DNA of 64,000 nt from Polaribacter sp. BAL334 (GTDB lineage Bacteria > Bacteroidota > Bacteroidia > Flavobacteriales > Flavobacteriaceae): positions 124,001-188,000 of the forward strand of contig NZ_JADWOV010000271.1 in NCBI RefSeq assembly GCF_015767435.1, written 5' to 3'. A model generated the notes under the pieces. That model saw nothing but the letters and a program-made list of their open reading frames with translations. It was not told where the DNA came from and made no database searches. Positions 1-64,000 of the stretch are shown piece by piece (positions within the stretch are counted from its first letter, which is position 1; each line of letters opens with the position of its first letter). The position numbers were made by a program, and so were the translations under genes.

Positions 1-455
1 TCATTGGCAAGCGCTCTAGCAATCGCAACTCGTTGTTTTTGACCTCCACTTAAATTTTTGACTTTGGTGTTTTTGAAATTGGTCATTTCAATTACTTCAA
101 GCAATTCATTGGTGCGTTTTTCACTTTCTTCAGGGTAAAATCGGGATAGAAATTTGCTGATGTTTTCAGCAACAGAAGTATAAGGCATCAAATCAAAATC
201 TTGGGCAACATATTTGAAAAAATCCATTCCAGGAACCAAATGAAAAGCAGGTCCTAAAACTTGTTTTTCATCCCAAAAAATGCTTCCTTCATTGGCATCA
301 AGCAAACCATAAATGAGTTTTAATAAGGTAGATTTTCCACAACCACTTTCACCCATTACACACAAATGTTCTCCTTTTTTCAGTGTGAAATTGAAGTTGT
401 TTAACACCAAATTCTCTTTAGAATATCCAAAAGACAGCTTGTGAACTTGTAGCAT
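1..455 (-). CDS. ABC transporter ATP-binding protein, partial (C-terminal end outside window)
   Basis: ATP-hydrolysing subunit of an ABC transporter; 151 residues are visible and the gene runs off the left edge. Seen: start MLQVHKLSFG, Walker A GESGCGKST at residues 35-43, a Q-loop region with AQDFDLMPY, and the signature LSGGQKQRVAIARALA from residue 135. Walker B and the H-loop are outside the window. The ATG lies 4 bases after the stop of the upstream gene (460-942), so the two are probably one operon. The substrate cannot be told from this half. Confidence 0.9.
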   Translation of the reverse strand, partial: MLQVHKLSFGYSKENLVLNNFNFTLKKGEHLCVMGESGCGKSTLLKLIYGLLDANEGSIFWDEKQVLGPAFHLVPGMDFFKYVAQDFDLMPYTSVAENISKFLSRFYPEESEKRTNELLEVIEMTNFKNTKVKNLSGGQKQRVAIARALAN

Positions 456-459
456 AAAT

Positions 460-942
460 TTACAGAAATCGATTGTACCAACTTTCTTCCATCGGAATTT
501 CCCAATAATTTTCGAAGTCGAATTTGTTCGTGATTAAGTTGTCAAAAACGATTGTTTTTTCAGTAACAGCTTTGTTTTTTAATAAGGTTTTTAACTCTTT
601 CAGTTCCTTATATTGCACAAATTCACCTTGTTTAAAACACACGTTCATTTTGTCTAAAAGTGTAACTTCGTAGTCAGATTGAAGTTCCAAAATAAATGAA
701 ACCATCACATCAATATCTAGATTTGAAACGGGTGAAAGTTCGTCATCAGCAAAAAAAATGACGAATCTTTTGTATAAAAATTGGTAAGAAACTTTGAAAT
801 TTTCGTCCTCAGATTTCCAATTTTCCACAAAATTCTTGATTTTATTTTCAATTTCTTCAATTTCGGTATCATAAAATTTTCGGCTTGAAGGATATATCCA
901 AACTTTAGCATCTTCCGAAATGGAGTCATAATCTACAAACAT
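460..942 (-). CDS. conserved Bacteroidota protein often named 'ABC transporter ATPase' (no ATPase motifs)
   Basis: A 160-residue soluble protein of unknown function. I recognise the family from Flavobacteria by VWIYPSSRKF near the N terminus, LLDKMNVCFKQGEF in the middle and the C-terminal SWYNRFL. Databases often call it 'ABC transporter ATPase', but it has no Walker A, Walker B or signature motif; the name probably comes from the real ATPase gene just downstream. The start is the ATG at 942 (MFVDYDSISED). A TTG further up at 963 falls inside a TAnnTTTG -7 box (968-961), so it would not be transcribed. Confidence 0.85.
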   Translation of the reverse strand: MFVDYDSISEDAKVWIYPSSRKFYDTEIEEIENKIKNFVENWKSEDENFKVSYQFLYKRFVIFFADDELSPVSNLDIDVMVSFILELQSDYEVTLLDKMNVCFKQGEFVQYKELKELKTLLKNKAVTEKTIVFDNLITNKFDFENYWEIPMEESWYNRFL

Positions 943-976
943 ATCATTGTTCTTGAAATGCAAATATACACAAAGA

Positions 977-1010
977 AAAACCGCAAAAATGATTTCAAAT
1001 TTGCGGTTTT
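977..1010 (-). terminator. intrinsic terminator of the thioredoxin-like gene
   Basis: An 11-bp perfect stem (977-987 with 1000-1010, core AACCGCAAA) with a 12-base loop, followed on the minus strand by a T-rich run. It sits 25 bases after the stop of the gene ending at 1035. Confidence 0.75.
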
Positions 1011-1034
1011 TAGGATATTTTTTGAAAGAAAATT

Positions 1035-1640
1035 TTAATTTACAGCAGCAGTTTGCAACAATTCAATCAAATCATTCTGCAGATTTTCTCCTTTGTCTTT
1101 GTTATACCAAACTTGCAAATCTTGCTTAAAAGCGGCATCTAAACTGCCGTTTTTTTCCTTATAGTCAATCACCATTTTTGTAGCAATTGAAGGTCTTGGA
1201 CCCCAAGTATTGATGACATTTAGATCGGAATCAAGGATGATTAATTTTGGAATTGAACGACTATTATTAGTCAAAAATACATCCATCAAAGCTAAATTTT
1301 CATCTCTCAACACCAATTTTAATTGGATTTTTTCATTCAATTCAGCCATTTTATGAATCACTGGTAAATTTTGAGCTGCATCTCCACACCAACTTTCAGT
1401 AATGACTAACCAAGTTTGAGTTTCTTCTATTTTTTGAATTTCTGAAGCAATTTCGTCCGAAATTTTTATGGTTTTATCCAAACGTTTCATTCTACTTTCG
1501 TTCAGCAAACTATAATTTGTCAATTCTTCAGATTGATTTGGTCCCGTTGATTTTCCTTCGGCTAATAATTGCTGCATTAAAAGTCTGTAATCTTGATATG
1601 AAATGGAATTTTTAAGAGCGTTTTCGAGAATATTTTTCAT
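1035..1640 (-). CDS. thioredoxin-like family protein with a single active-site cysteine
   Basis: A 201-residue cytoplasmic protein (no signal peptide) with a thioredoxin-like fold in its second half. The usual CxxC is replaced by WCGDA: Cys85 is followed by Gly-Asp-Ala88, so only one active-site cysteine remains. This matches the Bacteroidota 'thioredoxin family' proteins of the Thioredoxin_9 type, where CGDA is common. With one cysteine it cannot act as a dithiol reductase; a monothiol, chaperone or peroxide-linked role is possible. The stand-alone gene has a TATCTTTG -7 element at 1664-1657 and its own terminator. Confidence 0.85.
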   Translation of the reverse strand: MKNILENALKNSISYQDYRLLMQQLLAEGKSTGPNQSEELTNYSLLNESRMKRLDKTIKISDEIASEIQKIEETQTWLVITESWCGDAAQNLPVIHKMAELNEKIQLKLVLRDENLALMDVFLTNNSRSIPKLIILDSDLNVINTWGPRPSIATKMVIDYKEKNGSLDAAFKQDLQVWYNKDKGENLQNDLIELLQTAAVN

Positions 1641-1764
1641 GATGTATAATTTTACACAAAGATACTTTTTATAAAAATTGCTGAAAGTAACCCTTGTTAC
1701 AATTCAACAAAATCAAACAGCATTATAGACGAAATAAATCCTATTTCTTACACGAATTAGCTGA

Positions 1765-2709
1765 CTACTTTTTTTCTAGGTTGTTTAGCATTTCCAAAGT
1801 CATTCGCTTCAAATCAAATTCATGTTTCCAATTCCAATCATTTCTAGCTTCAGAATCGTCAATAGATGATGGCCAACTATCAGCAATTTGTTGCCTAGAA
1901 TCTGGTGCATAATCAATCGTAAAATCGGGAATTTGCTTTCTAATTTCAGCTGCAATTTCTTTTGGAGTAAAATCAATTGCAGCTAAATTATAACTTGTTC
2001 TTATTTTAATAGTTGCAGGATTTGCTTCCATTAATTGAATGGTTGCATTCACAGCATCTTCCATATACATCATTGGTAAACGAGTGTTTTCGCTTAAAAA
2101 ACAGGTGAATATTTTTTCTTCAACCGCTTTAAAATAGACGTCAACAGCATAATCTGTGGTGCCTCCTCCTGGTTTTGTTTTCCAAGAAATAATGCCTGGA
2201 TAACGCAAACTTCGCACGTCAACACCAAATTTTTCGTGATAATAATTACACCAAAATTCGCCTGCTAATTTGCTGATTCCATACACTGTTGTAGGTTCCA
2301 TAATGGTTTTTTGAGGCGTATTATTTTTGGGCGTTGTGGGTCCAAAAACAGCGATTGAACTTGGCCAATATACTTGCTGAATGTGTTTTTCTTTTGCCAA
2401 TTCTAAGACAGCTAACAAAGAATTCATGTTTAAATTCCAAGCTTTTTGTGGAAATTTTTCAGCAGTTGCAGACAACATTGCAGCCAATAAATACACTTGA
2501 TTTATTTGGTATTTTTTGATTACTGACAAAATAGTTTCCTTATCAGTGGCATCAATAATTTCGAAAGGACCAGCATCCATCATTTCAAAAGTACCCAATT
2601 TTATATCTGAAGCAACCACATTTGAGTTGCCATACAATTCTCGTAATTTTTGAGTCAATTCAGTGCCTATTTGACCACTTGCTCCTAAAACCAATATTCG
2701 TTTATCCAT
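1765..2709 (-). CDS. L-threonine 3-dehydrogenase, short-chain (epimerase-like) type
   Basis: A 314-residue NAD-dependent extended short-chain dehydrogenase. Seen: Rossmann motif GASGQIG at residues 9-15, a serine pair in WPSSIAVFGP (117-118), and the catalytic YGISK with Tyr143 and Lys147. Overall it resembles the UDP-galactose-4-epimerase-like threonine dehydrogenases described from Flavobacterium, which oxidise L-threonine to 2-amino-3-oxobutyrate. Another sugar epimerase is the alternative. I chose the ATG at 2709 (MDKRILVLGAS) because the upstream ATG at 2739 lies within a TACCTTTG -7 box (2744-2737). Confidence 0.82.
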   Translation of the reverse strand: MDKRILVLGASGQIGTELTQKLRELYGNSNVVASDIKLGTFEMMDAGPFEIIDATDKETILSVIKKYQINQVYLLAAMLSATAEKFPQKAWNLNMNSLLAVLELAKEKHIQQVYWPSSIAVFGPTTPKNNTPQKTIMEPTTVYGISKLAGEFWCNYYHEKFGVDVRSLRYPGIISWKTKPGGGTTDYAVDVYFKAVEEKIFTCFLSENTRLPMMYMEDAVNATIQLMEANPATIKIRTSYNLAAIDFTPKEIAAEIRKQIPDFTIDYAPDSRQQIADSWPSSIDDSEARNDWNWKHEFDLKRMTLEMLNNLEKK

Positions 2710-2736
2710 TGAAATAAAATCAATAATTTGACAAAA

Positions 2737-2744
2737 CAAAGGTA
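2737..2744 (-). promoter_or_regulatory. -7 promoter element of the threonine dehydrogenase gene
   Basis: TACCTTTG matches the Bacteroidota TAnnTTTG element and lies 28 bases upstream of the chosen start. No clear TTTG is seen at -33, so only the -7 half is supported. Confidence 0.45.
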
Positions 2745-2870
2745 CTTAATTTTATTATTCGTAATTATATAGGGCTAAAATAATTATTTACTAATGAAAA
2801 TTGTTTTATGAATTTTGCCATACAATCACACAATTAAAATATGTATTTTTACAACGTTAATTTGTATTCA

Positions 2871-3491
2871 GTGAAATATTTCCTTCTTTTTTCAGTTCTA
2901 TTCCTCATTTCTTGTAAAAAAACACCAGAAAAAAAGGAAATTGATACTTCTGCAATTGCTGAAATGCGCGTTGTTGTGCAACGTCCTGATTTAGAAAATG
3001 TTTTACCACTTTTTCAACCTGAAATTGAAAATTGGAATGAATATAAAACGCTTAAAAGTTTTTTAGGACGATTTAAAAAGGCTTCTCCCAAAGAAGTTTT
3101 GAGCAATTCAGTGGAGCTCAGAGACCTTGTAAAATCGATGAAAGATAGTGTGAAATTAGAAGTATTGAACAATCCTTCTTTTGAAACGAGAGTTAATATC
3201 ATGTATAATGAATCGTTAAGATTGGCTGATATGAACACAATTCCTGCTATTACTGCCAAGGAAGTAAACGCTCAAATTGACAAAATTTTAGAAGCTTTTG
3301 GGGCAATTAATGCCAAAATTAACACCATTTTTTCTAAGAAAAAATTTGAAGACGAAATTACGATTGATGTAAGTTTGATTGGTTTAGATACCACAAAAAT
3401 TGATACGATTTCAAAAAATAGTATTTTGAAAAAAATGGATGAAAAAGCGAAAAAATTAGATGAAAAAGCTAAAAAAAAGGACAATAAATGA
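2871..3491 (+). CDS. hypothetical lipoprotein with lysine-rich C terminus
   Basis: Unrecognised protein of about 206 residues. From the GTG at 2871 it begins MKYFLLFSVLFLISC, a good lipoprotein signal peptide with the lipid-anchor cysteine; the ATG at 2841 would add ten mostly uncharged residues and is the alternative. The middle is helical with no known catalytic motif. The tail repeats DEKAKKLDEKAKKK, a charged coiled-coil-like segment. Its stop overlaps the start of the next lipoprotein by four bases (ATGA), so the two are translationally coupled and probably act together in the envelope. Confidence 0.7.
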   Translation: MKYFLLFSVLFLISCKKTPEKKEIDTSAIAEMRVVVQRPDLENVLPLFQPEIENWNEYKTLKSFLGRFKKASPKEVLSNSVELRDLVKSMKDSVKLEVLNNPSFETRVNIMYNESLRLADMNTIPAITAKEVNAQIDKILEAFGAINAKINTIFSKKKFEDEITIDVSLIGLDTTKIDTISKNSILKKMDEKAKKLDEKAKKKDNK

Positions 3492-4006
3492 AAAAAATCA
3501 TTTCTTTAGTGCTGTTATTCATTCTAATGGTTTCTTGTGAAAAATCAGTTGTAAATTTATCTGATTCAGAAAAAAAGCAACAAAAACAAATCATAGAATC
3601 TTTTTTAAATGAGTGGCATTTGGCAGCTTCACAAGCAAATTATGCAAATTATTTTGATAAAATGGCTGAGAATTCTGTTTTTATTGGCACAGATGCATCT
3701 GAAATTTGGTCAAAAAAACAATTTGAAAATTACAGTAAACCACATTTTGACAAGGGAAAAGCGTGGGATTTCAAAGCTTTAGAAAGAAATATTTATATAA
3801 CCGAAACTGGAAATTTTGCTTGGTTTGATGAAAATTTACAAACCAACAGAGGCACTTTTAGAGGTTCAGGAGTTTTGGAGAAAACAGAAAATAATTGGAA
3901 ATTAAAACATTATGTGTTGTCTGTTCCAATTCCAAATGACGACATGAAAGAAGTGGTAAAAATTACTCGAAAAAACGATTCTATTTTTCAGCTAAAATTC
4001 AAATAA
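3488..4006 (+). CDS. NTF2/SnoaL-like lipoprotein
   Basis: A 172-residue lipoprotein: signal MKKIISLVLLFILMVSC with Cys17 as anchor. The mature part has the pattern of nuclear-transport-factor-2-like domains (long N-terminal helix, WHLAASQANYANYFDKMAE, then GTDASEIWSKKQF and a strand-rich end). Such proteins bind small molecules or act as stress-related accessory proteins; no catalytic residues can be assigned. It overlaps the preceding lipoprotein gene by four bases and faces recX with a one-base gap. Confidence 0.78.
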   Translation: MKKIISLVLLFILMVSCEKSVVNLSDSEKKQQKQIIESFLNEWHLAASQANYANYFDKMAENSVFIGTDASEIWSKKQFENYSKPHFDKGKAWDFKALERNIYITETGNFAWFDENLQTNRGTFRGSGVLEKTENNWKLKHYVLSVPIPNDDMKEVVKITRKNDSIFQLKFK

Positions 4007-4007
4007 G

Positions 4008-4481
4008 TCAAGATAAAACATCATCAACTGTTTTAAAAATTAAATCAGTTTCAAAACCTTTTCTAAGGAGAAAATCAATCAATTTTTTTTTGCGTTTGTA
4101 AGGATTTGATTCTGAAATGACATTATTTCTGTTTTCGGTGATTTTGTAAATGGTGTTTATATATTCTTTATCATCAATTTCTTTCAACGCGGTTTTGATA
4201 TTGTAAGAAGAAATATCTCTCATTTTCAGTTCGTTTACAATGCGATTTTTTCCCCAATGTTTAATTCGGAATTTTCCTCGAGCAAAACTTTTCGCAAAGC
4301 GTTCTTCGTTCAAAAAATTGTCTTTCATCAAATTTAACAAAATCATTTCTCGTGCTTCAGGAATTAAGTTATATGACTTTATTTTTTCTTCAACTTCTTT
4401 ATGACATCTGTCTTGATAAACGCAATATTGCTCTATTTTTTGTTTGATTTCGTGAACAGTATAACTTTTTTTCGGATTCAT
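4008..4481 (-). CDS. recX: regulatory protein RecX
   Basis: A 157-residue RecX family protein, which modulates RecA filaments in recombination and SOS. Seen: three-helix repeats including IEQYCVYQDRCHKEVEEKI, the segment FLNEERFAKSFARGKFRIKHWGKNRI typical of RecX, and a third repeat ending in RKKLIDFLLRKGFETDLI. A TACTTTTG element at 4493-4486 lies so close to the ATG that the message would be almost leaderless. No recA gene is in the window. Confidence 0.9.
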   Translation of the reverse strand: MNPKKSYTVHEIKQKIEQYCVYQDRCHKEVEEKIKSYNLIPEAREMILLNLMKDNFLNEERFAKSFARGKFRIKHWGKNRIVNELKMRDISSYNIKTALKEIDDKEYINTIYKITENRNNVISESNPYKRKKKLIDFLLRKGFETDLIFKTVDDVLS

Positions 4482-4501
4482 TTTTCAAAAGTACAAAAAT
4501 G

Positions 4502-4537
4502 AAAAAAGGTTGTGAATTAATTTTCACAACCTTTTTT
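4502..4537 (-). terminator. bidirectional-looking terminator of the RND efflux operon
   Basis: A perfect 15-bp stem (4502-4516 with 4523-4537; core GGTTGTGAA/TTCACAACC) with A- and T-runs on both sides. It lies just after the stop of the RND pump gene on the minus strand. Confidence 0.85.
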
Positions 4538-4557
4538 AAAATTTAGAAATAACTTTT

Positions 4558-7500
4558 TCAATCTAAAACTTCTACAATTTCACCACTGAATTTTTGGTGT
4601 AACCACATTTTAAGTCGGGTAATTAAATAGAACAAAATAGGAACAACAATCAGCGTTAGGAATGTTGCCACAAACAAGCCGTAAATTACAGCCCAAGCCA
4701 AAGGTCCCCAAAAAATCACATTATCACCACCCATATAAATATTGGCATCAAACTCACTAAATAATGAGAAAAAGTTGATATTCAAACCAATAGCTAATGG
4801 AATTAATCCTAAAATAGTGGTAATTGCGGTTAATAAAACAGGACGTAAACGTGCTTTTCCTGCTTTGATGATGGCATCCAATAACAACTCTTTAGGTAAA
4901 TATTTTTGATCTTCTAAACCAAATTCTTCTTTTTTACGGTCAATCAGCAGTTGCATATAATCCAGCAAAACCACTCCGTTATTTACCACAATTCCTGCTA
5001 AAGCAATGATTCCCATCATAGTCATCATAATTACAAACGAACTTCCTGAAATAACAATTCCGCCAAAAACACCAATAAAACTTAAGAAAATAGCGATCAT
5101 AATAATGGCTGGTTTTGAAACCGAATTGAATTGGAAAATCAGGATGAAGAAAATCAATGCCAATCCTTTAAAAAATGCTCCAATTAAAAAAGCTTGTTGT
5201 TTATTTTGTTCTTCCAATTGCCCAGTATAATCTACTTTTATTGATGGAGGCAAATCAGAAAAACTTTTCATTTCTTCTTTAATTTGGTTTACAACAGCTG
5301 CAGCGTCAACATAACCTGGCGCTAATTGTGAATACACAGTTACCACACGTTTGGTGTCTCTGTGCTTGATGGCGCTAAATCCAGAGCTATTGCTTTGTGT
5401 TGCAATCGAAGAAACAGGAATGGTTTTTATTTGACCAGAAGCCATATCTCTAAAGGTAATTTTTTGTTCAAAAATGGCACTTTTGTTATATCTAATGTCT
5501 TCATTAAAACGAACATTGATATCATAATCATCTCCATCTTCTTTATAAATTCCAGCTTTTGCACCAAAAATAGCACTTCTTAATTGTTGCCCAACTTGAC
5601 TTGCAGAAACGCCTAATTCTCCTGCTTTTTCTCTGTCTACAATGACCTTCATAGAAGGTTTGTCTTTGTTTACATCAATTTTTATTTCGTCAACTCCAGG
5701 AACATTTCTGGTATTGATATATGCACGCATTTTTTCGGCAGTTGCAATCAATTCGTCATAATCATTTCCTTCCAATTCAATGTTGATTGGAGCTCCTGTT
5801 GGTGGTCCATTTGCATCTTTTTCCACAGAAATCAACACTCCAGGGTAAATTCCTGTCAATGCTTTTTGCACTTTTTGACGCAATTCCTCACTATCCAAAC
5901 CTCTTCTATATTTGTATTGACGCATAGAAGCTGTAATTTTTCCTTTGTGAGGCATTTCAGCAGCAGAACCTCCATCTGTTTGAGGATTTCCTGCACCTTC
6001 ACCCACTTGCGAAACCGAACTTTCTACCATAAAATTAACACCTTCATCCATGTACAAATCTTGATTTAAGACACTGTACACTTTTTGTTCAATTTCTTTG
6101 GTAATTTTATTGGTTTCATCAATATCTGTTCCTTGTGGATATTCTATATACACCACAACTTGATTTGGTTTGTTATCAGGAAAGAATTCGATTTTAGTTC
6201 TTTGGGAGGCTACTGAAGCTCCAAAACCTCCAAAAGCAATAAATAATAATAAGAAAGTTCCAATAGTTATGGCAACAGGAATCCATCTTTTTAAAGACCT
6301 TTTCAAGGTTGTTTCATAAGCGTTTTCTAGCCAAACTAGGGTGTTTTCTTGGAAATAATTTGCCCATTTACGTAACCAAATTCGATATACCCACAGCATA
6401 ATTGCCGTGAAAACCATCACAGAACCTAAACCTCTATAAGCACCTCCAAAAATCAAAATAATCAATCCAAAACCACCAACTATGGATGTAATTGTGATGA
6501 TTCTTTTTAGTGGCATATTTTTATCTTCAATGGTCATTAATTGAGAAACCAACACCGAATTGAAGAAAATCGCAACTACTAAAGATGAACCCAACACCAC
6601 AGAAAGTGTAATTGGAAAATAAATCATAAATTGACCAAACAATCCAGGCCATAAACCTAATGGAACAAAAGCGGCAACTGTTGTTACTGTAGAAATAATG
6701 ATTGGATAGGCAATTTCTCCAATTCCTTTTTTGGCAGCTTCCACTCTTGATAACCCTTCTTCATCCATCAAACGATATACGTTTTCGACGACAACAATTC
6801 CATTATCAACCAACATTCCTAGTCCCATAATCAATCCAAAAAGAATCATGGTGTTCAGTGTATAGCCCATAGCTCCTAAAATCATCAACGACATAAACAT
6901 CGACATTGGAATTGCAAAACCAACAAAAAGCGCGTTTTTGAATCCTAAAAAGAACATCAAAACTCCCACAACCAAAATAATTCCGAAAATGATATTATTC
7001 ACCAAATCATCCACTTGTCCAATAGTTTTATCAGACAAATCATTGGTAATACTTACCTCTAAGTTCTTAGGAAAATAATTTTCTTTTGCATTAGCAACAA
7101 TGATTTTTATTTGCTCAGCTGCACCAATCATATTTTTTCCAGCGCGTTTTTTAACATCTAACATTACTACAGGTTTCCCATCTTTTCTGGCAAATGTTGT
7201 TTTGTCTTTTTCTTTGAAACTCACAGTTGCAATATCTCTCAAGTAAATAGAATTTCCTTTTTCTGTTTTGACAACGAAATTTTCTAAATCTTTAGGATTT
7301 TCAATTTCACCCAAAATTCGGATAGTTCTTCTTTGTCCAGATGCAATTAAGTTTCCTGCAGACGAAGTTACATTTCCGTTATTGATGGCAGTAATGATAT
7401 CGTTAAAACTTACTTGAGTTGCCATCATTTTATAAATATCAACCGCAATTTCTACCTCTTTTTCTTGAACTCCTCTGATATCAGCTTGTTTTACTTCGGT

Positions 7501-8049
7501 TAAATCTTCGATATCATCTTGCAAATATTCTGCAAATTCTTTCAATTTATCCAAAGGATAATCTCCTGATATATTGATGTTTAAAAACGGAATTTCTTCA
7601 GACATGCTTAAATCAAACGCATTTGGATCTACTTTTGCGCCATTAAAAGTGGGCCAATCTTCAGAAGCTTTTTCCGAATCGATTTTGTCTTTTACGCGTT
7701 GTTTGGCAACTTCCACATTCATATTGTCATCAAATTCAACAATAATCATGGAGTAATCTTCTTGCGAAGTGGAGGTAATTTCTACAACGCCACTCAAGCC
7801 TTTCAACTGGTCTTCTAGTGGATCAGTAATCAATTTTTCAATATCTTCTGCAGTATTTCCTGGATATAAAGTGCTGATATAGATTTTCGTTTCTTTAATT
7901 TCAGGAAAATCTTCTCTTGGCATATCATAGTAAGCCGTAATTCCTAGGACTAAAATCAAGAAAATTGCCACATACATTGTTGTACTATTGGAAATTGCCC
8001 AAGAAGAGAGTTTGAATTCTTTGTCCGTTTTTTTATTATTTGTAGTCAT
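4558..8049 (-). CDS. RND efflux transporter permease (AcrB/HAE1 type)
   Basis: A 1163-residue inner-membrane proton-driven pump; with its HlyD and TolC partners it would form a tripartite efflux system. Seen: N-terminal first helix (MYVAIFLILVLGITAYY), a large periplasmic loop, a six-helix block starting near residue 345, a second helix near residue 600, a second large loop, and a final membrane block from about residue 935. In the fourth helix the motif is GMLVDNGIVVVENV: the first of AcrB's paired aspartates is kept and the second is Asn, a common variant in this superfamily. The N terminus has a 25-residue charged extension. Last gene of the tetR operon; substrate unknown. Confidence 0.93.
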   Translation of the reverse strand: MTTNNKKTDKEFKLSSWAISNSTTMYVAIFLILVLGITAYYDMPREDFPEIKETKIYISTLYPGNTAEDIEKLITDPLEDQLKGLSGVVEITSTSQEDYSMIIVEFDDNMNVEVAKQRVKDKIDSEKASEDWPTFNGAKVDPNAFDLSMSEEIPFLNINISGDYPLDKLKEFAEYLQDDIEDLTEVKQADIRGVQEKEVEIAVDIYKMMATQVSFNDIITAINNGNVTSSAGNLIASGQRRTIRILGEIENPKDLENFVVKTEKGNSIYLRDIATVSFKEKDKTTFARKDGKPVVMLDVKKRAGKNMIGAAEQIKIIVANAKENYFPKNLEVSITNDLSDKTIGQVDDLVNNIIFGIILVVGVLMFFLGFKNALFVGFAIPMSMFMSLMILGAMGYTLNTMILFGLIMGLGMLVDNGIVVVENVYRLMDEEGLSRVEAAKKGIGEIAYPIIISTVTTVAAFVPLGLWPGLFGQFMIYFPITLSVVLGSSLVVAIFFNSVLVSQLMTIEDKNMPLKRIITITSIVGGFGLIILIFGGAYRGLGSVMVFTAIMLWVYRIWLRKWANYFQENTLVWLENAYETTLKRSLKRWIPVAITIGTFLLLFIAFGGFGASVASQRTKIEFFPDNKPNQVVVYIEYPQGTDIDETNKITKEIEQKVYSVLNQDLYMDEGVNFMVESSVSQVGEGAGNPQTDGGSAAEMPHKGKITASMRQYKYRRGLDSEELRQKVQKALTGIYPGVLISVEKDANGPPTGAPINIELEGNDYDELIATAEKMRAYINTRNVPGVDEIKIDVNKDKPSMKVIVDREKAGELGVSASQVGQQLRSAIFGAKAGIYKEDGDDYDINVRFNEDIRYNKSAIFEQKITFRDMASGQIKTIPVSSIATQSNSSGFSAIKHRDTKRVVTVYSQLAPGYVDAAAVVNQIKEEMKSFSDLPPSIKVDYTGQLEEQNKQQAFLIGAFFKGLALIFFILIFQFNSVSKPAIIMIAIFLSFIGVFGGIVISGSSFVIMMTMMGIIALAGIVVNNGVVLLDYMQLLIDRKKEEFGLEDQKYLPKELLLDAIIKAGKARLRPVLLTAITTILGLIPLAIGLNINFFSLFSEFDANIYMGGDNVIFWGPLAWAVIYGLFVATFLTLIVVPILFYLITRLKMWLHQKFSGEIVEVLD

Positions 8050-8117
8050 TAGACTTGTGTTTTGAATGATGTTTTCTTTAAATTTTCAACTCAGTACGTA
8101 AAATTCAATAGTTTAAA

Positions 8118-9284
8118 TTATTCGCTAATTTTAACCTCTTGTCCATTTTTCACACTTCTAGCACCTGCTTGAATTAGCATGTCTCCTTCAGAAATTCCTT
8201 CTAAAATTTCGATAACATCACCCTCTGTTTTTCCTGTTTTAACTACGGTTTGTTTTGCAAAACCTTTGTTGCCGTTTAAATCAGTTATAATATATACATA
8301 TTGTTGACCTTCAGCATTTTCCGAAATAATACTTTGCGGAATTAACAATGCTTTTTGATTCGTATAATCGTTGATTTTTAACTTTGCAGTAAGATTTGGT
8401 TTGATGCTTTTATCCGAATTTGGAACTTCAATTTCTATCATAAAAGTTCTGTTTGCAGGATTGATAAAGTTACCAGTTTCTCTAATTTTTGTATTCAAGG
8501 TTTTGCTCAACATTGGTAAAAAAACCTCAACAGCTTTGCCTTTTGTAATAGTACTGATGTATTTTTCTGGAACAGCAGTTTCAATGTACATGTTGTTTAG
8601 ATTTACAATTCTAAAAATTTCAGAACTCATTCCTGGCGCAACAACAGTTCCTTGATCTTTGATTACTTCATCAATAACACCCGAAAATGGCGCTCTAATA
8701 CTTGCTTTTCCCAATTGTTTTTTGAGTTGTTCTAAACTATTTTTTTGAGCTTCATAGTTGGTTTTTGTTTGTAAAAACTGAATTTCTGAACCAATTTTTT
8801 GACTCCACAAACTTTTTTGACGTTCAAAAGTAGTTTTTGCCAAAGCTGTTGTAGCTTCCAATTGAGCTACTTGTTGTGACATTCCACCATCATCAATAGT
8901 AGCTAAAAGTTGACCTTTCACTACATTTTGTCCTCTTGTAACATATACTTTTTCTAATGTTCCGGGCATTTCAGGATAAATCAACACATTTTGTTTGGTT
9001 TTTACATCACCTTGCAATTCTACATAATGATTGAAAACTTCGTTTTTTGCTTCTAATGCAGTAACTAAAGGAACTCTTTTTAGCGTGTCTAATTTGTCAA
9101 TTTCGGTAATCAATAATTTTATTTTTTCAGAAATTTCTTGACTTTGTTTGTCCAATTCTGATTTTTTAGCATGGATTGTAGTCAAATCTTGAGTTGTAAT
9201 TACTTCGTCTAAAGTAGGTTGTTTTTTTTCTCCACAAGAAATGAAGATAATAGTTGTTACTAATAATGCGTATATAGTTCTCAT
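8118..9284 (-). CDS. efflux RND periplasmic adaptor (HlyD/AcrA family), lipoprotein
   Basis: A 388-residue membrane-fusion subunit linking pump and outer-membrane channel. Seen: lipoprotein signal MRTIYALLVTTIIFISC; an unusual N-terminal coiled coil (residues about 30-70, KSELDKQSQEISEKIKLLI) before the biotinyl-lipoyl half VLIYPEMPGTLEKVYVTRGQNV; the hairpin LEATTALAKTTFERQKSLW; the second lipoyl half IRAPFSGVIDEVIKDQG; then beta-barrel and membrane-proximal domains. It lies 10 bases after tolC and 68 before the pump gene. Confidence 0.93.
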   Translation of the reverse strand: MRTIYALLVTTIIFISCGEKKQPTLDEVITTQDLTTIHAKKSELDKQSQEISEKIKLLITEIDKLDTLKRVPLVTALEAKNEVFNHYVELQGDVKTKQNVLIYPEMPGTLEKVYVTRGQNVVKGQLLATIDDGGMSQQVAQLEATTALAKTTFERQKSLWSQKIGSEIQFLQTKTNYEAQKNSLEQLKKQLGKASIRAPFSGVIDEVIKDQGTVVAPGMSSEIFRIVNLNNMYIETAVPEKYISTITKGKAVEVFLPMLSKTLNTKIRETGNFINPANRTFMIEIEVPNSDKSIKPNLTAKLKINDYTNQKALLIPQSIISENAEGQQYVYIITDLNGNKGFAKQTVVKTGKTEGDVIEILEGISEGDMLIQAGARSVKNGQEVKISE

Positions 9285-9294
9285 TTTCAGTTAG

Positions 9295-10698
9295 TTATTT
9301 TAAAGGAATATTTAATGCGTTTTCTAATGCTGCTTTTTTTGCAATTACATCAAGCATAGATTGAATGTAATTTTGTTGTTGTGAGTATAATTGGTTTTGT
9401 GCTTGTAACAAATCAAAACTTGAGGAGATTCCTTCAAAAAATTTGATGCGTTGTTTGTTTTCAATTCTTTCTGCCAAACCAACATTTCTTTTGGCTGTTT
9501 GATAATTTTCAATGCTAAATTGATAATCATTTTTTGCCTTTTCTGCTTGTAAACTAAGTCTTTGTTTGGTTTCTTCTAATCGTAAATCTGCATTTTCTAA
9601 GGCAATTTTAGCTTGAGCTGTTGTAGCATTTTTACCAAAACTACTGAAAATAGGTACGTTTAATCCAACTCCAAATAAGGATTGTTGAAACCAACGTTGA
9701 TCATTGTTAAAAAAGGTAAAAGAATCAGAAAATGCTTGTGTTCCATAATTGATAAAAGCATTTAAACTTGGTAAATATTTACTTTTTTCAAGTTTTAACA
9801 TCAATCGTTTTGTTTCACGATCGTTTTCAGCAATTTTAAAATCAATATGTTTGTCAATACTAAATGTTTCTGAAATCAAGGCTAAATTCATATTTGATGT
9901 TGCTAATCCATCCAAAGAATCTGTTAAAACTAACTTTGTATCAATAGGAGTTCCTAGTGAAAGATTCAACATTTGATAAGCAATCAATTGCATGTTTTCA
10001 ACATTTTTCAATTGATTTTTTAAGTTTCCTAAAGTAATTTCCAATTGCTCAACATCTTCCTCTTCATTCAGCCCATTTTCAAAAATCTTTTTGGCATCTT
10101 GATAGTTCTTCTCTAAAATCTCAATGTTCTTTTTCAGAATTGCAACACTATTTTCAGTAACCAAAACAGTTCCATAAGCATTGATAACTGCTTCTCTAGT
10201 AATGAGTTCTGTTTTTTCTTCTGCTTGGTTAGATATTTTCAGGAAGGTTTTTGCTGCTTGTAATCCAACCAAATACGAACCATCAAAAAGTAACTGAGTG
10301 AGCGTTACAGAAGCATTCATATTTTGTTTGGTACCAAAAACAACTGGAATAAAACCATCAGGAGCTGTTGGTCTTCTGTTTGCTTGTAAATCAAAATAAT
10401 CTTCAACAGTTTCAACAGTTGATGTTGTGTTATCAAAAGCTGATGCAGGCAACAATGATACAGGTTGTTTCAAAAAGTTTTGATAATCAACTTTTGCATT
10501 GATTTGCGGTAATCCAATAGTAGTTGTTTCCCAGACTTTTTCTTTGGCAGATTTACTGTCATTTCTGGCAGCTTTTGTGTTATAACTATTTTCTAACGCA
10601 AATTTGATTGCCTCATCCAAAGAAAAAGTCATCGTTTTTTCTTGTGCGCTTGCAGCCGTTAGAAAAAGAATACTTACCGCGACTAAAATTCTTTTCAT
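9295..10698 (-). CDS. TolC family outer-membrane efflux protein
   Basis: A 467-residue outer-membrane channel. Seen: cleavable signal MKRILVAVSILFLTAASAQ, then two repeated halves of long helices with the family pattern (FALENSYNTKAARNDSKSAK near the start; QNQLYSQQQNYIQSMLDVIAKKAALENAL at the end). It starts one base after the tetR stop, so it is co-transcribed and possibly coupled. It supplies the exit duct for the HlyD/RND pair downstream. Confidence 0.92.
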   Translation of the reverse strand: MKRILVAVSILFLTAASAQEKTMTFSLDEAIKFALENSYNTKAARNDSKSAKEKVWETTTIGLPQINAKVDYQNFLKQPVSLLPASAFDNTTSTVETVEDYFDLQANRRPTAPDGFIPVVFGTKQNMNASVTLTQLLFDGSYLVGLQAAKTFLKISNQAEEKTELITREAVINAYGTVLVTENSVAILKKNIEILEKNYQDAKKIFENGLNEEEDVEQLEITLGNLKNQLKNVENMQLIAYQMLNLSLGTPIDTKLVLTDSLDGLATSNMNLALISETFSIDKHIDFKIAENDRETKRLMLKLEKSKYLPSLNAFINYGTQAFSDSFTFFNNDQRWFQQSLFGVGLNVPIFSSFGKNATTAQAKIALENADLRLEETKQRLSLQAEKAKNDYQFSIENYQTAKRNVGLAERIENKQRIKFFEGISSSFDLLQAQNQLYSQQQNYIQSMLDVIAKKAALENALNIPLK

Positions 10699-10699
10699 G

Positions 10700-11299
10700 T
10701 TAATTTTCTTTTAATTGTTTTTCTAGTTGAAGAATCCCTTTTGGAGTACAAATTCCTCGCAAATGGTAATCTAAATATTGGTTCATTAACGATTTCATTA
10801 CATAGTTTTTTAAAGGAAACATATCATTGTCTTTGATGCCAGTTATACCAATGAAATAAATTCTTGAAATAAAATCTACATCAATGTCTTCTCTATAAAG
10901 ACCTAGTTTTACGCCTCTTTCTAAGTTTTCTAAAACGCATTTCTGCATGATTTGAAACTGTTTTTGTTTGAGTGATAAAAATAACTTTGGATAATATTTT
11001 TGCAATTGATATTGAGGAGAAGATTTTTCATCCTTTAAATGTTCCATCACCAATTTTTTAATGGCGAAGATTTCATCAATAGGATTCATGTCAATACCGC
11101 AAACATGATCAATTCCACAAGAAATTTTCTCAAACATGGTATTGGTTACAGCAGTTACTAAAGCAGTTTTGTTGCTAAAATATTTATAAAGGGTTTTTTT
11201 TGAAACACCTAAAGCATTGGCAATTTCATCCATAGTAACACTCTTAAAACCAAGGTTTAAGAATAATTCGCACGATTTTTCAATGATTGTTTCTCTCAT
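10700..11299 (-). CDS. TetR/AcrR family transcriptional regulator
   Basis: A 199-residue repressor, first gene of the efflux operon. Seen: N-terminal TetR helix-turn-helix (SVTMDEIANALGVSKKTLYKYFSNKTALV, residues about 20-48) and a ligand-binding helical domain with an aromatic-rich core. It most likely represses its own operon, because a 13-bp dyad overlaps the -33 box directly upstream of it. The ligand is unknown but is probably a pump substrate. Confidence 0.93.
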   Translation of the reverse strand: MRETIIEKSCELFLNLGFKSVTMDEIANALGVSKKTLYKYFSNKTALVTAVTNTMFEKISCGIDHVCGIDMNPIDEIFAIKKLVMEHLKDEKSSPQYQLQKYYPKLFLSLKQKQFQIMQKCVLENLERGVKLGLYREDIDVDFISRIYFIGITGIKDNDMFPLKNYVMKSLMNQYLDYHLRGICTPKGILQLEKQLKEN

Positions 11300-11309
11300 A
11301 ATTTCGGTG

Positions 11310-11340
11310 CAAAAATAGTAAAGGAAACTTTAGAAACAAA
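11310..11340 (-). promoter_or_regulatory. promoter of the tetR-tolC-hlyD-RND operon
   Basis: On the minus strand TTTG at 11340-11337, a 19-base spacer, and TATTTTTG at 11317-11310 match the Bacteroidota -33/-7 consensus. The tetR ATG follows 11 bases later. Confidence 0.75.
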
Positions 11341-11357
11341 AAAAGTTTCCAAAGTTT
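11325..11357. promoter_or_regulatory. candidate TetR operator dyad
   Basis: Inverted repeat AAACTTTAGAAAC (11325-11337) and GTTTCCAAAGTTT (11345-11357), 13 bp per arm, one mismatch, 7-base spacer. It covers the -33 box of the tetR promoter, as expected for autorepression. Confidence 0.7.
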
Positions 11358-11426
11358 TAATGATTTTTTAACATTGGAAGTTTTTTGAAGGAATTCTTTA
11401 CCTTATTTTTACAAAAAATTTCAATT

Positions 11427-12398
11427 TTGGACATTTTACAATATCAACAGGCTTTTTTAGCGTATTTAGATTCGAAAAATTGGGTTCGAGAACCTAAAAA
11501 TTTATACGAACCCATAGACTATATTTTACAATTAGGAGGCAAAAGAATGCGACCTATTCTCACTTTAATGGCTGCTGATATATTTTCATCAGACTATAAA
11601 AAGGCTTTTCCAGCAGCACTTGCAGTAGAGGTTTTTCATAATTTCACCTTGATTCATGATGATATTATGGATGAAGCTCCTTTGCGAAGAGGTAAAAAAA
11701 CAGTGCATGAAAAGTGGAATCTGAATACAGGAATTCTTTCAGGAGATGCCATGTTGATTTTGGCGTATCAATTTTTTGAGAATTACGAACCAACCATTTT
11801 TCATGAATTGGCAAAATTGTTCAGCAAAACTGCTTTAGAAGTTTGTGATGGACAACAATTAGACGTTGATTTTGAAACCAGAAATGATGTAACCATTGAA
11901 GAGTATATTGAAATGATTCGTTTAAAAACCTCAGTTTTGGTGGCTGCAGCTTTAAAAATGGGCGCAATCGTTTCTGAAACAAATTCAAAAAATGCCGATT
12001 TAATTTATGATTTCGGTTTGAATTTAGGGCTAGCTTTTCAGTTGCAAGATGATTATTTAGACACTTTTGGCGATTCAGAAACCTTTGGAAAACAGATTGC
12101 AGGCGATATTATTGAGAACAAAAAAACATATTTATATCTGAAAGCATTACAATTAGCGGACAAAAAAGACCAACAAAAGCTGCAATTTTTTTACAATCAA
12201 AAAATGGAAGACAATTCATTTAAAATCAATGAAGTTACCCGAATTTTTGAATTGTATGACATTCCTCTTTTGATTAAAAATGAAATAGAATCTTTTACAG
12301 AAAAAGCATTTGAAACATTGCAAGAAATGACCATTTCTGAGGTAGACAAAGAGAAATTGAAAAATTTTGGGTTGTGGTTGATGAACAGAACTGTCTAA
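11427..12398 (+). CDS. polyprenyl (isoprenyl) diphosphate synthase
   Basis: An all-trans prenyl chain elongation enzyme condensing isopentenyl diphosphate with allylic diphosphates, probably for quinone side chains or carotenoids. Seen: LGGKRMRPILTLMAADIF, first Asp-rich motif LIHDDIMDEAPLRRG and second Asp-rich motif LAFQLQDDYLDTFGD. From the TTG at 11427 it is 323 residues and begins MDILQYQQAF, which fits family starts; an ATG at 11385 adds 14 hydrophobic residues and is less likely because it lies at or upstream of a weak promoter-like TACCTTAT (11399-11406). Stand-alone gene upstream of the tRNA. Confidence 0.88.
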   Translation: MDILQYQQAFLAYLDSKNWVREPKNLYEPIDYILQLGGKRMRPILTLMAADIFSSDYKKAFPAALAVEVFHNFTLIHDDIMDEAPLRRGKKTVHEKWNLNTGILSGDAMLILAYQFFENYEPTIFHELAKLFSKTALEVCDGQQLDVDFETRNDVTIEEYIEMIRLKTSVLVAAALKMGAIVSETNSKNADLIYDFGLNLGLAFQLQDDYLDTFGDSETFGKQIAGDIIENKKTYLYLKALQLADKKDQQKLQFFYNQKMEDNSFKINEVTRIFELYDIPLLIKNEIESFTEKAFETLQEMTISEVDKEKLKNFGLWLMNRTV

Positions 12399-12415
12399 TA
12401 ATTATGCTATTTTAT

Positions 12416-12447
12416 TTGTAAATAATTTAAAATAAATAGTACATTTG
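12416..12447 (+). promoter_or_regulatory. promoter of the tRNA(CAT) gene
   Basis: TTG at 12416-12418, a 21-base spacer, then TACATTTG at 12440-12447 match the Bacteroidota TTTG/TAnnTTTG promoter. The tRNA begins 14 bases downstream. Confidence 0.75.
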
Positions 12448-12460
12448 CACACCAATTCTA

Positions 12461-12534
12461 GGTCCTATAGCTCAGTTGGTTAGAGCACCTGACTCATAAT
12501 CAGGTGGTCCCTGGTTCGAGCCCAGGTGGGACCA
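12461..12534 (+). tRNA. tRNA with CAT anticodon (elongator Met, or Ile2 if lysidine-modified)
   Basis: The full cloverleaf can be drawn: acceptor GGTCCTA pairs with TGGGACC (one G-T), anticodon stem CCTGA/TCAGG with loop CTCATAA (anticodon CAT at 12495-12497), variable loop TGGTC, T stem CCTGG/CCAGG with TTCGAGC, discriminator A at 12534. CCA is not encoded. It lacks initiator-tRNA features (first pair is G-C). Met-elongator versus Ile2 cannot be settled by eye. Confidence 0.93.
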
Positions 12535-12541
12535 CAACAAC

Positions 12542-12576
12542 AAAGGTTTTATGAAATTTCGTAGAACCTTTTTTAT
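12542..12576 (+). terminator. terminator after the tRNA
   Basis: Stem AAAGGTT (12542-12548) with AACCTTT (12565-12571), a loop carrying a short inner pairing, and a T-rich tail. It begins 8 bases after the tRNA. Confidence 0.65.
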
Positions 12577-12585
12577 TTTAAAAAA

Positions 12586-12696
12586 ATGCAAGAGATAGGT
12601 TGTTATATTATTTTTAGTAAAAAGGTTGATACCTATTATGTTGGAACTTGTCATGAAAACTTATTAAATCCTGTTTTTTGCTTTCAGATGTTGTAA
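12586..12696 (+). pseudogene. N-terminal remnant of a GIY-YIG nuclease
   Basis: A 36-residue reading frame starting MQEIGCYIIFSKKVDTYYVG. The spacing of YIIFS and YYVGT matches the opening 'GIY' and 'YIG' strands of flavobacterial GIY-YIG nuclease family proteins. The frame then turns into unrelated sequence (NLLNPVFCF) and stops. The catalytic Arg, Glu and the rest of the domain are not found downstream in any frame I read. It lies 10 bases past the tRNA terminator, so it looks like a truncated, dead copy next to an insertion hot spot. Based on one short motif match, hence moderate confidence. Confidence 0.5.
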
Positions 12697-12884
12697 AAAA
12701 GCTCAAAATATCACACAAAAAACCTTCACTTATTATATAAAAATAATAAAATTTAACCACTTATTCCTCAAAGCCATACACTTATCTCATTAAAAAATCA
12801 ACTGCTAAGTGAATCCTGTTTTCTTTTTTAATTACCTGAAAACCTTTTAATTTTACAGTGTAAATAATTCAATACCCCCCAGTT
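12697..12884. other. AT-rich non-coding stretch after the GIY-YIG remnant
   Basis: I see no gene, tRNA or clear terminator here. An 11-base sequence (AATCCTGTTTT) occurs at about 12666 and again at about 12813, a possible scar of deletion or duplication. Confidence 0.3.
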
Positions 12885-13103
12885 ATGAAAACAAATTATA
12901 TAAAACAGCTCTTAATAGTTTTAATCTGTTCAATAGGTTTAAATGCATCAGGAAAATATTTAGTAGAAATGTCTCACATAGAAACACTATTTGACGGATT
13001 AAATGTCATGATTTTCTTTGCTTGTTTTTTCCCTTTTTTAGTTTTGACTACAAGCATCCTAAACAAAATGTTTAGAACCATATATAAATTTGCACATCAC
13101 TAA
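12885..13103 (+). CDS. small hypothetical membrane protein
   Basis: A 72-residue frame with two hydrophobic segments (YIKQLLIVLICSIGLNASG and VMIFFACFFPFLVLTTSIL) and a basic end, consistent with a small two-helix inner-membrane protein. I recognise no family. It starts right after a run of six C, unusual for this AT-rich DNA. There is no partner gene on either side; the hairpin at 13192 may end its message. It could be real or chance. Confidence 0.4.
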   Translation: MKTNYIKQLLIVLICSIGLNASGKYLVEMSHIETLFDGLNVMIFFACFFPFLVLTTSILNKMFRTIYKFAHH

Positions 13104-13191
13104 ATTTAAAAACAAATCGAATTTAAGTAAGTACAATTTTTATTTCTTTACGCGGTGTTTTTACAATAATCTACGTTGAAAACAAATGAAC

Positions 13192-13223
13192 AAAAAAGTT
13201 TCACAGAAATGTGAGGCTTTTTT
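13192..13223. terminator. bidirectional terminator between the small membrane protein and the GNAT gene
   Basis: AAAAAAGTTTCAC (13192-13204) pairs with GTGAGGCTTTTTT (13211-13223) using two G-T pairs, loop of six. A-run and T-run flank it, so it can serve the plus-strand gene before it and the minus-strand GNAT gene. Confidence 0.65.
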
Positions 13224-13300
13224 ATGCTTTTAAATTTCATTAAATTAGTTCGTTTTACATAGTATTTGCAAAAATTGGAATAGAGAGGAAAAGTAATTAA

Positions 13301-13744
13301 TCAATTCTCGAAAATATAAATCACTTCTTCATGACCATCATTTTGAAGAGATTTCGTTTTTTTAAATCCGTTTTTAACATAAAATCCGTGAAGACTTAGA
13401 TCTTCAATGGTGAGCCAATATTTTTGATTTGGATGTATTTTTTTAAGATTTTCTAGCCAAAAACTACCCATATTTTGACCTCTTTTTTCGGGAATAACAT
13501 AAATAAATCCCACATATAAATATCCATTTTGAAACCAAAATTCGGCTACCTTTTCAGCATATTTCATATCAGGAGGGCATGTTGAAAAAACCAAACCTCC
13601 AGCAATGATTTGACTATTTTCTTCCAAAATATAGCCATTTGTGGTTGATTTTAAATCATTCCAAAAAGGCAAAATTGCTTCTTTCCAATCATCAGGAAGA
13701 ATGCTAAAAAATGTTGCAAAATCAGTAGTTTTTTTAAAAATCAT
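13301..13744 (-). CDS. GNAT-family N-acetyltransferase
   Basis: A 147-residue acetyl-CoA-dependent acyltransferase. Seen: the GNAT core strand YLYVGFIYVIPEKRGQNMGSFWLENL, holding the acetyl-CoA loop (R/Q-x-x-G-x-G/S, here RGQNMGS), and the C-terminal LHGFYVKNGFKKTKS typical of motif B. I chose the ATG at 13744 (MIFKKTTDF); the longer frame to 13774 would overlap the upstream ATP-grasp gene. It follows that gene by 8 bases, so it is probably in the same operon and acts on a related small molecule or peptide. Confidence 0.82.
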   Translation of the reverse strand: MIFKKTTDFATFFSILPDDWKEAILPFWNDLKSTTNGYILEENSQIIAGGLVFSTCPPDMKYAEKVAEFWFQNGYLYVGFIYVIPEKRGQNMGSFWLENLKKIHPNQKYWLTIEDLSLHGFYVKNGFKKTKSLQNDGHEEVIYIFEN

Positions 13745-13752
13745 AGTTGTTT

Positions 13753-15048
13753 TTATAACAATTCCCAGGACCACAATTTATCAGAATCTTCTGCCCAGCG
13801 ATCTCCAATGTCTGTTCTGTAATATCCATTATTAATAATCACATTATTGATTCTATTATACATCATTTTTTGAGCATCTTTCATCGTATTTCCAAAACCC
13901 GAAACTAGCACAGCAATTCCTGTATTTCCAGTAATCAACCATTCATCATTTATTTTTTTCAGATGCATAGGATGAACGCCTTCTTTTCCGTTTTTTTTGA
14001 AAACAACAACTGCATCTTTTGAAAATAATTCAAACGTTTTTTTGTCATCATAAGGAAATGGTGGAACCACAATGAAAGCGCCCACTTGAAATCCTTTTTT
14101 GGTATTAATTTTAAAATTTTCTCCTGAAGCAATTTTGTATAACAAATCGCCAATTGGCTCATTGATTCCTGCTCTTTGAATTAAAATCTGTGGATAACCA
14201 AATCTCGATGTAAATTCCAACGGATAAATGCCATTTCCGTTTACAATACAGTTGATATCAATGTGACCTACAAATCCGTGTTTGGCAAGCGTGTTTTGAA
14301 ACTTTAACAAAGTTGCATTAAAAATAGGAGAATCTTTTGTCCAAAACATACTTGTTCCCATTTCGCCAGTAGAAACGCCCAATTCTTTTGGAAACAATTT
14401 TTTATGCTCGAAAGTTATATTGATAGGATATAAAAATTCTTTTCCATTAAAAAACGCAGAAACCGAAATTTCAACTCCTTTTACTTTTCGTTGCAATTGA
14501 AAGACGCCAAAATTATTTCCCCATGATTTTTCATAGGCTTTCAAAACTCGAATTACGTCCAAACCTTCATCATCACTACCAACAAACAATAATTGTTTGA
14601 GTTCTTGAGTTTCTCCACAAGGTTTTAAAACATACGAATTTGGATGTTGCTCAATATAAATTACAGCGTCTTTAAAAGAAGTAAACTCTTTGGAAGGAAT
14701 TACTTTTATTTTGTGTTTTTGAAGTTCAGATTGTCCAAAGTTTCTATCCAATTCTAGCAAATCAGTATATGCTGTTCCACCAAAAACAATTTTTCCTTTG
14801 GCTCTTAATTCTGATGCAATTTTTCCATAACCTGTATAATCAAACACAATAATATCTGCCCAATCAACATATTTTTCCCAACGAGTTATTTTGTCAACAA
14901 AACCAAAACCAATTTCTTTAGAAGATTTGTCTTCGATAAAAAATTTTACTACATGTCCTTCTTGTTTTATAGTGTGAACAATGTCTAAAGTTTCGCCCCA
15001 ACGAGAAATAAAAAGAAAATTTTTTACTGCGGGAATGATTGTTTTCAA
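13753..15048 (-). CDS. ATP-grasp protein, PurD-like, function unknown
   Basis: A 431-residue ATP-grasp ligase. Seen: an N-terminal Rossmann-like part (FLFISRWGETLDIVHTIKQEG), the ATP-grasp core with SYVLKPCGETQE, the metal-site region DINCIVNGNGIYPLEFTSRFGYPQ and a PurD-like C-terminal part. It lacks the GGREHA nucleotide-binding start of true PurD, so a role in purine synthesis is doubtful; ligation of an amino acid or peptide is more likely. The start is a TTG at 15048; there is no ATG upstream before an in-frame stop. A TACATTTG -7 box lies at 15094-15087. Co-transcribed with the GNAT gene. Confidence 0.78.
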   Translation of the reverse strand: MKTIIPAVKNFLFISRWGETLDIVHTIKQEGHVVKFFIEDKSSKEIGFGFVDKITRWEKYVDWADIIVFDYTGYGKIASELRAKGKIVFGGTAYTDLLELDRNFGQSELQKHKIKVIPSKEFTSFKDAVIYIEQHPNSYVLKPCGETQELKQLLFVGSDDEGLDVIRVLKAYEKSWGNNFGVFQLQRKVKGVEISVSAFFNGKEFLYPINITFEHKKLFPKELGVSTGEMGTSMFWTKDSPIFNATLLKFQNTLAKHGFVGHIDINCIVNGNGIYPLEFTSRFGYPQILIQRAGINEPIGDLLYKIASGENFKINTKKGFQVGAFIVVPPFPYDDKKTFELFSKDAVVVFKKNGKEGVHPMHLKKINDEWLITGNTGIAVLVSGFGNTMKDAQKMMYNRINNVIINNGYYRTDIGDRWAEDSDKLWSWELL

Positions 15049-15142
15049 TGGTGAAAATGGATTTTTTGATGGTTCAAATTACATTACAAATGTATGTAAA
15101 TTAGTCTATGTTAACTTCGGATTTTGTATTCAATAAAAAGAA

Positions 15143-15180
15143 ATAACTCGCTATTTTTTTCAATAAAAATAGCGAGTTAT
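15143..15180 (-). terminator. terminator of the prolyl oligopeptidase gene
   Basis: A 16-bp inverted repeat (15143-15158 with 15165-15180; core AACTCGCTA/TAGCGAGTT) 25 bases after the stop on the minus strand, followed by a T-rich tail. Confidence 0.85.
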
Positions 15181-15204
15181 AAAGAATTTTATTTTTTAAA
15201 TAAA

Positions 15205-17364
15205 TTAACTTTTGATTTTACTTTTTGGTGGATTTGGCAATTGTTCAAATCCCATATTGAAGAATGTAAATCCAAAAACGTCAGCATTTTCCTCAATAAT
15301 TTTCGAAACAGGTTTTCCAGCTCCATGTCCTGCATTGGTTTCAATTCGAATTAACGTTGGGTTATTTCCTGTTTGTTTTTCTTGCAATTCAGCAGCAAAT
15401 TTAAAACTATGTGCAGGCACTACTCTGTCATCATGATCGCCAGTTGTAATTAAAGTTGCAGGATATTTCACCCCTTTTTTTACATTGTGAACAGGTGAAT
15501 ATCCTTTCAAATAATCCAACATTTCTTTGCTGTCGTCTGCAGTTCCATAATCATAAGCCCATCCTGCACCTGCTGTAAATGTGTGATAACGCAACATGTC
15601 TAAAACACCTACAGCTGGCAATGCAACTTTCATTAAATCAGGTCTTTGTGTCATTGTTGCACCTACTAATAATCCACCATTTGAACCACCACTGATGGCT
15701 AAATATTCAGAAGAAGTGTACTTGTTTTTAATCAAATATTCAGCAGCTGCAATAAAATCATCAAACACATTTTGCTTTTTCATTTGGGTTCCTGCATCGT
15801 GCCATTTTTTTCCATATTCTCCACCACCACGTAAATTTGGAACTGCATAAACACCGCCTTGTTCCATCCAAACTGCATTTACCACACTAAAATAAGGTGT
15901 CAAACTCACATTAAATCCTCCGTAACCGTATAAAATGGTTGGGTTTTTTCCGTTCAATTTTGTGCCTTTTTTATAGGTAATCATCATTGGAATTTTTGTA
16001 CCATCTTTTGAAGTATAAAATACTTGTTTACTTTCATAGTCATTGGCATCAAAATCGATGGCTGGTTTCCAATACAATTCATAGGTTCCAGTTTTGGGAT
16101 TGAATTTGAATGATGAACTTGGCGTATTGTAATTTGTAAATGAAAAATACAATTCTTTAGCGTCTTTTTTTCCGCCAAAACCTCCTGCAGAACCCACTCC
16201 AGGTAGTTTTACTTCTCGAATCATTTTTCCATCAAAATCATATTGTACGATTTTAGTTACAGCATCCACCATATAATCTGCAAATAAATAAACACCTCCA
16301 GAAGTACAATTCAATACGTTTTCAGTTTCTGGAATAAAATCTTTCCAGTTTTCTGGAGTTGGATTTGACACATCAACAGTAACAACTTTTTGATTTGGCG
16401 CATTTAAATTGGTTTGTAAAAACAAGGTTGTTCCTTTGTTATCAAGTACATAAGTATCACTATTTGTATCGTTTACAATAGCAACTAATTCACTTTTTGG
16501 ATTTGATAAATCTTTGATAAACAATTTATTACCTGAAGTTGAAACAGCAGCAGTAATCACTAAAAAAGTATTGTCTTCAGTAACATATCCTCCAACATAT
16601 CTGTGTTTTTCTGATGGTTTTTCGCCAAAAATAACGATGTCTTCTTTTTGAGAAGTTCCTAATTTATGATAAAATAATTTGTGTTGATCTGTTTTTGCAG
16701 ACAATTCACTCCTTTTAGGTTTGTCATAACTTGAGTAGTAAAATCCTTCATTTTTATAAAAAGAAACTCCCGAAAATTTCACATCAACCAAGGTGTCTTC
16801 TTTTACGTTTTTTGATTCAACATCGATAATTATTACCTTTCTCCAATCAGATCCACCTTCAGAAATGGAATATGCAGCCGTTTTTCCATCCTTAGAAAAA
16901 CTTAAACTACTCAGTGAAGTACTGCCATCTTCAGAAAAAGTGTTTGGGTCTAAAAAAACTTCTGGTTCGCCTTTATCCTTTTGACGGTAAACTACAGACT
17001 GATTTTGCAATCCATCATTTTTATAAAAATACGTGTAATCTCCTTCTTTAAAAGGCGTTCCCACTTTTTCGTAATTCCATAATTCTGACAATCGATTTTT
17101 AAGTGCTTCTCTATAAGGAATATTTTTTAAATAATCGAAAGTAACTTCATTTTGAGCCTTTACCCAACTTTCAGTTTCTGCACTTTTATCATCTTCTAGC
17201 CAACGATAATTGTCGATAATTTGGGTTCCAAAAAGCGTATCAATCACTGCTTTTTTAGTAGTTTCTGGATAATTCACGATGCTATTTTTTTCTTTTTTTG
17301 ATGGATTACAAGCAACGAAAATAAGGCTTGCTATGAAATGGATGAAAATAAATTTTTTGTTCAT
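15205..17364 (-). CDS. prolyl oligopeptidase family serine peptidase, lipoprotein
   Basis: A 719-residue envelope peptidase (S9 family) cleaving after proline in short peptides. Seen: lipoprotein signal [19 protein letters not shown], a seven-bladed propeller over the middle, and a C-terminal alpha/beta-hydrolase with SGGSNGG (Ser561), [11 protein letters not shown] (Asp about 645) and NAGHGAGKP (His680). [14 protein letters not shown] marks the oxyanion region. The ATG at 17364 starts exactly at the signal peptide; an ATG nine codons upstream is less likely. Monocistronic, with its own terminator. Confidence 0.93.
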
Positions 17365-17517
17365 GATGAGTTTGTTTGAAGATTGTTTCAAAATTAGTTA
17401 TTTTTAGATGGGATAAGTTACATAAAACCAATAATTTAACAGTTTTTAACAAATATAAAATTTCCATTTTTTTGGATATAATTTTATAAAACCACTATAT
17501 TTATTAAAAATTACATC

Positions 17518-17883
17518 ATGACAACACAATTAACCAAAGAAACTTTTTTAGAAAAAGTATTTAATTTTGAGAAATACGAAGAGTGGAAATTTGAAGGTGA
17601 TAAACCTGCAATTATTGATTTTTATGCAGATTGGTGTGGACCTTGCAAAATGATTGCGCCGATTTTAGAACAACTTTCGGAAGAATATAAAGGTAAAATA
17701 GACATTTATAAAATCGACACTGAAGTTGAGCAAGAATTATCAGCAGCTTTCGGAATCAGAAGTATTCCTACAATGCTTTTTTGTCCCATGGAAGATATGC
17801 CACAAATGGCAAGTGGCGCTTTGCCAAAAGCCGAATTAGAACGTGTAATTGCGGATGTTTTGAAGGTTGAAAAACCAGTTTAA
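17518..17883 (+). CDS. trxA: thioredoxin
   Basis: A 121-residue cytoplasmic thioredoxin with the classic active site DWCGPCK (Cys40, Cys43) and the cis-proline segment RSIPTM. It has about 15 extra N-terminal residues compared with the E. coli protein and no signal peptide. It reduces protein disulfides using thioredoxin reductase. It lies upstream of the padR cassette but is separated from it by that cassette's own promoter. Confidence 0.93.
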   Translation: MTTQLTKETFLEKVFNFEKYEEWKFEGDKPAIIDFYADWCGPCKMIAPILEQLSEEYKGKIDIYKIDTEVEQELSAAFGIRSIPTMLFCPMEDMPQMASGALPKAELERVIADVLKVEKPV

Positions 17884-17943
17884 TATCTCTAAACCTTCAA
17901 TATTTTTAAATTTCTGTAAGGTCTCAAAGACTTTGCAGGAAAA

Positions 17944-17991
17944 TTTTATGCATATGTTTTTTTATGCATAAGAATTTTATGTATATATTTG
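17944..17991 (+). promoter_or_regulatory. padR promoter with three direct repeats
   Basis: TTTTATGCATA at 17944-17954 and 17960-17970 and TTTTATGTATA at 17975-17985 form three 11-base repeats at 16- and 15-base steps; each holds a small palindrome TATGCATA or a variant. The last runs into a -7 element TATATTTG at 17984-17991. Likely operator for PadR autoregulation; no binding data. Confidence 0.6.
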
Positions 17992-18012
17992 TTTTCGATA
18001 AATCATCCAAAA

Positions 18013-18351
18013 ATGGGAAATCAAAAATTATACAAAGGCTCATTACAAACTATTATTTTGCAATTATTGGCGAGTAATGAAAAAATGTACGGCTATGAAA
18101 TCACTCAAAAAGTAAAAGAATTGACCAAAGGCGAATTAAACATTACGGAAGGCGCTTTGTATCCTGCTTTGCATAAATTAGAAGCTGATGGTTTGCTAGA
18201 TGTTGAGGTGGCAAATGTGGGAAACAGACTCAGAAAATACTACAAATTGACTGAAAATGGCAGCAAAGAAACCGCTAATAAAGTTTCGGAAATGCAAGAA
18301 TTTTTGAGAACAATGCAACACTTAGTAAATCCTAAATTTAGTTTGGAATAA
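18013..18351 (+). CDS. PadR family transcriptional regulator
   Basis: A 112-residue winged-helix repressor. Seen: LYKGSLQTIILQLLASNEKMYGYEITQKV and the wing region with ITEGALYPALHKLEADGLL, the family hallmark, then a short C-terminal helix. The ATG at 18013 is used because an upstream TTG at 17989 lies inside the -7 box. First gene of a five-gene cassette with two membrane proteins and an ABC exporter, which it most likely controls. Confidence 0.93.
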   Translation: MGNQKLYKGSLQTIILQLLASNEKMYGYEITQKVKELTKGELNITEGALYPALHKLEADGLLDVEVANVGNRLRKYYKLTENGSKETANKVSEMQEFLRTMQHLVNPKFSLE

Positions 18352-18361
18352 ATTTTATGCT

Positions 18362-19015
18362 ATGGAATTGACAAAAGAACAAATAGAAATTGTAGAACAC
18401 TATTTACAAAATAGAAAAGTTGAATACCTAGATTTAAAAGTCGAAATTTTAGATCACATGATTTTGGATATTGAACAATTTATGAACAAAAATCATTCGT
18501 TTGAAAACGCACTAAAAATGACGACCATCAAATGGGAACAACATTTTAAACAACGGTCTAGTTTCTATTTTGGGATGTTTTATGCTGAATCAAAAATTGT
18601 GGTTGATAAAGCTGTTAAAGAATTCAGGCCTTTTTATTTTTTGTATTTGGCAGCATATTTATTACCTATGTTTTTTTTAAAAAACAGTGCTATTTCTTTT
18701 CAGGAACAAGAAGTAAATTTGATAAATAACCTATTGCTTTCAGCTACTTTTTTAGCATTGATTTACATGATTTACATCATTATAAAAACACAACTTTCTA
18801 AACAAAAAAGCACCTATCGTTTTATTTTAAAAACACAATATATAGCTGTTGTTTTTTTAATTATTCCTTTGTTATTAGGAAGTTTTTTAGACCATAAAGG
18901 ACAACTTAGTTCCATTTTTATGTCGTTTTTGAGTGCAGGATTTATGGTAACATTTATCTGTCATCATTTTTATAAAAAGCATCAAGCAGTTATTGAAAAA
19001 TATAAGCGTGTTTAA
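18362..19015 (+). CDS. PadR-associated membrane protein (HAAS-like), copy 1
   Basis: A 217-residue protein with a soluble helical N-terminal part (residues 1-60, containing EYLDLKVEILDHMILDIEQF) followed by four hydrophobic segments between about residues 85 and 210. The N-terminal plan resembles the HAAS/DUF1700-type domains found beside PadR genes in other phyla. The resemblance is by layout and the 'ILDHM' pattern, not by a profile search. Eleven bases after padR and two before its paralogue; probably a membrane sensor or accessory of the exporter. Confidence 0.75.
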   Translation: MELTKEQIEIVEHYLQNRKVEYLDLKVEILDHMILDIEQFMNKNHSFENALKMTTIKWEQHFKQRSSFYFGMFYAESKIVVDKAVKEFRPFYFLYLAAYLLPMFFLKNSAISFQEQEVNLINNLLLSATFLALIYMIYIIIKTQLSKQKSTYRFILKTQYIAVVFLIIPLLLGSFLDHKGQLSSIFMSFLSAGFMVTFICHHFYKKHQAVIEKYKRV

Positions 19016-19017
19016 TT

Positions 19018-19725
19018 ATGAAACTCACCCAAACTCATATAGAAAATCTCTACGAATTCACTCGCAAGCATTTTGTGTATCATTATGATGTGCAAACAGA
19101 ATTGGTAGATCATTTGGCCAATGATATTGAAGAAATTTGGTTAGAAAACCCGCATTTATCATTTGAAGACGCAAGAGATAAATCGTTTAAAAAATTTGGG
19201 ATTTTTGGTTTTATGGATGTTATTGAAGCCAAACAAAAACAAATGAATAAACGTTATTGGAACATTCAATTACGTTTTGTAAAAGAGTGGTTTACAATGC
19301 CAAAATTGTTGACAACAATACTTATTTTCTTTGGAATTTATAGTCTATTGCAAATTAAATATTCTGAGTTTTATATTATTGGTGCACTTTTAATAGCAGT
19401 GCTTTTTGAAATGATGTATCTATACAAAGACAGAAAAGCACAAAAACAAAAAGCTGAAAAAAAAGAAAAAATCTTTTTATTAGAAGAAATTATTGGGCAA
19501 ACAAAAGGAGGTGTTGTAAGTATAGGATTTGTAAATATTTTCAATTCGGTTAGATTTACAAAGATCGAGTTTAGTTCTTTAGAAAGTCATTGGCTTATAT
19601 TAATTGCTTTTTGTACAACTGTTTTGATTATTCTATTTTATGTTACTTCTTACGTTATTCCTAGTAAATCAAAAGAATTACTCCAAGAAACCTATCCAGA
19701 ATATAAAATGGTAAAAAATGTGTAA
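19018..19725 (+). CDS. PadR-associated membrane protein (HAAS-like), copy 2
   Basis: A 235-residue paralogue of the preceding gene: helical N-terminal domain with VQTELVDHLANDIEEIW (compare LEILDHMILDIEQF next door), then four hydrophobic segments and a basic stretch (KDRKAQKQKAEKKEK) between the second and third. Its length and topology match copy 1, so it probably arose by tandem duplication. Part of the PadR cassette. Confidence 0.75.
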   Translation: MKLTQTHIENLYEFTRKHFVYHYDVQTELVDHLANDIEEIWLENPHLSFEDARDKSFKKFGIFGFMDVIEAKQKQMNKRYWNIQLRFVKEWFTMPKLLTTILIFFGIYSLLQIKYSEFYIIGALLIAVLFEMMYLYKDRKAQKQKAEKKEKIFLLEEIIGQTKGGVVSIGFVNIFNSVRFTKIEFSSLESHWLILIAFCTTVLIILFYVTSYVIPSKSKELLQETYPEYKMVKNV

Positions 19726-19775
19726 CAATTTTACCATTTCAACTACTTATCAATCAACTAGCTAAATTTTAAACC

Positions 19776-21242
19776 ATGATTGCACACTTTGTAAATTTAG
19801 AATGGAAACAATATTTTCGTTCTTCTTATTGGCAAAAAAGTATTTTTCTAAATATTTTATTGGGCTTTTTTGCACTCTATTTTATGGCAACTTTCTTAAT
19901 CATCGGAATTGGAGGTTACTTTATTTTAAAAGAGCAATTCCCAACTCAAGATCCTTTGGTTGTTGTGAATAGCTTCTTGTTATACGCGTTTTTGGGCGAT
20001 TTGATTTTTAGATACATGATGCAAAAATTGCCTGTAATGAACATCAAACCCATGTTGCTATTGCCAATTTCTAAAAATAAAATCGTTCATTTTTTATTGA
20101 TAAAATCAGCGATTTCTTTTTTTAACACCTTTGCACTTTTTTTCTACATTCCTTTTGCGGTTGTGTTAATTCGAGAAGGGTATGATACTTCAGGCGTTTT
20201 AGGTTGGTTATTTAGCATGATTTTACTTACGCAATGTGCTAATTTTTTCAATTTTCTCATCAATAAAAACAATCAAGTTTTTGTAGGTTTAATTGCTTTA
20301 TTGATTGTTGGTTATTTGATTCATTATTTCGAAATTTTTAATCTATCAGGTTTTGTGGGTCAAGGTTTTGATGGAGTATATGAAAACCCAATTTATGCAC
20401 TCATTTTTGTGGTTTTATTGGTCTTATTATATCAAACAAACTACAAACAATTGCGCAATGAAGTCTACTTAGATGCCATCATTTCCGAAAAATCAAAAGA
20501 AGTTGCTGCTGCAGATTTATCTTTTGCAGATAGATTTGGTGATTTAGCGCCTTTTATCAAAAACGATTTGAGATTGATGATGCGAAACAAACGCACAAAA
20601 TCATCCATTTGGATGTTGGTTGTTGGATTATTATATGGATTGATTTTTTACACACAACCCATTTATGCTGACATGGAAGTGATTTTTGTATTGGTAGGAA
20701 TTTTTTCAACAGGTGCTTTTTTGATGAATTTTGGGCAATTTATTCCTGCTTGGGACAGCAGTTATTATAAAATGTTGATGAGCCAAAACATCAAATACGA
20801 GCGTTATTTGAAATCAAAATTCATGATTATGACCATTAGTATTGTGCTGCTTTTTGTATTGGGAATTCCTTATGTGTATTTTGGATGGAAAATTTTAGCA
20901 GTTCATTTTGCAGCCATGATCTATAACATTGGTGTAAACACACATGTAATTATGTATGGAGGTTCATTCAATAGAAAAAAAATCAATTTGGATGAAAAAG
21001 CTGCATTTAATTATCAAGGAACAGGAGCAGTTCAATGGTTGATTGGAATTCCATTAATGCTATTTCCAATGGCACTTTTTGGACTGATCAGTTGGTTGGT
21101 CAACTTTGAAACAGCTGTGATTACCTTGCTTATTTTAGGTTTTGCAGGAATCGCTTTTCACAAACAATTAATGCTTTTAATTACTAAAAAATACCAAGAA
21201 TCAAAATACAAAATGATTCATGCTTTTAATCAAGAAAACTAA
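19776..21242 (+). CDS. DUF5687 family ABC exporter permease
   Basis: A 488-residue polytopic membrane protein with about 12 hydrophobic segments, matching the Bacteroidota DUF5687 proteins that pair with a dedicated ABC ATPase. Seen: amphipathic start MIAHFVNLEWKQYFRSSYW, typical for ABC-2-like permeases, and a cytoplasmic stretch DLAPFIKNDLRLMMRNKRTKS in the middle. The ATPase gene follows by 6 bases. The exported substrate is unknown. Confidence 0.85.
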   Translation: MIAHFVNLEWKQYFRSSYWQKSIFLNILLGFFALYFMATFLIIGIGGYFILKEQFPTQDPLVVVNSFLLYAFLGDLIFRYMMQKLPVMNIKPMLLLPISKNKIVHFLLIKSAISFFNTFALFFYIPFAVVLIREGYDTSGVLGWLFSMILLTQCANFFNFLINKNNQVFVGLIALLIVGYLIHYFEIFNLSGFVGQGFDGVYENPIYALIFVVLLVLLYQTNYKQLRNEVYLDAIISEKSKEVAAADLSFADRFGDLAPFIKNDLRLMMRNKRTKSSIWMLVVGLLYGLIFYTQPIYADMEVIFVLVGIFSTGAFLMNFGQFIPAWDSSYYKMLMSQNIKYERYLKSKFMIMTISIVLLFVLGIPYVYFGWKILAVHFAAMIYNIGVNTHVIMYGGSFNRKKINLDEKAAFNYQGTGAVQWLIGIPLMLFPMALFGLISWLVNFETAVITLLILGFAGIAFHKQLMLLITKKYQESKYKMIHAFNQEN

Positions 21243-21248
21243 AATACA

Positions 21249-21944
21249 ATGATACAAACAACTCAATTATCAAAAAAATACGGCCCAGTAGAAGTGCTTC
21301 ACATAGACACTCTCGAAATTCCAACAGGACAAAGTTTTGGTTTGGTAGGAAATAATGGCGCAGGAAAAACCACTTTTTTTAACATCCTTTTGGATTTGGT
21401 TAGACCCACAACAGGTTCTATTACAAACCACGAAATTCAAGTAAATACCAGTGAAGATTGGAAAAATTTTACAGGATCTTTTATTGACGAATCTTTTTTG
21501 ATTGGCTATTTAACACCTGAAGAATATTTTGAATTTATTGGTGATTTGCGAGGAATGAACAAAGCAGATGTGGACGCATTTGTAGCAAAATTTGAAGAGT
21601 TTTTCAACGGAGAAATTATTGGAAGAAAAAAATATTTGCGCGATTTAAGCAAAGGAAATCAGAAAAAAGTGGGGATTATTGCTGCAATGATGGGAAATCC
21701 AAAGTTGATTATTTTGGATGAGCCTTTTGCGAATTTAGACCCAACAACGCAAATTAGATTGAAAAAAATCATCAAAGATTTGGCTGAAAACAGAGAAATT
21801 ACGGTACTTATTTCTAGTCACGATTTAACACATGTAACTGAAGTTTGTGAACGAATTGTGGTTTTAGAAAAAGGAAATGTTGTGAAAGATATTCAAACTT
21901 CTGCAGAAACTTTGCAAGAGTTGGAAAGCTATTTTGCTGTTTAA
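21249..21944 (+). CDS. ABC transporter ATP-binding protein
   Basis: A 231-residue ATPase of the exporter encoded just upstream. Seen: Walker A GNNGAGKTT (residues about 34-42), signature LSKGNQKKVGIIAAMMG, Walker B LIILDEPFANLDPTT and H-loop SSHDLTHV. This is the CcmA/NatA-like class that drives ABC-2 exporters. Last gene of the PadR cassette. Confidence 0.94.
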   Translation: MIQTTQLSKKYGPVEVLHIDTLEIPTGQSFGLVGNNGAGKTTFFNILLDLVRPTTGSITNHEIQVNTSEDWKNFTGSFIDESFLIGYLTPEEYFEFIGDLRGMNKADVDAFVAKFEEFFNGEIIGRKKYLRDLSKGNQKKVGIIAAMMGNPKLIILDEPFANLDPTTQIRLKKIIKDLAENREITVLISSHDLTHVTEVCERIVVLEKGNVVKDIQTSAETLQELESYFAV

Positions 21945-21976
21945 GCACCAATTTCTCAATTAATTACTATTTTTAC

Positions 21977-22028
21977 ACTCTTATTGATACTATTTTCAAC
22001 AAAAATTAGTTATCAATAAGAGTTTTTA
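21977..22028 (+). terminator. terminator of the PadR/ABC cassette
   Basis: A perfect 13-bp inverted repeat ACTCTTATTGATA (21977-21989) and TATCAATAAGAGT (22011-22023), 21-base loop, followed by a T-run. It closes the cassette and separates it from sprE. Confidence 0.75.
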
Positions 22029-22065
22029 AGTTTAAAAAATAACTGTTTAACGAAGATTTATCTAC

Positions 22066-24294
22066 GTGAAAATCACCAAAAAAATACTTGTTGTAGGATT
22101 TCTGATTATGGTTGCAATTGCTTGCGGCACTAAAAAAAATACGTTTATAAGTAGAAATTATCAAGCATTAACCACAAAATACAATGTACTTTTTAACGGT
22201 CAAGAAGCCTTAAAAAGTGGCATTGAAGAAATCAACGCAAATTATAAAGACGATTGGTTTCAAAGATTGCCTATTGAACCTATTGAATTTGAAGAAAAAC
22301 GCGCAGATATGACTGAATTTGGTTTAGGCGCAGGTTTTGATTCTAACGAAAATGATGAAACCAAAAAAACACTCACAACTTTTGACAAAGCCGAAGAAAA
22401 AGCGGTAAAAGCCATTCAAGTTCACAAAATGAATATTGATGGTTTAGAGCGAAATAGACAAATTGACGATGCGTATTTATTGCTAGGAAAATCACGTTAT
22501 TATCAACAACGATTTATTCCTGCTATTGAAGCGTTCAATTACGTAATTGCCAATTATCCAAATGCCAATTTGATTGCCGATACTAAAATTTGGCGCGCAA
22601 AATCAGAAATTAGAGTTGATAATGAAGAAATGGCCATTGAAACCTTAAAATTATTATTGATTGTAAGAGACACTTTAGAAGCCAATTTACCTGATGAAAC
22701 CAAAGAAAATGGATACACAGCTTTAGCAATGGCTTACATAAAAAGCGACAGTATTCAAAAAGCTAAAGAAAGTTTATTGTTGGCAACAAGGACTCTAAAA
22801 GACAAAGACCAAGCTGCTAGAAATCTTTTTATTTTAGGACAATTATTTGCTGAAGAAAATAAGAAAGATTCTGCAGCTATGCAATTTAAAAAGCTCATCA
22901 ATTTTAGCAACGCTCCTGAAAGATATAAAATTCATGCAGAAATTGAATTGGCAAAAAATGCCACCAACGATTCTATTGCTGCAATTTCTTTTGAAAGATT
23001 GCAAAAACTCATAAAAAATCGGGATAACAGACCTTATTTAGACGCTTTGTATTATCAAACTGGTGTTTTAAATGAGCAAAAAGATAGTATTCAGTTAGCC
23101 ATGGTTGATTACAATAAATCGTTAAGAGTTCCAAATGCAAATGAAAAACAACGAACTTTTACGTATGAAAAACTAGGGAATCTTCATTTTAAAAACGCTG
23201 AATATCAAATTGCAAGTGCGTATTTTGATAGTGTTTTACAAATTTCAAAAGACAGTTTAGACATTCGAATTAGACGCATCAAAAGAAAGCAAAAAAGCTT
23301 GGCTTATTTGATTCAATTTGAAAGTTTGGTCACAAAAAATGATAGCATTTTAAAACTTACAGCATTGTCAAAAGAGGATCAAAAAGCGTTTTTTGAAAAG
23401 TATATTGAGAAAATAAAAAAAGCAGATGAAGATGCAGCTCAATTGCGTTTAAATCAATTGGCTTTTGGCAATAACAATACTTCTTTAGCATCAGCAGATA
23501 AGGGGAAATGGTATTTTTACAATCCTCAATCTTTGAGTTTTGGAGCTACTGAATTTAAGAAAATTTGGGGAAATAGAAGATTGGAAGACAATTGGAGATG
23601 GGCTGAAAAAGCAAAAAATTCGATTCAGGAAAAAGAAATTTCTGAGGTAAATCAAAAAAACGAACGCTATGATTTGGAATCATACATCAGTAAAATTCCT
23701 TCTGATAAAGTTGTGATTGATAGTTTGCATTTTCAACGAAATCAAGCATTATATGAATTAGGATTGATTTATAAAGAGCAATTCAATAATCCAAATTTGG
23801 CAAAAAAACGATTGGAAAGAGTTGCTTCTTTACAGCCAAATGAAGAATTAATTTTACCTATAAACTGGCATTTATATCAATTGGAAACCAAACTTGGAAA
23901 CAACGAAAAGGCAACCGTTTATAAAAATGTCATCGTAAATGAGTATCCAGATACAAAATTTGCACAACTCATTTTAAATCCAACTGAAAAAACAATTGAA
24001 GAAGAAGTTGCAGAAACGGACATAGAAAAACAATATAAAGAGTTGTATTATTTGTACAAAGAAAGCAAATACGAAGAAGTTATTGTACAAATTGACACCA
24101 TTTTACCAAGTATTTCTGCTTCAGAATTGGCGCCAAAATTCGAGCTGTTAAAAGCCTATGCCATTGGCAAATCAAAAGATAGAAATACCTATAAAATTGC
24201 GATGGAATATGTTGCTGTAAATTTTGGCAATACTGATGAAGGCAAAAAAGCAAAAGAGATTGTACTTCAATTAGAAAAACTTTCGAAAGAATAA
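22066..24294 (+). CDS. sprE: type IX secretion / gliding lipoprotein SprE (PorW)
   Basis: A 742-residue periplasmic lipoprotein with tetratricopeptide-like helical repeats, needed in relatives for type IX secretion and gliding. Seen: lipoprotein signal ending in VAIACGTKKN, then the family start TKYNVLFNGQEALKSGIEEI and KDDWFQRLPIEP, and repeats such as DDAYLLLGKSRYYQQRFIPAIEAFNYVI. It is somewhat shorter than the roughly 870-residue Flavobacterium johnsoniae protein. The start is a GTG at 22066. Bactofilin follows after 28 bases. Other T9SS genes (porV, sov/sprA, gldKLMN) are not in this window. Confidence 0.85.
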   Translation: MKITKKILVVGFLIMVAIACGTKKNTFISRNYQALTTKYNVLFNGQEALKSGIEEINANYKDDWFQRLPIEPIEFEEKRADMTEFGLGAGFDSNENDETKKTLTTFDKAEEKAVKAIQVHKMNIDGLERNRQIDDAYLLLGKSRYYQQRFIPAIEAFNYVIANYPNANLIADTKIWRAKSEIRVDNEEMAIETLKLLLIVRDTLEANLPDETKENGYTALAMAYIKSDSIQKAKESLLLATRTLKDKDQAARNLFILGQLFAEENKKDSAAMQFKKLINFSNAPERYKIHAEIELAKNATNDSIAAISFERLQKLIKNRDNRPYLDALYYQTGVLNEQKDSIQLAMVDYNKSLRVPNANEKQRTFTYEKLGNLHFKNAEYQIASAYFDSVLQISKDSLDIRIRRIKRKQKSLAYLIQFESLVTKNDSILKLTALSKEDQKAFFEKYIEKIKKADEDAAQLRLNQLAFGNNNTSLASADKGKWYFYNPQSLSFGATEFKKIWGNRRLEDNWRWAEKAKNSIQEKEISEVNQKNERYDLESYISKIPSDKVVIDSLHFQRNQALYELGLIYKEQFNNPNLAKKRLERVASLQPNEELILPINWHLYQLETKLGNNEKATVYKNVIVNEYPDTKFAQLILNPTEKTIEEEVAETDIEKQYKELYYLYKESKYEEVIVQIDTILPSISASELAPKFELLKAYAIGKSKDRNTYKIAMEYVAVNFGNTDEGKKAKEIVLQLEKLSKE

Positions 24295-24322
24295 TAAACA
24301 AGGAAAACAGACTTTACACATC

Positions 24323-24697
24323 ATGGAAAGAAATGTGATATCAAAAAACACTACCATTATTGGCGATATAAAAGCTGAAGGAGATTTTAGAATTGACGGC
24401 GTTTTAGAAGGTTCTTTGAAAACAAAAGGAAGAGTAATTATTGCTGCAGAGGCTGTTGTAAAAGGAGATGTTGAGGCATCAAATGCAGATATTGAAGGCG
24501 AATTTTCGGGAAATTTAAAGGTTGAAAAAATTTTAACGGTCAAAACCATTGCAAAAATTTCGGGAGATGTTGTTGTGGGAAAATTATCAATTGAACCTGG
24601 CGCAACTTTCAATGCATCTTGTATTATGACTGGCACTGCAAAAGTTCAAAAAAAGGAGAATGAAAAATCAAAATTATTCAAAAAAACCTTTAAATAA
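24323..24697 (+). CDS. bactofilin (polymer-forming cytoskeletal protein)
   Basis: A 124-residue bactofilin: a beta-helix domain with the repeat pattern NTTIIGDIKAEGDFRIDGVLEGSL and KGDVEASNADIEGEFSGNL, flanked by short tails. Bactofilins form nucleotide-free filaments on the membrane. The last 38 bases overlap the atpZ gene in another frame. Lies between sprE and the ATP synthase genes, so it is probably transcribed with both. Confidence 0.93.
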   Translation: MERNVISKNTTIIGDIKAEGDFRIDGVLEGSLKTKGRVIIAAEAVVKGDVEASNADIEGEFSGNLKVEKILTVKTIAKISGDVVVGKLSIEPGATFNASCIMTGTAKVQKKENEKSKLFKKTFK

Positions 24698-24878
24698 AGC
24701 ATTACAACTTTCAGGAGCTGGACTTCAAATGGGATTGACCATTTATCTAGGTTTTTTGTTAGGAAAATGGTTGGATGCTAAATTTCAACTCACTTTTTTA
24801 ACAGAAACCATTACACTTTTAGCGATTTTTTTAGCCATGTTTTCACTTATCAAACAAGCAAATAAACTCAATGACTAA
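24660..24878 (+). CDS. atpZ: AtpZ/AtpI family protein
   Basis: A 72-residue inner-membrane protein with two helices (GLQMGLTIYLGFLLGKWLD and ITLLAIFLAMFSLIK), the normal size and pattern of AtpZ/AtpI, which helps assemble the c-ring or admits divalent cations. It starts inside bactofilin and its stop overlaps the next gene by eight bases, so translation is likely coupled. Confidence 0.85.
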   Translation: MKNQNYSKKPLNKALQLSGAGLQMGLTIYLGFLLGKWLDAKFQLTFLTETITLLAIFLAMFSLIKQANKLND

Positions 24879-25260
24879 GCAACTTATTTTTCAGTTTTTG
24901 GTCTTTTTTGCACTCTTTTTTACAGCATTTCATTTGCATGAATTTATTTTAAAAAATGCGACCATTGAAACGGTTTTTTCGCTCAAAAAAGTGTACCTAT
25001 TTCACTTCGGATTTTCCTGGTTGATTTGTGCTCATTTTACCTTTTTTTCCACTGTTGATAAAATCTTTCCACAATTGGGTTTTATCTACTTGATTTCTAT
25101 TTTTTTAAAAATTGTTATTTTTTGTATTGTCTTCTACAATCCTTTATTTACCTCAGAAAATTTACCATTTTCATCAAGAGTTTCACTCTTCATTCCAATG
25201 ATTCTTTTTTTATTAACAGAGGCTTTTTTTATCGCAAAAATCTTGAAGAAAAAAGTATAG
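24871..25260 (+). CDS. small membrane protein between atpZ and atpB (DUF6168-like)
   Basis: A 129-residue protein with four hydrophobic helices and few charged residues. A protein of this size and position is found between atpZ and atpB across Flavobacteriia (the DUF6168 type, from memory). No catalytic motif. It probably belongs to ATP synthase assembly, by position only. It overlaps atpZ by eight bases. Confidence 0.75.
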   Translation: MTKQLIFQFLVFFALFFTAFHLHEFILKNATIETVFSLKKVYLFHFGFSWLICAHFTFFSTVDKIFPQLGFIYLISIFLKIVIFCIVFYNPLFTSENLPFSSRVSLFIPMILFLLTEAFFIAKILKKKV

Positions 25261-25281
25261 GCAATAAAACTAAAAAAAAGA

Positions 25282-25311
25282 TTTGTTTTTTTGATTTATT
25301 ACTTACCTTTG
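25282..25311 (+). promoter_or_regulatory. promoter upstream of atpB
   Basis: TTTG at 25282-25285, an 18-base spacer and TACCTTTG at 25304-25311 fit the Bacteroidota promoter, 28 bases before the atpB ATG. It would let the ATP synthase genes be expressed apart from sprE. Confidence 0.6.
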
Positions 25312-25339
25312 CGCCGAATTTAGAAAGCGTATTTTTACA

Positions 25340-26476
25340 ATGAAGATTGCACAAAAATCAATCAAATTTATCTTAATAGTTGCAGTAGCCCTTTTTACAT
25401 CTGTAAATTTTGCAGCTATTTCAGAAAAAAACCAAGACGATCAAAATGACGGAGGTCGTGTAAATACGAAAGAAGAAGTAGAAGCTTATATTTTACATCA
25501 CATAAAAGATTCGCACGATTTTTCTTTATTTTCTTACACTTCTGATGAAGGTGAAAGAAAACACGTTGGTTTTCCTTTGCCAATTATTTTATGGACAAGT
25601 GAAGGTTTAGTTACCTTTATGTCTTCGGAATTTCATCACAATGATGATGGTCATGAAATTGTTGAAAAAGGCGGTTTTAAATTTGCTAAAATTCACTCAA
25701 AAATTTACGAATTAGACAAAGGTGCTTCAGAGGTAACTTTTGATGAAACGCATCATGCAACAAATGCTCACAAAGTATTGGATTTTTCAATTACGAAAAG
25801 TGTAGTTGGTGTTTTATTGATTGGACTTTTACTATTATTTTGGTTTTCACGTTTGGCAAGACAGTACAAAACTCAAAAAATCCCTACAGGTTTTGCAAGA
25901 GTTTTAGAGCCTTTGGTCATTTATGTTCGTGATGAAATTGCTAGACCAAATATTGGTGAAAAACATTATAGAAGATTTACAGGGTATTTATTAACTGTTT
26001 TCTTTTTCATTTGGTTGTTAAATTTAGCAGGTTTGACTCCATTAGGATTCAACGTAACAGGGCAATTAGCAGTAACAGCATGTTTGGCGATTTTTACATT
26101 GGTCATTTATTCTGTAAGTGGTACAAAAGGCTATTGGATGCACATGATTTGGATGCCTGGAGTGCCTGTATTAATTCGTCCAGTATTGGCAATTATTGAA
26201 TTGGCAGGAGCTTTATTAATCAAACCATTTTCATTATTAGTGCGTTTATTCGCAAACATTTCAGCAGGTCACATTGTGGTAATGAGCTTAATCGCAATTA
26301 TGTTTACACTAAAACAATCATTAGGGATTGTTGGTGCAACAGGATTGTCATTGGTATTATCATTTTTTATAACATTAATTGAGGTTTTAGTTGCTTTTTT
26401 ACAAGCGTATATCTTTACAATGCTTTCAGCATTATTTATTGGTATGGCAGTAGAAGATCATGCTGAGCATCATTAA
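25340..26476 (+). CDS. atpB: ATP synthase F0 subunit a
   Basis: A 378-residue proton-channel subunit. The essential arginine is in SLLVRLFANISAGHIVV and the last helices contain LIEVLVAFLQAYIFTML, as in all a subunits. An N-terminal signal-like helix and a periplasmic segment of about 110 residues rich in His and Asp (SEFHHNDDGHEI) precede the core; this extension, about 100 residues longer than the E. coli protein, is usual in Bacteroidota. Confidence 0.95.
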   Translation: MKIAQKSIKFILIVAVALFTSVNFAAISEKNQDDQNDGGRVNTKEEVEAYILHHIKDSHDFSLFSYTSDEGERKHVGFPLPIILWTSEGLVTFMSSEFHHNDDGHEIVEKGGFKFAKIHSKIYELDKGASEVTFDETHHATNAHKVLDFSITKSVVGVLLIGLLLLFWFSRLARQYKTQKIPTGFARVLEPLVIYVRDEIARPNIGEKHYRRFTGYLLTVFFFIWLLNLAGLTPLGFNVTGQLAVTACLAIFTLVIYSVSGTKGYWMHMIWMPGVPVLIRPVLAIIELAGALLIKPFSLLVRLFANISAGHIVVMSLIAIMFTLKQSLGIVGATGLSLVLSFFITLIEVLVAFLQAYIFTMLSALFIGMAVEDHAEHH

Positions 26477-26491
26477 TACAAATTTGTTTAA

Positions 26492-26701
<210 letters not shown>

Positions 26702-26716
26702 TCCAAATCAAAACAA

Positions 26717-26756
26717 AAAATAGCGTTCTGTAACGGTTGGTTACAGAACCTATTTT
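26717..26756 (+). promoter_or_regulatory. stem-loop between atpE and atpF
   Basis: GTTCTGTAAC (26725-26734) pairs perfectly with GTTACAGAAC (26740-26749), loop GGTTG; after a bulged C the stem continues with AAAATAG/CTATTTT. About 17 bp in all, inside the operon. Likely an RNA stabiliser or partial terminator that raises c-subunit output relative to the genes downstream. Confidence 0.7.
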
Positions 26757-26798
26757 AAAAAAATCAAACATTAAAAAATAAAATAATTCATTCATAAA

Positions 26799-27299
26799 AT
26801 GGAAACTTTATTAAACGATTTTTCTCCAGGGTTATTTGCAGTAGTAACTATTTTGTTATTGGCATTAATCGCTTTGATGGTAAAATTTGCATGGAAACCA
26901 ATTTTAAATTCTTTGGAAGAAAGAGAATCTGGAATTGAAAATGCTTTAGCAGCTGCTGAAAATGCACGTAAAGAAATGCAAAATTTGCAAGCTGATAATG
27001 AAAAATTAATCAAAGAAGCAAGAGCAGAAAGAGATGCAATGATGAAAGAAGCAAGAGAAATCAGAGATAAAATGATTGCTGATGCAAAAGAAGATGCCAA
27101 AGAAGTTACTGCAAGTTTGATTGAAAAAGCACAAGCATCTATTGAACACGAAAAACAATCTGCTTTGGCTGAAATCAAAAAGAATGTTGCTGAATTGTCA
27201 ATAGGAATTGCAGAATCTGTGATTAAAAAAGAATTGTCTTCTAAAAAAGATCAATTAGAATTGGTTGAAGGTTTATTAAAAGACGTTACTTTAAATTAA
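26799..27299 (+). CDS. atpF: ATP synthase F0 subunit b
   Basis: A 166-residue peripheral-stalk subunit: one N-terminal membrane helix (GLFAVVTILLLALIALMVKFAW) then a long charged right-handed coiled coil (KEAREIRDKMIADAKEDAKEV). Length as usual. It follows atpE after a 97-base gap that holds the stem-loop and precedes atpH by 7 bases. Confidence 0.95.
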   Translation: METLLNDFSPGLFAVVTILLLALIALMVKFAWKPILNSLEERESGIENALAAAENARKEMQNLQADNEKLIKEARAERDAMMKEAREIRDKMIADAKEDAKEVTASLIEKAQASIEHEKQSALAEIKKNVAELSIGIAESVIKKELSSKKDQLELVEGLLKDVTLN

Positions 27300-27306
27300 T
27301 TCAAGG

Positions 27307-27864
27307 ATGAAAGATTCAAGAGCAGCATTGCGCTATGCAAAAGCAATTTTAGATTTAGCAAAAGATTCAAAAATTGAAACTAAAGTTAATGAAGATATGC
27401 AATTGGTTGCTTCCACAATTTCAGAAAATCATGATTTAAACGTCATGTTGAGAAGCCCAATCATCAAAGCAGCTGCAAAACAAAAAGTTTTAAATACGTT
27501 GTTTGAAAACAAAGTGAATGAATTGACGCTAGGTGTTTTTCATTTATTGTTAGAAAATAAGCGTTTGGATATTTTATATCCTGTAGCAAAACAATATACA
27601 ATCATTTACGATTATTTAAAAAGTATTGAAATTGCAAAAGTAACCACTGCAGTTCCCATTACTAAAGAATTAGAAGACCAAGTGTTGGCTAAGATTTTGA
27701 AACTTACAGGACATGATGCTTCAATAGAAAATATTGTAAATCCTGCTATTTTAGGAGGATTTATATTACGAGTTGGAGATTTGCAATATGATGCAAGCAT
27801 TTCCAACCATTTGAATAAATTGAAAAAAGAGTTTGACAACAGTCATTACATTCCAAAAATTTAA
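27307..27864 (+). CDS. atpH: ATP synthase F1 subunit delta
   Basis: A 185-residue peripheral-stalk cap protein. Seen: N-terminal helical bundle with RAALRYAKAILDLAKDS, the middle HLLLENKRLDILYPVAKQY, and the C-terminal conserved NPAILGGFILRVGDLQYDASISNHLNKLKK. It joins stalk subunit b to the alpha subunits. Confidence 0.95.
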   Translation: MKDSRAALRYAKAILDLAKDSKIETKVNEDMQLVASTISENHDLNVMLRSPIIKAAAKQKVLNTLFENKVNELTLGVFHLLLENKRLDILYPVAKQYTIIYDYLKSIEIAKVTTAVPITKELEDQVLAKILKLTGHDASIENIVNPAILGGFILRVGDLQYDASISNHLNKLKKEFDNSHYIPKI

Positions 27865-27886
27865 TTATTACATCAAATCATAAAAG

Positions 27887-29464
27887 ATGGCAAGTATTAA
27901 ACCAGCTGAAGTATCAGCAATTTTAAAAGAACAACTTACTAACTTTAAAGTGCAAGCTTCTTTAAACGAAGTTGGGTCAGTTTTACAAGTAGGTGATGGA
28001 ATTGCACGTGTTTACGGGCTTTCAAATGTGCAATATGGAGAACTTGTTGAGTTCGAAAACGGTTTGGAAGGAATCGTTTTAAACCTTGAAGAAGACAATG
28101 CTGGGGTGGTTTTATTAGGAGCTTCCACATCAATCAAAGAGGGTTCTATCGTAAAACGTACTGAAAGAATTGCAGCTCTAAAAGTAGGAGAAGGTATTGT
28201 AGGAAGAGTTGTTGACACTTTAGGAAATCCTATTGATGGTAAAGGACCAATTTCAGGAAAAACCTATGAAATGCCTTTAGAAAGAAGAGCACCTGGAGTT
28301 ATTTTTAGAGAGCCAGTAACAGAACCTTTACAAACTGGTATCAAATCTATTGACGCAATGATTCCTGTAGGAAGAGGTCAACGTGAGTTGATTATTGGAG
28401 ACCGTCAAACTGGAAAATCAACAGTTGCTATTGATACTATTTTAAATCAAAAAGAATTTTTTGATGCTGGAAAACCAGTATATTGTATTTATGTTGCCAT
28501 TGGTCAAAAAGCGTCAACTGTTGCTGCAATCGCAAACATGTTAGAAGAAAAAGGAGCGTTGGCATACACTACAATTGTAGCTGCAAATGCTTCAGATCCT
28601 GCAGCAATGCAAGTATATGCGCCTTTTGCTGGTGCAGCAATTGGAGAATATTTTAGAGATTCTGGAAGACCAGCTTTGATTATTTATGATGATTTATCAA
28701 AACAAGCTGTAGCTTACCGTGAAATTTCATTATTATTGAGAAGACCACCAGGACGTGAGGCATATCCAGGGGACGTTTTTTACTTACACTCAAGATTGTT
28801 AGAGCGTGCTGCAAAAATCATCAACGATGATAAAATTGCGAGTGAAATGAATGATTTGCCAGATTCTTTGAAAGAAATTGTAAAAGGTGGAGGTTCATTA
28901 ACTGCATTGCCAATCATTGAAACACAAGCAGGTGACGTTTCTGCATACATCCCAACAAACGTAATTTCGATTACTGATGGACAAATTTTCTTAGACGGAG
29001 ATTTATTCAACTCAGGTGTTCGTCCTGCAATTAACGTAGGTATTTCTGTATCACGTGTTGGAGGAAATGCGCAGATTAAATCGATGAAAAAAGTATCAGG
29101 AACATTAAAATTAGACCAAGCACAATACCGTGAATTAGAAGCGTTTGCAAAGTTTGGATCTGATTTAGATGCTGCTACAATGAGCGTAATTTCTAAAGGA
29201 CAACGTAATGTGGAAATTTTGAAACAAGCTCAAAATGATCCGTATGCTGTTGAAGATCAAATTGCAATTATCTATGCAGGTTCAAAAAACTTGTTGAGAG
29301 ATGTGCCTGTAAATAAAGTAAAAAAGTTTGAAAGAGATTATATCGATTATTTGAATGCAAAACACAGAGATGTGTTAGACGTTTTAAAATCAGGAAATTT
29401 ATCAAACGAAGCAATCGCTGTTTTAGAAGCAGCTGCAGCTGAAATTTCAAAACATTTTGCATAA
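27887..29464 (+). CDS. atpA: ATP synthase F1 subunit alpha
   Basis: A 525-residue alpha subunit of the catalytic head; its nucleotide sites are regulatory. Seen: Walker [10 protein letters not shown] near residue 172, the phosphate-sensing region [33 protein letters not shown], and the arginine finger in [12 protein letters not shown]. Normal length. The catalytic beta (atpD) and epsilon (atpC) genes are missing here, as is usual in Flavobacteriia, where they lie elsewhere. Confidence 0.97.
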
Positions 29465-29472
29465 AATAGACG

Positions 29473-29516
29473 TTAGTTTTAGCTTTTAGACATTAGCTCT
29501 AGAAGCTAAAAACTAA
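29473..29516 (+). repeat. imperfect inverted repeat between atpA and atpG
   Basis: Arms 29473-29490 (TTAGTTTTAGCTTTTAGA) and 29498-29516 pair over 18 bp with one mismatch and one bulge; loop CATTAGC. The arms are low-complexity TAG/CTAA-type sequence of the kind scattered in flavobacterial spacers. No T-run follows, so it is not a typical terminator. Confidence 0.6.
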
Positions 29517-29533
29517 TAACTAACAACTCAGAA

Positions 29534-30400
29534 ATGGCAAATTTAAAAGAAATACGTAACAGAATTACCTCTATCAAATCTACAATGCAGATTACTTCTG
29601 CAATGAAGATGGTTTCTGCTGCAAAACTTAAAAAAGCGCAAGATGCAATTATTGCGATGAGACCTTACTCATCAAAATTAACGGAATTGTTGCAAAATTT
29701 AAGTGCAACTTTAGATGGAGATTCTGGAGGAGCTTTTGCATCTCAAAGAGAAGTTTCAAAAGTGCTTTTAGTAGTAATTACTTCCAATAGAGGTTTGTGT
29801 GGAGGTTTTAATTCATCCATCACTAAAGAAACGATTAGAACTATCAAAGAAAAATACAAAAATGTTTCTGTTGATTTGTTTACAATCGGTAAAAAAGGGG
29901 GAGATGTTTTAGGAAAGACATACAATATCATTGAAAAAAGGAATGATATTTTTGATGATTTAACGTTCAATAATGTTTCGGTTATTGCAGAAAAATTGAT
30001 GGAAATGTACGTTGATGGAAGCTATGATAAAATTGAATTGGTGTATAATCAATTCAAAAACGCAGCTACTCAAATTGCTCAAGTTGAACAATATTTGCCG
30101 ATAAAGCCAGTAGAAGTTTCAGCAACTTCAACGACCAATTCTGATTATATTTTTGAACCTTCTAAAGAGGAAATCGTAGAAGCGTTGATTCCAAAAGCAT
30201 TGAAAACGCAATTATACAAAGCGTTGAGAGATAGTTTTGCCTCTGAACATGGAGCAAGAATGACAGCAATGCACAAAGCCACTGACAATGCAAAAGATTT
30301 AAGAGACGAATTATTGTTAACCTATAACAAAGCTAGACAAGCTTCTATTACCAACGAAATATTAGAAATAGTTGGAGGTGCAGAAGCATTGAAAAGTTAA
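29534..30400 (+). CDS. atpG: ATP synthase F1 subunit gamma
   Basis: A 288-residue central-stalk subunit: N-terminal helix IRNRITSIKSTMQITSAMKMVSAAKL and C-terminal helix EHGARMTAMHKATDNAKDLRDELLL form the rotating coiled coil, and SNRGLCGGFNSSI is the conserved globular segment. Last gene of the operon; a strong terminator follows at 30421. Confidence 0.96.
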   Translation: MANLKEIRNRITSIKSTMQITSAMKMVSAAKLKKAQDAIIAMRPYSSKLTELLQNLSATLDGDSGGAFASQREVSKVLLVVITSNRGLCGGFNSSITKETIRTIKEKYKNVSVDLFTIGKKGGDVLGKTYNIIEKRNDIFDDLTFNNVSVIAEKLMEMYVDGSYDKIELVYNQFKNAATQIAQVEQYLPIKPVEVSATSTTNSDYIFEPSKEEIVEALIPKALKTQLYKALRDSFASEHGARMTAMHKATDNAKDLRDELLLTYNKARQASITNEILEIVGGAEALKS

Positions 30401-30420
30401 TTAAAAAATAGCTACATATA

Positions 30421-30449
30421 AGCGAACCAATTTGGTTCGCTTTTTTTTT
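30421..30449 (+). terminator. terminator of the atp operon
   Basis: Perfect stem AGCGAACCAA/TTTGGTTCGC with almost no loop bases and a run of nine T. It lies 21 bases after atpG. Confidence 0.92.
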
Positions 30450-30496
30450 GGCATACAATTTGAAATGTCTTTTTCATAACCTAAAATGATTGGCTT

Positions 30497-31429
30497 ATGA
30501 GAACTTTAAAACTACTTTTTATACTATTAAGTACAAGTTTCATTTTCAATGCTTGTACAACGTTTTATGACGATTCTTTTGATAATTATCAGCCAAGTTT
30601 AGAGGAAGTTGTTTCTAACTATGATGTTTGGTATGTAGATATTCATAGAACCACTGGAAATGGCGATATTCCTTTTGTTTCTATAGCTTTTACACTGTCT
30701 TTTTTAAACGGAACAATGTATGCCAATAATAATATTGTAAATATTGGCAGAACAGGAAATGGTTTAGGAATCAGAGTAGGGAATTATAACACTTACAATG
30801 GATTTTTAGAAACTGTTCACACCATTGATGGCTATAATGATTTTGAAGTTTTTGTTCGCTCAAATAATGAAATTCAATTATACAATCGCAGACAAAATGT
30901 TACGTATTTTTTGATTGGATATTTGATCAATAATTTTGATTATGATCAATTATTTTACGAAAACATCGAATATTTTTTACAAGAATATAAAGCTTGGGAA
31001 AAAATAAATACAACAGGAGGAACACCAAATGCTTTTGATAATGAAAATTATTTACAATTTACTCCACAAAATATAACAACATTTTATAGTTCTCAGGATT
31101 CATTTGGCACAAATATTGACAATGTATTATGGGATTTTGAAGGAAGTTATCAAGTTTTTGATGTTGCAGGTTTTCAAAATTTAAAGATTTTAACATTAAA
31201 TTATGGTGGTGGAGATATTGAAGAGTTTGAATTAACCGTTACAAATGATAGTAACATTCGTCTTTTCCACATAGATTCAAATACCAGATACGATTTTAAA
31301 GGCAGAGGATTTACACCATATTTAAAAAGTGAAAAATCTGTTAAAGATGCTCCTGAAACCGTAAGGAATGATGACAGAAAACGTACAATTATTAAAAGAG
31401 AAATTAAAGAGAGAAAATTTTTAAAATAA
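30497..31429 (+). CDS. hypothetical lipoprotein
   Basis: A 310-residue protein with a lipoprotein signal (MRTLKLLFILLSTSFIFNAC). The mature part is strand-rich with two similar sections (YDVWYVDIHRTTGNGDIPFVSIAFTLSF and, later, LWDFEGSYQVFDVAGFQNLKILTL), and a basic tail KKRTIIKREIKERKFLK-like in the last 20 residues. I recognise no enzymatic motif; the family is common in Flavobacteriia. Monocistronic between two terminators. Confidence 0.75.
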   Translation: MRTLKLLFILLSTSFIFNACTTFYDDSFDNYQPSLEEVVSNYDVWYVDIHRTTGNGDIPFVSIAFTLSFLNGTMYANNNIVNIGRTGNGLGIRVGNYNTYNGFLETVHTIDGYNDFEVFVRSNNEIQLYNRRQNVTYFLIGYLINNFDYDQLFYENIEYFLQEYKAWEKINTTGGTPNAFDNENYLQFTPQNITTFYSSQDSFGTNIDNVLWDFEGSYQVFDVAGFQNLKILTLNYGGGDIEEFELTVTNDSNIRLFHIDSNTRYDFKGRGFTPYLKSEKSVKDAPETVRNDDRKRTIIKREIKERKFLK

Positions 31430-31451
31430 AGTTTGGTTAGTTGATTTTTGG

Positions 31452-31510
31452 TTGGCTATTTCTCAATAGCCAATTGAAAGAGAAACCGTTCAGCAATGGA
31501 CGGTTTTTTC
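31452..31510 (+). terminator. two consecutive hairpins, the second a terminator
   Basis: Hairpin 1: TTGGCTATT (31452-31460), loop TCTC, AATAGCCAA (31465-31473), perfect, no T-run. Hairpin 2: AACCGTTC (31484-31491), AGCAAT loop, GGACGGTT (31498-31505) with one G-T pair and a run of T. The second ends the lipoprotein message. Confidence 0.75.
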
Positions 31511-31604
31511 TTTGTTAATAATTGGTGTAAAATTTACCCCTGAAAAATCCATAAAAATGAGAAGTTTTACTAATTTTAAATAAACAAAAAATCCATAAAC
31601 ATTC

Positions 31605-32357
31605 ATGAAAACGGCACTCATCACAGGAGCAACATCAGGCATTGGAAAAGCAACAGCAGAGTTATTTGCGAAAAATAAAATTCGATTAATTCTTTGCGGA
31701 AGAAGAGGAAAAAGATTGGATAAACTCAAAGTATTTTTAAGCGATTTTACAGAAGTAACAACTTTAAAATTCGATGTTTCCAAGAGAAAACAAGTTGCTG
31801 AAGCCATAGCATCATTGCCAGAAAGTTTCAAAAAAATTGATATTCTCATCAATAATGCAGGAAATGCTCATGGATTATCAACCATACAAGATGGAAATAT
31901 ATATGATTGGGATGCCATGCTTGATATCAATGTAAAAGGATTGTTATATGTTACCAAAGCAATTATTCCACAGATGATTGCTCAAAATGATGGTTTTATT
32001 GTCAATATTGGTTCCACAGCTGGAAAAGATGTTTATAAAAATGGAAATGTATATTGTGCCTCTAAATTTGCTGTAAATGCGCTGAATAAATCCATGAGAT
32101 TGGATTTGAATGATTATAACATTCGCGTTTCTGCAATTCATCCAGGAATGGTTGAAACCGAGTTTTCAGAAGTTCGTTTTAAGGGCGATAAAGAAAAAGC
32201 AAAATCCGTTTATGCTGGATTTAAACCTTTACAAGCGGCTGATGTTGCTGATATTATTTACTTTGTGGTTTCAAGACCTTATCATGTAAATATTGAAGAT
32301 TTAGTGGTGTATCCAACAGCGCAAGCAAGTGCAGGAGTTATAAAAAAGAATAATTAA
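31605..32357 (+). CDS. SDR family NAD(P)-dependent oxidoreductase (YdfG-like)
   Basis: A 250-residue classical short-chain dehydrogenase. Seen: GATSGIGKA near residue 8, NNAG (INNAGNAHG), catalytic Ser in VNIGSTAG, YCASK (Tyr, Lys) and HPGMVETEF. The overall match is to the YdfG group, which oxidises L-allo-threonine, serine or 3-hydroxy acids with NADP; the exact substrate is not shown. Stand-alone gene. Confidence 0.9.
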   Translation: MKTALITGATSGIGKATAELFAKNKIRLILCGRRGKRLDKLKVFLSDFTEVTTLKFDVSKRKQVAEAIASLPESFKKIDILINNAGNAHGLSTIQDGNIYDWDAMLDINVKGLLYVTKAIIPQMIAQNDGFIVNIGSTAGKDVYKNGNVYCASKFAVNALNKSMRLDLNDYNIRVSAIHPGMVETEFSEVRFKGDKEKAKSVYAGFKPLQAADVADIIYFVVSRPYHVNIEDLVVYPTAQASAGVIKKNN

Positions 32358-32394
32358 TTATTGATATTGATTACATATTTCAAAAGAACTTTTT

Positions 32395-32493
32395 ATGAAG
32401 CTAGATTTAGATGCAAATAATTTGATAGACCAATTGTCCAAATTTATCAATTATCTAAAAACTTCTGAAAAAAAAGGATCAAAATATGATTAA
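32395..32493 (+). CDS. possible small protein, 32 residues
   Basis: A short frame MKLDLDANNLIDQLSKFINY... ending SEKKGSKYD, amphipathic and charged. It lies between the SDR gene and the AlbA_2-domain gene, 44 bases before the latter. It could be a small partner, a leader peptide or a chance frame; nothing in it identifies a family. Confidence 0.25.
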   Translation: MKLDLDANNLIDQLSKFINYLKTSEKKGSKYD

Positions 32494-32537
32494 CGAACCC
32501 CAATAAAAAATAGTAATAAACAATAATCAATTCCAAA

Positions 32538-33671
32538 GTGATTAACAAGCGACTTTTGATTAAAAACCTAATTTCTCACAATGATGAGAATAGTTTTTAT
32601 GACAAAAAGCGTAAAATTGAAATCGGTGAAAAAGAAGGAAAAGCCAAGTTTTTAAAACACATTTGCGCACTTTCTAATAGCAATCCTAAGAACAATTCTT
32701 ACATCGTAATTGGAGTTGAGGATGAAGATAATTCGATTGTTGGTGTTGATTTTTTTGATGACAGCAAAATCCAAAATTTGATAAATGCCTATTTGACAAA
32801 TCCTCCAATTGTTCAATACGAAAATATTCCTTTTCCGCATTTGAATGAAGATAAAGTAGTTGGTTTGGTAACCATTAGGCCTAATGAAGGCTTGACATCA
32901 CTCAAAAAAAACATTTGGAAATATTATGGTGGTTCTGTATTTTTTAGAGATGGAAGCATTAGTATGCCCAAAGTTTTTGATATCAAAATAAAAGATGTCA
33001 ATTCAGCAATTGTTGCAGCTATTGAAAATAATTCTCAAAACAACATTCAACTTACCTTGGATGGTGTATTTGATTTTATGCGAAAACGAAAGGATTATAA
33101 TCCTCAATATAAGGTGTTTAAGGAATATTTTGTTTTGTGTTGGTCAGGACAGAAAAAGGTAGTAAAACAAGAAACTTTTTATTCGAGAGTGGATATAGAA
33201 TTGATCAATGAGCAAGTACGTTTGTTCTTTTCAAAGCTCGATGAAGTTTCTATTGAAATCACAGAACATCAGTTTAAAATTATTGAATATGTGCATTTAG
33301 GGCTTCAAAATTCCTTTAAATATTACCAATTAGAAGAAACAATTATCGATTTTAGCAACAATACCAATTATACTATAGATTCAAAATTATTATTTGAACC
33401 GCCACAATTTGACAAGAAAGTGTTGCATCATATTTACAATGCGAACAATACCATTTTAGAAAAACTAAAAAAAGGGTTAACACTTACAAAAACGGAAGAA
33501 TTGGACTTGAAAAATTTACCTGCAACGTATTTAATTTGCTATTTGAACTTATTTCACGAAGCGATTGACAAACTCAATGAGGCCAAAATATTTTTGAAAA
33601 ATCATAGTGAAGAAATCTACGAAATTTACAAAGATACCTTACGAATTCTTAGAAAAGTGAAGTATAGTTAG
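32538..33671 (+). CDS. AlbA_2 (Schlafen-type) domain protein
   Basis: A 377-residue protein. The N-terminal third has the AlbA_2/AAA_4-type putative nucleic-acid-binding fold: EIGEKEGKAKFLKHICALSNSNPKNNSYIVIGVEDEDNSIVGVD matches the pattern of an E..K..K helix, an aliphatic strand and G-V-x-D/E. The rest is helical with no helicase motifs. Its start is GTG (32538). Such proteins are annotated as regulators or ATP-binding proteins and some act in stress or phage response; no neighbouring gene supports a defence role here. It faces DUF1501 with a two-base gap. Confidence 0.72.
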   Translation: MINKRLLIKNLISHNDENSFYDKKRKIEIGEKEGKAKFLKHICALSNSNPKNNSYIVIGVEDEDNSIVGVDFFDDSKIQNLINAYLTNPPIVQYENIPFPHLNEDKVVGLVTIRPNEGLTSLKKNIWKYYGGSVFFRDGSISMPKVFDIKIKDVNSAIVAAIENNSQNNIQLTLDGVFDFMRKRKDYNPQYKVFKEYFVLCWSGQKKVVKQETFYSRVDIELINEQVRLFFSKLDEVSIEITEHQFKIIEYVHLGLQNSFKYYQLEETIIDFSNNTNYTIDSKLLFEPPQFDKKVLHHIYNANNTILEKLKKGLTLTKTEELDLKNLPATYLICYLNLFHEAIDKLNEAKIFLKNHSEEIYEIYKDTLRILRKVKYS

Positions 33672-33673
33672 AT

Positions 33674-34864
33674 TTATAAAAAATCCAAAGAATCAAATTT
33701 TTGTTGTAAAATTCGTTCATCATTCACTTCCAGCCATGATTTTAAAATACTTGCATAAATGGTCCTAAAATCCACAGTATATTTCAAATCTCCATTAGAA
33801 TCTAAATCAGATAAACTTGCCAATTCATTGTAAAAACCTTGTTTTTTTAGCTGATTTCCGATGATAAAAACGTTGCTTGCAGCTCCATGATCTGTTCCAT
33901 TTCCAGCATTTTCTTTTACTCGTCTTCCAAATTCGGAGAAAGTAACAATCAATGTGTCATTAAATGTTCCTTGCTTTTTTAAGTCATTCACAAATGCTTC
34001 AATACTTGTTGCATAAATTTCGAGCAATCTTTTTTGCGAATTCAATTGATTTGCATGCGTATCAAAACCGCCCAAAGAAGAGAAAAACACTTTGGTCTCC
34101 AAGCCAGAATTGATCAATTTTGCAGTTGTTTTTAATTGATTTGCGAATTGATTATTTGGGTATTCTGCGTTATTTGAAGCAATTTTATTTTTCTCAAAAA
34201 TGTATTTTGAGGATGATTTTGCATCAATCATTGTTTTGTATAAATATCCTAAATTGTGCTCACTCAAATGCTCATCATTATAGTGATTTAGGACATTTTT
34301 AAAATACGGATCTTGTGATAATTTGAATAAATTTGTAGGGTTTTGAGTGGCAATTCCGTTGATATTTTCTCCTTTCATCAGCAATGACAAACTATCATCA
34401 ATTTCGATGGCATTGTAAGCATTTGAGCCATGTGCATCTAAATATCTTCCAACCCAACCAGTTTGCCAATATTGATTAGAATTACTGGCAGTTTGCCAAA
34501 TATCTGTGGCTCTAAAATGCGAACGATCAGGATTTGGATACCCAACATTGTTGATGACCGTTAAATTTCCTTGATCATATAAGTTTTTCAAAGGCAATAA
34601 ACTTGCATGAAATCCTAACGAATCTGAAACAGGAATCACATCATTTTTTGCTAAGGCAATTTTTGGTCTGCTTCTATAATAATCGTCATTTGTAAATGGA
34701 ACAATCGTATTCAAACCATCATTTCCTCCTGCTAATTGAATCATTACCAAACGCTTATAACCAAAGCTTTTTGGTGAAATATTTTCAAAAGCTTTTAAAA
34801 ATCCTGGAATAAAAAATAAGCCACTTGCTAGTGTAGATTGTCTTAAAAAGTCTCTTCTTTTCAT
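33674..34864 (-). CDS. DUF1501 family protein (sulfatase-like fold)
   Basis: A 396-residue exported protein. The N terminus MKRRDFLRQSTLASGLFFIPGF looks like a twin-arginine signal. Seen: LVMIQLAGGNDGLNTIVPF and later TFSEFGRRVKENAGNGTDHGAASNVFIIG, the hallmarks of DUF1501, a family related to alkaline phosphatase/sulfatase folds. It follows DUF1800 in the same direction, the standard pairing of these families. Function unknown. Confidence 0.9.
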   Translation of the reverse strand: MKRRDFLRQSTLASGLFFIPGFLKAFENISPKSFGYKRLVMIQLAGGNDGLNTIVPFTNDDYYRSRPKIALAKNDVIPVSDSLGFHASLLPLKNLYDQGNLTVINNVGYPNPDRSHFRATDIWQTASNSNQYWQTGWVGRYLDAHGSNAYNAIEIDDSLSLLMKGENINGIATQNPTNLFKLSQDPYFKNVLNHYNDEHLSEHNLGYLYKTMIDAKSSSKYIFEKNKIASNNAEYPNNQFANQLKTTAKLINSGLETKVFFSSLGGFDTHANQLNSQKRLLEIYATSIEAFVNDLKKQGTFNDTLIVTFSEFGRRVKENAGNGTDHGAASNVFIIGNQLKKQGFYNELASLSDLDSNGDLKYTVDFRTIYASILKSWLEVNDERILQQKFDSLDFL

Positions 34865-34893
34865 ATGTGCAAATTATATTTTTTATCGGTCAC

Positions 34894-34961
34894 ATATGAA
34901 ATCGACTTTTTATTCAATGGTGTTTGTTTACGCAAACTTTTTTTTATTGTCGATTTCATAT
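34894..34961. repeat. long inverted repeat between DUF1800 and DUF1501
   Basis: ATATGAAATCGAC (34894-34906) and GTCGATTTCATAT (34949-34961) are perfect 13-bp arms; the 42-base middle contains a second small hairpin GTTTG/CAAAC (34922-34937). The right arm ends on the first base of the DUF1800 stop codon. Confidence 0.7.
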
Positions 34962-36331
34962 TAACAAATTTGATATTCAGGTAATGACATTAATTGTATG
35001 CAAAATTCTTTTTTTGAACTTTTTGAAAGATGATCTAAATACGTTTCTGTGCCTTCATTGGGAGCTGTGATTAAAAAGAGTGATTTCATCTGATCAAAGG
35101 AAATATTTTTAAAACTATCCTCAAAAAAATCCCAATCAACAGTTACTTTCGCAAAGTCTTTTTGATTTTTATTTGACGCGTGATATTTGTCAAACGAATC
35201 CTCAAATTCTCCTTTTTCTTTGATTGAAATTTCAGCATTTGACAATAAAATAGAAGGCAATTTCAATCGTAAAATGATGGTATTGCTGTCAATCCAATTT
35301 CTGCCACCTTTCCAGCCTGCAACATTTGGAGGATCTAAAAGTACTTGACCTAATAAGCGTTGAATTTTTTGAACATCTTTGGTATTCTGAAACGAAAAAG
35401 GAACCATTTTTTGCATACCTACCAATAGTTCAATGGGTGATTTAATTTTAGTTCCGATATTTTCTGCATCATAAAACCAATCTTTCAAAAACAAGAATTT
35501 CATCAGTTTTTCGATATTGTAATCTTTGTAAAAAACGGCTGTTAATTCATCCAAATGCTTTTCGTTTACTTTATCATTTACGAAATATCGATATATTTTT
35601 TCGCAGATAAAACGAGCACATTGTTGTTGTTTTAAAATAATATCAATGATGTCATCACCTGAAAAATTACCTGTTTCTCCGAAGAAAGTTTTTAAACCTT
35701 CATCATGATGATATTTTCCAATTACAAATTCGCCATTAAAATTATGGTTATAACCCGTAAAAGCTCGTGCACTTTCTTTGACATCATTTTCAGAATAATT
35801 TCCAACGCCCAATGTAAAAAGTTCCATGAGTTCTCTTGCGAAATTTTCATTGGGTTGTTTTTTTCTGTTTTGTCTTGAGTTCAAATAGTTCAACATAGCA
35901 GGTTCTTTAGAAATTTCTTTTACAAAATCTCCAAAATTTCCCAATGCATTTTTTCTCAATGTATTATTATATTGCTGAACAAAATAGATATTCTGATTTT
36001 TGCACACAAAATGATTTGCCCAAAACAAGGTCATTTTTTCTCTTAAAAGCGTATCAGAATTTGCTAGTCGTTCAATCCAAATTTTATTGTACTCTCTAAT
36101 TTTCTCATTACTTTTTCGCTGAAATTCCATCGAAAAAGTTTTGTTTTTTTGATATTCTTGAGTGTAAATAGAAAGTTCAGAAAGATCGATTTCTAGCGGT
36201 TGAAATGTGGTAGTAGAGAATAAAAAATCAACAACTTTTTTTTTATTTTTTTTTGACAAATCATTGACAAGTTGAGGGGTAATTCCAAACCCCGCTCTTA
36301 AAAATAAATGTTGAAGTTGTTTTGTTTTCAT
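34961..36331 (-). CDS. DUF1800 family protein
   Basis: A 456-residue protein, almost certainly exported in partnership with DUF1501 although it shows no clear signal peptide. Seen: RAGFGITPQLVNDLSKKNKKKVVDFLF at the start, LREKMTLFWANHFVCKNQN, NENFARELMELFTLGVGNY and the domain end DPPNVAGWKGGRNWIDSNT, all conserved in DUF1800. Upstream of DUF1501 with 96 bases between, which contain a long inverted repeat. No function is established for the family. Confidence 0.9.
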   Translation of the reverse strand: MKTKQLQHLFLRAGFGITPQLVNDLSKKNKKKVVDFLFSTTTFQPLEIDLSELSIYTQEYQKNKTFSMEFQRKSNEKIREYNKIWIERLANSDTLLREKMTLFWANHFVCKNQNIYFVQQYNNTLRKNALGNFGDFVKEISKEPAMLNYLNSRQNRKKQPNENFARELMELFTLGVGNYSENDVKESARAFTGYNHNFNGEFVIGKYHHDEGLKTFFGETGNFSGDDIIDIILKQQQCARFICEKIYRYFVNDKVNEKHLDELTAVFYKDYNIEKLMKFLFLKDWFYDAENIGTKIKSPIELLVGMQKMVPFSFQNTKDVQKIQRLLGQVLLDPPNVAGWKGGRNWIDSNTIILRLKLPSILLSNAEISIKEKGEFEDSFDKYHASNKNQKDFAKVTVDWDFFEDSFKNISFDQMKSLFLITAPNEGTETYLDHLSKSSKKEFCIQLMSLPEYQIC

Positions 36332-36363
36332 GATGCTTAGACTGTAAAAATTGTAAAACGTTT

Positions 36364-36391
36364 AAATCATCCATAAAAGTATGGATGATTT
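36364..36391 (-). terminator. hairpin downstream of the aldehyde dehydrogenase gene
   Basis: Perfect 12-bp stem AAATCATCCATA (36364-36375) and TATGGATGATTT (36380-36391), loop AAAG. Located 25 bases past the minus-strand stop. The T-run on the minus strand is weak. Confidence 0.55.
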
Positions 36392-36415
36392 CATTTTTTA
36401 CAGTAAACAAAGCAT

Positions 36416-37960
36416 TTACAAATCAAATTTAATTCCTTGTGCCAAAGGCAATTCAGTAGTATAATTGATGGTATTTGTCTGTCTTCGCATATACACTTTC
36501 CAAGCATCAGAGCCAGATTCTCGTCCACCACCAGTTTCTTTTTCGCCTCCAAAAGCACCACCAATTTCAGCCCCTGAAGTGCCAATATTTACATTTGCAA
36601 TACCACAATCTGAACCATTTACAGATAAAAAGGCTTCTGCTTCACGCAAATTATTGGTCATAATTGCAGATGACAAACCTTGTGCAACTCCGTTTTGAAT
36701 GTCAATAGCATTCATCACATCACCTGAATATTTTATCAAATATAAGATAGGCGCAAAAGTTTCGTGTTGCACAATTTCAAAGGAATTTTCAGCTGCGGCA
36801 ATGGCAGGTTTTACATAACAGCCACTTTCAAACCCTTCTCCACATAAAACTCCACCTTCCACAAGAATTTTTCCTCCTTCAGCAACTACTTTTAATAGCG
36901 CATTTTCGTACATTTTTACAGCAGCAATATCAATCAAAGGACCTACATGATTTTTTTCATCTAAAGGATTTCCAATTTTTAATTGTCCATACGCTTTCAC
37001 AACAGCATCTTTTACTTTGTCATAAATTGATTCATGAATAATCAATCTTCTAGTGGATGTGCAACGTTGTCCTGCTGTCCCAACTGCACCAAAAACAGCC
37101 CCAATTACGGTCATTTTTATATCAGCATCTGGCGTTACAATGATGGCGTTGTTTCCTCCTAATTCTAACAAAGATTTTCCTAAACGTCCTGCAACTTCTT
37201 TAGCAACAATTTTTCCCATTCTAGTGCTTCCTGTTGCAGAAATCAACGGAATTCGAATGTCTTTTGTCATGAATTCACCAACTTTATAATCGCCATTTAT
37301 CAAACAAGAAATTCCTTCAGGTAAATTATTTTCGGCTAAAACTTCTGCAATAATTTGTTGACAAGCAATGCCACACAAAGGTGTTTTTTCACTTGGTTTC
37401 CAAACGCAAACATCTCCACAAATCCAAGCCAAAGCTGTATTCCAAGCCCAAACAGCCACAGGAAAATTAAAAGCTGAAATAATTCCAACAATTCCTAAGG
37501 GATGATATTGTTCATACATTCTGTGTCCTGGACGCTCAGAATGCATGGTGAAACCATGCAATTGGCGTGACAAACCTACTGCAAAATCACAGATATCAAT
37601 CATTTCTTGCACTTCGCCCAAACCTTCTTGATACGATTTTCCCATTTCATAGGATACCAATTTCCCTAAAACTTCTTTTTTCAATCGTAATTTTTGTCCA
37701 AATTGACGCACAATTTCACCTCTAAATGGAGCCGGTTTTTTTCTCCAATATATAAATGCTTCAGAAGCTGAAATCATTACTTTTTCATAATCTTCTTTGC
37801 TGGTAAAGCTTACTTTTCCAATCAATAAACCATCTACTGGTGAATAACTTTCAATGGTTTCATTGCTTGAAGAAAAAGAATTTTTTCCTGTTGAAGTTCC
37901 TTGGTTTATGGATTTTAAGCCAAGCTCTTGTAGCATTTCTGTCTTGTCAAAATTTGTCAT
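36416..37960 (-). CDS. aldehyde dehydrogenase, ALDH7-type (alpha-aminoadipic semialdehyde dehydrogenase-like)
   Basis: A 514-residue NAD-dependent enzyme most similar to the ALDH7/antiquitin group, which oxidises alpha-aminoadipic semialdehyde in lysine breakdown. Seen: ISAFNFPVAVWAWNTALAWICGD, WKPSEKTPLCG (NAD binding), LELGGNNA (general base Glu) and nucleophile Cys in TAGQRCTSTRR. The start is the ATG at 37960 (MTNFDKTEML); the open frame upstream is hydrophobic, overlaps the divergent asparaginase gene and is not coding. No lysine aminotransferase or oxidase is beside it. Confidence 0.92.
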   Translation of the reverse strand: MTNFDKTEMLQELGLKSINQGTSTGKNSFSSSNETIESYSPVDGLLIGKVSFTSKEDYEKVMISASEAFIYWRKKPAPFRGEIVRQFGQKLRLKKEVLGKLVSYEMGKSYQEGLGEVQEMIDICDFAVGLSRQLHGFTMHSERPGHRMYEQYHPLGIVGIISAFNFPVAVWAWNTALAWICGDVCVWKPSEKTPLCGIACQQIIAEVLAENNLPEGISCLINGDYKVGEFMTKDIRIPLISATGSTRMGKIVAKEVAGRLGKSLLELGGNNAIIVTPDADIKMTVIGAVFGAVGTAGQRCTSTRRLIIHESIYDKVKDAVVKAYGQLKIGNPLDEKNHVGPLIDIAAVKMYENALLKVVAEGGKILVEGGVLCGEGFESGCYVKPAIAAAENSFEIVQHETFAPILYLIKYSGDVMNAIDIQNGVAQGLSSAIMTNNLREAEAFLSVNGSDCGIANVNIGTSGAEIGGAFGGEKETGGGRESGSDAWKVYMRRQTNTINYTTELPLAQGIKFDL

Positions 37961-38069
37961 TTTGTGATTCAATTTATGTTGTTTACTTTTAAGTCCGAAA
38001 TTACAAAATCTTTTACACATAAATAAATTTAACAAAAACAATATAAATTGTTTAAAATCTAACATAAAA

Positions 38070-39104
38070 ATGAAAAATTCCTTTCTTTTAGTTTTTTTAA
38101 GTCTTTTTTTAATCAGTTGTGAAACTACTTCCAAAGAAGAAAAAATCAATGATTTTGCAATTATCATTCATGGTGGAGCAGGTACTATTTTGAAAAAAAA
38201 CATGACTGATGAAAAAGAAGCAGCTTACAAAGCCAAGTTGGAAGAAGCTATAAAAGTAGGCTATACTATTTTAAAAAACGGAGGAACATCAACAGAAGCT
38301 GTGCTAAAAACGATACAAGTGATGGAAGAGTCACCACTTTTTAATGCAGGAAAAGGAGCCGTTTTTACCAACGCTGGAACCAATGAATTGGATGCTTCTT
38401 TTATGGATGGAAAAACGTTAAATGCAGGTGCAGTTGCTGGTGTAAAAGATGTAAAAAGTCCCATTGAATTGGCAATCAAAATCATGACAGATTCTGAACA
38501 TGTAATGCTTTCAGGAGAAGGAGCATCCACTTTTGCGAAAGAGAAAGGCTTGGAAATGGTGGATCCAAGTTATTTTTATACTGAAAATCGTTTTCAATCC
38601 TTACAAAAAATCATCGAACAAGAAAAAACACAATTAGATCACGATGATAAAAAAGCCAATTTTTACGATCCAAATATCAAGGACAGCAAATATGGAACTG
38701 TAGGTTGTGTTGCGCTAGATAAAAACGGAAATATTGCAGCTGGAACTTCCACTGGAGGAATGACTAATAAACGTTGGGGAAGAATTGGAGATGCTCCAAT
38801 AATTGGTTCAGGAACCTATGCAAATAACAATACTTGCGGAGTTTCTTCAACAGGTTGGGGCGAATATTTCATCAGAAGTCAAGTGGCGTATGACATTTCA
38901 GCGCAAATGGAATATCAGAAAAAATCGCTGAAAGAAGCCACCAAAGATGTCATCCAAAACAAGCTCACCAAATTGGGTGGAACAGGAGGCGTTGTTGCAT
39001 TAGACAAAAATGGGAATATGTCATTTGAGTTCAATACAGAAGGAATGTATAGAGCTTCTATGGATGAAAAAGGCGAGTTGATTATTAAGATTTATAAGGA
39101 ATAA
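38070..39104 (+). CDS. isoaspartyl peptidase / L-asparaginase (Ntn hydrolase), lipoprotein
   Basis: A 344-residue plant-type asparaginase (T2 family) hydrolysing asparagine and beta-aspartyl peptides. It is made as a precursor that self-cleaves before Thr210 (YGTVGCVALD), the nucleophile. Seen: FAIIIHGGAGTI near the start, NAGKGAVFTNAGTNELDASFMDG, and TSTGGMTNKRWGRIGDAPIIGSG. The signal MKNSFLLVFLSLFLISC anchors it by Cys17, so it acts in the envelope. Divergent from aldehyde dehydrogenase; its last 13 bases overlap the convergent gene. Confidence 0.94.
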   Translation: MKNSFLLVFLSLFLISCETTSKEEKINDFAIIIHGGAGTILKKNMTDEKEAAYKAKLEEAIKVGYTILKNGGTSTEAVLKTIQVMEESPLFNAGKGAVFTNAGTNELDASFMDGKTLNAGAVAGVKDVKSPIELAIKIMTDSEHVMLSGEGASTFAKEKGLEMVDPSYFYTENRFQSLQKIIEQEKTQLDHDDKKANFYDPNIKDSKYGTVGCVALDKNGNIAAGTSTGGMTNKRWGRIGDAPIIGSGTYANNNTCGVSSTGWGEYFIRSQVAYDISAQMEYQKKSLKEATKDVIQNKLTKLGGTGGVVALDKNGNMSFEFNTEGMYRASMDEKGELIIKIYKE

Positions 39105-39445
39105 TCCAACCAATTTTCTGGTAAATAAGCTAACTCGATATCAACAATTTCAGATTTTATTTTTTTGTGAATTCCAAATCTAGAAATTTTTGGAATAGAC
39201 AATTGAACATTATTCCTTTTATTTATCAATTCTAAAACATCAGGAATAGTTCTTTTTGCACATAAAACCAAGCTATTCATCATTGAGTTTGATTCTACTG
39301 TTAAATCATACAAATCAACAAAAAATGCAGGTTCATTATGTTGATAAATGATGAATTGTGATTCCTTTTTATCCATAATTTCAAACACTTTTTTCTCTCC
39401 GCTTAAAGTTCTGTATGTATTTAAATAAAGTTTCAAATTTTTCAA
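39092..39445 (-). CDS. hypothetical protein
   Basis: A 117-residue soluble protein with a TTG start (39445); the only other in-frame Met is residue 24. It alternates strands and helices (KVFEIMDKKESQFIIYQHNEPAFFVDLYDL) and has no recognisable motif. It overlaps the end of the asparaginase gene by 13 bases tail to tail. The 250 bases upstream, to the LuxE-like gene, are very AT-rich and hold no other gene. Confidence 0.55.
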   Translation of the reverse strand: MKNLKLYLNTYRTLSGEKKVFEIMDKKESQFIIYQHNEPAFFVDLYDLTVESNSMMNSLVLCAKRTIPDVLELINKRNNVQLSIPKISRFGIHKKIKSEIVDIELAYLPENWLDYSL

Positions 39446-39686
39446 TTTTTTAAAGTTAAAATACTGTTTGTTTTAACTATGTACGTAATTTTTGATGAAA
39501 TGTTTTTTAATTGATGATCTATTTTATGGTTTCAATCTACTTTTAAAATTTAAATATTAAAGATATGATAATTATATGCATAAGAATTATCAAAAATACA
39601 ATATATTAATGATATTTTATGAATATGATAAAAAATTAAATTTTATAGAATTTAAAGATTATGAAAAAGCTTCATTATTTAATACT

Positions 39687-39694
39687 TATTTTTG
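39687..39694 (+). promoter_or_regulatory. -7 element of the LuxE-like gene
   Basis: TATTTTTG matches TAnnTTTG and lies 8 bases before the chosen ATG at 39702, which would give a nearly leaderless message. No clear -33 element. Confidence 0.4.
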
Positions 39695-39701
39695 TAACAT
39701 A

Positions 39702-40676
39702 ATGAGTAAATTTTTGTTTGACATAAAGTCTGATGAGCAATTCAAAAAAGTTGCATTTGAAGTTTTTAAACATCAGTTTGAAAATAATAAAACCTATCGT
39801 TCATTTTGCGATTTGTTAAATGTTCATCCATCAGATATAAATTCACTAGAACAAATCCCGTTTTTACCCATTCAGTTTTTTAAAAGCAGAAAAGTGCTTT
39901 CCTCTAAAGACGAAATTCAAGAAATATTTTCCAGTTCAGGAACTACAGGAAGTGTTACTAGTCAACATTATATTACTGATATTGAACTATATAAAGAAAG
40001 TTATTCAAAAGGATTTGCACATTTTTATGGCGATATCAAAGACTATATTGTATTGGCATTATTGCCCAATTATTTAGAAAGAAATGGCTCTTCCTTGGTT
40101 TTTATGGTGGATGATTTGATTCGAAAAACGCACAATTCTGAAAGTGGATTTTACCTTCACAATTTAGATGAATTGACTCAAAAACTCATTGAATTAGACA
40201 AAAATGGACAAAAAATCTTATTAATTGGTGTTTCATTTGCTTTGTTAGATTTGATTGAAAAACATCAATTTTCTTTGAAAAATACGATTGTGATTGAAAC
40301 TGGAGGCATGAAAGGCAAAAGAAAAGAATTGGTAAGAGAGGAACTTCATTTACTATTAAAAAAAGGATTTGGAGTTGCTGAAATTCACTCAGAATATGGA
40401 ATGACAGAACTGTTAAGTCAAGCATATTCTAAAGGGAATGGCATTTTCAAAACACCACCTTGGATGAAAATTCTAATCAGAGATACTGAGGATGCTTTGA
40501 CAATTTTGCCAAGAGAAAAAACGGGAGGAATCAATGTGATAGACCTTGCAAATTACAATTCGTGTTCATTTATTGCCACACAAGATTTGGGGAAAATTCA
40601 TCAAAATGGCACTTTCGAAATTATTGGTCGTTTTGACAATTCAGACATTAGAGGTTGTAATTTGATGGTGTTGTAA
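39702..40676 (+). CDS. LuxE-like acyl-protein synthetase
   Basis: A 324-residue adenylate-forming enzyme of the LuxE/long-chain acyl-protein ligase group. Seen: FSSSGTTGSVTSQHYI (AMP-binding P-loop), IVIETGGMKGKRKELVREELH, HSEYGMTELLSQAYSKG and GRFDNSDIRGCNLMVL at the end. Luminescence partners luxC, luxD, luxA and luxB are absent, so it has another role, perhaps activating a carboxylic acid for a carrier or lipid pathway. I took the ATG at 39702 (MSKFLFDIKSDEQF); the open frame upstream to 39576 is AT-rich and precedes the -7 element. Confidence 0.83.
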   Translation: MSKFLFDIKSDEQFKKVAFEVFKHQFENNKTYRSFCDLLNVHPSDINSLEQIPFLPIQFFKSRKVLSSKDEIQEIFSSSGTTGSVTSQHYITDIELYKESYSKGFAHFYGDIKDYIVLALLPNYLERNGSSLVFMVDDLIRKTHNSESGFYLHNLDELTQKLIELDKNGQKILLIGVSFALLDLIEKHQFSLKNTIVIETGGMKGKRKELVREELHLLLKKGFGVAEIHSEYGMTELLSQAYSKGNGIFKTPPWMKILIRDTEDALTILPREKTGGINVIDLANYNSCSFIATQDLGKIHQNGTFEIIGRFDNSDIRGCNLMVL

Positions 40677-40717
40677 TTTTTTTTAAAAGTTTCGACTACA
40701 CTAAAAAACAAATTCAT

Positions 40718-41173
40718 ATGAAACTTTTATCAACTATTTTTTTAATTGTAATATCAATTTCAGTCAAAGCTCAATCAACAGAATTTAACACCAAAAAAGG
40801 CTATGTAGCTGAGGGTTATGATGTGGTTTCTTATTTTAATGAAAAAACTCCAATAGTTGGGAATAAAAAATATCAAACTACTTTTGAAAAGGCTACTTTC
40901 AAATTTGCGTCTGCAAAAAATTTAGAAATATTCAAAGCTAATCCACTAAAATATATACCACAATATGGAGGATTTTGTGCTTATGCTGTAGCTGCTAAAA
41001 ATACTAAAATGGATATTGATGCTGATTCTTATGAGATTAGAGATGGTAAATTATATTTATTTTACAGCTCTTGGTTTGGCAATAAATTAGAAGATTGGCA
41101 AAAAGAGGACACCAAAAAATTGCAACAACTGGGAGATAAAAATTGGGAATTTTTAAAACAAAAAAACAACTAA
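40718..41173 (+). CDS. YHS-domain protein, secreted, copy 1
   Basis: A 151-residue protein with a signal peptide (MKLLSTIFLIVISISVKAQS). The mature part is a YHS domain: YVAEGYDVVSYFNEKTPIVG, FKANPLKYIPQYGGFCAYAV with one Cys. YHS domains bind metals such as copper or iron in other contexts, but the role here is unknown. It forms a tandem pair with the next gene, one base apart, sharing most motifs. Confidence 0.88.
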   Translation: MKLLSTIFLIVISISVKAQSTEFNTKKGYVAEGYDVVSYFNEKTPIVGNKKYQTTFEKATFKFASAKNLEIFKANPLKYIPQYGGFCAYAVAAKNTKMDIDADSYEIRDGKLYLFYSSWFGNKLEDWQKEDTKKLQQLGDKNWEFLKQKNN

Positions 41174-41174
41174 A

Positions 41175-41621
41175 ATGAAAAAATATTTCTCTTTTTTAGT
41201 TCTTTTAATTTCATCAAATTTATTCTCTCAAAATACAGAATATAATTTAAAAAATGGCTATGTTGCTGAAGGTTATGATGTTGTATCGTATTTTCAACAA
41301 CAAGTTACAAAAGGGAATAAACAATTTACGGCCAATTTTGATGGTGTGAAATTTCAATTTTCGTCACAAGAAAACCTTACTCTTTTTAATTTAAATCCCC
41401 AAAAATACATACCACAATATGGAGGATTTTGTGCGTATGCAATTGGCAAAAACGGAGAAAAAGTAAGCATTCATCCAAAAACATTTGAAATTAGAGAGGG
41501 AAAATTATACCTGTTTTACAATTCTTGGGGAACCAATACTTTAGAGCTTTGGCAAAAAGAAGGAGCAGAAAAATTGCAACAAAAAGCAGATGAAAATTGG
41601 AAGAAAATCGTAAAAAATTAG
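41175..41621 (+). CDS. YHS-domain protein, secreted, copy 2
   Basis: A 148-residue paralogue of the preceding protein: signal MKKYFSFLVLLISSNLFSQN, then YVAEGYDVVSYFQQQVTKGN and NPQKYIPQYGGFCAYAIGKNG. Loss of a Pro-Ile loop after YF distinguishes it from copy 1. The two genes form one unit and arose by tandem duplication. It converges with the minus-strand hydroxylase gene (12-base gap). Confidence 0.88.
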   Translation: MKKYFSFLVLLISSNLFSQNTEYNLKNGYVAEGYDVVSYFQQQVTKGNKQFTANFDGVKFQFSSQENLTLFNLNPQKYIPQYGGFCAYAIGKNGEKVSIHPKTFEIREGKLYLFYNSWGTNTLELWQKEGAEKLQQKADENWKKIVKN

Positions 41622-41633
41622 TTTTTAAAAAGA

Positions 41634-42392
41634 TTATTTTTCGAATTCCGTTTTCATCAATCTGTCCCAAAAAGTAAAATACAATCCGTAATTATAATTG
41701 AATTTTCGATGGTGAAAATCATGATGAGTGGCTCCAATAAACCATTTTTGAAACCATTTTCCAAATCTTCCTGAAGGATAAATTTCTACTCCAGCATGAT
41801 TGATAGTTGCCGAAATTGTCATGATTAAAAGCACAAAAAGGAGCGCATACATGTGTAATGGCAAAATAAGAATCACAATAGGTAAAAACGCCGCTTGAAA
41901 AATGGTTTCTAACGGATGAAATGAAAACGAAGTCAACACAGAAGTATAAACACTTTTATGATGAATTAAATGCAAATATTTATACACTTTTGGCAAATGC
42001 ATCCATCTGTGAAACCAATAATAATAAGCGTCTTGTAAAACCAGAAAGATAAAAATGCTCAATGGAAAATAAAAAAAAGAGGTAGTTGAAAACTCAGTAT
42101 AAATCGCAGTAAATCCATTTACATATAAAAAATAGATTAACAAGCCTGTGGCAGCAAAAATAAGTCCGCTAATAAAAGACCAAAATATTTCTTTTTGTAA
42201 TTGTGATTTCTTCAGGGTTTTTTTATGCAAAAATCGATGTTGAAAAGCGTTTTTTAGAAACTCAAAAAATACCAAATGATACAATCCAGAGACAACCAAA
42301 TAGCGCACAAAAATGATTACTGTAAGTGTTACAAAAAGGGAACTTACTGTGTAAAAATTTGTGAAATCGATATTTGGTAATTGGTTTTTCAC
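41634..42392 (-). CDS. sterol desaturase / fatty acid hydroxylase family membrane protein
   Basis: A 252-residue membrane di-iron oxygenase. Seen: about five hydrophobic helices and the histidine boxes HRWMH (in YYWFHRWMHLPKVYKYLHLIHHKSV), LIHH, and HHDFHHRKFNYNYG near the end. Family members hydroxylate or desaturate sterols, carotenoids or lipids; the substrate is not evident. GTG start at 42392. It lies after the toxin-antitoxin pair. Confidence 0.88.
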   Translation of the reverse strand: MKNQLPNIDFTNFYTVSSLFVTLTVIIFVRYLVVSGLYHLVFFEFLKNAFQHRFLHKKTLKKSQLQKEIFWSFISGLIFAATGLLIYFLYVNGFTAIYTEFSTTSFFYFPLSIFIFLVLQDAYYYWFHRWMHLPKVYKYLHLIHHKSVYTSVLTSFSFHPLETIFQAAFLPIVILILPLHMYALLFVLLIMTISATINHAGVEIYPSGRFGKWFQKWFIGATHHDFHHRKFNYNYGLYFTFWDRLMKTEFEK

Positions 42393-42425
42393 TATTCAAA
42401 ATATTTTTTAAAAAATGACTCACTC

Positions 42426-42731
42426 TTAATTTAATAATTTTTGTAGTGTTCTAGGATTCATCCTGTTATTAAAAAAAGTAAGTACATAAATCTTATTATT
42501 TTCTCTATCAATTTTATAATACAATGAAACGTTTCTGTGGAGAACAGCTTTCCTTATTTCTAATCTTTTGATAATTATAGAATGACTAATTTTTTCATTT
42601 TTGATATTTTCTAACATAGAATCTGTTAGATTTCTGAATTCTTTCATTTCTTTTTTAGTCCATCTAAAATCAAGATTTTCAAAAATTTCAGTAAAGGTAT
42701 TATTTGCTAATCTTGTCCAGATAATCTCCAT
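42426..42731 (-). CDS. RelE/ParE-type toxin
   Basis: A 101-residue protein with the RelE/ParE fold: MEIIWTRLANNTFTEIFENLD at the start, LEIRKAVLHRNVSLYYKIDRENNKIYVLTFFNNRMNP at the end, the typical strand order and last-strand asparagine-arginine-rich end. It acts on ribosome-bound mRNA or gyrase in relatives; which one cannot be read here. It follows its antitoxin by three bases. Confidence 0.82.
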   Translation of the reverse strand: MEIIWTRLANNTFTEIFENLDFRWTKKEMKEFRNLTDSMLENIKNEKISHSIIIKRLEIRKAVLHRNVSLYYKIDRENNKIYVLTFFNNRMNPRTLQKLLN

Positions 42732-42734
42732 GAA

Positions 42735-42974
42735 TTAAAGATTATATCTTTCTTTAATTCCTTTCATAACTTGTTCATGAGAAATTAAATTTCCAGCCTC
42801 AATATCTTTCAAACCTTTTTCAATCAATATTTTTTCTGTTTCAGAAATTGAAATTTCCCAATTATCAGTATCAGAAAAATTACTTTTGATATTTTTCAAA
42901 GTGTTAATAATTGATTCGTCATTGACGCTTGTCAACCATTCTATCAATTTATATTTTTCTAATTGGATGTCCAT
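42735..42974 (-). CDS. antitoxin partner of the RelE/ParE toxin
   Basis: A 79-residue protein with no catalytic motif, acidic, and with the C-terminal segment ILIEKGLKDIEAGNLISHEQVMKGIKERY typical of antitoxins that wrap around RelE/ParE toxins (compare prlF/relB-like tails ending in ISHEQV). The gene precedes the toxin by three bases, the normal order. Upstream is tyrS, read in the same direction 45 bases away. Confidence 0.78.
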   Translation of the reverse strand: MDIQLEKYKLIEWLTSVNDESIINTLKNIKSNFSDTDNWEISISETEKILIEKGLKDIEAGNLISHEQVMKGIKERYNL

Positions 42975-43019
42975 GAAAATTTATTTTCAGTAAATATAAG
43001 GATTTTTTTGTGCGCTTTT

Positions 43020-44312
43020 TTATTCAAATCGGATCAAAAAATAACTCTTTTTACCTCTTTGCAATAACACATATTTTTCAGCGATTAAATCGTTCTTTGT
43101 GATGATAAAATCTTCAGAAACTTTTTCTTTGTTAACAGCAATTCCATTCTCTTTCAAAGCTCTTTTTGCTTCTCCGTTTGAACTTAAAAAATTCGTTTTC
43201 CCAGCCAAAGCATCTACCATTGAAATACCTTCACTTAACAATACTGAAGAAATTAAAGCTTGTGGAATTCCGTCAAAAACATCTAAAAATGTTTGTTCAT
43301 CCAATGATTTTAAAGCGCTTGAAGTGGAGTTTCCAAATAAAATTTCGGAAGCTGCAATGGCATTTTCATACGCTTCTTTTCCATGAACTAATAGTGTCAC
43401 TTCTTCGCCCAAACGTTTTTGTAGAATTCTAGTATGAGGTGCTTTTGCGTGTTCAATTACCAAATTTTGAATGGTTTCTTGGTCCAAAAACGTAAAAATT
43501 TTGATGTATTTTTCAGCATCATCATCAGAAGTATTCAACCAATATTGGTAAAATTTGTAAGCAGAAGTTCTTTTTGAATCCAACCAAACATTGCCACCTT
43601 CCGATTTTCCAAATTTCGAACCATCAGATTTTGTGATTAAAGGACAAGTAATTGCATAGCCTTTTCCACCTCCAATTCTGCGAATCAATTCAGTTCCTGT
43701 AGTGATATTTCCCCATTGATCAGAGCCGCCCATTTGCAAAGTAGTTGCTTGATTTTTATACAAATGCAAAAAGTCATAACCCTGCACTAATTGATAGGTA
43801 AATTCTGTAAACGACATCCCTTCTTTTGATTCAGAACTGATTCTATTTTTCACAGAATCTTTTGACATCATATAATTTACGGTGATGTGTTTTCCTACAT
43901 CGCGAATAAATTCTAAGAAGGAAAAATCTTTCATCCAGTCGTAATTATTCACTAAAATTGCTGCGTTTTTTGCATCACTTGTAAAATCTAAAAAGTGTGA
44001 TAATTGTGCTTTTACACATTCTTGATTGTGTCTCAATGTTTTTTCATCCAACAAATTTCGTTCAGAAGATTTCCCTGAAGGATCTCCAATCATACCTGTT
44101 GCACCACCAACCAAAGCAATTGGTCTGTGTCCACATCGTTGATAATGAGCTAGTAACATAATTGGAACTAAATTTCCAATATGCAAAGAATCCGCAGTTG
44201 GGTCAAATCCCACATAGGCACTTCTCATTTCTTCTAACAAATGTTCTTCCGTTCCAGGCATGCTATCATGCAACATTCCTCTCCATTGCAATTCCTCAAT
44301 AAAATTCTTCAT
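43020..44312 (-). CDS. tyrS: tyrosyl-tRNA synthetase
   Basis: A 430-residue class I synthetase charging tRNA-Tyr. Seen: HIGN (residues 44-47 in [10 protein letters not shown]), [24 protein letters not shown] (the KMSKS signature) and a C-terminal S4 domain ([24 protein letters not shown]). The ATG at 44312 ([12 protein letters not shown]) is chosen because the upstream frame start at 44336 lies in a TATATTTG -7 box (44341-44334). Confidence 0.97.
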
Positions 44313-44333
44313 TGTATTCAATTTATCAAGTGG

Positions 44334-44341
44334 CAAATATA
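44334..44341 (-). promoter_or_regulatory. -7 element of tyrS
   Basis: TATATTTG on the minus strand, 21 bases before the tyrS ATG. No -33 box is seen, so support is partial. Confidence 0.45.
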
Positions 44342-44374
44342 AGTTTATCAGCTAAAATATGCTAAATTCGTACT

Positions 44375-45376
44375 ATGATTTTAGTCACAGGAGGCACAGG
44401 TTTGGTTGGTTCGCATTTGTTGGTTCATTTGTGTTTGAAAAACGAACGCATAAGAGCAATTTATAGAACAGAATCGTCATTAGAAAAGGTAAAAAAAGTC
44501 TTTTTTTCCTATGCTGATGTTACCACTTTATTTGATAAAATTGAATGGTTTCAAGCAGATATTACTGATGTTCCTGCTATGATTCCTGCTTTTTTTGGGG
44601 TAAAACAGGTGTATCATTGTGCGGCTTTTATTTCCTTTAATCCGAGAGATTATCGAGAAATGCGAAAGGTAAATATTCATGGAACAGCGATTGTTGTGAA
44701 TCTTGCCATTGATGCAAAAGTGGAGAAATTTTGCTATGTAAGTTCAATTGCAGCTGTTGGTGAATCCCTAACAAATGATGTGATTACCGAAGAAAATGAG
44801 TGGAACAAAGAGTTGGACAATAGTGGTTATTCTATCACAAAATTTGGTGCAGAAATGGAAGTTTGGCGCGCAAGTCAAGAAGGAATTCCAGTAATAGTAG
44901 TAAATCCTGGAGTGATTTTAGGAAGTGGATTTTGGGACACAGGTTCAGGAAAATTATTCAGTCAAGTATATCAGGGTTTTCCCTTTTTTACGGAAGGAAT
45001 TACAGGATTTGTTTCAGTAAAAGACGTTGTAAACGCAATGATTTTATTGATGAATGGTACAACAGCAAATGAACGTTTTATTTTAGTGTCAGAAAATAAA
45101 AGTTTTAAAGAAGTTTTATTTGCAATTGCGGATGCTTTTGGGAAAAATCGACCGTCAAAAAAAATCAATGTTTGGCAAACAGCCATTTTTTGGAGATTTT
45201 CATGGATTGTTTCTAAAATTACTGGCAAAGAGCATTTACTGAGCAAATATTCAGCAAAATCTGCGCATACTATTTCCAAGTATTCATCAGAAAAATTAGT
45301 AAAAACAGTAGATTTTCAGTTTGAAAAAATAGAAAATGCTATTCAAGAAATTGTGAAAACATTTCCAAAAAAGTGA
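44375..45376 (+). CDS. NAD-dependent epimerase/dehydratase family protein
   Basis: A 333-residue extended SDR: MILVTGGTGLVGSHLLVHL (Rossmann), YVSSIAAVGES, and YSITKFGAEMEVWRA for the Y-x-x-x-K pair, followed by VVNPGVILGSGFWDTGSGKLF. This pattern matches dihydroflavonol-reductase/epimerase-like proteins common in Bacteroidota; the true substrate is unknown. Divergent from tyrS and convergent with the DUF4296 gene (3-base gap). Confidence 0.88.
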   Translation: MILVTGGTGLVGSHLLVHLCLKNERIRAIYRTESSLEKVKKVFFSYADVTTLFDKIEWFQADITDVPAMIPAFFGVKQVYHCAAFISFNPRDYREMRKVNIHGTAIVVNLAIDAKVEKFCYVSSIAAVGESLTNDVITEENEWNKELDNSGYSITKFGAEMEVWRASQEGIPVIVVNPGVILGSGFWDTGSGKLFSQVYQGFPFFTEGITGFVSVKDVVNAMILLMNGTTANERFILVSENKSFKEVLFAIADAFGKNRPSKKINVWQTAIFWRFSWIVSKITGKEHLLSKYSAKSAHTISKYSSEKLVKTVDFQFEKIENAIQEIVKTFPKK

Positions 45377-45379
45377 ACC

Positions 45380-45817
45380 TTATTGAAGTGGTTTTAATTC
45401 TAATTTTTTAACACTATCCAACAATTTCGAATCGGTTTTTATTTTTTTGATAGAGTCTTTTCTGATAGAATCTAATCTTGTTTTTTGCTTTGCAAATAGT
45501 TCTTTTTTAGCCTCTAAACTGTTTGTGGCAGTTTCTAAAATTTTTTGATACTCATCAATTTTAGACATGTAATAGAGGTTGCTATTTTGAAATCGAACAC
45601 TATCAATTTTAAATTTTTCGTAAACCAAAGCCATGTAGTTTACATCATTTTCTTGGAACTTATTTTTGATAAATTTTGAAGAAGAAGCAATCATCATTTC
45701 TTCCATCAATATACTCATAGAATCTTTTGGAATCAAGTCTTTTGGTTTTTCTAAAATGGTGTTACTCGTGCAAGAAAATAAAAAAAGCACACCAAAAAAA
45801 CAGCAAATATTTTTCAT
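45380..45817 (-). CDS. DUF4296 lipoprotein
   Basis: A 145-residue lipoprotein starting at the ATG at 45817 (MKNICCFFGVLFLFSC). It holds the DUF4296 pattern: a helical region ILMEEMMIASSSKFIKNKFQENDVNYMALVYEKFKIDSVRFQNSNLYY, then a coiled coil and a repeated charged stretch DSIRKDSIKKIK. Function unknown. It is the last gene of a three-gene operon with pyrC, starting one base after the pyrC stop. Confidence 0.85.
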   Translation of the reverse strand: MKNICCFFGVLFLFSCTSNTILEKPKDLIPKDSMSILMEEMMIASSSKFIKNKFQENDVNYMALVYEKFKIDSVRFQNSNLYYMSKIDEYQKILETATNSLEAKKELFAKQKTRLDSIRKDSIKKIKTDSKLLDSVKKLELKPLQ

Positions 45818-45818
45818 T

Positions 45819-47156
45819 TTATCGATTAAAAGTGAGTCGTTTTCCTCGGATATTTTCATTAATTTTTCCGTTTTCATATACTAAATTTCCGTTTACAAAA
45901 GTATGCGTAATAGTATGTGAAAATGTAGTTCCTTCAAACGGAGACCAACCACATTTGTATAAAAGGGTATCTTTTGTAACAGTTTGCGGTGAATTTGGGT
46001 CAATCAAAACCAAATCAGCAAAATACCCTTCTTTGATAAAACCGCGTTTTTCAATTTGGAATAATTTTGCAGGATTGTGACTCATTTTTTCCACTGCTTT
46101 TTCCATAGGAATAACACCTTCTTTTACTTTTTCTAAAATGGCAAGAACTGCATGTTGCACTAAAGGACCTCCACTTGGCGCATTTTTATAGTTGTTGCTT
46201 TTTTCATCCAACGTATGTGGAGCATGGTCTGTAGCCAAAACGTCAATTCTGTCATCCAACAAAGCTTTCCACAAACCCAATCTGTCTTTTTCGGTTTTTA
46301 CTGCTGGATTCCATTTAATAAGCGTTCCTTTTTCATCATAATCGGTGTCATTAAACCACAAATGATGAATACAAACTTCAGCTGTAATTTGCTTTTCTTC
46401 TAATGGAATATCGTTTCTAAACAAATGCGTTTCTTTCTCTGTTGACACATGAAAAATATGCAAACGTGCGCCTGTTTTTTTAGCTAGTTCAATTGCTTTT
46501 GAGGAAGAAATAAAGCAAGATTCTTCACTTCTGATGATTGGATGGTATTTTACAGGAATATCTTCACCGTAAATTTCAGTAAATTTTGCTGTATTTTTTC
46601 TGATAGTAGCCTCATCTTCACAATGCACAGAAATAATCATTTTTGTGGATGAGAAAATTTTTTCTAAAACTTCCACGTCATCAACCAACATATTTCCTGT
46701 TGAAGACCCTAAAAACAACTTAATTCCTGCTACTTTTTTTGGATCTGTTTTCAACAATTCTTCTAAATTGTCATTGGTGCCACCAAACATAAACGAATAA
46801 TTGACAAACGAGGTTTTGGAAGCAATTTCAAATTTGTCTTCTAGTAATTTTTGAGTAGTTGCATTGGGAACCGTGTTTGGTTGTTCAATAAAACTCGTAA
46901 TTCCTCCAGCTGCAGCAGCTTTACTCTCAGTAGCAATGGTTGCTTTATGAGTAAGTCCTGGCTCTCTAAAATGCACTTGATCATCAATAAAACCAGGAAT
47001 TAAATAGCATCCTTTAGCATCAATAATTTGAGTTGTTTCATCACTTTTGATGTCAGCAGTAACTTGCTTTATGAATTCATTTTCAATTAAAACATCACCT
47101 AAAAAAGTGTTGTTTTCATTAATAATTGTAGCGTTTTTAATTAAAATTCGGTTCAT
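45819..47156 (-). CDS. pyrC: dihydroorotase, class I-like
   Basis: A 445-residue zinc amidohydrolase of pyrimidine synthesis converting carbamoyl-aspartate to dihydroorotate. Seen: GFIDDQVHFREPGLTHKATI (metal motif with Gln60 where the first His of HxH normally sits; His62 kept), carboxylated-lysine segment VAGIKLFLGSSTGNM, SVHCEDE, FHVSTEKE and TDHAPHTLDEK. The Gln variant is, as I recall, common in Bacteroidota, so activity is likely. Preceded by a glycosyltransferase (4-base gap) and followed by DUF4296. Confidence 0.93.
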   Translation of the reverse strand: MNRILIKNATIINENNTFLGDVLIENEFIKQVTADIKSDETTQIIDAKGCYLIPGFIDDQVHFREPGLTHKATIATESKAAAAGGITSFIEQPNTVPNATTQKLLEDKFEIASKTSFVNYSFMFGGTNDNLEELLKTDPKKVAGIKLFLGSSTGNMLVDDVEVLEKIFSSTKMIISVHCEDEATIRKNTAKFTEIYGEDIPVKYHPIIRSEESCFISSSKAIELAKKTGARLHIFHVSTEKETHLFRNDIPLEEKQITAEVCIHHLWFNDTDYDEKGTLIKWNPAVKTEKDRLGLWKALLDDRIDVLATDHAPHTLDEKSNNYKNAPSGGPLVQHAVLAILEKVKEGVIPMEKAVEKMSHNPAKLFQIEKRGFIKEGYFADLVLIDPNSPQTVTKDTLLYKCGWSPFEGTTFSHTITHTFVNGNLVYENGKINENIRGKRLTFNR

Positions 47157-47160
47157 TTTT

Positions 47161-47880
47161 TTATTTTGGTAATCCTCTTAATCTCATTTTTAATACTCCA
47201 AACAATGCTTCATAAACGATATTCCCACTCATTTTTGAAGCCCCTAAAGTTCTATCTGTAAAAATAACGGAAACTTCTTTGATAGAAAAACCAAGTTTCC
47301 AAGCCATGAATTTCATTTCTATTTGAAATGCGTATCCAATGAATTTTATTTTGTTTAATTGTATGGTTTCTAACACATTTCTTCTCCAACAAACAAATCC
47401 TGCTGTGGTATCGTGAATTGGAATTCCTGTGATGAATCGCACATATTTTGAAGCTAAATAGGACAATAAAACACGTTTCATGGGCCAATTTACCACATTT
47501 ACGCCTTGCGAATATCTTGAGCCAATGGCAACATCTGCTCCATTTTTAGAACACATTTTGTACAATCTATTGAGGTCTTTTGGGTCATGAGAAAAATCAG
47601 CATCCATCTCAATAATATAATCATATTTTCTTTCTATTGCCCATTTGAATCCATGAATGTATGCAGTTCCTAAACCGTTTTTTTTCAAGCGTATTTCTAA
47701 AAAAAGTTGGTTTGGAAATTCATTCATCAAATTTTTTACAATTTCAGCAGTTCCATCAGGAGAATTGTCATCCACAATCAGTATATCAAAAGCTTTTGGC
47801 TGCATGAAAACAGCCCTGATAATTGCTTCAATATTCTCTTTTTCGTTGAAAGTAGGAATGATTACAAGGGCGTCAGACAT
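47161..47880 (-). CDS. polyprenol monophosphomannose synthase (family 2 glycosyltransferase)
   Basis: A 239-residue GT2 enzyme resembling dolichyl-phosphate mannose synthase. Seen: LVIIPTFNEKENIEAIIRAVF, ILIVDDNSPDGTAEIV, YIIEMDADFSHDPKDL (DAD metal motif) and VAIGSRYSQGV, then FVCWRRNVLETI and TDRTLGASKMSGNIVYEAL. No membrane helix at the C terminus. It transfers a sugar to polyprenyl phosphate for envelope glycans. First gene of the operon with pyrC. A TATATTTG -7 box lies at 47914-47907. Confidence 0.9.
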   Translation of the reverse strand: MSDALVIIPTFNEKENIEAIIRAVFMQPKAFDILIVDDNSPDGTAEIVKNLMNEFPNQLFLEIRLKKNGLGTAYIHGFKWAIERKYDYIIEMDADFSHDPKDLNRLYKMCSKNGADVAIGSRYSQGVNVVNWPMKRVLLSYLASKYVRFITGIPIHDTTAGFVCWRRNVLETIQLNKIKFIGYAFQIEMKFMAWKLGFSIKEVSVIFTDRTLGASKMSGNIVYEALFGVLKMRLRGLPK

Positions 47881-47962
47881 AAATTAATTTTCACATGAAA
47901 AGAAAACAAATATACATTATTTAATTACTAATTTTGTCTTAAAATCATTAAAACAAATCCAC

Positions 47963-48604
47963 TTGCAAGCAATAGAAAGAATGTCCTTATCAAACGATTG
48001 GTTGACCTTGGTTTTATTGTTCTCGTTCATATCGTTATTTCTATTAAGGATTATTGATGTTGCCAGATTTCAAGAGGTAGTTTCGAAACTTTTTAAAGTT
48101 AGTTTTTTGGAAACAAGAATTGATGAAAGCTACAGTGTTTTTAGCGGTTTTCACATCCTATTTACACTTTTTTCAGTTTCAGTAATTTCGCTCTTACTTT
48201 TTGATTTAAAAGTGTTTTATTACAAAGTAGATTTTTTCAGTTTTCAAGAGTTTTCAGGAGTCTTTTCCATGGTTTTCATTTATTCTTTACTAAAAAATAT
48301 CATTGAAAATGTATTGATTTATTTGTTTATGTTAAGAAAATCATTGGTGTATTTTGTGGTTTCAAAAGCCAACTATTTCTTTGCTATTTCATGCTACCTT
48401 TTTATTCTTATTTTATTAAAACAGTATGCAAATTTGCATTCGGTATTCATTTATTACATCGCTGCATTTTTATTTTTCATAAGTTTTATTTTTCATTTTC
48501 TGAATAACAAAAACCTGATAATAAATCACTTGTTTTATTTTATTTTGTACATTTGCACGTTCGAAATAGCACCGCTATTGATACTGTTTAAATTGATGTT
48601 TTAA
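47963..48604 (+). CDS. DUF4271 membrane protein
   Basis: A 213-residue protein with about five hydrophobic helices, matching DUF4271 proteins located before hemD in Flavobacteriia. From the TTG start it begins MQAIERMSLSNDW; an ATG six codons later is the alternative. No catalytic motif. The gap of 17 bases to hemD suggests co-transcription. Confidence 0.83.
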   Translation: MQAIERMSLSNDWLTLVLLFSFISLFLLRIIDVARFQEVVSKLFKVSFLETRIDESYSVFSGFHILFTLFSVSVISLLLFDLKVFYYKVDFFSFQEFSGVFSMVFIYSLLKNIIENVLIYLFMLRKSLVYFVVSKANYFFAISCYLFILILLKQYANLHSVFIYYIAAFLFFISFIFHFLNNKNLIINHLFYFILYICTFEIAPLLILFKLMF

Positions 48605-48621
48605 AGATAAATTAGACGCAT

Positions 48622-49368
48622 ATGAAAGTGAAAACGATTTTAGTATCACAACCTGATCCAAAAGGCGACGCATCACCGTATTTTGAGCTTACCGAAAAAC
48701 ATAAAGTAAAGGTAGATTTCAGGCCTTTTATTCATGTGGAAGGCATTTCTGTAAAAGATGTTCGCGCTCAAAAAATCGATTTAAAAAACTTCACAGCTAT
48801 TATTTTAACAAGCAGAAATGCTGTTGATCATTTGTTTAGAATTGCTGAAGAAATGCGTTTTAAAATGCCAGATGACATGAAATATTTTTGTCAATCTGAA
48901 GCTGTGGCCTACTATTTACAGAAATACGTAATTTATAGAAAACGAAAAATTTACGTTGGCACAAAAGACTTTCCGGAAATGATAAAATTGATCAAGAAAC
49001 ATAAAAATGAAAAATTTTTATTGCCTTCATCAGACAAATTAAAACCAAGCATTCCAATAGATTTAAACAATTCAGGAGTGAATTGGACAAGAGCAGATTT
49101 GTATAAAACGGTTACAAGCGATTTGTCCGATTTAGAAAATGTGTTTTATGATATTTTGGTGTTTTTTAGTCCATCAGGAATTGAATCATTATTTCAAAAT
49201 TTTCCAAATTTCAAACAAAATGACACACGAATTGCAGCGTTTGGAAAAACAACTGTTGATGCTGTAAAAGAAGCTGGATTGGTTTGTAATATTGAAGCAC
49301 CTACTAAAGAAACACCTTCCATGACAATGGCTTTGGAAAAATATATCAAAGAAGTAAATAAAAAATAA
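48622..49368 (+). CDS. hemD: uroporphyrinogen-III synthase
   Basis: A 248-residue enzyme closing hydroxymethylbilane to uroporphyrinogen III in haem synthesis. Seen: TILVSQPDPKGDASPYFELTEKH, ILTSRNAVDHLF, and DILVFFSPSGIESLFQNFPNFKQNDTRIAAFGKTTVDAV, matching the weakly conserved HemD pattern. The DUF4271 gene next to it is also typical for this position. Confidence 0.88.
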   Translation: MKVKTILVSQPDPKGDASPYFELTEKHKVKVDFRPFIHVEGISVKDVRAQKIDLKNFTAIILTSRNAVDHLFRIAEEMRFKMPDDMKYFCQSEAVAYYLQKYVIYRKRKIYVGTKDFPEMIKLIKKHKNEKFLLPSSDKLKPSIPIDLNNSGVNWTRADLYKTVTSDLSDLENVFYDILVFFSPSGIESLFQNFPNFKQNDTRIAAFGKTTVDAVKEAGLVCNIEAPTKETPSMTMALEKYIKEVNKK

Positions 49369-49388
49369 TTAGTGCAATAGTTAGCGAA

Positions 49389-49416
49389 AACCGAACAGCA
49401 ATGTTCGGTTTTTTTA
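49389..49416 (+). terminator. terminator after hemD
   Basis: Perfect 9-bp stem AACCGAACA (49389-49397) and TGTTCGGTT (49402-49410) with a GCAA tetraloop (GNRA type) and a T-run. Confidence 0.88.
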
Positions 49417-49475
49417 TTTCAATAATATCTGTACATTCGTTTTGAATTGATTTTAAAAACCGTAATAAAACTCTC

Positions 49476-50429
49476 ATGAAAAAATTCGTAATAACGGCTA
49501 TATTTTTATTTGTTTGTTCAACTTCATTTAGTCAAATAGATAGCACCAAAGTTTCATTTGTTTCGTATTGGTCAATTGGAGATAGCTATAATTTTAAAGT
49601 TTCTAAAATTAAGCAACAATGGAAAAAAGATGAATTAACAAAAGATGAAAATCAGCAATATATTGCCAATTTTACTGTAATTGACTCAACAGAAACCTCT
49701 TATACAGTAAAATGGAGCTATGAAAATAATTTGGAAAACAGTTTTAAAATTCCACAAAAACTTTTAGATAAATTTGAAAAATACAAACTTACGGAGATAG
49801 AATATAAAACATCTGAAGTTGGAGATTTTATTGAAATTTTGAATTGGCAAAAAGTCAGTGATATAATGTTGAATATGATTGATGATGTTGTTGAGGTATT
49901 GAGCGAAGATGATGAAAGTAAAAAATCGGCACTAAAAGATGCTATGATTCCTTTTAAAACTATATACAGCTCAAAAGAAGGAATTGAAAACATTGTTTTA
50001 AAAGAACTAAAGTATTTTCATTTTCCTATGGGAGTTGAGTTTGACATTTCTGAACCGTTACTTTATGAAGACGAATTACCAAATATGTTTGGCGGCAATC
50101 CAATTAAAGCTGATGGTAAAATTTATTTTGATAATGTTGATTTTGAAGAAGGATTTTGTATCATGTATCAGGAGCTAACTTTAAATCCTGATGATACAAT
50201 GCAACTATTAAAAGACTTTTTTATTCAATCTAAAATTGATGGAGAAGCATTGGAAAAAGCTTTGAAAACGGCAGAAATAAAAATAAATGATAAAAATACC
50301 TATGAATATTATTTTGATCCGGGAGTTCCCCATAAAATAGAAACTTTTAGAGAATCTATCATAAATATCAATAACGAAAAGTCAAAAAGTATTGAAAAAA
50401 CGATCATTGAATTGATTTATAATGAATAA
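49476..50429 (+). CDS. hypothetical secreted protein
   Basis: A 317-residue protein with a cleavable signal (MKKFVITAIFLFVCSTSFSQ). The mature part begins with VSFVSYWSIGDSYNFKVSK and includes strands typical of lipid- or envelope-binding folds. No family is recognised. It lies tail to tail with radA (3-base gap), after the hemD terminator, so it is transcribed alone. Confidence 0.7.
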   Translation: MKKFVITAIFLFVCSTSFSQIDSTKVSFVSYWSIGDSYNFKVSKIKQQWKKDELTKDENQQYIANFTVIDSTETSYTVKWSYENNLENSFKIPQKLLDKFEKYKLTEIEYKTSEVGDFIEILNWQKVSDIMLNMIDDVVEVLSEDDESKKSALKDAMIPFKTIYSSKEGIENIVLKELKYFHFPMGVEFDISEPLLYEDELPNMFGGNPIKADGKIYFDNVDFEEGFCIMYQELTLNPDDTMQLLKDFFIQSKIDGEALEKALKTAEIKINDKNTYEYYFDPGVPHKIETFRESIININNEKSKSIEKTIIELIYNE

Positions 50430-50432
50430 TTA

Positions 50433-51794
50433 TCAAGCAAACAAAGTAGCAAAAGCTTCCTCAATTTTACCTACTAAAATCAATTTGATACCGTGATTTT
50501 TTGAAGTAATTTTATTGTATTTTGAAGCCACAAAGGTTTTGTAACCCAGTTTTTCAGCTTCAGAAATTCGTTGATCAATTTTTGAAACGGGTCGTATTTC
50601 GCCTGCCAAACCCACTTCTGCAGCAAAACACACATTTGGATTGATAGCAATATCTTGATTTGAAGATAAAATTGCAGCAACCACAGCCAAATCAATAGCA
50701 GGATCATCCACATTGATACCTCCTGTAATGTTCAAAAAAACATCTTTTGCGCCCAATTTAAATCCAGCTCTTTTTTCTAAAACTGCCAAAATCATGTGCA
50801 ATCTTTTGAGATTATAACCGGTTGTAGAACGCTGTGGAGTTCCATAAACGGCTGTTGAAACCAAGGCTTGAATTTCAATCATCAAAGGACGAATTCCTTC
50901 TAATGTTGAGGCAATTGCAGTGCCACTCAAATCAGCATCTTTCTTGGAAATTAAAATTTCTGATGGATTAGAAATTTCGCGCAAACCATCTGAAAGCATT
51001 TCGTAAATTCCCAATTCAGAAGTGGAACCAAACCTGTTTTTCTGAGAACGTAATATTCTATAAGTATGATTTCTATCGCCTTCAAATTGCAAAACTACAT
51101 CCACCATGTGTTCTAAAATTTTGGGTCCTGCAATATTTCCCTCTTTGTTTATATGACCAATTAGCAAAACAGGAGTTGCTGTTTCTTTTGCAAATTTTAT
51201 CAATTCTGCAGCAGTTTCTCTGATTTGAGAAATACTTCCAGGAGACGCATCAATAGAGTTTGTATGCAACGTTTGAATAGAATCAATCACCAAAACTTCT
51301 GGCTCAGTTTCTTCAATATTTTTGAAAATTTGTTGCGTGTTGGTTTCTGTCAAAATCAAACAATTGGAGTTGATGGCTTCCAATCTTTCAGCTCTCATTT
51401 TTATTTGCGATTGACTTTCTTCGCCAGAAACATACAATACTTTTTGAGAAATATTCAATGCAATTTGTAATAACAATGTTGATTTTCCAATGCCAGGTTC
51501 ACCACCTAATAAAATCACAGAACCTTTTACTAATCCACCTCCTAAAACGGTATCTAATTCTGTATTATTGGTTACAATTCTTTCTTCAGGATTTAGAATA
51601 ATTTCAGCAATTCTTAGCGGTTTATTGATGTTTTGTTTTGCAGTGGTGGATTGTTTCCATTCGCGTTTTTCCTCCTTTTGAATCACTTCTTCAACAATGG
51701 TATTCCATTCTTTACAAGCGCCACATTGTCCCACCCATTTTGCATGTTGTGTTCCGCAATTTTGACAGAAAAAAGAAGTTTTTAGTTTAGACAT
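50433..51794 (-). CDS. radA: DNA repair protein RadA
   Basis: A 453-residue RecA-like ATPase with Lon-like C-terminal domain that promotes branch migration in recombination. Seen: four-cysteine zinc motif FFCQNCGTQHAKWVGQCGACKEW near the start, Walker A GGEPGIGKST, KNRFG in RSQKNRFGSTSELGIYEM and the Lon-like end GLAGEIRPVSKIDQRISEAEKLGY. Last gene of the panC-panD-UPF0104-radA group; a 68-base gap precedes it. Confidence 0.96.
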   Translation of the reverse strand: MSKLKTSFFCQNCGTQHAKWVGQCGACKEWNTIVEEVIQKEEKREWKQSTTAKQNINKPLRIAEIILNPEERIVTNNTELDTVLGGGLVKGSVILLGGEPGIGKSTLLLQIALNISQKVLYVSGEESQSQIKMRAERLEAINSNCLILTETNTQQIFKNIEETEPEVLVIDSIQTLHTNSIDASPGSISQIRETAAELIKFAKETATPVLLIGHINKEGNIAGPKILEHMVDVVLQFEGDRNHTYRILRSQKNRFGSTSELGIYEMLSDGLREISNPSEILISKKDADLSGTAIASTLEGIRPLMIEIQALVSTAVYGTPQRSTTGYNLKRLHMILAVLEKRAGFKLGAKDVFLNITGGINVDDPAIDLAVVAAILSSNQDIAINPNVCFAAEVGLAGEIRPVSKIDQRISEAEKLGYKTFVASKYNKITSKNHGIKLILVGKIEEAFATLFA

Positions 51795-51862
51795 TTTGAC
51801 GATTCAAAATTCAGTGTTTAAGATTCAAAGTTAAAAAACAAATCTAGTAGATTTTACTGAAT

Positions 51863-52807
51863 TTATTTCACTTTATTGTAAATTGGCAATAACAAAAAAG
51901 ACAATCCTCCAAAAATAACAATCATGGCTGTTTGTGCAGTCCACATAATCCATCCAAAAGCGTTTCCTGTAACTTCATCTACTCCAAACAAAGCCAATGC
52001 ACTTGCCACAGCAATAGGATACAAACCTATTCCACCATTGGTTGCTGCAATTGAAAATCCACCTGCAATGAAGCCAATTAAAACACCGCCAAAAGGGATT
52101 TCAAGTCCATCAACAGCAGGAATTGTTGCCCAAAACATAGCAATATACATCAGCCAAATAAAAAATGTGTGAAAAATAAATGCCCCTTTTTTTTGCATTT
52201 TAAAAATGCTTGTGAGTCCTTCTTTCAATCCAAAAAGGAAAGACTTTATCTTAAAAGCGAAAGTTGAACTACTTTTTTTGATAATTCTGTAACCAATAAA
52301 AACCCCAATAATTAATAATAAAACTGTGCCAACTGTTTTTAAAGGATTGAAATCTTTGATGAGTAAATTCCAGATAAAATCAAACTGAATAAAAAGCGCT
52401 ACTAAAATCACTAAAAAAAGCATCAAAAGGTCAGCCAATCTCTCTGCAACTATGGTTCCAAAACCTTTCTCAAAAGGTATTTTTTCATAGTTTGCCATTA
52501 CTGCAGCTCTCGAAACTTCACCTGCTCTTGGCAAAAATAGGTTTACTAAATACCCTACCAAAACAGCTAAAAAAGAATTGAAAAATTTGGGTTTAAAACC
52601 CATTGGCTCCAATAAAAATTTCCACCTGTAAGCTCTAGAGATGTGACTTAAAATCCCAAAAATTAATCCTAAAAAAACCCATGGATAATTGGCTTTTTTA
52701 AAATAAGAAAGTAATTTTTCTGGAGAGACAATGGTCAGTGAATACCAAACTAAAAAACCACCCAAAGCAAGAGGTAGTATTATTTTTAAAATTTTTTTCA
52801 GTTTCAA
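51863..52807 (-). CDS. UPF0104 / lysylphosphatidylglycerol synthase-like transmembrane protein
   Basis: A 314-residue polytopic inner-membrane protein with about eight helices. Seen: the family segment NLFLPRAGEVSRAAVMANYEKIPFEKGFGTIVAERLADLL, and later GGFSIAATNGGIGLYPIAVASALALFG. These resemble the flippase half of MprF; no synthase domain is attached. Its TTG start lies two bases past the panD stop. The role here is unknown; lipid handling is likely. Confidence 0.85.
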   Translation of the reverse strand: MKLKKILKIILPLALGGFLVWYSLTIVSPEKLLSYFKKANYPWVFLGLIFGILSHISRAYRWKFLLEPMGFKPKFFNSFLAVLVGYLVNLFLPRAGEVSRAAVMANYEKIPFEKGFGTIVAERLADLLMLFLVILVALFIQFDFIWNLLIKDFNPLKTVGTVLLLIIGVFIGYRIIKKSSSTFAFKIKSFLFGLKEGLTSIFKMQKKGAFIFHTFFIWLMYIAMFWATIPAVDGLEIPFGGVLIGFIAGGFSIAATNGGIGLYPIAVASALALFGVDEVTGNAFGWIMWTAQTAMIVIFGGLSFLLLPIYNKVK

Positions 52808-52809
52808 AA

Positions 52810-53160
52810 TTAGGTAAGCGTATTGTCTTTTTCGTTTGGAAAAACGAGTGAAGGTTTGAATTTTTTTGCTTCTTCCAATTCCATGAATGCATATACTATT
52901 AAAATAAGTACATCTCCCACAGCAACCAATCTTGATGCAGCTCCATTTAATGTAATTTCTCCACTTCCTCTTGGACCAGGAATTGCATACGTTTCCAAAC
53001 GATTTCCATTGTTATTATTTACAATCTGAACACGTTCACCTTCAATAATATTTGCAGCATCCATCAAATCTTCATCAATGGTGATGCTTCCTATATAATT
53101 CAAATCAGCACCTGTAACTTTTACACGATGGATTTTAGATTTTACTACTTGTACTAACAT
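52810..53160 (-). CDS. panD: aspartate 1-decarboxylase
   Basis: A 116-residue pyruvoyl-dependent enzyme making beta-alanine for pantothenate. The precursor cleaves between Gly24 and Ser25 (YIGSITID), and the Ser becomes the pyruvoyl group. Also seen: [28 protein letters not shown]. Located after panC with a 27-base gap, so both pantothenate genes are in one operon. Confidence 0.96.
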
Positions 53161-53187
53161 GCAGCAAAAATAGTATTTTTTTGGTTA

Positions 53188-54036
53188 TTAATTTTTTAAT
53201 TGAATGTTATCAATCAATCGAATATTTCCTGCAAAAACTGCAATAAAAGCACGATATTTGGTATCAATTTCTTTGATATTTATCGATTTTAATGATTTTT
53301 CATTAGCAATTGTAAAATATTCTAATTGTAAAATAGGATGATTTTTGAACTGATTTTCAACCCATTCAGCAATTTCTACAACATTTTCTTCTTGGAATTT
53401 CTTTTTTACTATTTTTAAAATCTTGTAAATAAAAGGAGCAACATTTCTTTGTTCAGTAGTCAATCGTGCATTTCTTGAGCTCATAGCTAATCCATCTTTT
53501 TCTCTAAAAATAGCACAGCCTTTTATTGAAATAGGCAATTGATTTTTAGCCACTAATTTCTTGATAATTAGCAACTGTTGAAAATCTTTTTCGCCAAAAT
53601 AAGCATTTTTTGGAGACACAATTTCGAAAAGTGTTTTTACAATTGTGCCAACTCCATCAAAATGACCAGGTCTAAATTTTCCTTCCATTTGATGCTCTAA
53701 TCCATCAAAATCAAATTTTTCAGAGACAATATTTTCATGATAAATTTCTGAAACTGTTGGCGCAAAAAGCACATCACAAAAAACACTTTCTAATAATTCA
53801 ATATCTTTATCTAATGTTTTTGGATAATTATCCAAATCCTCTTGGTTGTTGAATTGTGTTGGATTTACAAAAATACTGGCTACAACTATGTCATTTTTTT
53901 TCTTTGCTTGTTCAATTAAAAATAAATGACCTTTGTGCAAAGCACCCATTGTTGGTACAAAACCAATTGTTTTCCTGTTTTTTTTAGATTCTTCTAAAAA
54001 CGATTTCAATTGGTCTCGTTTTTTAAATATTTTCAT
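53188..54036 (-). CDS. panC: pantothenate synthetase
   Basis: A 282-residue enzyme joining pantoate and beta-alanine with ATP. Seen: FVPTMGALHKGHLFLIEQA with the HKGH (residues 34-37) nucleotide site, FVNPTQFN, YFGEKDFQQL, and GLAMSSRNARLT near the KMSKS position. First gene of its operon; a -7 element TAAGTTTG lies at 54067-54060. Confidence 0.96.
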   Translation of the reverse strand: MKIFKKRDQLKSFLEESKKNRKTIGFVPTMGALHKGHLFLIEQAKKKNDIVVASIFVNPTQFNNQEDLDNYPKTLDKDIELLESVFCDVLFAPTVSEIYHENIVSEKFDFDGLEHQMEGKFRPGHFDGVGTIVKTLFEIVSPKNAYFGEKDFQQLLIIKKLVAKNQLPISIKGCAIFREKDGLAMSSRNARLTTEQRNVAPFIYKILKIVKKKFQEENVVEIAEWVENQFKNHPILQLEYFTIANEKSLKSINIKEIDTKYRAFIAVFAGNIRLIDNIQLKN

Positions 54037-54133
54037 GCCAAAATTGTGCTAAATGTGTGCAAACTTAGCATTTTAACACGATATTTGAAGATAAATTTGT
54101 AATTTTGCCAATCTCATAAAAGAGTTTGATTTA

Positions 54134-54943
54134 ATGAAGGACAAGAGAATATTGTTTGTATCATCAGAAGTTGTTCCGTATTTACCAGAAACAGAGCTTT
54201 CTTCAACCTCATTTAATGCAGCAAAAAACGCCCATTCTAAAGGCGTTCAAACCCGAATTTTTATGCCAAGATTCGGAGTTATCAACGAAAGAAGACACCA
54301 ATTGCACGAAGTAATTCGCTTATCAGGAATGAATCTTGTGGTGAATGATGTTGATATGCCTTTGATTATTAAAGTTGCTTCTATTCCAAAAGAAAGAATG
54401 CAAGTTTATTTTATTGATAACGAGGAATATTTTAAAAGAAAAGCAGTTTTTACTGATGAAGATGATCAGCTTTTTCCTGATAATGACGAAAGAGCTATAT
54501 TTTTTGCAAAAGGTGTTGTTGAAACCGTAAAGAAACTCAACTGGGCACCAGATATTATTCACGTTCATGGTTGGATGGCTTCTATGTTGCCCATTTATTT
54601 AAAAGAATATTACAAAGAAGAGCCACTTTTTACGGAAAGTAAAATAGTAACTTCACTTTATAACGGAGGTTTTGATGGTAATTTATGTGAAGATTTTGCA
54701 AAAAAAGTTTTTTTTGACATCAAAGACAAAAAAAAGGTTGCACATTTGGAGACACCAAATTACGTGAATATTTTAAAATGCGCCATTGAAAATTCAGATG
54801 CTGTTGTTCATGGTAGTGAAACAATCCCAACAGAATTGTCCGAGTTTTTAAAAACTCAAAAGGTTCCTGTTTTGGGATATGAACTTGAAAACCAAAGAGA
54901 CGCGTATTTAAAGTTTTATACTGATTTAGTGTCAGGAAGTTAA
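54134..54943 (+). CDS. half-length glycogen/starch synthase-like protein (GT5 N-terminal domain only)
   Basis: A 269-residue protein resembling only the first Rossmann domain of GlgA; the second domain is absent although the stop is clean and the next gene follows 5 bases later. Seen: MKDKRILFVSSEVVPYLPET, DIIHVHGWMASMLPIYLKE and VVHGSETIPTELSEFL. The KTGGL substrate motif of true GlgA is replaced by LPETELSS. It therefore probably does not make glycogen. It is conserved in this position in Flavobacteriia (from memory), next to DUF4270, glmS and panC. Confidence 0.82.
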   Translation: MKDKRILFVSSEVVPYLPETELSSTSFNAAKNAHSKGVQTRIFMPRFGVINERRHQLHEVIRLSGMNLVVNDVDMPLIIKVASIPKERMQVYFIDNEEYFKRKAVFTDEDDQLFPDNDERAIFFAKGVVETVKKLNWAPDIIHVHGWMASMLPIYLKEYYKEEPLFTESKIVTSLYNGGFDGNLCEDFAKKVFFDIKDKKKVAHLETPNYVNILKCAIENSDAVVHGSETIPTELSEFLKTQKVPVLGYELENQRDAYLKFYTDLVSGS

Positions 54944-54948
54944 TTATT

Positions 54949-56538
54949 TTGAAAGTGAAGAAAATTATAATAAGAGTTAGTTACATTGCTATTTTAGTTG
55001 GTTTTATTAGTGTAATCATTTCATGTGAAAAAGATTTTACAGATATTGGTTCAAATGTAATTACCAACACAAAATTTGATACAGATGGAATTTTTGTTGA
55101 TATCGAAGTTGAAAATAGTCCTTTAGAAAAAGTTCAATCAGATAATATCTCCAGACAATTAAGTCAATATTTATTGGGAGTTTATGCAAATCCAAATTAC
55201 GAAAAATTAGAAGCATCAATTATTGCTCAAATTTCTATAGCGAATGATTTGACTGTTATCAATGAAACTTTTGGTGCTGACACTACTGTGGTTACTACAA
55301 TTGACACGGTTTTTATCAAATTACCATACCAAGTTCGTTTGGCAAATGCAACAGATAAAAGTTATCAATTAGATTCAGTTTTTGGTGATGCATCAAAATC
55401 ATTTAGTTTGAATGTGTATAGATCAAATACCTATATCAATACTTTTAATCCTATTGATCCAACAAAAATCAATAGTTATTTTTCTAATGCTACTTTTCAA
55501 AAAACGGGATCAGAGTTAAATGCTCAGATAAACTTCCCCTTTAAGCCTTCAAAAGCTGACACGGTTTTAGTAATTAATAGAAGACTTTCAAACAACGCTA
55601 TTTATAGAAAAGATACGTTAAAATTTTCAATATCAACGGCTAATACTATTCCCATCCCTTTTGCAAGAATACCATTAAAGAAAGATGTTTTCAAAACACT
55701 TTTTTTAGATAAATATGGTTCTGGAGAATTTGCTTCTCAACAAGCTTTTAACGATTATTTTAGAGGAATTATTTTAGAAGCAACAGGAAATGAAGGGTCT
55801 TTAACATCTTTCAATTTTGATAATGCAAACACCAATTTAAGACCCTCAATTGAAGTTTATTATACAAATACGATTTTAAAATCAGGAACAACGATTGTTG
55901 ATACCATCTCAAAAAACGATAGTTTTTCTATGAATGGTTTTAAAATCAATAAATTCAAAATGGAGGATAGAATATATCCATCAAATAATGAAATTAAAAT
56001 TCAAGGAACTGCAGGAAGTGAAGCAACAATCAATCTTTTTGGGGCTGACTTAGATAACAATGGAATTGCTGACAAAATAGAAGAATTACGCGCAAATAAT
56101 TGGTTGATTAATGATGCAACTTTGACTTTTTATATCAACCAATCTATAGATACTTCATTTGTTCCAGACAGATTGTATTTGTATAAAAGTGACAAATCCT
56201 CAGGTACAGAAGTTACTAGTCAAATAAAGGACGCAATTTCTGAAGCTTCTTTTGGAGGAATTAGCGGATTTATAGTAAGAGATTCTAATGGTAGAAAAGA
56301 AAAATATCAATTCAAAATCACAGATTATATTTCTGATTTGGTGAATGGAAGAAGTAATTATTCACCAACATTAAAAATAAAAACACACAATCCAACTGAT
56401 ACTCCAAATTCTGAATCAGATTCAATTTTTAGAAATTTTAGTTGGAATCCAAAAGCGGTGACGCTTTTTAATCACTCCCCCATAAATGGCGCTAAAAAAG
56501 CCACATTGAAAATATCATATTCAGAAAGAAAAAATTAA
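54949..56538 (+). CDS. DUF4270 lipoprotein
   Basis: A 529-residue lipoprotein, TTG start at 54949 with a GTG alternative two codons later. The signal is MKVKKIIIRVSYIAILVGFI with the anchor Cys in IISCEKDFTDIG. The mature part is strand-rich with the DUF4270 hallmarks (DSVFGDASKSFSLNVYRSNTYI, LRPSIEVYY). It probably lies at the outer membrane. It follows the GlgA-like gene by 5 bases and precedes glmS by 6, one operon. Confidence 0.88.
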   Translation: MKVKKIIIRVSYIAILVGFISVIISCEKDFTDIGSNVITNTKFDTDGIFVDIEVENSPLEKVQSDNISRQLSQYLLGVYANPNYEKLEASIIAQISIANDLTVINETFGADTTVVTTIDTVFIKLPYQVRLANATDKSYQLDSVFGDASKSFSLNVYRSNTYINTFNPIDPTKINSYFSNATFQKTGSELNAQINFPFKPSKADTVLVINRRLSNNAIYRKDTLKFSISTANTIPIPFARIPLKKDVFKTLFLDKYGSGEFASQQAFNDYFRGIILEATGNEGSLTSFNFDNANTNLRPSIEVYYTNTILKSGTTIVDTISKNDSFSMNGFKINKFKMEDRIYPSNNEIKIQGTAGSEATINLFGADLDNNGIADKIEELRANNWLINDATLTFYINQSIDTSFVPDRLYLYKSDKSSGTEVTSQIKDAISEASFGGISGFIVRDSNGRKEKYQFKITDYISDLVNGRSNYSPTLKIKTHNPTDTPNSESDSIFRNFSWNPKAVTLFNHSPINGAKKATLKISYSERKN

Positions 56539-56544
56539 CCAAAT

Positions 56545-58401
56545 ATGTGTGGAATTTCAGCTTACATAGGCTACAGAGAAGCTTATCCAATTGTGATTAA
56601 TGGTTTAAAAAGATTAGAATATCGAGGTTATGATAGTGCAGGTGTGATGATTTATGATGGAGAGAAAATGCAACTTTCAAAAACAAAAGGAAAAGTTTCT
56701 GATTTAGAAGCAATCATCGATAAAGACCCAAAAAGAAAAGTAGGTAAAATTGGAATGGGTCACACACGTTGGGCAACTCACGGGATTCCAAATGATGTAA
56801 ACTCTCATCCACATCTTTCTCAATCTGGAGATTTAGTGTTGGTTCACAATGGAATTATAGAAAATTATGATACCATTAAAAAAGAACTTATAAGAAGAGG
56901 ATACACTTTTAAAAGCGATACTGATACTGAAGTTTTAGTAAACCTTATTGAAGAAGTTAAGAAAAATGAAGATTGTAAGTTAGGAAAAGCAGTGCAACTT
57001 GCTTTAACAAATGTTGTTGGGGCCTATGCTATCGCTGTTTTTGATAAAGACAAACCTAACGAATTAATTGTTGCAAGATTAGGAAGTCCTATTGCTATTG
57101 GTGTTGGAGAGGATAATAATGAATTTTTTGTTGCATCAGACGCATCTCCGTTTTTAGAATATACTAAAAATGCCATTTATTTAGAAGACGAAGAAATGGC
57201 AATCATCAGACTAGGAAGACCAGCAAAAGTTCATAAAATTTTTGATGATACTTTAGTTGATCCAATCATTCAAGAGTTGCAGTTGAGCTTAGAGCAAATT
57301 GAAAAAGGGGGTTATGAACACTTTATGCTCAAAGAAATTCATGAACAACCGAAAGCAATTACAGATACCTTTAGAGGAAGAATGTTGGCTGATGAAAATA
57401 TCATCAAAATGTCAAGTGTTCAAGACAATTTAGATAAATTTTTAAACGCTAATAGAATCATTATTGTTGGTTGTGGAACTTCATGGCATGCAGGTTTGGT
57501 GGGAGAATATTTGTTTGAAGATTTAGCAAGAATTCCTGTAGAAGTAGAATACGCATCAGAATTTAGATATAGAAATCCTATCATTACAGATAAAGACGTG
57601 GTCATTGCCATTTCTCAATCTGGAGAAACTGCAGATACGTTAGCAGCAATTAAATTGGCAAAATCCAAAGGTGCTTTTGTATATGGTGTTTGTAACGTTG
57701 TTGGTTCTTCAATCGCAAGAGAAACTCATGCAGGTGCTTATACGCATGCAGGACCTGAAATTGGGGTTGCTTCAACAAAAGCTTTTACGACTCAAATTAC
57801 AGTTTTAACGTTGATTGCCTTAAAATTAGGTGAAGCTAATAAATCGCTTTCAGAAGAAAGATTCAAAAACTACATTCAAAAAATGCAGTTGATTCCATCT
57901 CAAATTCAAAATTTATTGAACATTGATAGCAAAGTAAAAGAAATTGCAGCTATTTATAAAGACGCAAAAAACTGTTTGTATTTAGGAAGAGGATTCAATT
58001 TTCCAGTAGCTTTAGAAGGCGCTTTAAAGCTAAAAGAGATTTCGTATATTCATGCAGAGGGATATCCAGCAGCAGAAATGAAACACGGTCCAATTGCATT
58101 GATTGATGAAAATATGCCCATTTTTGTAATTGCAACTAACAAAGGTCATTATGACAAAGTAGTGAGTAATATTCAAGAAATTAAATCTAGAGCAGGTAAA
58201 ATCATTGCTGTAGTTACTGAAGGAGATGTTACTGTAAAAGAAATTGCAGATCATGTTATCGAAATTCCCGATACAGAAGAAGCGTTAACTCCTTTATTAA
58301 CCACAATTCCTTTCCAATTATTGTCATATCACATTGCAGTGATGTTAGGTAAAAATGTGGATCAACCAAGAAATTTAGCGAAATCAGTTACAGTAGAATA
58401 A
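56545..58401 (+). CDS. glmS: glutamine-fructose-6-phosphate aminotransferase (isomerizing)
   Basis: A 618-residue enzyme making glucosamine-6-phosphate for cell-wall precursors. Seen: catalytic Cys after the initiator (MCGISAYIGYREAYPIVING), GHTRWATHG, then two SIS domains with VVIAISQSGETADTLAAIK and GVASTKAFTTQITVL, and the end DQPRNLAKSVTVE. Normal length. Last gene of the operon with the GlgA-like protein and DUF4270. Confidence 0.98.
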   Translation: MCGISAYIGYREAYPIVINGLKRLEYRGYDSAGVMIYDGEKMQLSKTKGKVSDLEAIIDKDPKRKVGKIGMGHTRWATHGIPNDVNSHPHLSQSGDLVLVHNGIIENYDTIKKELIRRGYTFKSDTDTEVLVNLIEEVKKNEDCKLGKAVQLALTNVVGAYAIAVFDKDKPNELIVARLGSPIAIGVGEDNNEFFVASDASPFLEYTKNAIYLEDEEMAIIRLGRPAKVHKIFDDTLVDPIIQELQLSLEQIEKGGYEHFMLKEIHEQPKAITDTFRGRMLADENIIKMSSVQDNLDKFLNANRIIIVGCGTSWHAGLVGEYLFEDLARIPVEVEYASEFRYRNPIITDKDVVIAISQSGETADTLAAIKLAKSKGAFVYGVCNVVGSSIARETHAGAYTHAGPEIGVASTKAFTTQITVLTLIALKLGEANKSLSEERFKNYIQKMQLIPSQIQNLLNIDSKVKEIAAIYKDAKNCLYLGRGFNFPVALEGALKLKEISYIHAEGYPAAEMKHGPIALIDENMPIFVIATNKGHYDKVVSNIQEIKSRAGKIIAVVTEGDVTVKEIADHVIEIPDTEEALTPLLTTIPFQLLSYHIAVMLGKNVDQPRNLAKSVTVE

Positions 58402-58418
58402 TTGTTTTTTACGATATA

Positions 58419-58449
58419 TAAAAAATCCAGCTAAAAGCTGGATTTTTTT
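58419..58449. terminator. bidirectional terminator between glmS and tonB
   Basis: AAAAATCCAGCT/AGCTGGATTTTT stem, loop AAA, flanked by A- and T-runs, serving the convergent glmS and TonB genes. Confidence 0.9.
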
Positions 58450-58451
58450 GA

Positions 58452-59186
58452 TTATTCTTCAACCATTATCGAAATTGGTAAACTATATGTTACTGTTACA
58501 GGCATTCCTCTCTGTCTTCCAGGTTTCATTTCTGGTAAAGAAGTAATAATTCTAACAACTTCTTTTTCCAATAATGGATGTGGAGCTCTTGCATTAACAG
58601 TCCCAATTTTTCCTTTATTATTGATTTTAAAAACCACATAAATTTTCTTTTTTCCAGGTGACAAACCCAATTCTTGAGTCAAAGCAGGATCAAAGTTTTT
58701 TCCAAAAAAAGCAGTTACTTTATCAGAAAAACATTTTTTAAGTTCAGCATTGTTTCCTTTACATCCAGGAAAAACTGGCACATCTTCAATCAATACAAAG
58801 GGAATATCTTCAATGATTTCTTCTGTTTCTCGTACTTCTACAATTTCAGTATTTGATTTAAAAACCGCTGTTTTTTCATCAGTTTCAGTTGATTCAATTA
58901 TTGACTCTTCTATCTTTAAATCATCTTCAACAACTTTTATTTGCTCCATAATTACTGGTGCAGTTGGTGGAGGAGGAGGTAACTCTTGTTGTAATACAAT
59001 TGGAATTTCTTCTTTCATTTCCTCGGTCATATTAACCATGCCTAATCCATTCGTATTATCTAAATCATAAGACTTAAATTCCATCATAAAATTGATAATT
59101 GCCAAAGCTAATACCAATCCAATTAGAAAGAAAATTTTGCTGTAATTTTCTATGACAACTCTAGGTTTTTTTTTAACATCAATCAT
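58452..59186 (-). CDS. tonB: energy transducer TonB
   Basis: A 244-residue inner-membrane-anchored TonB: one N-terminal helix (IFFLIGLVLALAIINFMM), a proline stretch QQELPPPPPTAPVIMEQI spanning part of the periplasm, acidic spacer, and a C-terminal TonB fold (KKKIYVVFKINNKGKIGTVNARAPHPLLEKEVVRIITSLPEMKPG). VFPGCKGNNAELKKCF is the usual Cys pair before the domain. It passes energy to outer-membrane TonB-dependent receptors. No exbB/exbD in the window. Confidence 0.92.
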   Translation of the reverse strand: MIDVKKKPRVVIENYSKIFFLIGLVLALAIINFMMEFKSYDLDNTNGLGMVNMTEEMKEEIPIVLQQELPPPPPTAPVIMEQIKVVEDDLKIEESIIESTETDEKTAVFKSNTEIVEVRETEEIIEDIPFVLIEDVPVFPGCKGNNAELKKCFSDKVTAFFGKNFDPALTQELGLSPGKKKIYVVFKINNKGKIGTVNARAPHPLLEKEVVRIITSLPEMKPGRQRGMPVTVTYSLPISIMVEE

Positions 59187-59330
59187 GACTAATTTTATTT
59201 TAAGTTTTTAAAAGCTAGCAATTTTTTTAATTACTATTTCTTATTACAAATCATTATTTCTTAGAAAACAACCCTTGTAATAAACTAGGATAAAATTAGA
59301 TTGATTTAATGGCTTAAAATATGACTTTCA

Positions 59331-59936
59331 TCATATCTTATCGTGAATTTTGATATGATTTCCATCATTCCAAGATGTCAAAATTTCTAAAGCTACAGAA
59401 GCTCCACTTCCAGCAGCTATGGCAAATTGACTTGGAAAACCTGCAATTGTACCACAACAATACAACCCTTTTTTGATGAGATGATTCTCGTTTTTTAGTT
59501 GAATTCTGTCTTTTTCAAGAGATGATTTTTGATGTGGAATTATAAACCCTTCCAAACCTTCAATGGTAAATGGTTTTGCATAGTTTAAAGCAACCACCAC
59601 AAGTAAAGATTGATAATCGTTTTTGTTGGTTTTAATGAAATAAGTTTCACCAATTTGTTCAATTGAAATCACTTTTTCATTCTCAATTTGCATCACATCA
59701 GGATATAAATTTTTTAACTGTTCTTTGCCTTGAATTAGGATGTCTTTTCCAAGAGAATTTGGTTGTAATCCCAATACATTATTGAAAAGCGCATTTTCTA
59801 GATGAGACGCTCTTTGATGCATAACAATTCCAATTTTCTTATTCAATGCAAAAGGTTTGCTTTTTGCTGCGCCTAAAAGTAAGGCACATTGCATTCCAGA
59901 AACGCCTCCACCAATTATTAATGCATCAAAAATCAT
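59331..59936 (-). CDS. short FAD-dependent protein, thioredoxin-reductase-like
   Basis: A 201-residue protein with an FAD-binding start DALIIGGGVSGMQCALLLG and the typical GLYCCGTIAGFPSQFAIAAGSGASVALEIL near the end. It lacks the separate NADPH-binding domain and the redox CxxC of thioredoxin reductase, so it is a one-domain variant widespread in Bacteroidota. Its role is unknown. It follows the MarC gene with no gap. Confidence 0.8.
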   Translation of the reverse strand: MIFDALIIGGGVSGMQCALLLGAAKSKPFALNKKIGIVMHQRASHLENALFNNVLGLQPNSLGKDILIQGKEQLKNLYPDVMQIENEKVISIEQIGETYFIKTNKNDYQSLLVVVALNYAKPFTIEGLEGFIIPHQKSSLEKDRIQLKNENHLIKKGLYCCGTIAGFPSQFAIAAGSGASVALEILTSWNDGNHIKIHDKI

Positions 59937-60521
59937 TTAAATAAACAGCGCTTTGATATTATGAGCAAATAATTTTACAGCAATAGCCAAAAGGACTACA
60001 CCAAATATTTTTCGAATAATTTGAATTCCAGATGGACCAATAATTCGTTCAATTTTGTATGAAGTTTTCAAGACAATATAAATGACAATAACATTTAGAA
60101 AAACAGCAACTATGATGTTTTCAAGTTCAAATTCAGCTCTTAACGAAAGCAACGTAGTTAAACTTCCTGGACCTGCAATTAATGGAAAAGCCAAAGGAAA
60201 AACAGTCGCTGTTAGGTTTTGAGAACTTCCATCATCTTTGTATAAAGTGATTCCTAAAATCATTTCAAGTGCAATAAAAAATAAAATAAATGATCCTGCA
60301 ACTGCAAAAGAATTGACATCAATACCAATTAATTTCAACAAACTTTGACCTAAAAACAAAAAGAAAATCATGATGAAAGCAGCAATCACAGATGCTTTTC
60401 CTGATTGAATATGACCTGCTTTTTTGCGTAAATCAATCACAATAGGAATGTTTCCAACAATATCAATAACCGCAAACAAAACCATGAATGCTGTAAAAAT
60501 TTCTTTAAAGTTAAAGTTCAT
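59937..60521 (-). CDS. MarC family membrane protein
   Basis: A 194-residue inner-membrane protein with six helices and the MarC hallmarks NFKEIFTAFMVLFAVIDIVGNIPIVIDL and FPLAFPLIAGPGSLTTLLSL. Originally linked to multiple antibiotic resistance, but the family function is not established. It abuts the FAD protein gene, same operon. Confidence 0.9.
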   Translation of the reverse strand: MNFNFKEIFTAFMVLFAVIDIVGNIPIVIDLRKKAGHIQSGKASVIAAFIMIFFLFLGQSLLKLIGIDVNSFAVAGSFILFFIALEMILGITLYKDDGSSQNLTATVFPLAFPLIAGPGSLTTLLSLRAEFELENIIVAVFLNVIVIYIVLKTSYKIERIIGPSGIQIIRKIFGVVLLAIAVKLFAHNIKALFI

Positions 60522-60609
60522 AACGAATTGTTTAAAATCGTTGCAAAATTAGACAACTAAGTTTAGCAAAGTGTAAAAAAATTGAAAAAAATAGGCTTAT
60601 TTTTGCAGT

Positions 60610-61191
60610 ATGTTTCAATTAGGAAAAACAATCGTTTCTGAGGAGATTTTTGAAAAAGACTTTGTTTGCAATCTTGCTGCTTGCAAAGGTGCTTGTTGTA
60701 TTGATGGTGAAGCAGGTGCTCCTTTAGAAGAAGAAGAAACTAAAATTTTAATGGAGATTTATCCAAAAGTGAAACCTTTTTTACGGAAAAAAGGGATAGA
60801 AGCCATTGAAAAAAAAGGAACTTTTGTCATGAATGAATCTGGAGAATTTGAAACACCCTTGATTGATAATGCTGATTGTGCGTATGTAATTTTTGATAAA
60901 AAAGGGACAGCACTTTGCGCCATTGAAGAAGCCTATAACCAAGGAGAAGTAACTTGGAAAAAGCCAGTTTCTTGTCATTTATACCCCATAAGAGTGAAAG
61001 ATTATAGCGAATTTGCAGCTGTAAATTATCATAAATGGGAAATTTGCGATGATGCTTGTACTTTAGGAAAAGAATTGCAAGTGCCTGTTTATAAGTTTGT
61101 GAAACAAGCTTTGGTTCGTAAATTCGGTCAAAATTGGTATGATGAATTGGAGAAAGTTGCGGAGAAACACTTAAAAAACCGGGATTTTTAA
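60610..61191 (+). CDS. DUF3109 cysteine-rich protein
   Basis: A 193-residue cytoplasmic protein with a metal-binding-like cluster FVCNLAACKGACCIDGEAGAPL near the N terminus and further cysteines in DNADCAYVIF, ALCAIEEA, SCHLYPIR and EICDDACTLG. Matches DUF3109, related to the YkgJ type of presumed iron-sulfur or zinc proteins. Function unknown. Its last 21 bases overlap the convergent kinase gene. Confidence 0.9.
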   Translation: MFQLGKTIVSEEIFEKDFVCNLAACKGACCIDGEAGAPLEEEETKILMEIYPKVKPFLRKKGIEAIEKKGTFVMNESGEFETPLIDNADCAYVIFDKKGTALCAIEEAYNQGEVTWKKPVSCHLYPIRVKDYSEFAAVNYHKWEICDDACTLGKELQVPVYKFVKQALVRKFGQNWYDELEKVAEKHLKNRDF

Positions 61192-62502
61192 AACTACTCT
61201 TGTTCCTAATGAATTTTTAAAATCATCTTCTAAATCTTTGTAAATTATTGTATAATCATTTTTATATGATTTTACAAAATTACTAAGCCTATTCTTTGTT
61301 AGGTGTATTCCAATTGACTTTCGTTTTATAGACTTTTCTAATTTTATTTTTTCAGCAGCTTTTCTACCTATTCCATTATCTTCAATAGAAATAACTATAT
61401 GTTTATTGTCTTTTTTATCAATAGAAATAAATATTTTTTTATCTTTTTGTTTTGTTGATAAACCATGCCAAATAGCATTTTCTAAGAAAGGTTGTAAAAT
61501 TAAAGGAGGAATTTTTATGGTGTTCAATTTAATCTTTTCATTAATGATTATTTGAAAATCTATTTCGTTAGAAAATCGAATGTTTTCAATTGATATATAT
61601 AGTTCAATAGTTTCTAATTCTTCTTGTAAAGTGATTTCTTTACTATTGGAAGCTTCTAGAATTTTTCGAATTAGTTTTGAAAATTTTGTTAAATAATGAG
61701 CCGCATTTTTTGTTTCATTATTAATTATATAGTGTTTTATTGAGTTTAAAGCATTAAAAATAAAATGAGGATTCATTTGAGAACGTAGAGAAATCAGTGC
61801 TAACTCATCAATTTTGTTTTTTAGTTTTATTTGTTCTTTTAATGATGAAATTTGTTTTTGCATTTCTATATTTACCTGATGTTTTAATTCTTCGTTTTCA
61901 GACATTTTTTTTACTAAAACAGTATTAGCCTTATCTAGTTCTTTATTTACAAGTTGTTGTTTGTAGCCAATTGCAAGTGTAAAAAAGATGTTTTCTAAAA
62001 TAGCTCCAAAATAAAACAGGTAAAAATATTTATTAGAATCTTCAACAGATATATTAATAGATTTATAAAATAATATTGAGGTTAATAAATTTAAAGAAAT
62101 AATGCCCAATATAATATGAAATTTAATACCAGTTTTTGTTCTTAATATTAAAGGGATGCTTAATAGAGTTAAGATACTAAAAACAGGAAAAACTAATGTT
62201 AGGTAAATAAATCTCATCAGTCCTTGATATAGGAACTCATCTATAAAAATAGCTGAGCAAATAGCCACAGATGTTATGATAATTATCCATTTATTTATGA
62301 TATAAAAAGAATAAAATTCTTTTTTAAAATTTAAAATTGATAATACAAATAATGAATAAAATATTATTGAAAATGTTTGAAAAGGAAAATGTAATACTTT
62401 AAATAAATAGGCATTATTTATAAAAAAATCTTCAAAAAAAACATTATCTATTCTTCTTAACGTTGGTAAAAAACAAAACAAAGCAAATAAACTGTAATAC
62501 AA
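61171..62502 (-). CDS. LytS-type sensor histidine kinase with 7TM input region
   Basis: A membrane sensor kinase, 443 residues from the TTG at 62502. Seen: hydrophobic helices over residues 1-180, a coiled coil (ELKHQVNIEMQKQISSLKEQI), the His_kinase motif ISLRSQMNPHFIFNALNSI with phosphoacceptor His246, and an ATPase part with ENAIWHGL and DNGIGRKAAEKI. The open frame continues upstream to 62652 and encodes another clear helix (GIGILFIGILGYLSIYHLVL), which would make seven helices, the normal 7TMR-DISM count; no ATG or GTG exists there. The start is therefore uncertain. It pairs with the LytTR regulator upstream. Confidence 0.87.
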   Translation of the reverse strand: MYYSLFALFCFLPTLRRIDNVFFEDFFINNAYLFKVLHFPFQTFSIIFYSLFVLSILNFKKEFYSFYIINKWIIIITSVAICSAIFIDEFLYQGLMRFIYLTLVFPVFSILTLLSIPLILRTKTGIKFHIILGIISLNLLTSILFYKSINISVEDSNKYFYLFYFGAILENIFFTLAIGYKQQLVNKELDKANTVLVKKMSENEELKHQVNIEMQKQISSLKEQIKLKNKIDELALISLRSQMNPHFIFNALNSIKHYIINNETKNAAHYLTKFSKLIRKILEASNSKEITLQEELETIELYISIENIRFSNEIDFQIIINEKIKLNTIKIPPLILQPFLENAIWHGLSTKQKDKKIFISIDKKDNKHIVISIEDNGIGRKAAEKIKLEKSIKRKSIGIHLTKNRLSNFVKSYKNDYTIIYKDLEDDFKNSLGTRVVLKIPVF

Positions 62503-62645
62503 ATAATATGGTATTTTATTTTGAAAATAAAGTACTAAATGATAAATGCTTAAATAGCCTAAAATACCTATAAAAAGTATTCCTATTCCGTTTTCATTAC
62601 TATTTTCTAAAATGGTTTTAATGATGTTATTTTTTAATAATGGGA

Positions 62646-63380
62646 TTATAATTTATCTAAAAAGTCTGTTTTTCTTTGTCTTGAAACAGGAATTTTTATG
62701 TTGTTTTCTAAAATTACATAGCCATCTGTTTTTAAAAATTCTTTGATTTTATGAAGATTTACTATATATGAATTATGAATTCTAAAAAAAGAATCTTGGG
62801 GTAATAGTTCGTTAATTTCTTTAAGTTTTTTAGTAACAACAATTTTCTTTTGATTGTCTAAAAAGAACGTAGAATAATTTCCATCAGAAATAACGTAATA
62901 AATATCATCTGGTTTTAAAAAAATTAATTTTCCATCTGAGGTTATGGTTATTTTTTTATTGAAAAGTTTGTTGTTAAATTTTATTAAAATATTCTCAATT
63001 TTTTCAGCATTAAAATCTTTAAATAATTGGTTTTTTATTTTAGTAATTGTTTCTTTTAAATCATCAGAATCTATTGGTTTTAGTAAATAATCAATAGCAT
63101 CTTTTTTTAATGCTTTAATAGCATACTCATTATAAGCAGTTGTAATTACTACAAAAAAATTTCTTTTATTAATTTTATCTAACAATTGAAAGCCATCCAT
63201 ACTAGGCATTTCAATATCTAAAAAAAGGCAATCAAAAGTATTGTCATTTATATAAGACAATGCTTTTTCTGGCTCCGAAAATGTAGCAACAATTTTAACT
63301 TCACTTTCAAAATTATTAAGTTCCCAAGCTAAACTTTGTATTGCTTTTGGCTCATCATCAATAATAACTGCTTTTATCAT
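62646..63380 (-). CDS. LytTR family response regulator
   Basis: A 244-residue regulator: receiver domain with IIDDE, phospho-acceptor Asp55 in FLDIEMPSMDG, and KPI (YLLKPIDSDDL); then a LytTR DNA-binding domain with FFRIHNSYIVNLHKIKEF and IPVSRQRKTDF. The ATG at 63380 (MIKAVIIDDE) fits the domain start and a -7 box TAAATTTG at 63403-63396 excludes the longer frame. Its own target is probably the nearby direct repeats at 63515-63544. Confidence 0.95.
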   Translation of the reverse strand: MIKAVIIDDEPKAIQSLAWELNNFESEVKIVATFSEPEKALSYINDNTFDCLFLDIEMPSMDGFQLLDKINKRNFFVVITTAYNEYAIKALKKDAIDYLLKPIDSDDLKETITKIKNQLFKDFNAEKIENILIKFNNKLFNKKITITSDGKLIFLKPDDIYYVISDGNYSTFFLDNQKKIVVTKKLKEINELLPQDSFFRIHNSYIVNLHKIKEFLKTDGYVILENNIKIPVSRQRKTDFLDKL

Positions 63381-63395
63381 AAAACTTAATTTCAT

Positions 63396-63403
63396 CAAAT
63401 TTA
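63396..63403 (-). promoter_or_regulatory. -7 element of the LytTR regulator gene
   Basis: TAAATTTG on the minus strand, 16 bases before the ATG at 63380. No clear -33 box. Confidence 0.45.
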
Positions 63404-63514
63404 AAAATTATTTATAGAAACTTCTTTTAAAGTTGTGCAAACTGCAATTTTTTAAACATAAAAAGATATAATTGATACATCAATAACAATTCTGAATTTA
63501 CAAATAGATTATTT

Positions 63515-63544
63515 ACCAATTGTACAAAATTTATAACCAACCAT
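63515..63544. promoter_or_regulatory. candidate LytTR binding site (two direct repeats)
   Basis: ACCAATTGT (63515-63523) and ACCAACCAT (63536-63544), 12-base gap; each continues as TACAAA. On the minus strand they read ACAATTGGT and ATGGTTGGT, which fit 8 of 9 and 7 of 9 positions of the published LytTR repeat [TA][AC][CA]GTTN[AG][TG], with the known 12-base spacing. Located between the LytTR regulator and the divergent secreted protein. Confidence 0.6.
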
Positions 63545-63557
63545 ACAAATCAGCTTT

Positions 63558-63565
63558 TATTTTTG
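63558..63565 (+). promoter_or_regulatory. -7 element of the divergent secreted-protein gene
   Basis: TATTTTTG, an exact TAnnTTTG match, with no TTTG at -33; the LytTR-like repeats occupy that position instead. The ATG at 63620 follows after a leader of about 50 bases. Confidence 0.5.
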
Positions 63566-63572
63566 ATCCTCA

Positions 63573-63590
63573 TTAAACAAATTTGTTTAA
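63573..63590. repeat. perfect 18-bp palindrome in the leader
   Basis: TTAAACAAATTTGTTTAA is its own reverse complement. It lies just after the predicted transcription start of the gene at 63620. Possible operator or part of an RNA hairpin. Confidence 0.5.
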
Positions 63591-63619
63591 AAAAAATTAT
63601 TAACTCTAAAAATTACTCT

Positions 63620-64000
63620 ATGAAATTTTCAAAAGTTTTAATTTTAAGCTGCCTTACAATAGGAGTTTCAAATTCTATAAATGCTCAATTATTAAAAAGA
63701 TTAAAGGAAAAAGTAGAACAAAAAATTGATAACAAAATAGACAAAGAAACAGACAAAGTAATTGACAAAGCTTTAGATGAGAAAAAACAAAACTCTGAAA
63801 CTTCAGAAAAAGTAAATCTTCCTTTAGTAATTACTTTCACTAACAGCATACATATAGAAATTTCTAATTCAGCAGATAACCAGGTTATTGAAATGATAGT
63901 CCTTACAAGCGATGATCCAGAAATTTATGGAGTAATTGCAACTAGCCAAGAGCAGAATAATGAGGCAAATGTTATAACAGTAGTTTCAAAAAAAACAACC
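63620..64000 (+). CDS. secreted coiled-coil protein, partial (C terminus outside window)
   Basis: 127 residues are visible. Cleavable signal MKFSKVLILSCLTIGVSNSI ending in NAQ, then a charged coiled coil with a four-residue rhythm (QKIDNKIDKETDKVIDKALDEKK), then a strand-rich part beginning LPLVITFTNSIHIEISN. No family can be assigned from this fragment. It is divergent from the LytTR regulator and carries LytTR-like repeats and a -7 element upstream, so it is the likely target of that two-component system. Confidence 0.75.
   Translation, partial: MKFSKVLILSCLTIGVSNSINAQLLKRLKEKVEQKIDNKIDKETDKVIDKALDEKKQNSETSEKVNLPLVITFTNSIHIEISNSADNQVIEMIVLTSDDPEIYGVIATSQEQNNEANVITVVSKKTT

Follow-up and report, generated by a model that had tools for sequence, protein, structure and literature searches.

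Two direct repeats at 63515-63547 of the window, by which we mean the whole 64,000-nt stretch of Polaribacter sp. BAL334 DNA that was analysed, are a real and strongly conserved predicted site of the neighbouring LytTR response regulator. From the sequence we infer, with high confidence, that they form the operator at which the phosphorylated regulator binds and activates the divergent gene. Computation showed that the operator is conserved, that its spacing is fixed, that it is located together with orthologous regulators and that it is found at the target gene where this gene has been relocated. In the proposed mechanism, an active two-component system would place the regulator on both half-sites, which are two helical turns apart and share one face of the helix. 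The operator would lie just 5′ of the promoter, with the −7 element 31-38 nt past the operator end, and the bound regulator would activate transcription of the divergent gene, which here encodes a secreted protein.

The paired repeats match the LytTR operator pattern

The promoter-distal half-site ACCAATTGTACA occupies 63515-63526 and the promoter-proximal half-site ACCAACCATACA occupies 63536-63547, both on the forward strand and at a period of 21; each was recognized in the sequence and by pattern search and is kept in orthologues. The first-pass annotation had described two nine-base LytTR-pattern repeats 12 bases apart beside a LytTR regulator gene, ACCAATTGT at 63515-63523 and ACCAACCAT at 63536-63544, and both the letters and the spacing are as it reported. 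These nine-base repeats are the left parts of a longer conserved half-site, ACCAnnnnTACA. The adjoining gene (62646-63380, reverse strand) encodes a LytTR response regulator with Response_reg and LytTR domains assigned by Pfam, the DNA-binding LytTR domain (PF04397) scoring 78.8 bits against a cut-off of 22.6. In the accessible text of one report, LytTR sites are 9-11 nt direct repeats with 11-13 nt between them (PMC4847170), a range that holds the 9-nt core repeats found here 12 nt apart. In the available part of another, the halves ACCACTTAT and ACCGCTTAT, separated by 12 bp, stand 5′ of an activated promoter, and ACCACTTAT-like halves occur at autoactivated promoters (PMC6193735).

The pattern ACCANNNNTACA-N9-ACCANNNNTACA, allowing up to two mismatches, matched the window once, at 63515-63547 and with no mismatch, against an expectation of 0.02 from shuffled sequence. 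The first-pass annotation had proposed a genome search for the same paired repeats, and a scan of the 3.3-Mb genome with a related pattern returned the pair as the sole site within one mismatch. Two other places were found within two mismatches and eight within three, compared with one and five for a reversed control, and because these counts are close to those of the control we take the weaker sites of the genome to be approximately background.

The operator is conserved upstream of orthologous regulators

The spacer was also compared in relatives, the second check that had been proposed. The best 80 of 246 loci from a regulator search were kept as the orthologous set, up to 600 nt upstream was scanned in each, and pairs were scored as matches out of 18 core positions. 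A divergent-facing pair of at least 14/18 is present in 78 of these 80 loci, the exceptions being L074 and L077. L074, with 2 nt of upstream sequence, was left out of the set of 80 regions, which comprises the other 79 loci and the window; 79 of these 80 regions keep a pair of at least 14/18. At the stricter threshold of at least 15/18, a pair with period 21 occurs in 74 of the 80 regions; each other period between 14 and 29 gives 0-11, and the mean of 20 Markov-shuffled sets is 0.0 of 80. All 79 loci of the best 80 that were placed in a regulator tree (L017 was left out, its translation ending after 4 aa) are listed as Bacteroidota, mostly Flavobacteriaceae, and the window's regulator forms a long branch (0.44). 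Since the rows are related, the regions do not represent independent events; those that bear a pair span several well-supported clades of the tree.

The probable promoter of the divergent unit lies at a fixed distance from the operator

We found that a TTTG starts 34 nt past the operator end in 51 of the 80 regions, including the window (63582-63585), and at any other offset in at most 7. By column, the 79 rows from the best 80 loci and the window hold A at offset 31 in 74 rows, T at 34 and at 35 in 78 each, T at 36 in 57 and G at 37 in 69. Based on this offset and the column conservation, the −7 element of the divergent gene is most likely CAAATTTG at 63578-63585 on the forward strand, and the pair thus stands upstream of the promoter core at a fixed distance. 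The −7 element of Bacteroidota has the form TAnnTTTG, from which CAAATTTG departs at its first position. The first-pass annotation had instead named TATTTTTG at 63558-63565 on the forward strand as a consensus −7 box. This string exists, but its TTTG, at offset 14, is peculiar to the window among the 79 rows, and it was rejected as probably not a promoter element.

The divergent promoter had also been described as having no −33 box, and in this the relatives agree: the 79 rows contain no TTTG or TTG at a fixed −33 place and are just T-rich at offsets 7-10, in keeping with a promoter that depends on assistance. This arrangement bears on whether the regulator, from 63515-63547, instead represses the divergent gene. 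The direction of binding cannot by itself separate activation from repression, and an alternative promoter core at 63558-63565 is possible, but 30 nt separate the end of the operator, which lies upstream of the core, from the conserved −7 element, the missing −33 element fits a promoter in need of an activator, and LytTR-type repeats that stand 5′ of the core activate in the published examples, as far as the available parts of those papers describe them (PMC6193735, PMC4227749, PMC10602386). We therefore regard repression as unlikely.

Regulator-facing pairs occur in some clades, and in L077 the operator accompanies the target gene

The earlier suggestion that the system perhaps also switches on itself found no support in the window. 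Upstream of the regulator, a −7-like box TAAATTTG (63398-63405, reverse strand) was recognized in the sequence, and in register with it stands a weak single half-site, GCAGTTTGCACA (63434-63445, reverse strand), which matches 4/9 of the core. At offsets 33-35 the half-sites that face the regulator reach just 3/9 and 4/9; the second, regulator-facing operator of an autoregulated LytTR operon is thus lacking in the window, and self-activation is unsupported there.

Elsewhere such pairs are present. A regulator-facing pair of at least 12/18 with the same TTTG spacing occurs in 32 of the 80 regions (22 at offset 33 and 10 at offset 34), and the 16 other offsets tested gave 0-1 of 80 each. These 32 pairs belong to 18 loci of the peptide type, 5 of the third RNA type, 5 of a small G group, 2 of the secreted type and 2 others (output types are described below). 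No regulator-facing pair was found in the 21 Tenacibaculum-type loci or in the Polaribacter-type loci, and L013-L015 each have one regulator-facing half-site of 6-7/9.

On these counts it could be argued that the main role of the operator is self-control of the regulator-kinase operon and that the divergent gene is a bystander, especially as L077, from Leeuwenhoekiella, has a regulator-facing pair of 14/18. We hold this to be very unlikely. The regulator-facing pairs are separate and oppositely oriented, the divergent-facing pair is present in the 21 Tenacibaculum-type loci where no regulator-facing one was found, and the window itself has nothing better than the two weak half-sites. L077 provides a natural test of the target assignment. 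In this locus the gene behind the kinase encodes a relative of the secreted protein, 417 aa long, and directly 5′ of this gene, away from the regulator, lies an operator matching 18/18 with TAGTTTTA at the −7 position. Upstream of the L077 regulator there is no divergent-facing pair, and the 14/18 regulator-facing pair that remains is the weaker one. In L077 the operator thus stands with the target gene and not with the upstream region of the regulator.

Taken with the orientation of the operator and the fixed distance to the −7 element, L077 supports the earlier proposal that the two-component system would switch on the gene at 63620. The form of the operator, its divergent-facing direction and the missing −33 box survived from that interpretation, and the named −7 box and self-activation in the window did not. 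The interpretation had also been made without the kinase context and without the RNA-like or mini membrane peptide output that most relatives have.

A secreted coiled-coil protein co-occurs with a particular kinase

The divergent gene starts at 63620 on the forward strand, continues beyond the last base of the window (64000) and ends at contig position 188408; it encodes a 262-aa secreted protein with an N-terminal coiled coil and a signal peptide that, judged by eye, ends ...NSINAQ. The protein has no Pfam match above cut-off, DUF4412 (PF14371) included; that domain is present in a longer relative from L014 (28.1 bits, cut-off 21.6). An AlphaFold model built on a two-row alignment (L014, L015) was set aside because its mean pLDDT was 31.5. 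The same kind of secreted coiled-coil protein is encoded divergently from the regulator in L013-L015 and L044, the copies in L013 and L044 ending at a contig edge and L044 being assigned from 27 aa.

At E 1e-8 the family is present in 14 of 97 genomes, and one stretch was taken from each of the 13 genomes besides the window's own, leaving out further copies in G004. Seven of the 13 stretches contain a regulator, and six of these seven carry an operator of at least 15/18 5′ of the secreted gene (L187 is the exception); among the six stretches without a regulator, one (L194) has an operator and five have none. The gene order secreted gene, operator, regulator is found in L013-L015, L044, L186, L190, L193, L195, L196 and L197, the last of which is probably the same sequence as L015. 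L194 (G011:C12:28381-29130) has an internal TAA in its secreted-protein gene and a 17/18 operator 5′ of it, with no regulator in the 19-kb stretch.

Downstream of the window's regulator, a gene at 61171-62646 on the reverse strand encodes a histidine kinase with a 7TMR-DISM_7TM domain by Pfam, which we call HK2. In 79 of the best 80 of 246 loci, the regulator is followed by a stretch like the N-terminal part of the TPR histidine kinase of L013 (HK1). A search for HK2 detected it in 5 of these 80, namely four with the divergent secreted protein and L077, a count in which some loci end 3-4 kb past the regulator start and might hide a copy. Each of the seven regulator-bearing stretches with a secreted gene matches HK2 (L186 in part, at its edge), and the window and L193 have HK2 alone, with no HK1. 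The secreted-protein version of the locus thus co-occurs with a particular 7TM kinase, suggesting that the two work together, and this pairing of kinase and output gives a direct prediction of what the kinase senses: the secreted protein may be its signal or feedback partner. In L193 the ATG start codon of HK2 overlaps the regulator stop. The window reads ATC at this place (62644-62646), and by eye no in-frame ATG, GTG or TTG precedes the first membrane segment. HK2 of the window may therefore be poorly translated or have an unusual start, and with ATC where the start is expected signalling may be weak here.

Beyond the window, a gene that starts 18 nt past the secreted-protein gene (L012 2428-4134, contig 188427-190133) may be co-transcribed with it from the same operator; its 568-aa product bears a type IX secretion tail (Por_Secre_tail).

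The divergent output differs between clades

Regular expressions gave a first assignment of output classes, which for 18 loci was then decided by eye. Across the best 80 of 246 loci and the window, 5 have the secreted protein, 21 a Tenacibaculum-type RNA, 8 a Polaribacter-type RNA, 11 a third RNA type and 21 a membrane peptide. Of the other 15, four small groups account for 11, and the rest are 2 single cases, L074 and L077. In 40 of the best 80 loci the divergent output is therefore a short, terminated, RNA-like unit that lacks a long reading frame.

The Tenacibaculum-type RNA is present in 24 copies in its 21 loci, of which 22 were aligned, the near-identical copies L033 and L070 being omitted from this alignment (A1). 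It has the 5′ sequence AAUACACAAGGGG and two hairpins, a conserved central one whose loop is G-rich and a terminator. Seven of its 22 pairs change on both sides. Six of these are in the terminator; the seventh belongs to the central hairpin and is seen in just one row, so that the central hairpin is supported by conservation and folding and not by covariation. Seven aligned copies of the Polaribacter-type RNA form two hairpins with G-rich loops; both partners vary in 5 of the 30 pairs, and 3 of these 5 belong to the second hairpin. Across 38 aligned copies of the three types, the longest open reading frame is 18 aa (Tenacibaculum type 0-17 aa, median 8.5, 22 rows; Polaribacter type 11-18 aa, 7 rows; third type 7-17 aa, 9 rows), and from inspection of these lengths we take all three as putatively non-coding. 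One candidate mini-ORF of the Tenacibaculum type, an eight-codon TTG frame (M-[IVM]-NWGINQ), is present in several rows and broken in others, and was rejected.

Tandem RNA units, each with its own pair, occur in L034, L040, L089 and L022, and also in L152; L050 has a second RNA match without a listed 14/18 pair. Thirteen loci with an RNA-model match above 35 bits were retrieved, several shared with the regulator-search set. Nine of them carry the pair and a TTTG at offset 34; in L143 the distance of the pair is different, and L144, L145 and L154 are without a well-placed pair. G090 has four RNA copies, three with a pair and two of those at the usual distance. Searches of 16 loci against Rfam gave no family at gathering score, and every match from permissive scans over parts of L058 and L037 lay well below it. 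The operator is thus linked to RNA-like units that fall below Rfam thresholds in the loci searched. In the window's genome, the RNA models R1-R3 gave nothing above background, in searches of more than 40 genomes at a time whose stricter filters may lose weak matches: the best E values were 0.004 for R1 and 4.1e-4 for R2, levels as in other families of the order, and R3 had no match at E 0.001.

Two further patterns were seen beside these units. A second conserved stretch, approximately AGTTTAGTTAATTATTGGGG and then a terminator hairpin, was recognized by eye, either following the first RNA unit or replacing it, in L058, L085, L087, L090, L068 and L078. L016, L017 and L019-L021 have a divergent unit with repeated TGCTATGAAA-like motifs, followed in four of the five (not L016) by a GGGGATTTTTCCCC terminator.

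The conserved membrane peptide, M[KR][KR]C followed by a hydrophobic and then a charged part, is 38-55 aa long and single-pass, and is found in L035, L054 and 19 others (Maribacter-type) of the best 80 loci; the L035 copy had no Pfam match.

Output follows the regulator tree, with 13 changes against a minimum of 10 and a mean of 50.1 when shuffled. These data suggest a module that keeps its operator and regulator but has had its output (secreted protein, small RNA or membrane peptide) exchanged between clades, a natural experiment in the replacement of an output behind a retained regulatory site. That the repeats are instead a chance match in A+T-rich sequence, or the site of a different regulator, which could bind the pair as the genome has 11 LytTR matches, is extremely improbable given the 0.02 matches expected in the window, the 79 of 80 orthologous regions that keep the pair by this regulator and an output class that tracks the regulator tree.

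Relation to known LytTR systems

With the pair read as an activating operator, the window looks like an ordinary LytTR operator 5′ of an unstudied secreted protein, and it supplies a LytTR regulator of Bacteroidota with a predicted target and with an operator whose sequence and spacing are ready for use. More tentatively, the relatives point to a possible Flavobacteriaceae-wide, agr-like module with a fixed operator and exchanged outputs: the secreted coiled-coil protein, accompanied by a dedicated 7TM kinase of which it is perhaps the signal or feedback partner, a mini membrane peptide, or a set of undescribed small RNAs whose hairpin loops are rich in G. Among the top matches of a literature search, which included few subscription papers, no LytTR-controlled RNA in Bacteroidota was found, nor any description of the RNA and peptide outputs.

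RgaR of Clostridioides difficile is of the LytTR type, and VirR with its VR-RNA in C. perfringens is a comparable system. As described in the available part of its report, the RgaS-RgaR system has direct repeats 21 bp apart (G-51/G-72) 5′ of the small RNA spoZ, and no divergent layout is described there (PMC10602386). It shares with the loci described here the regulator type, the repeat spacing and a small RNA target; organism and kinase differ. In staphylococcal agr (AgrA, P2/P3, RNAIII), according to the text accessible, a LytTR regulator activates a divergent regulatory RNA (PMC4227749). The two arrangements are alike in the regulator, in the paired direct repeats within a shared intergenic region, in a divergent output that is RNA-like in many relatives and in a regulator-facing pair in some clades. 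They are unlike in phylum, in the kinases, which here are of TPR or 7TMR-DISM types, and in the RNA units, which here are short and in two types have G-rich hairpin loops. A divergent RNA under a LytTR regulator is found, by layout, in the 40 relatives among the best 80 loci, whereas the output in the window codes for a secreted protein.

E. coli YpdB and streptococcal HdrR/BrsR likewise use repeats of 9-11 nt, 11-13 nt apart and upstream of the promoter, with ACC.CTTAT-like sequence in the sections available (PMC4847170, PMC6193735), whereas the half-site here is ACCAnnnnTACA and the promoter is of the Bacteroidota −7 form. Finally, Rfp18 of Flavobacterium psychrophilum, compared by its description in the accessible text, is like the predicted RNA units in being a structured sRNA in Flavobacteriaceae (PMC9723704).
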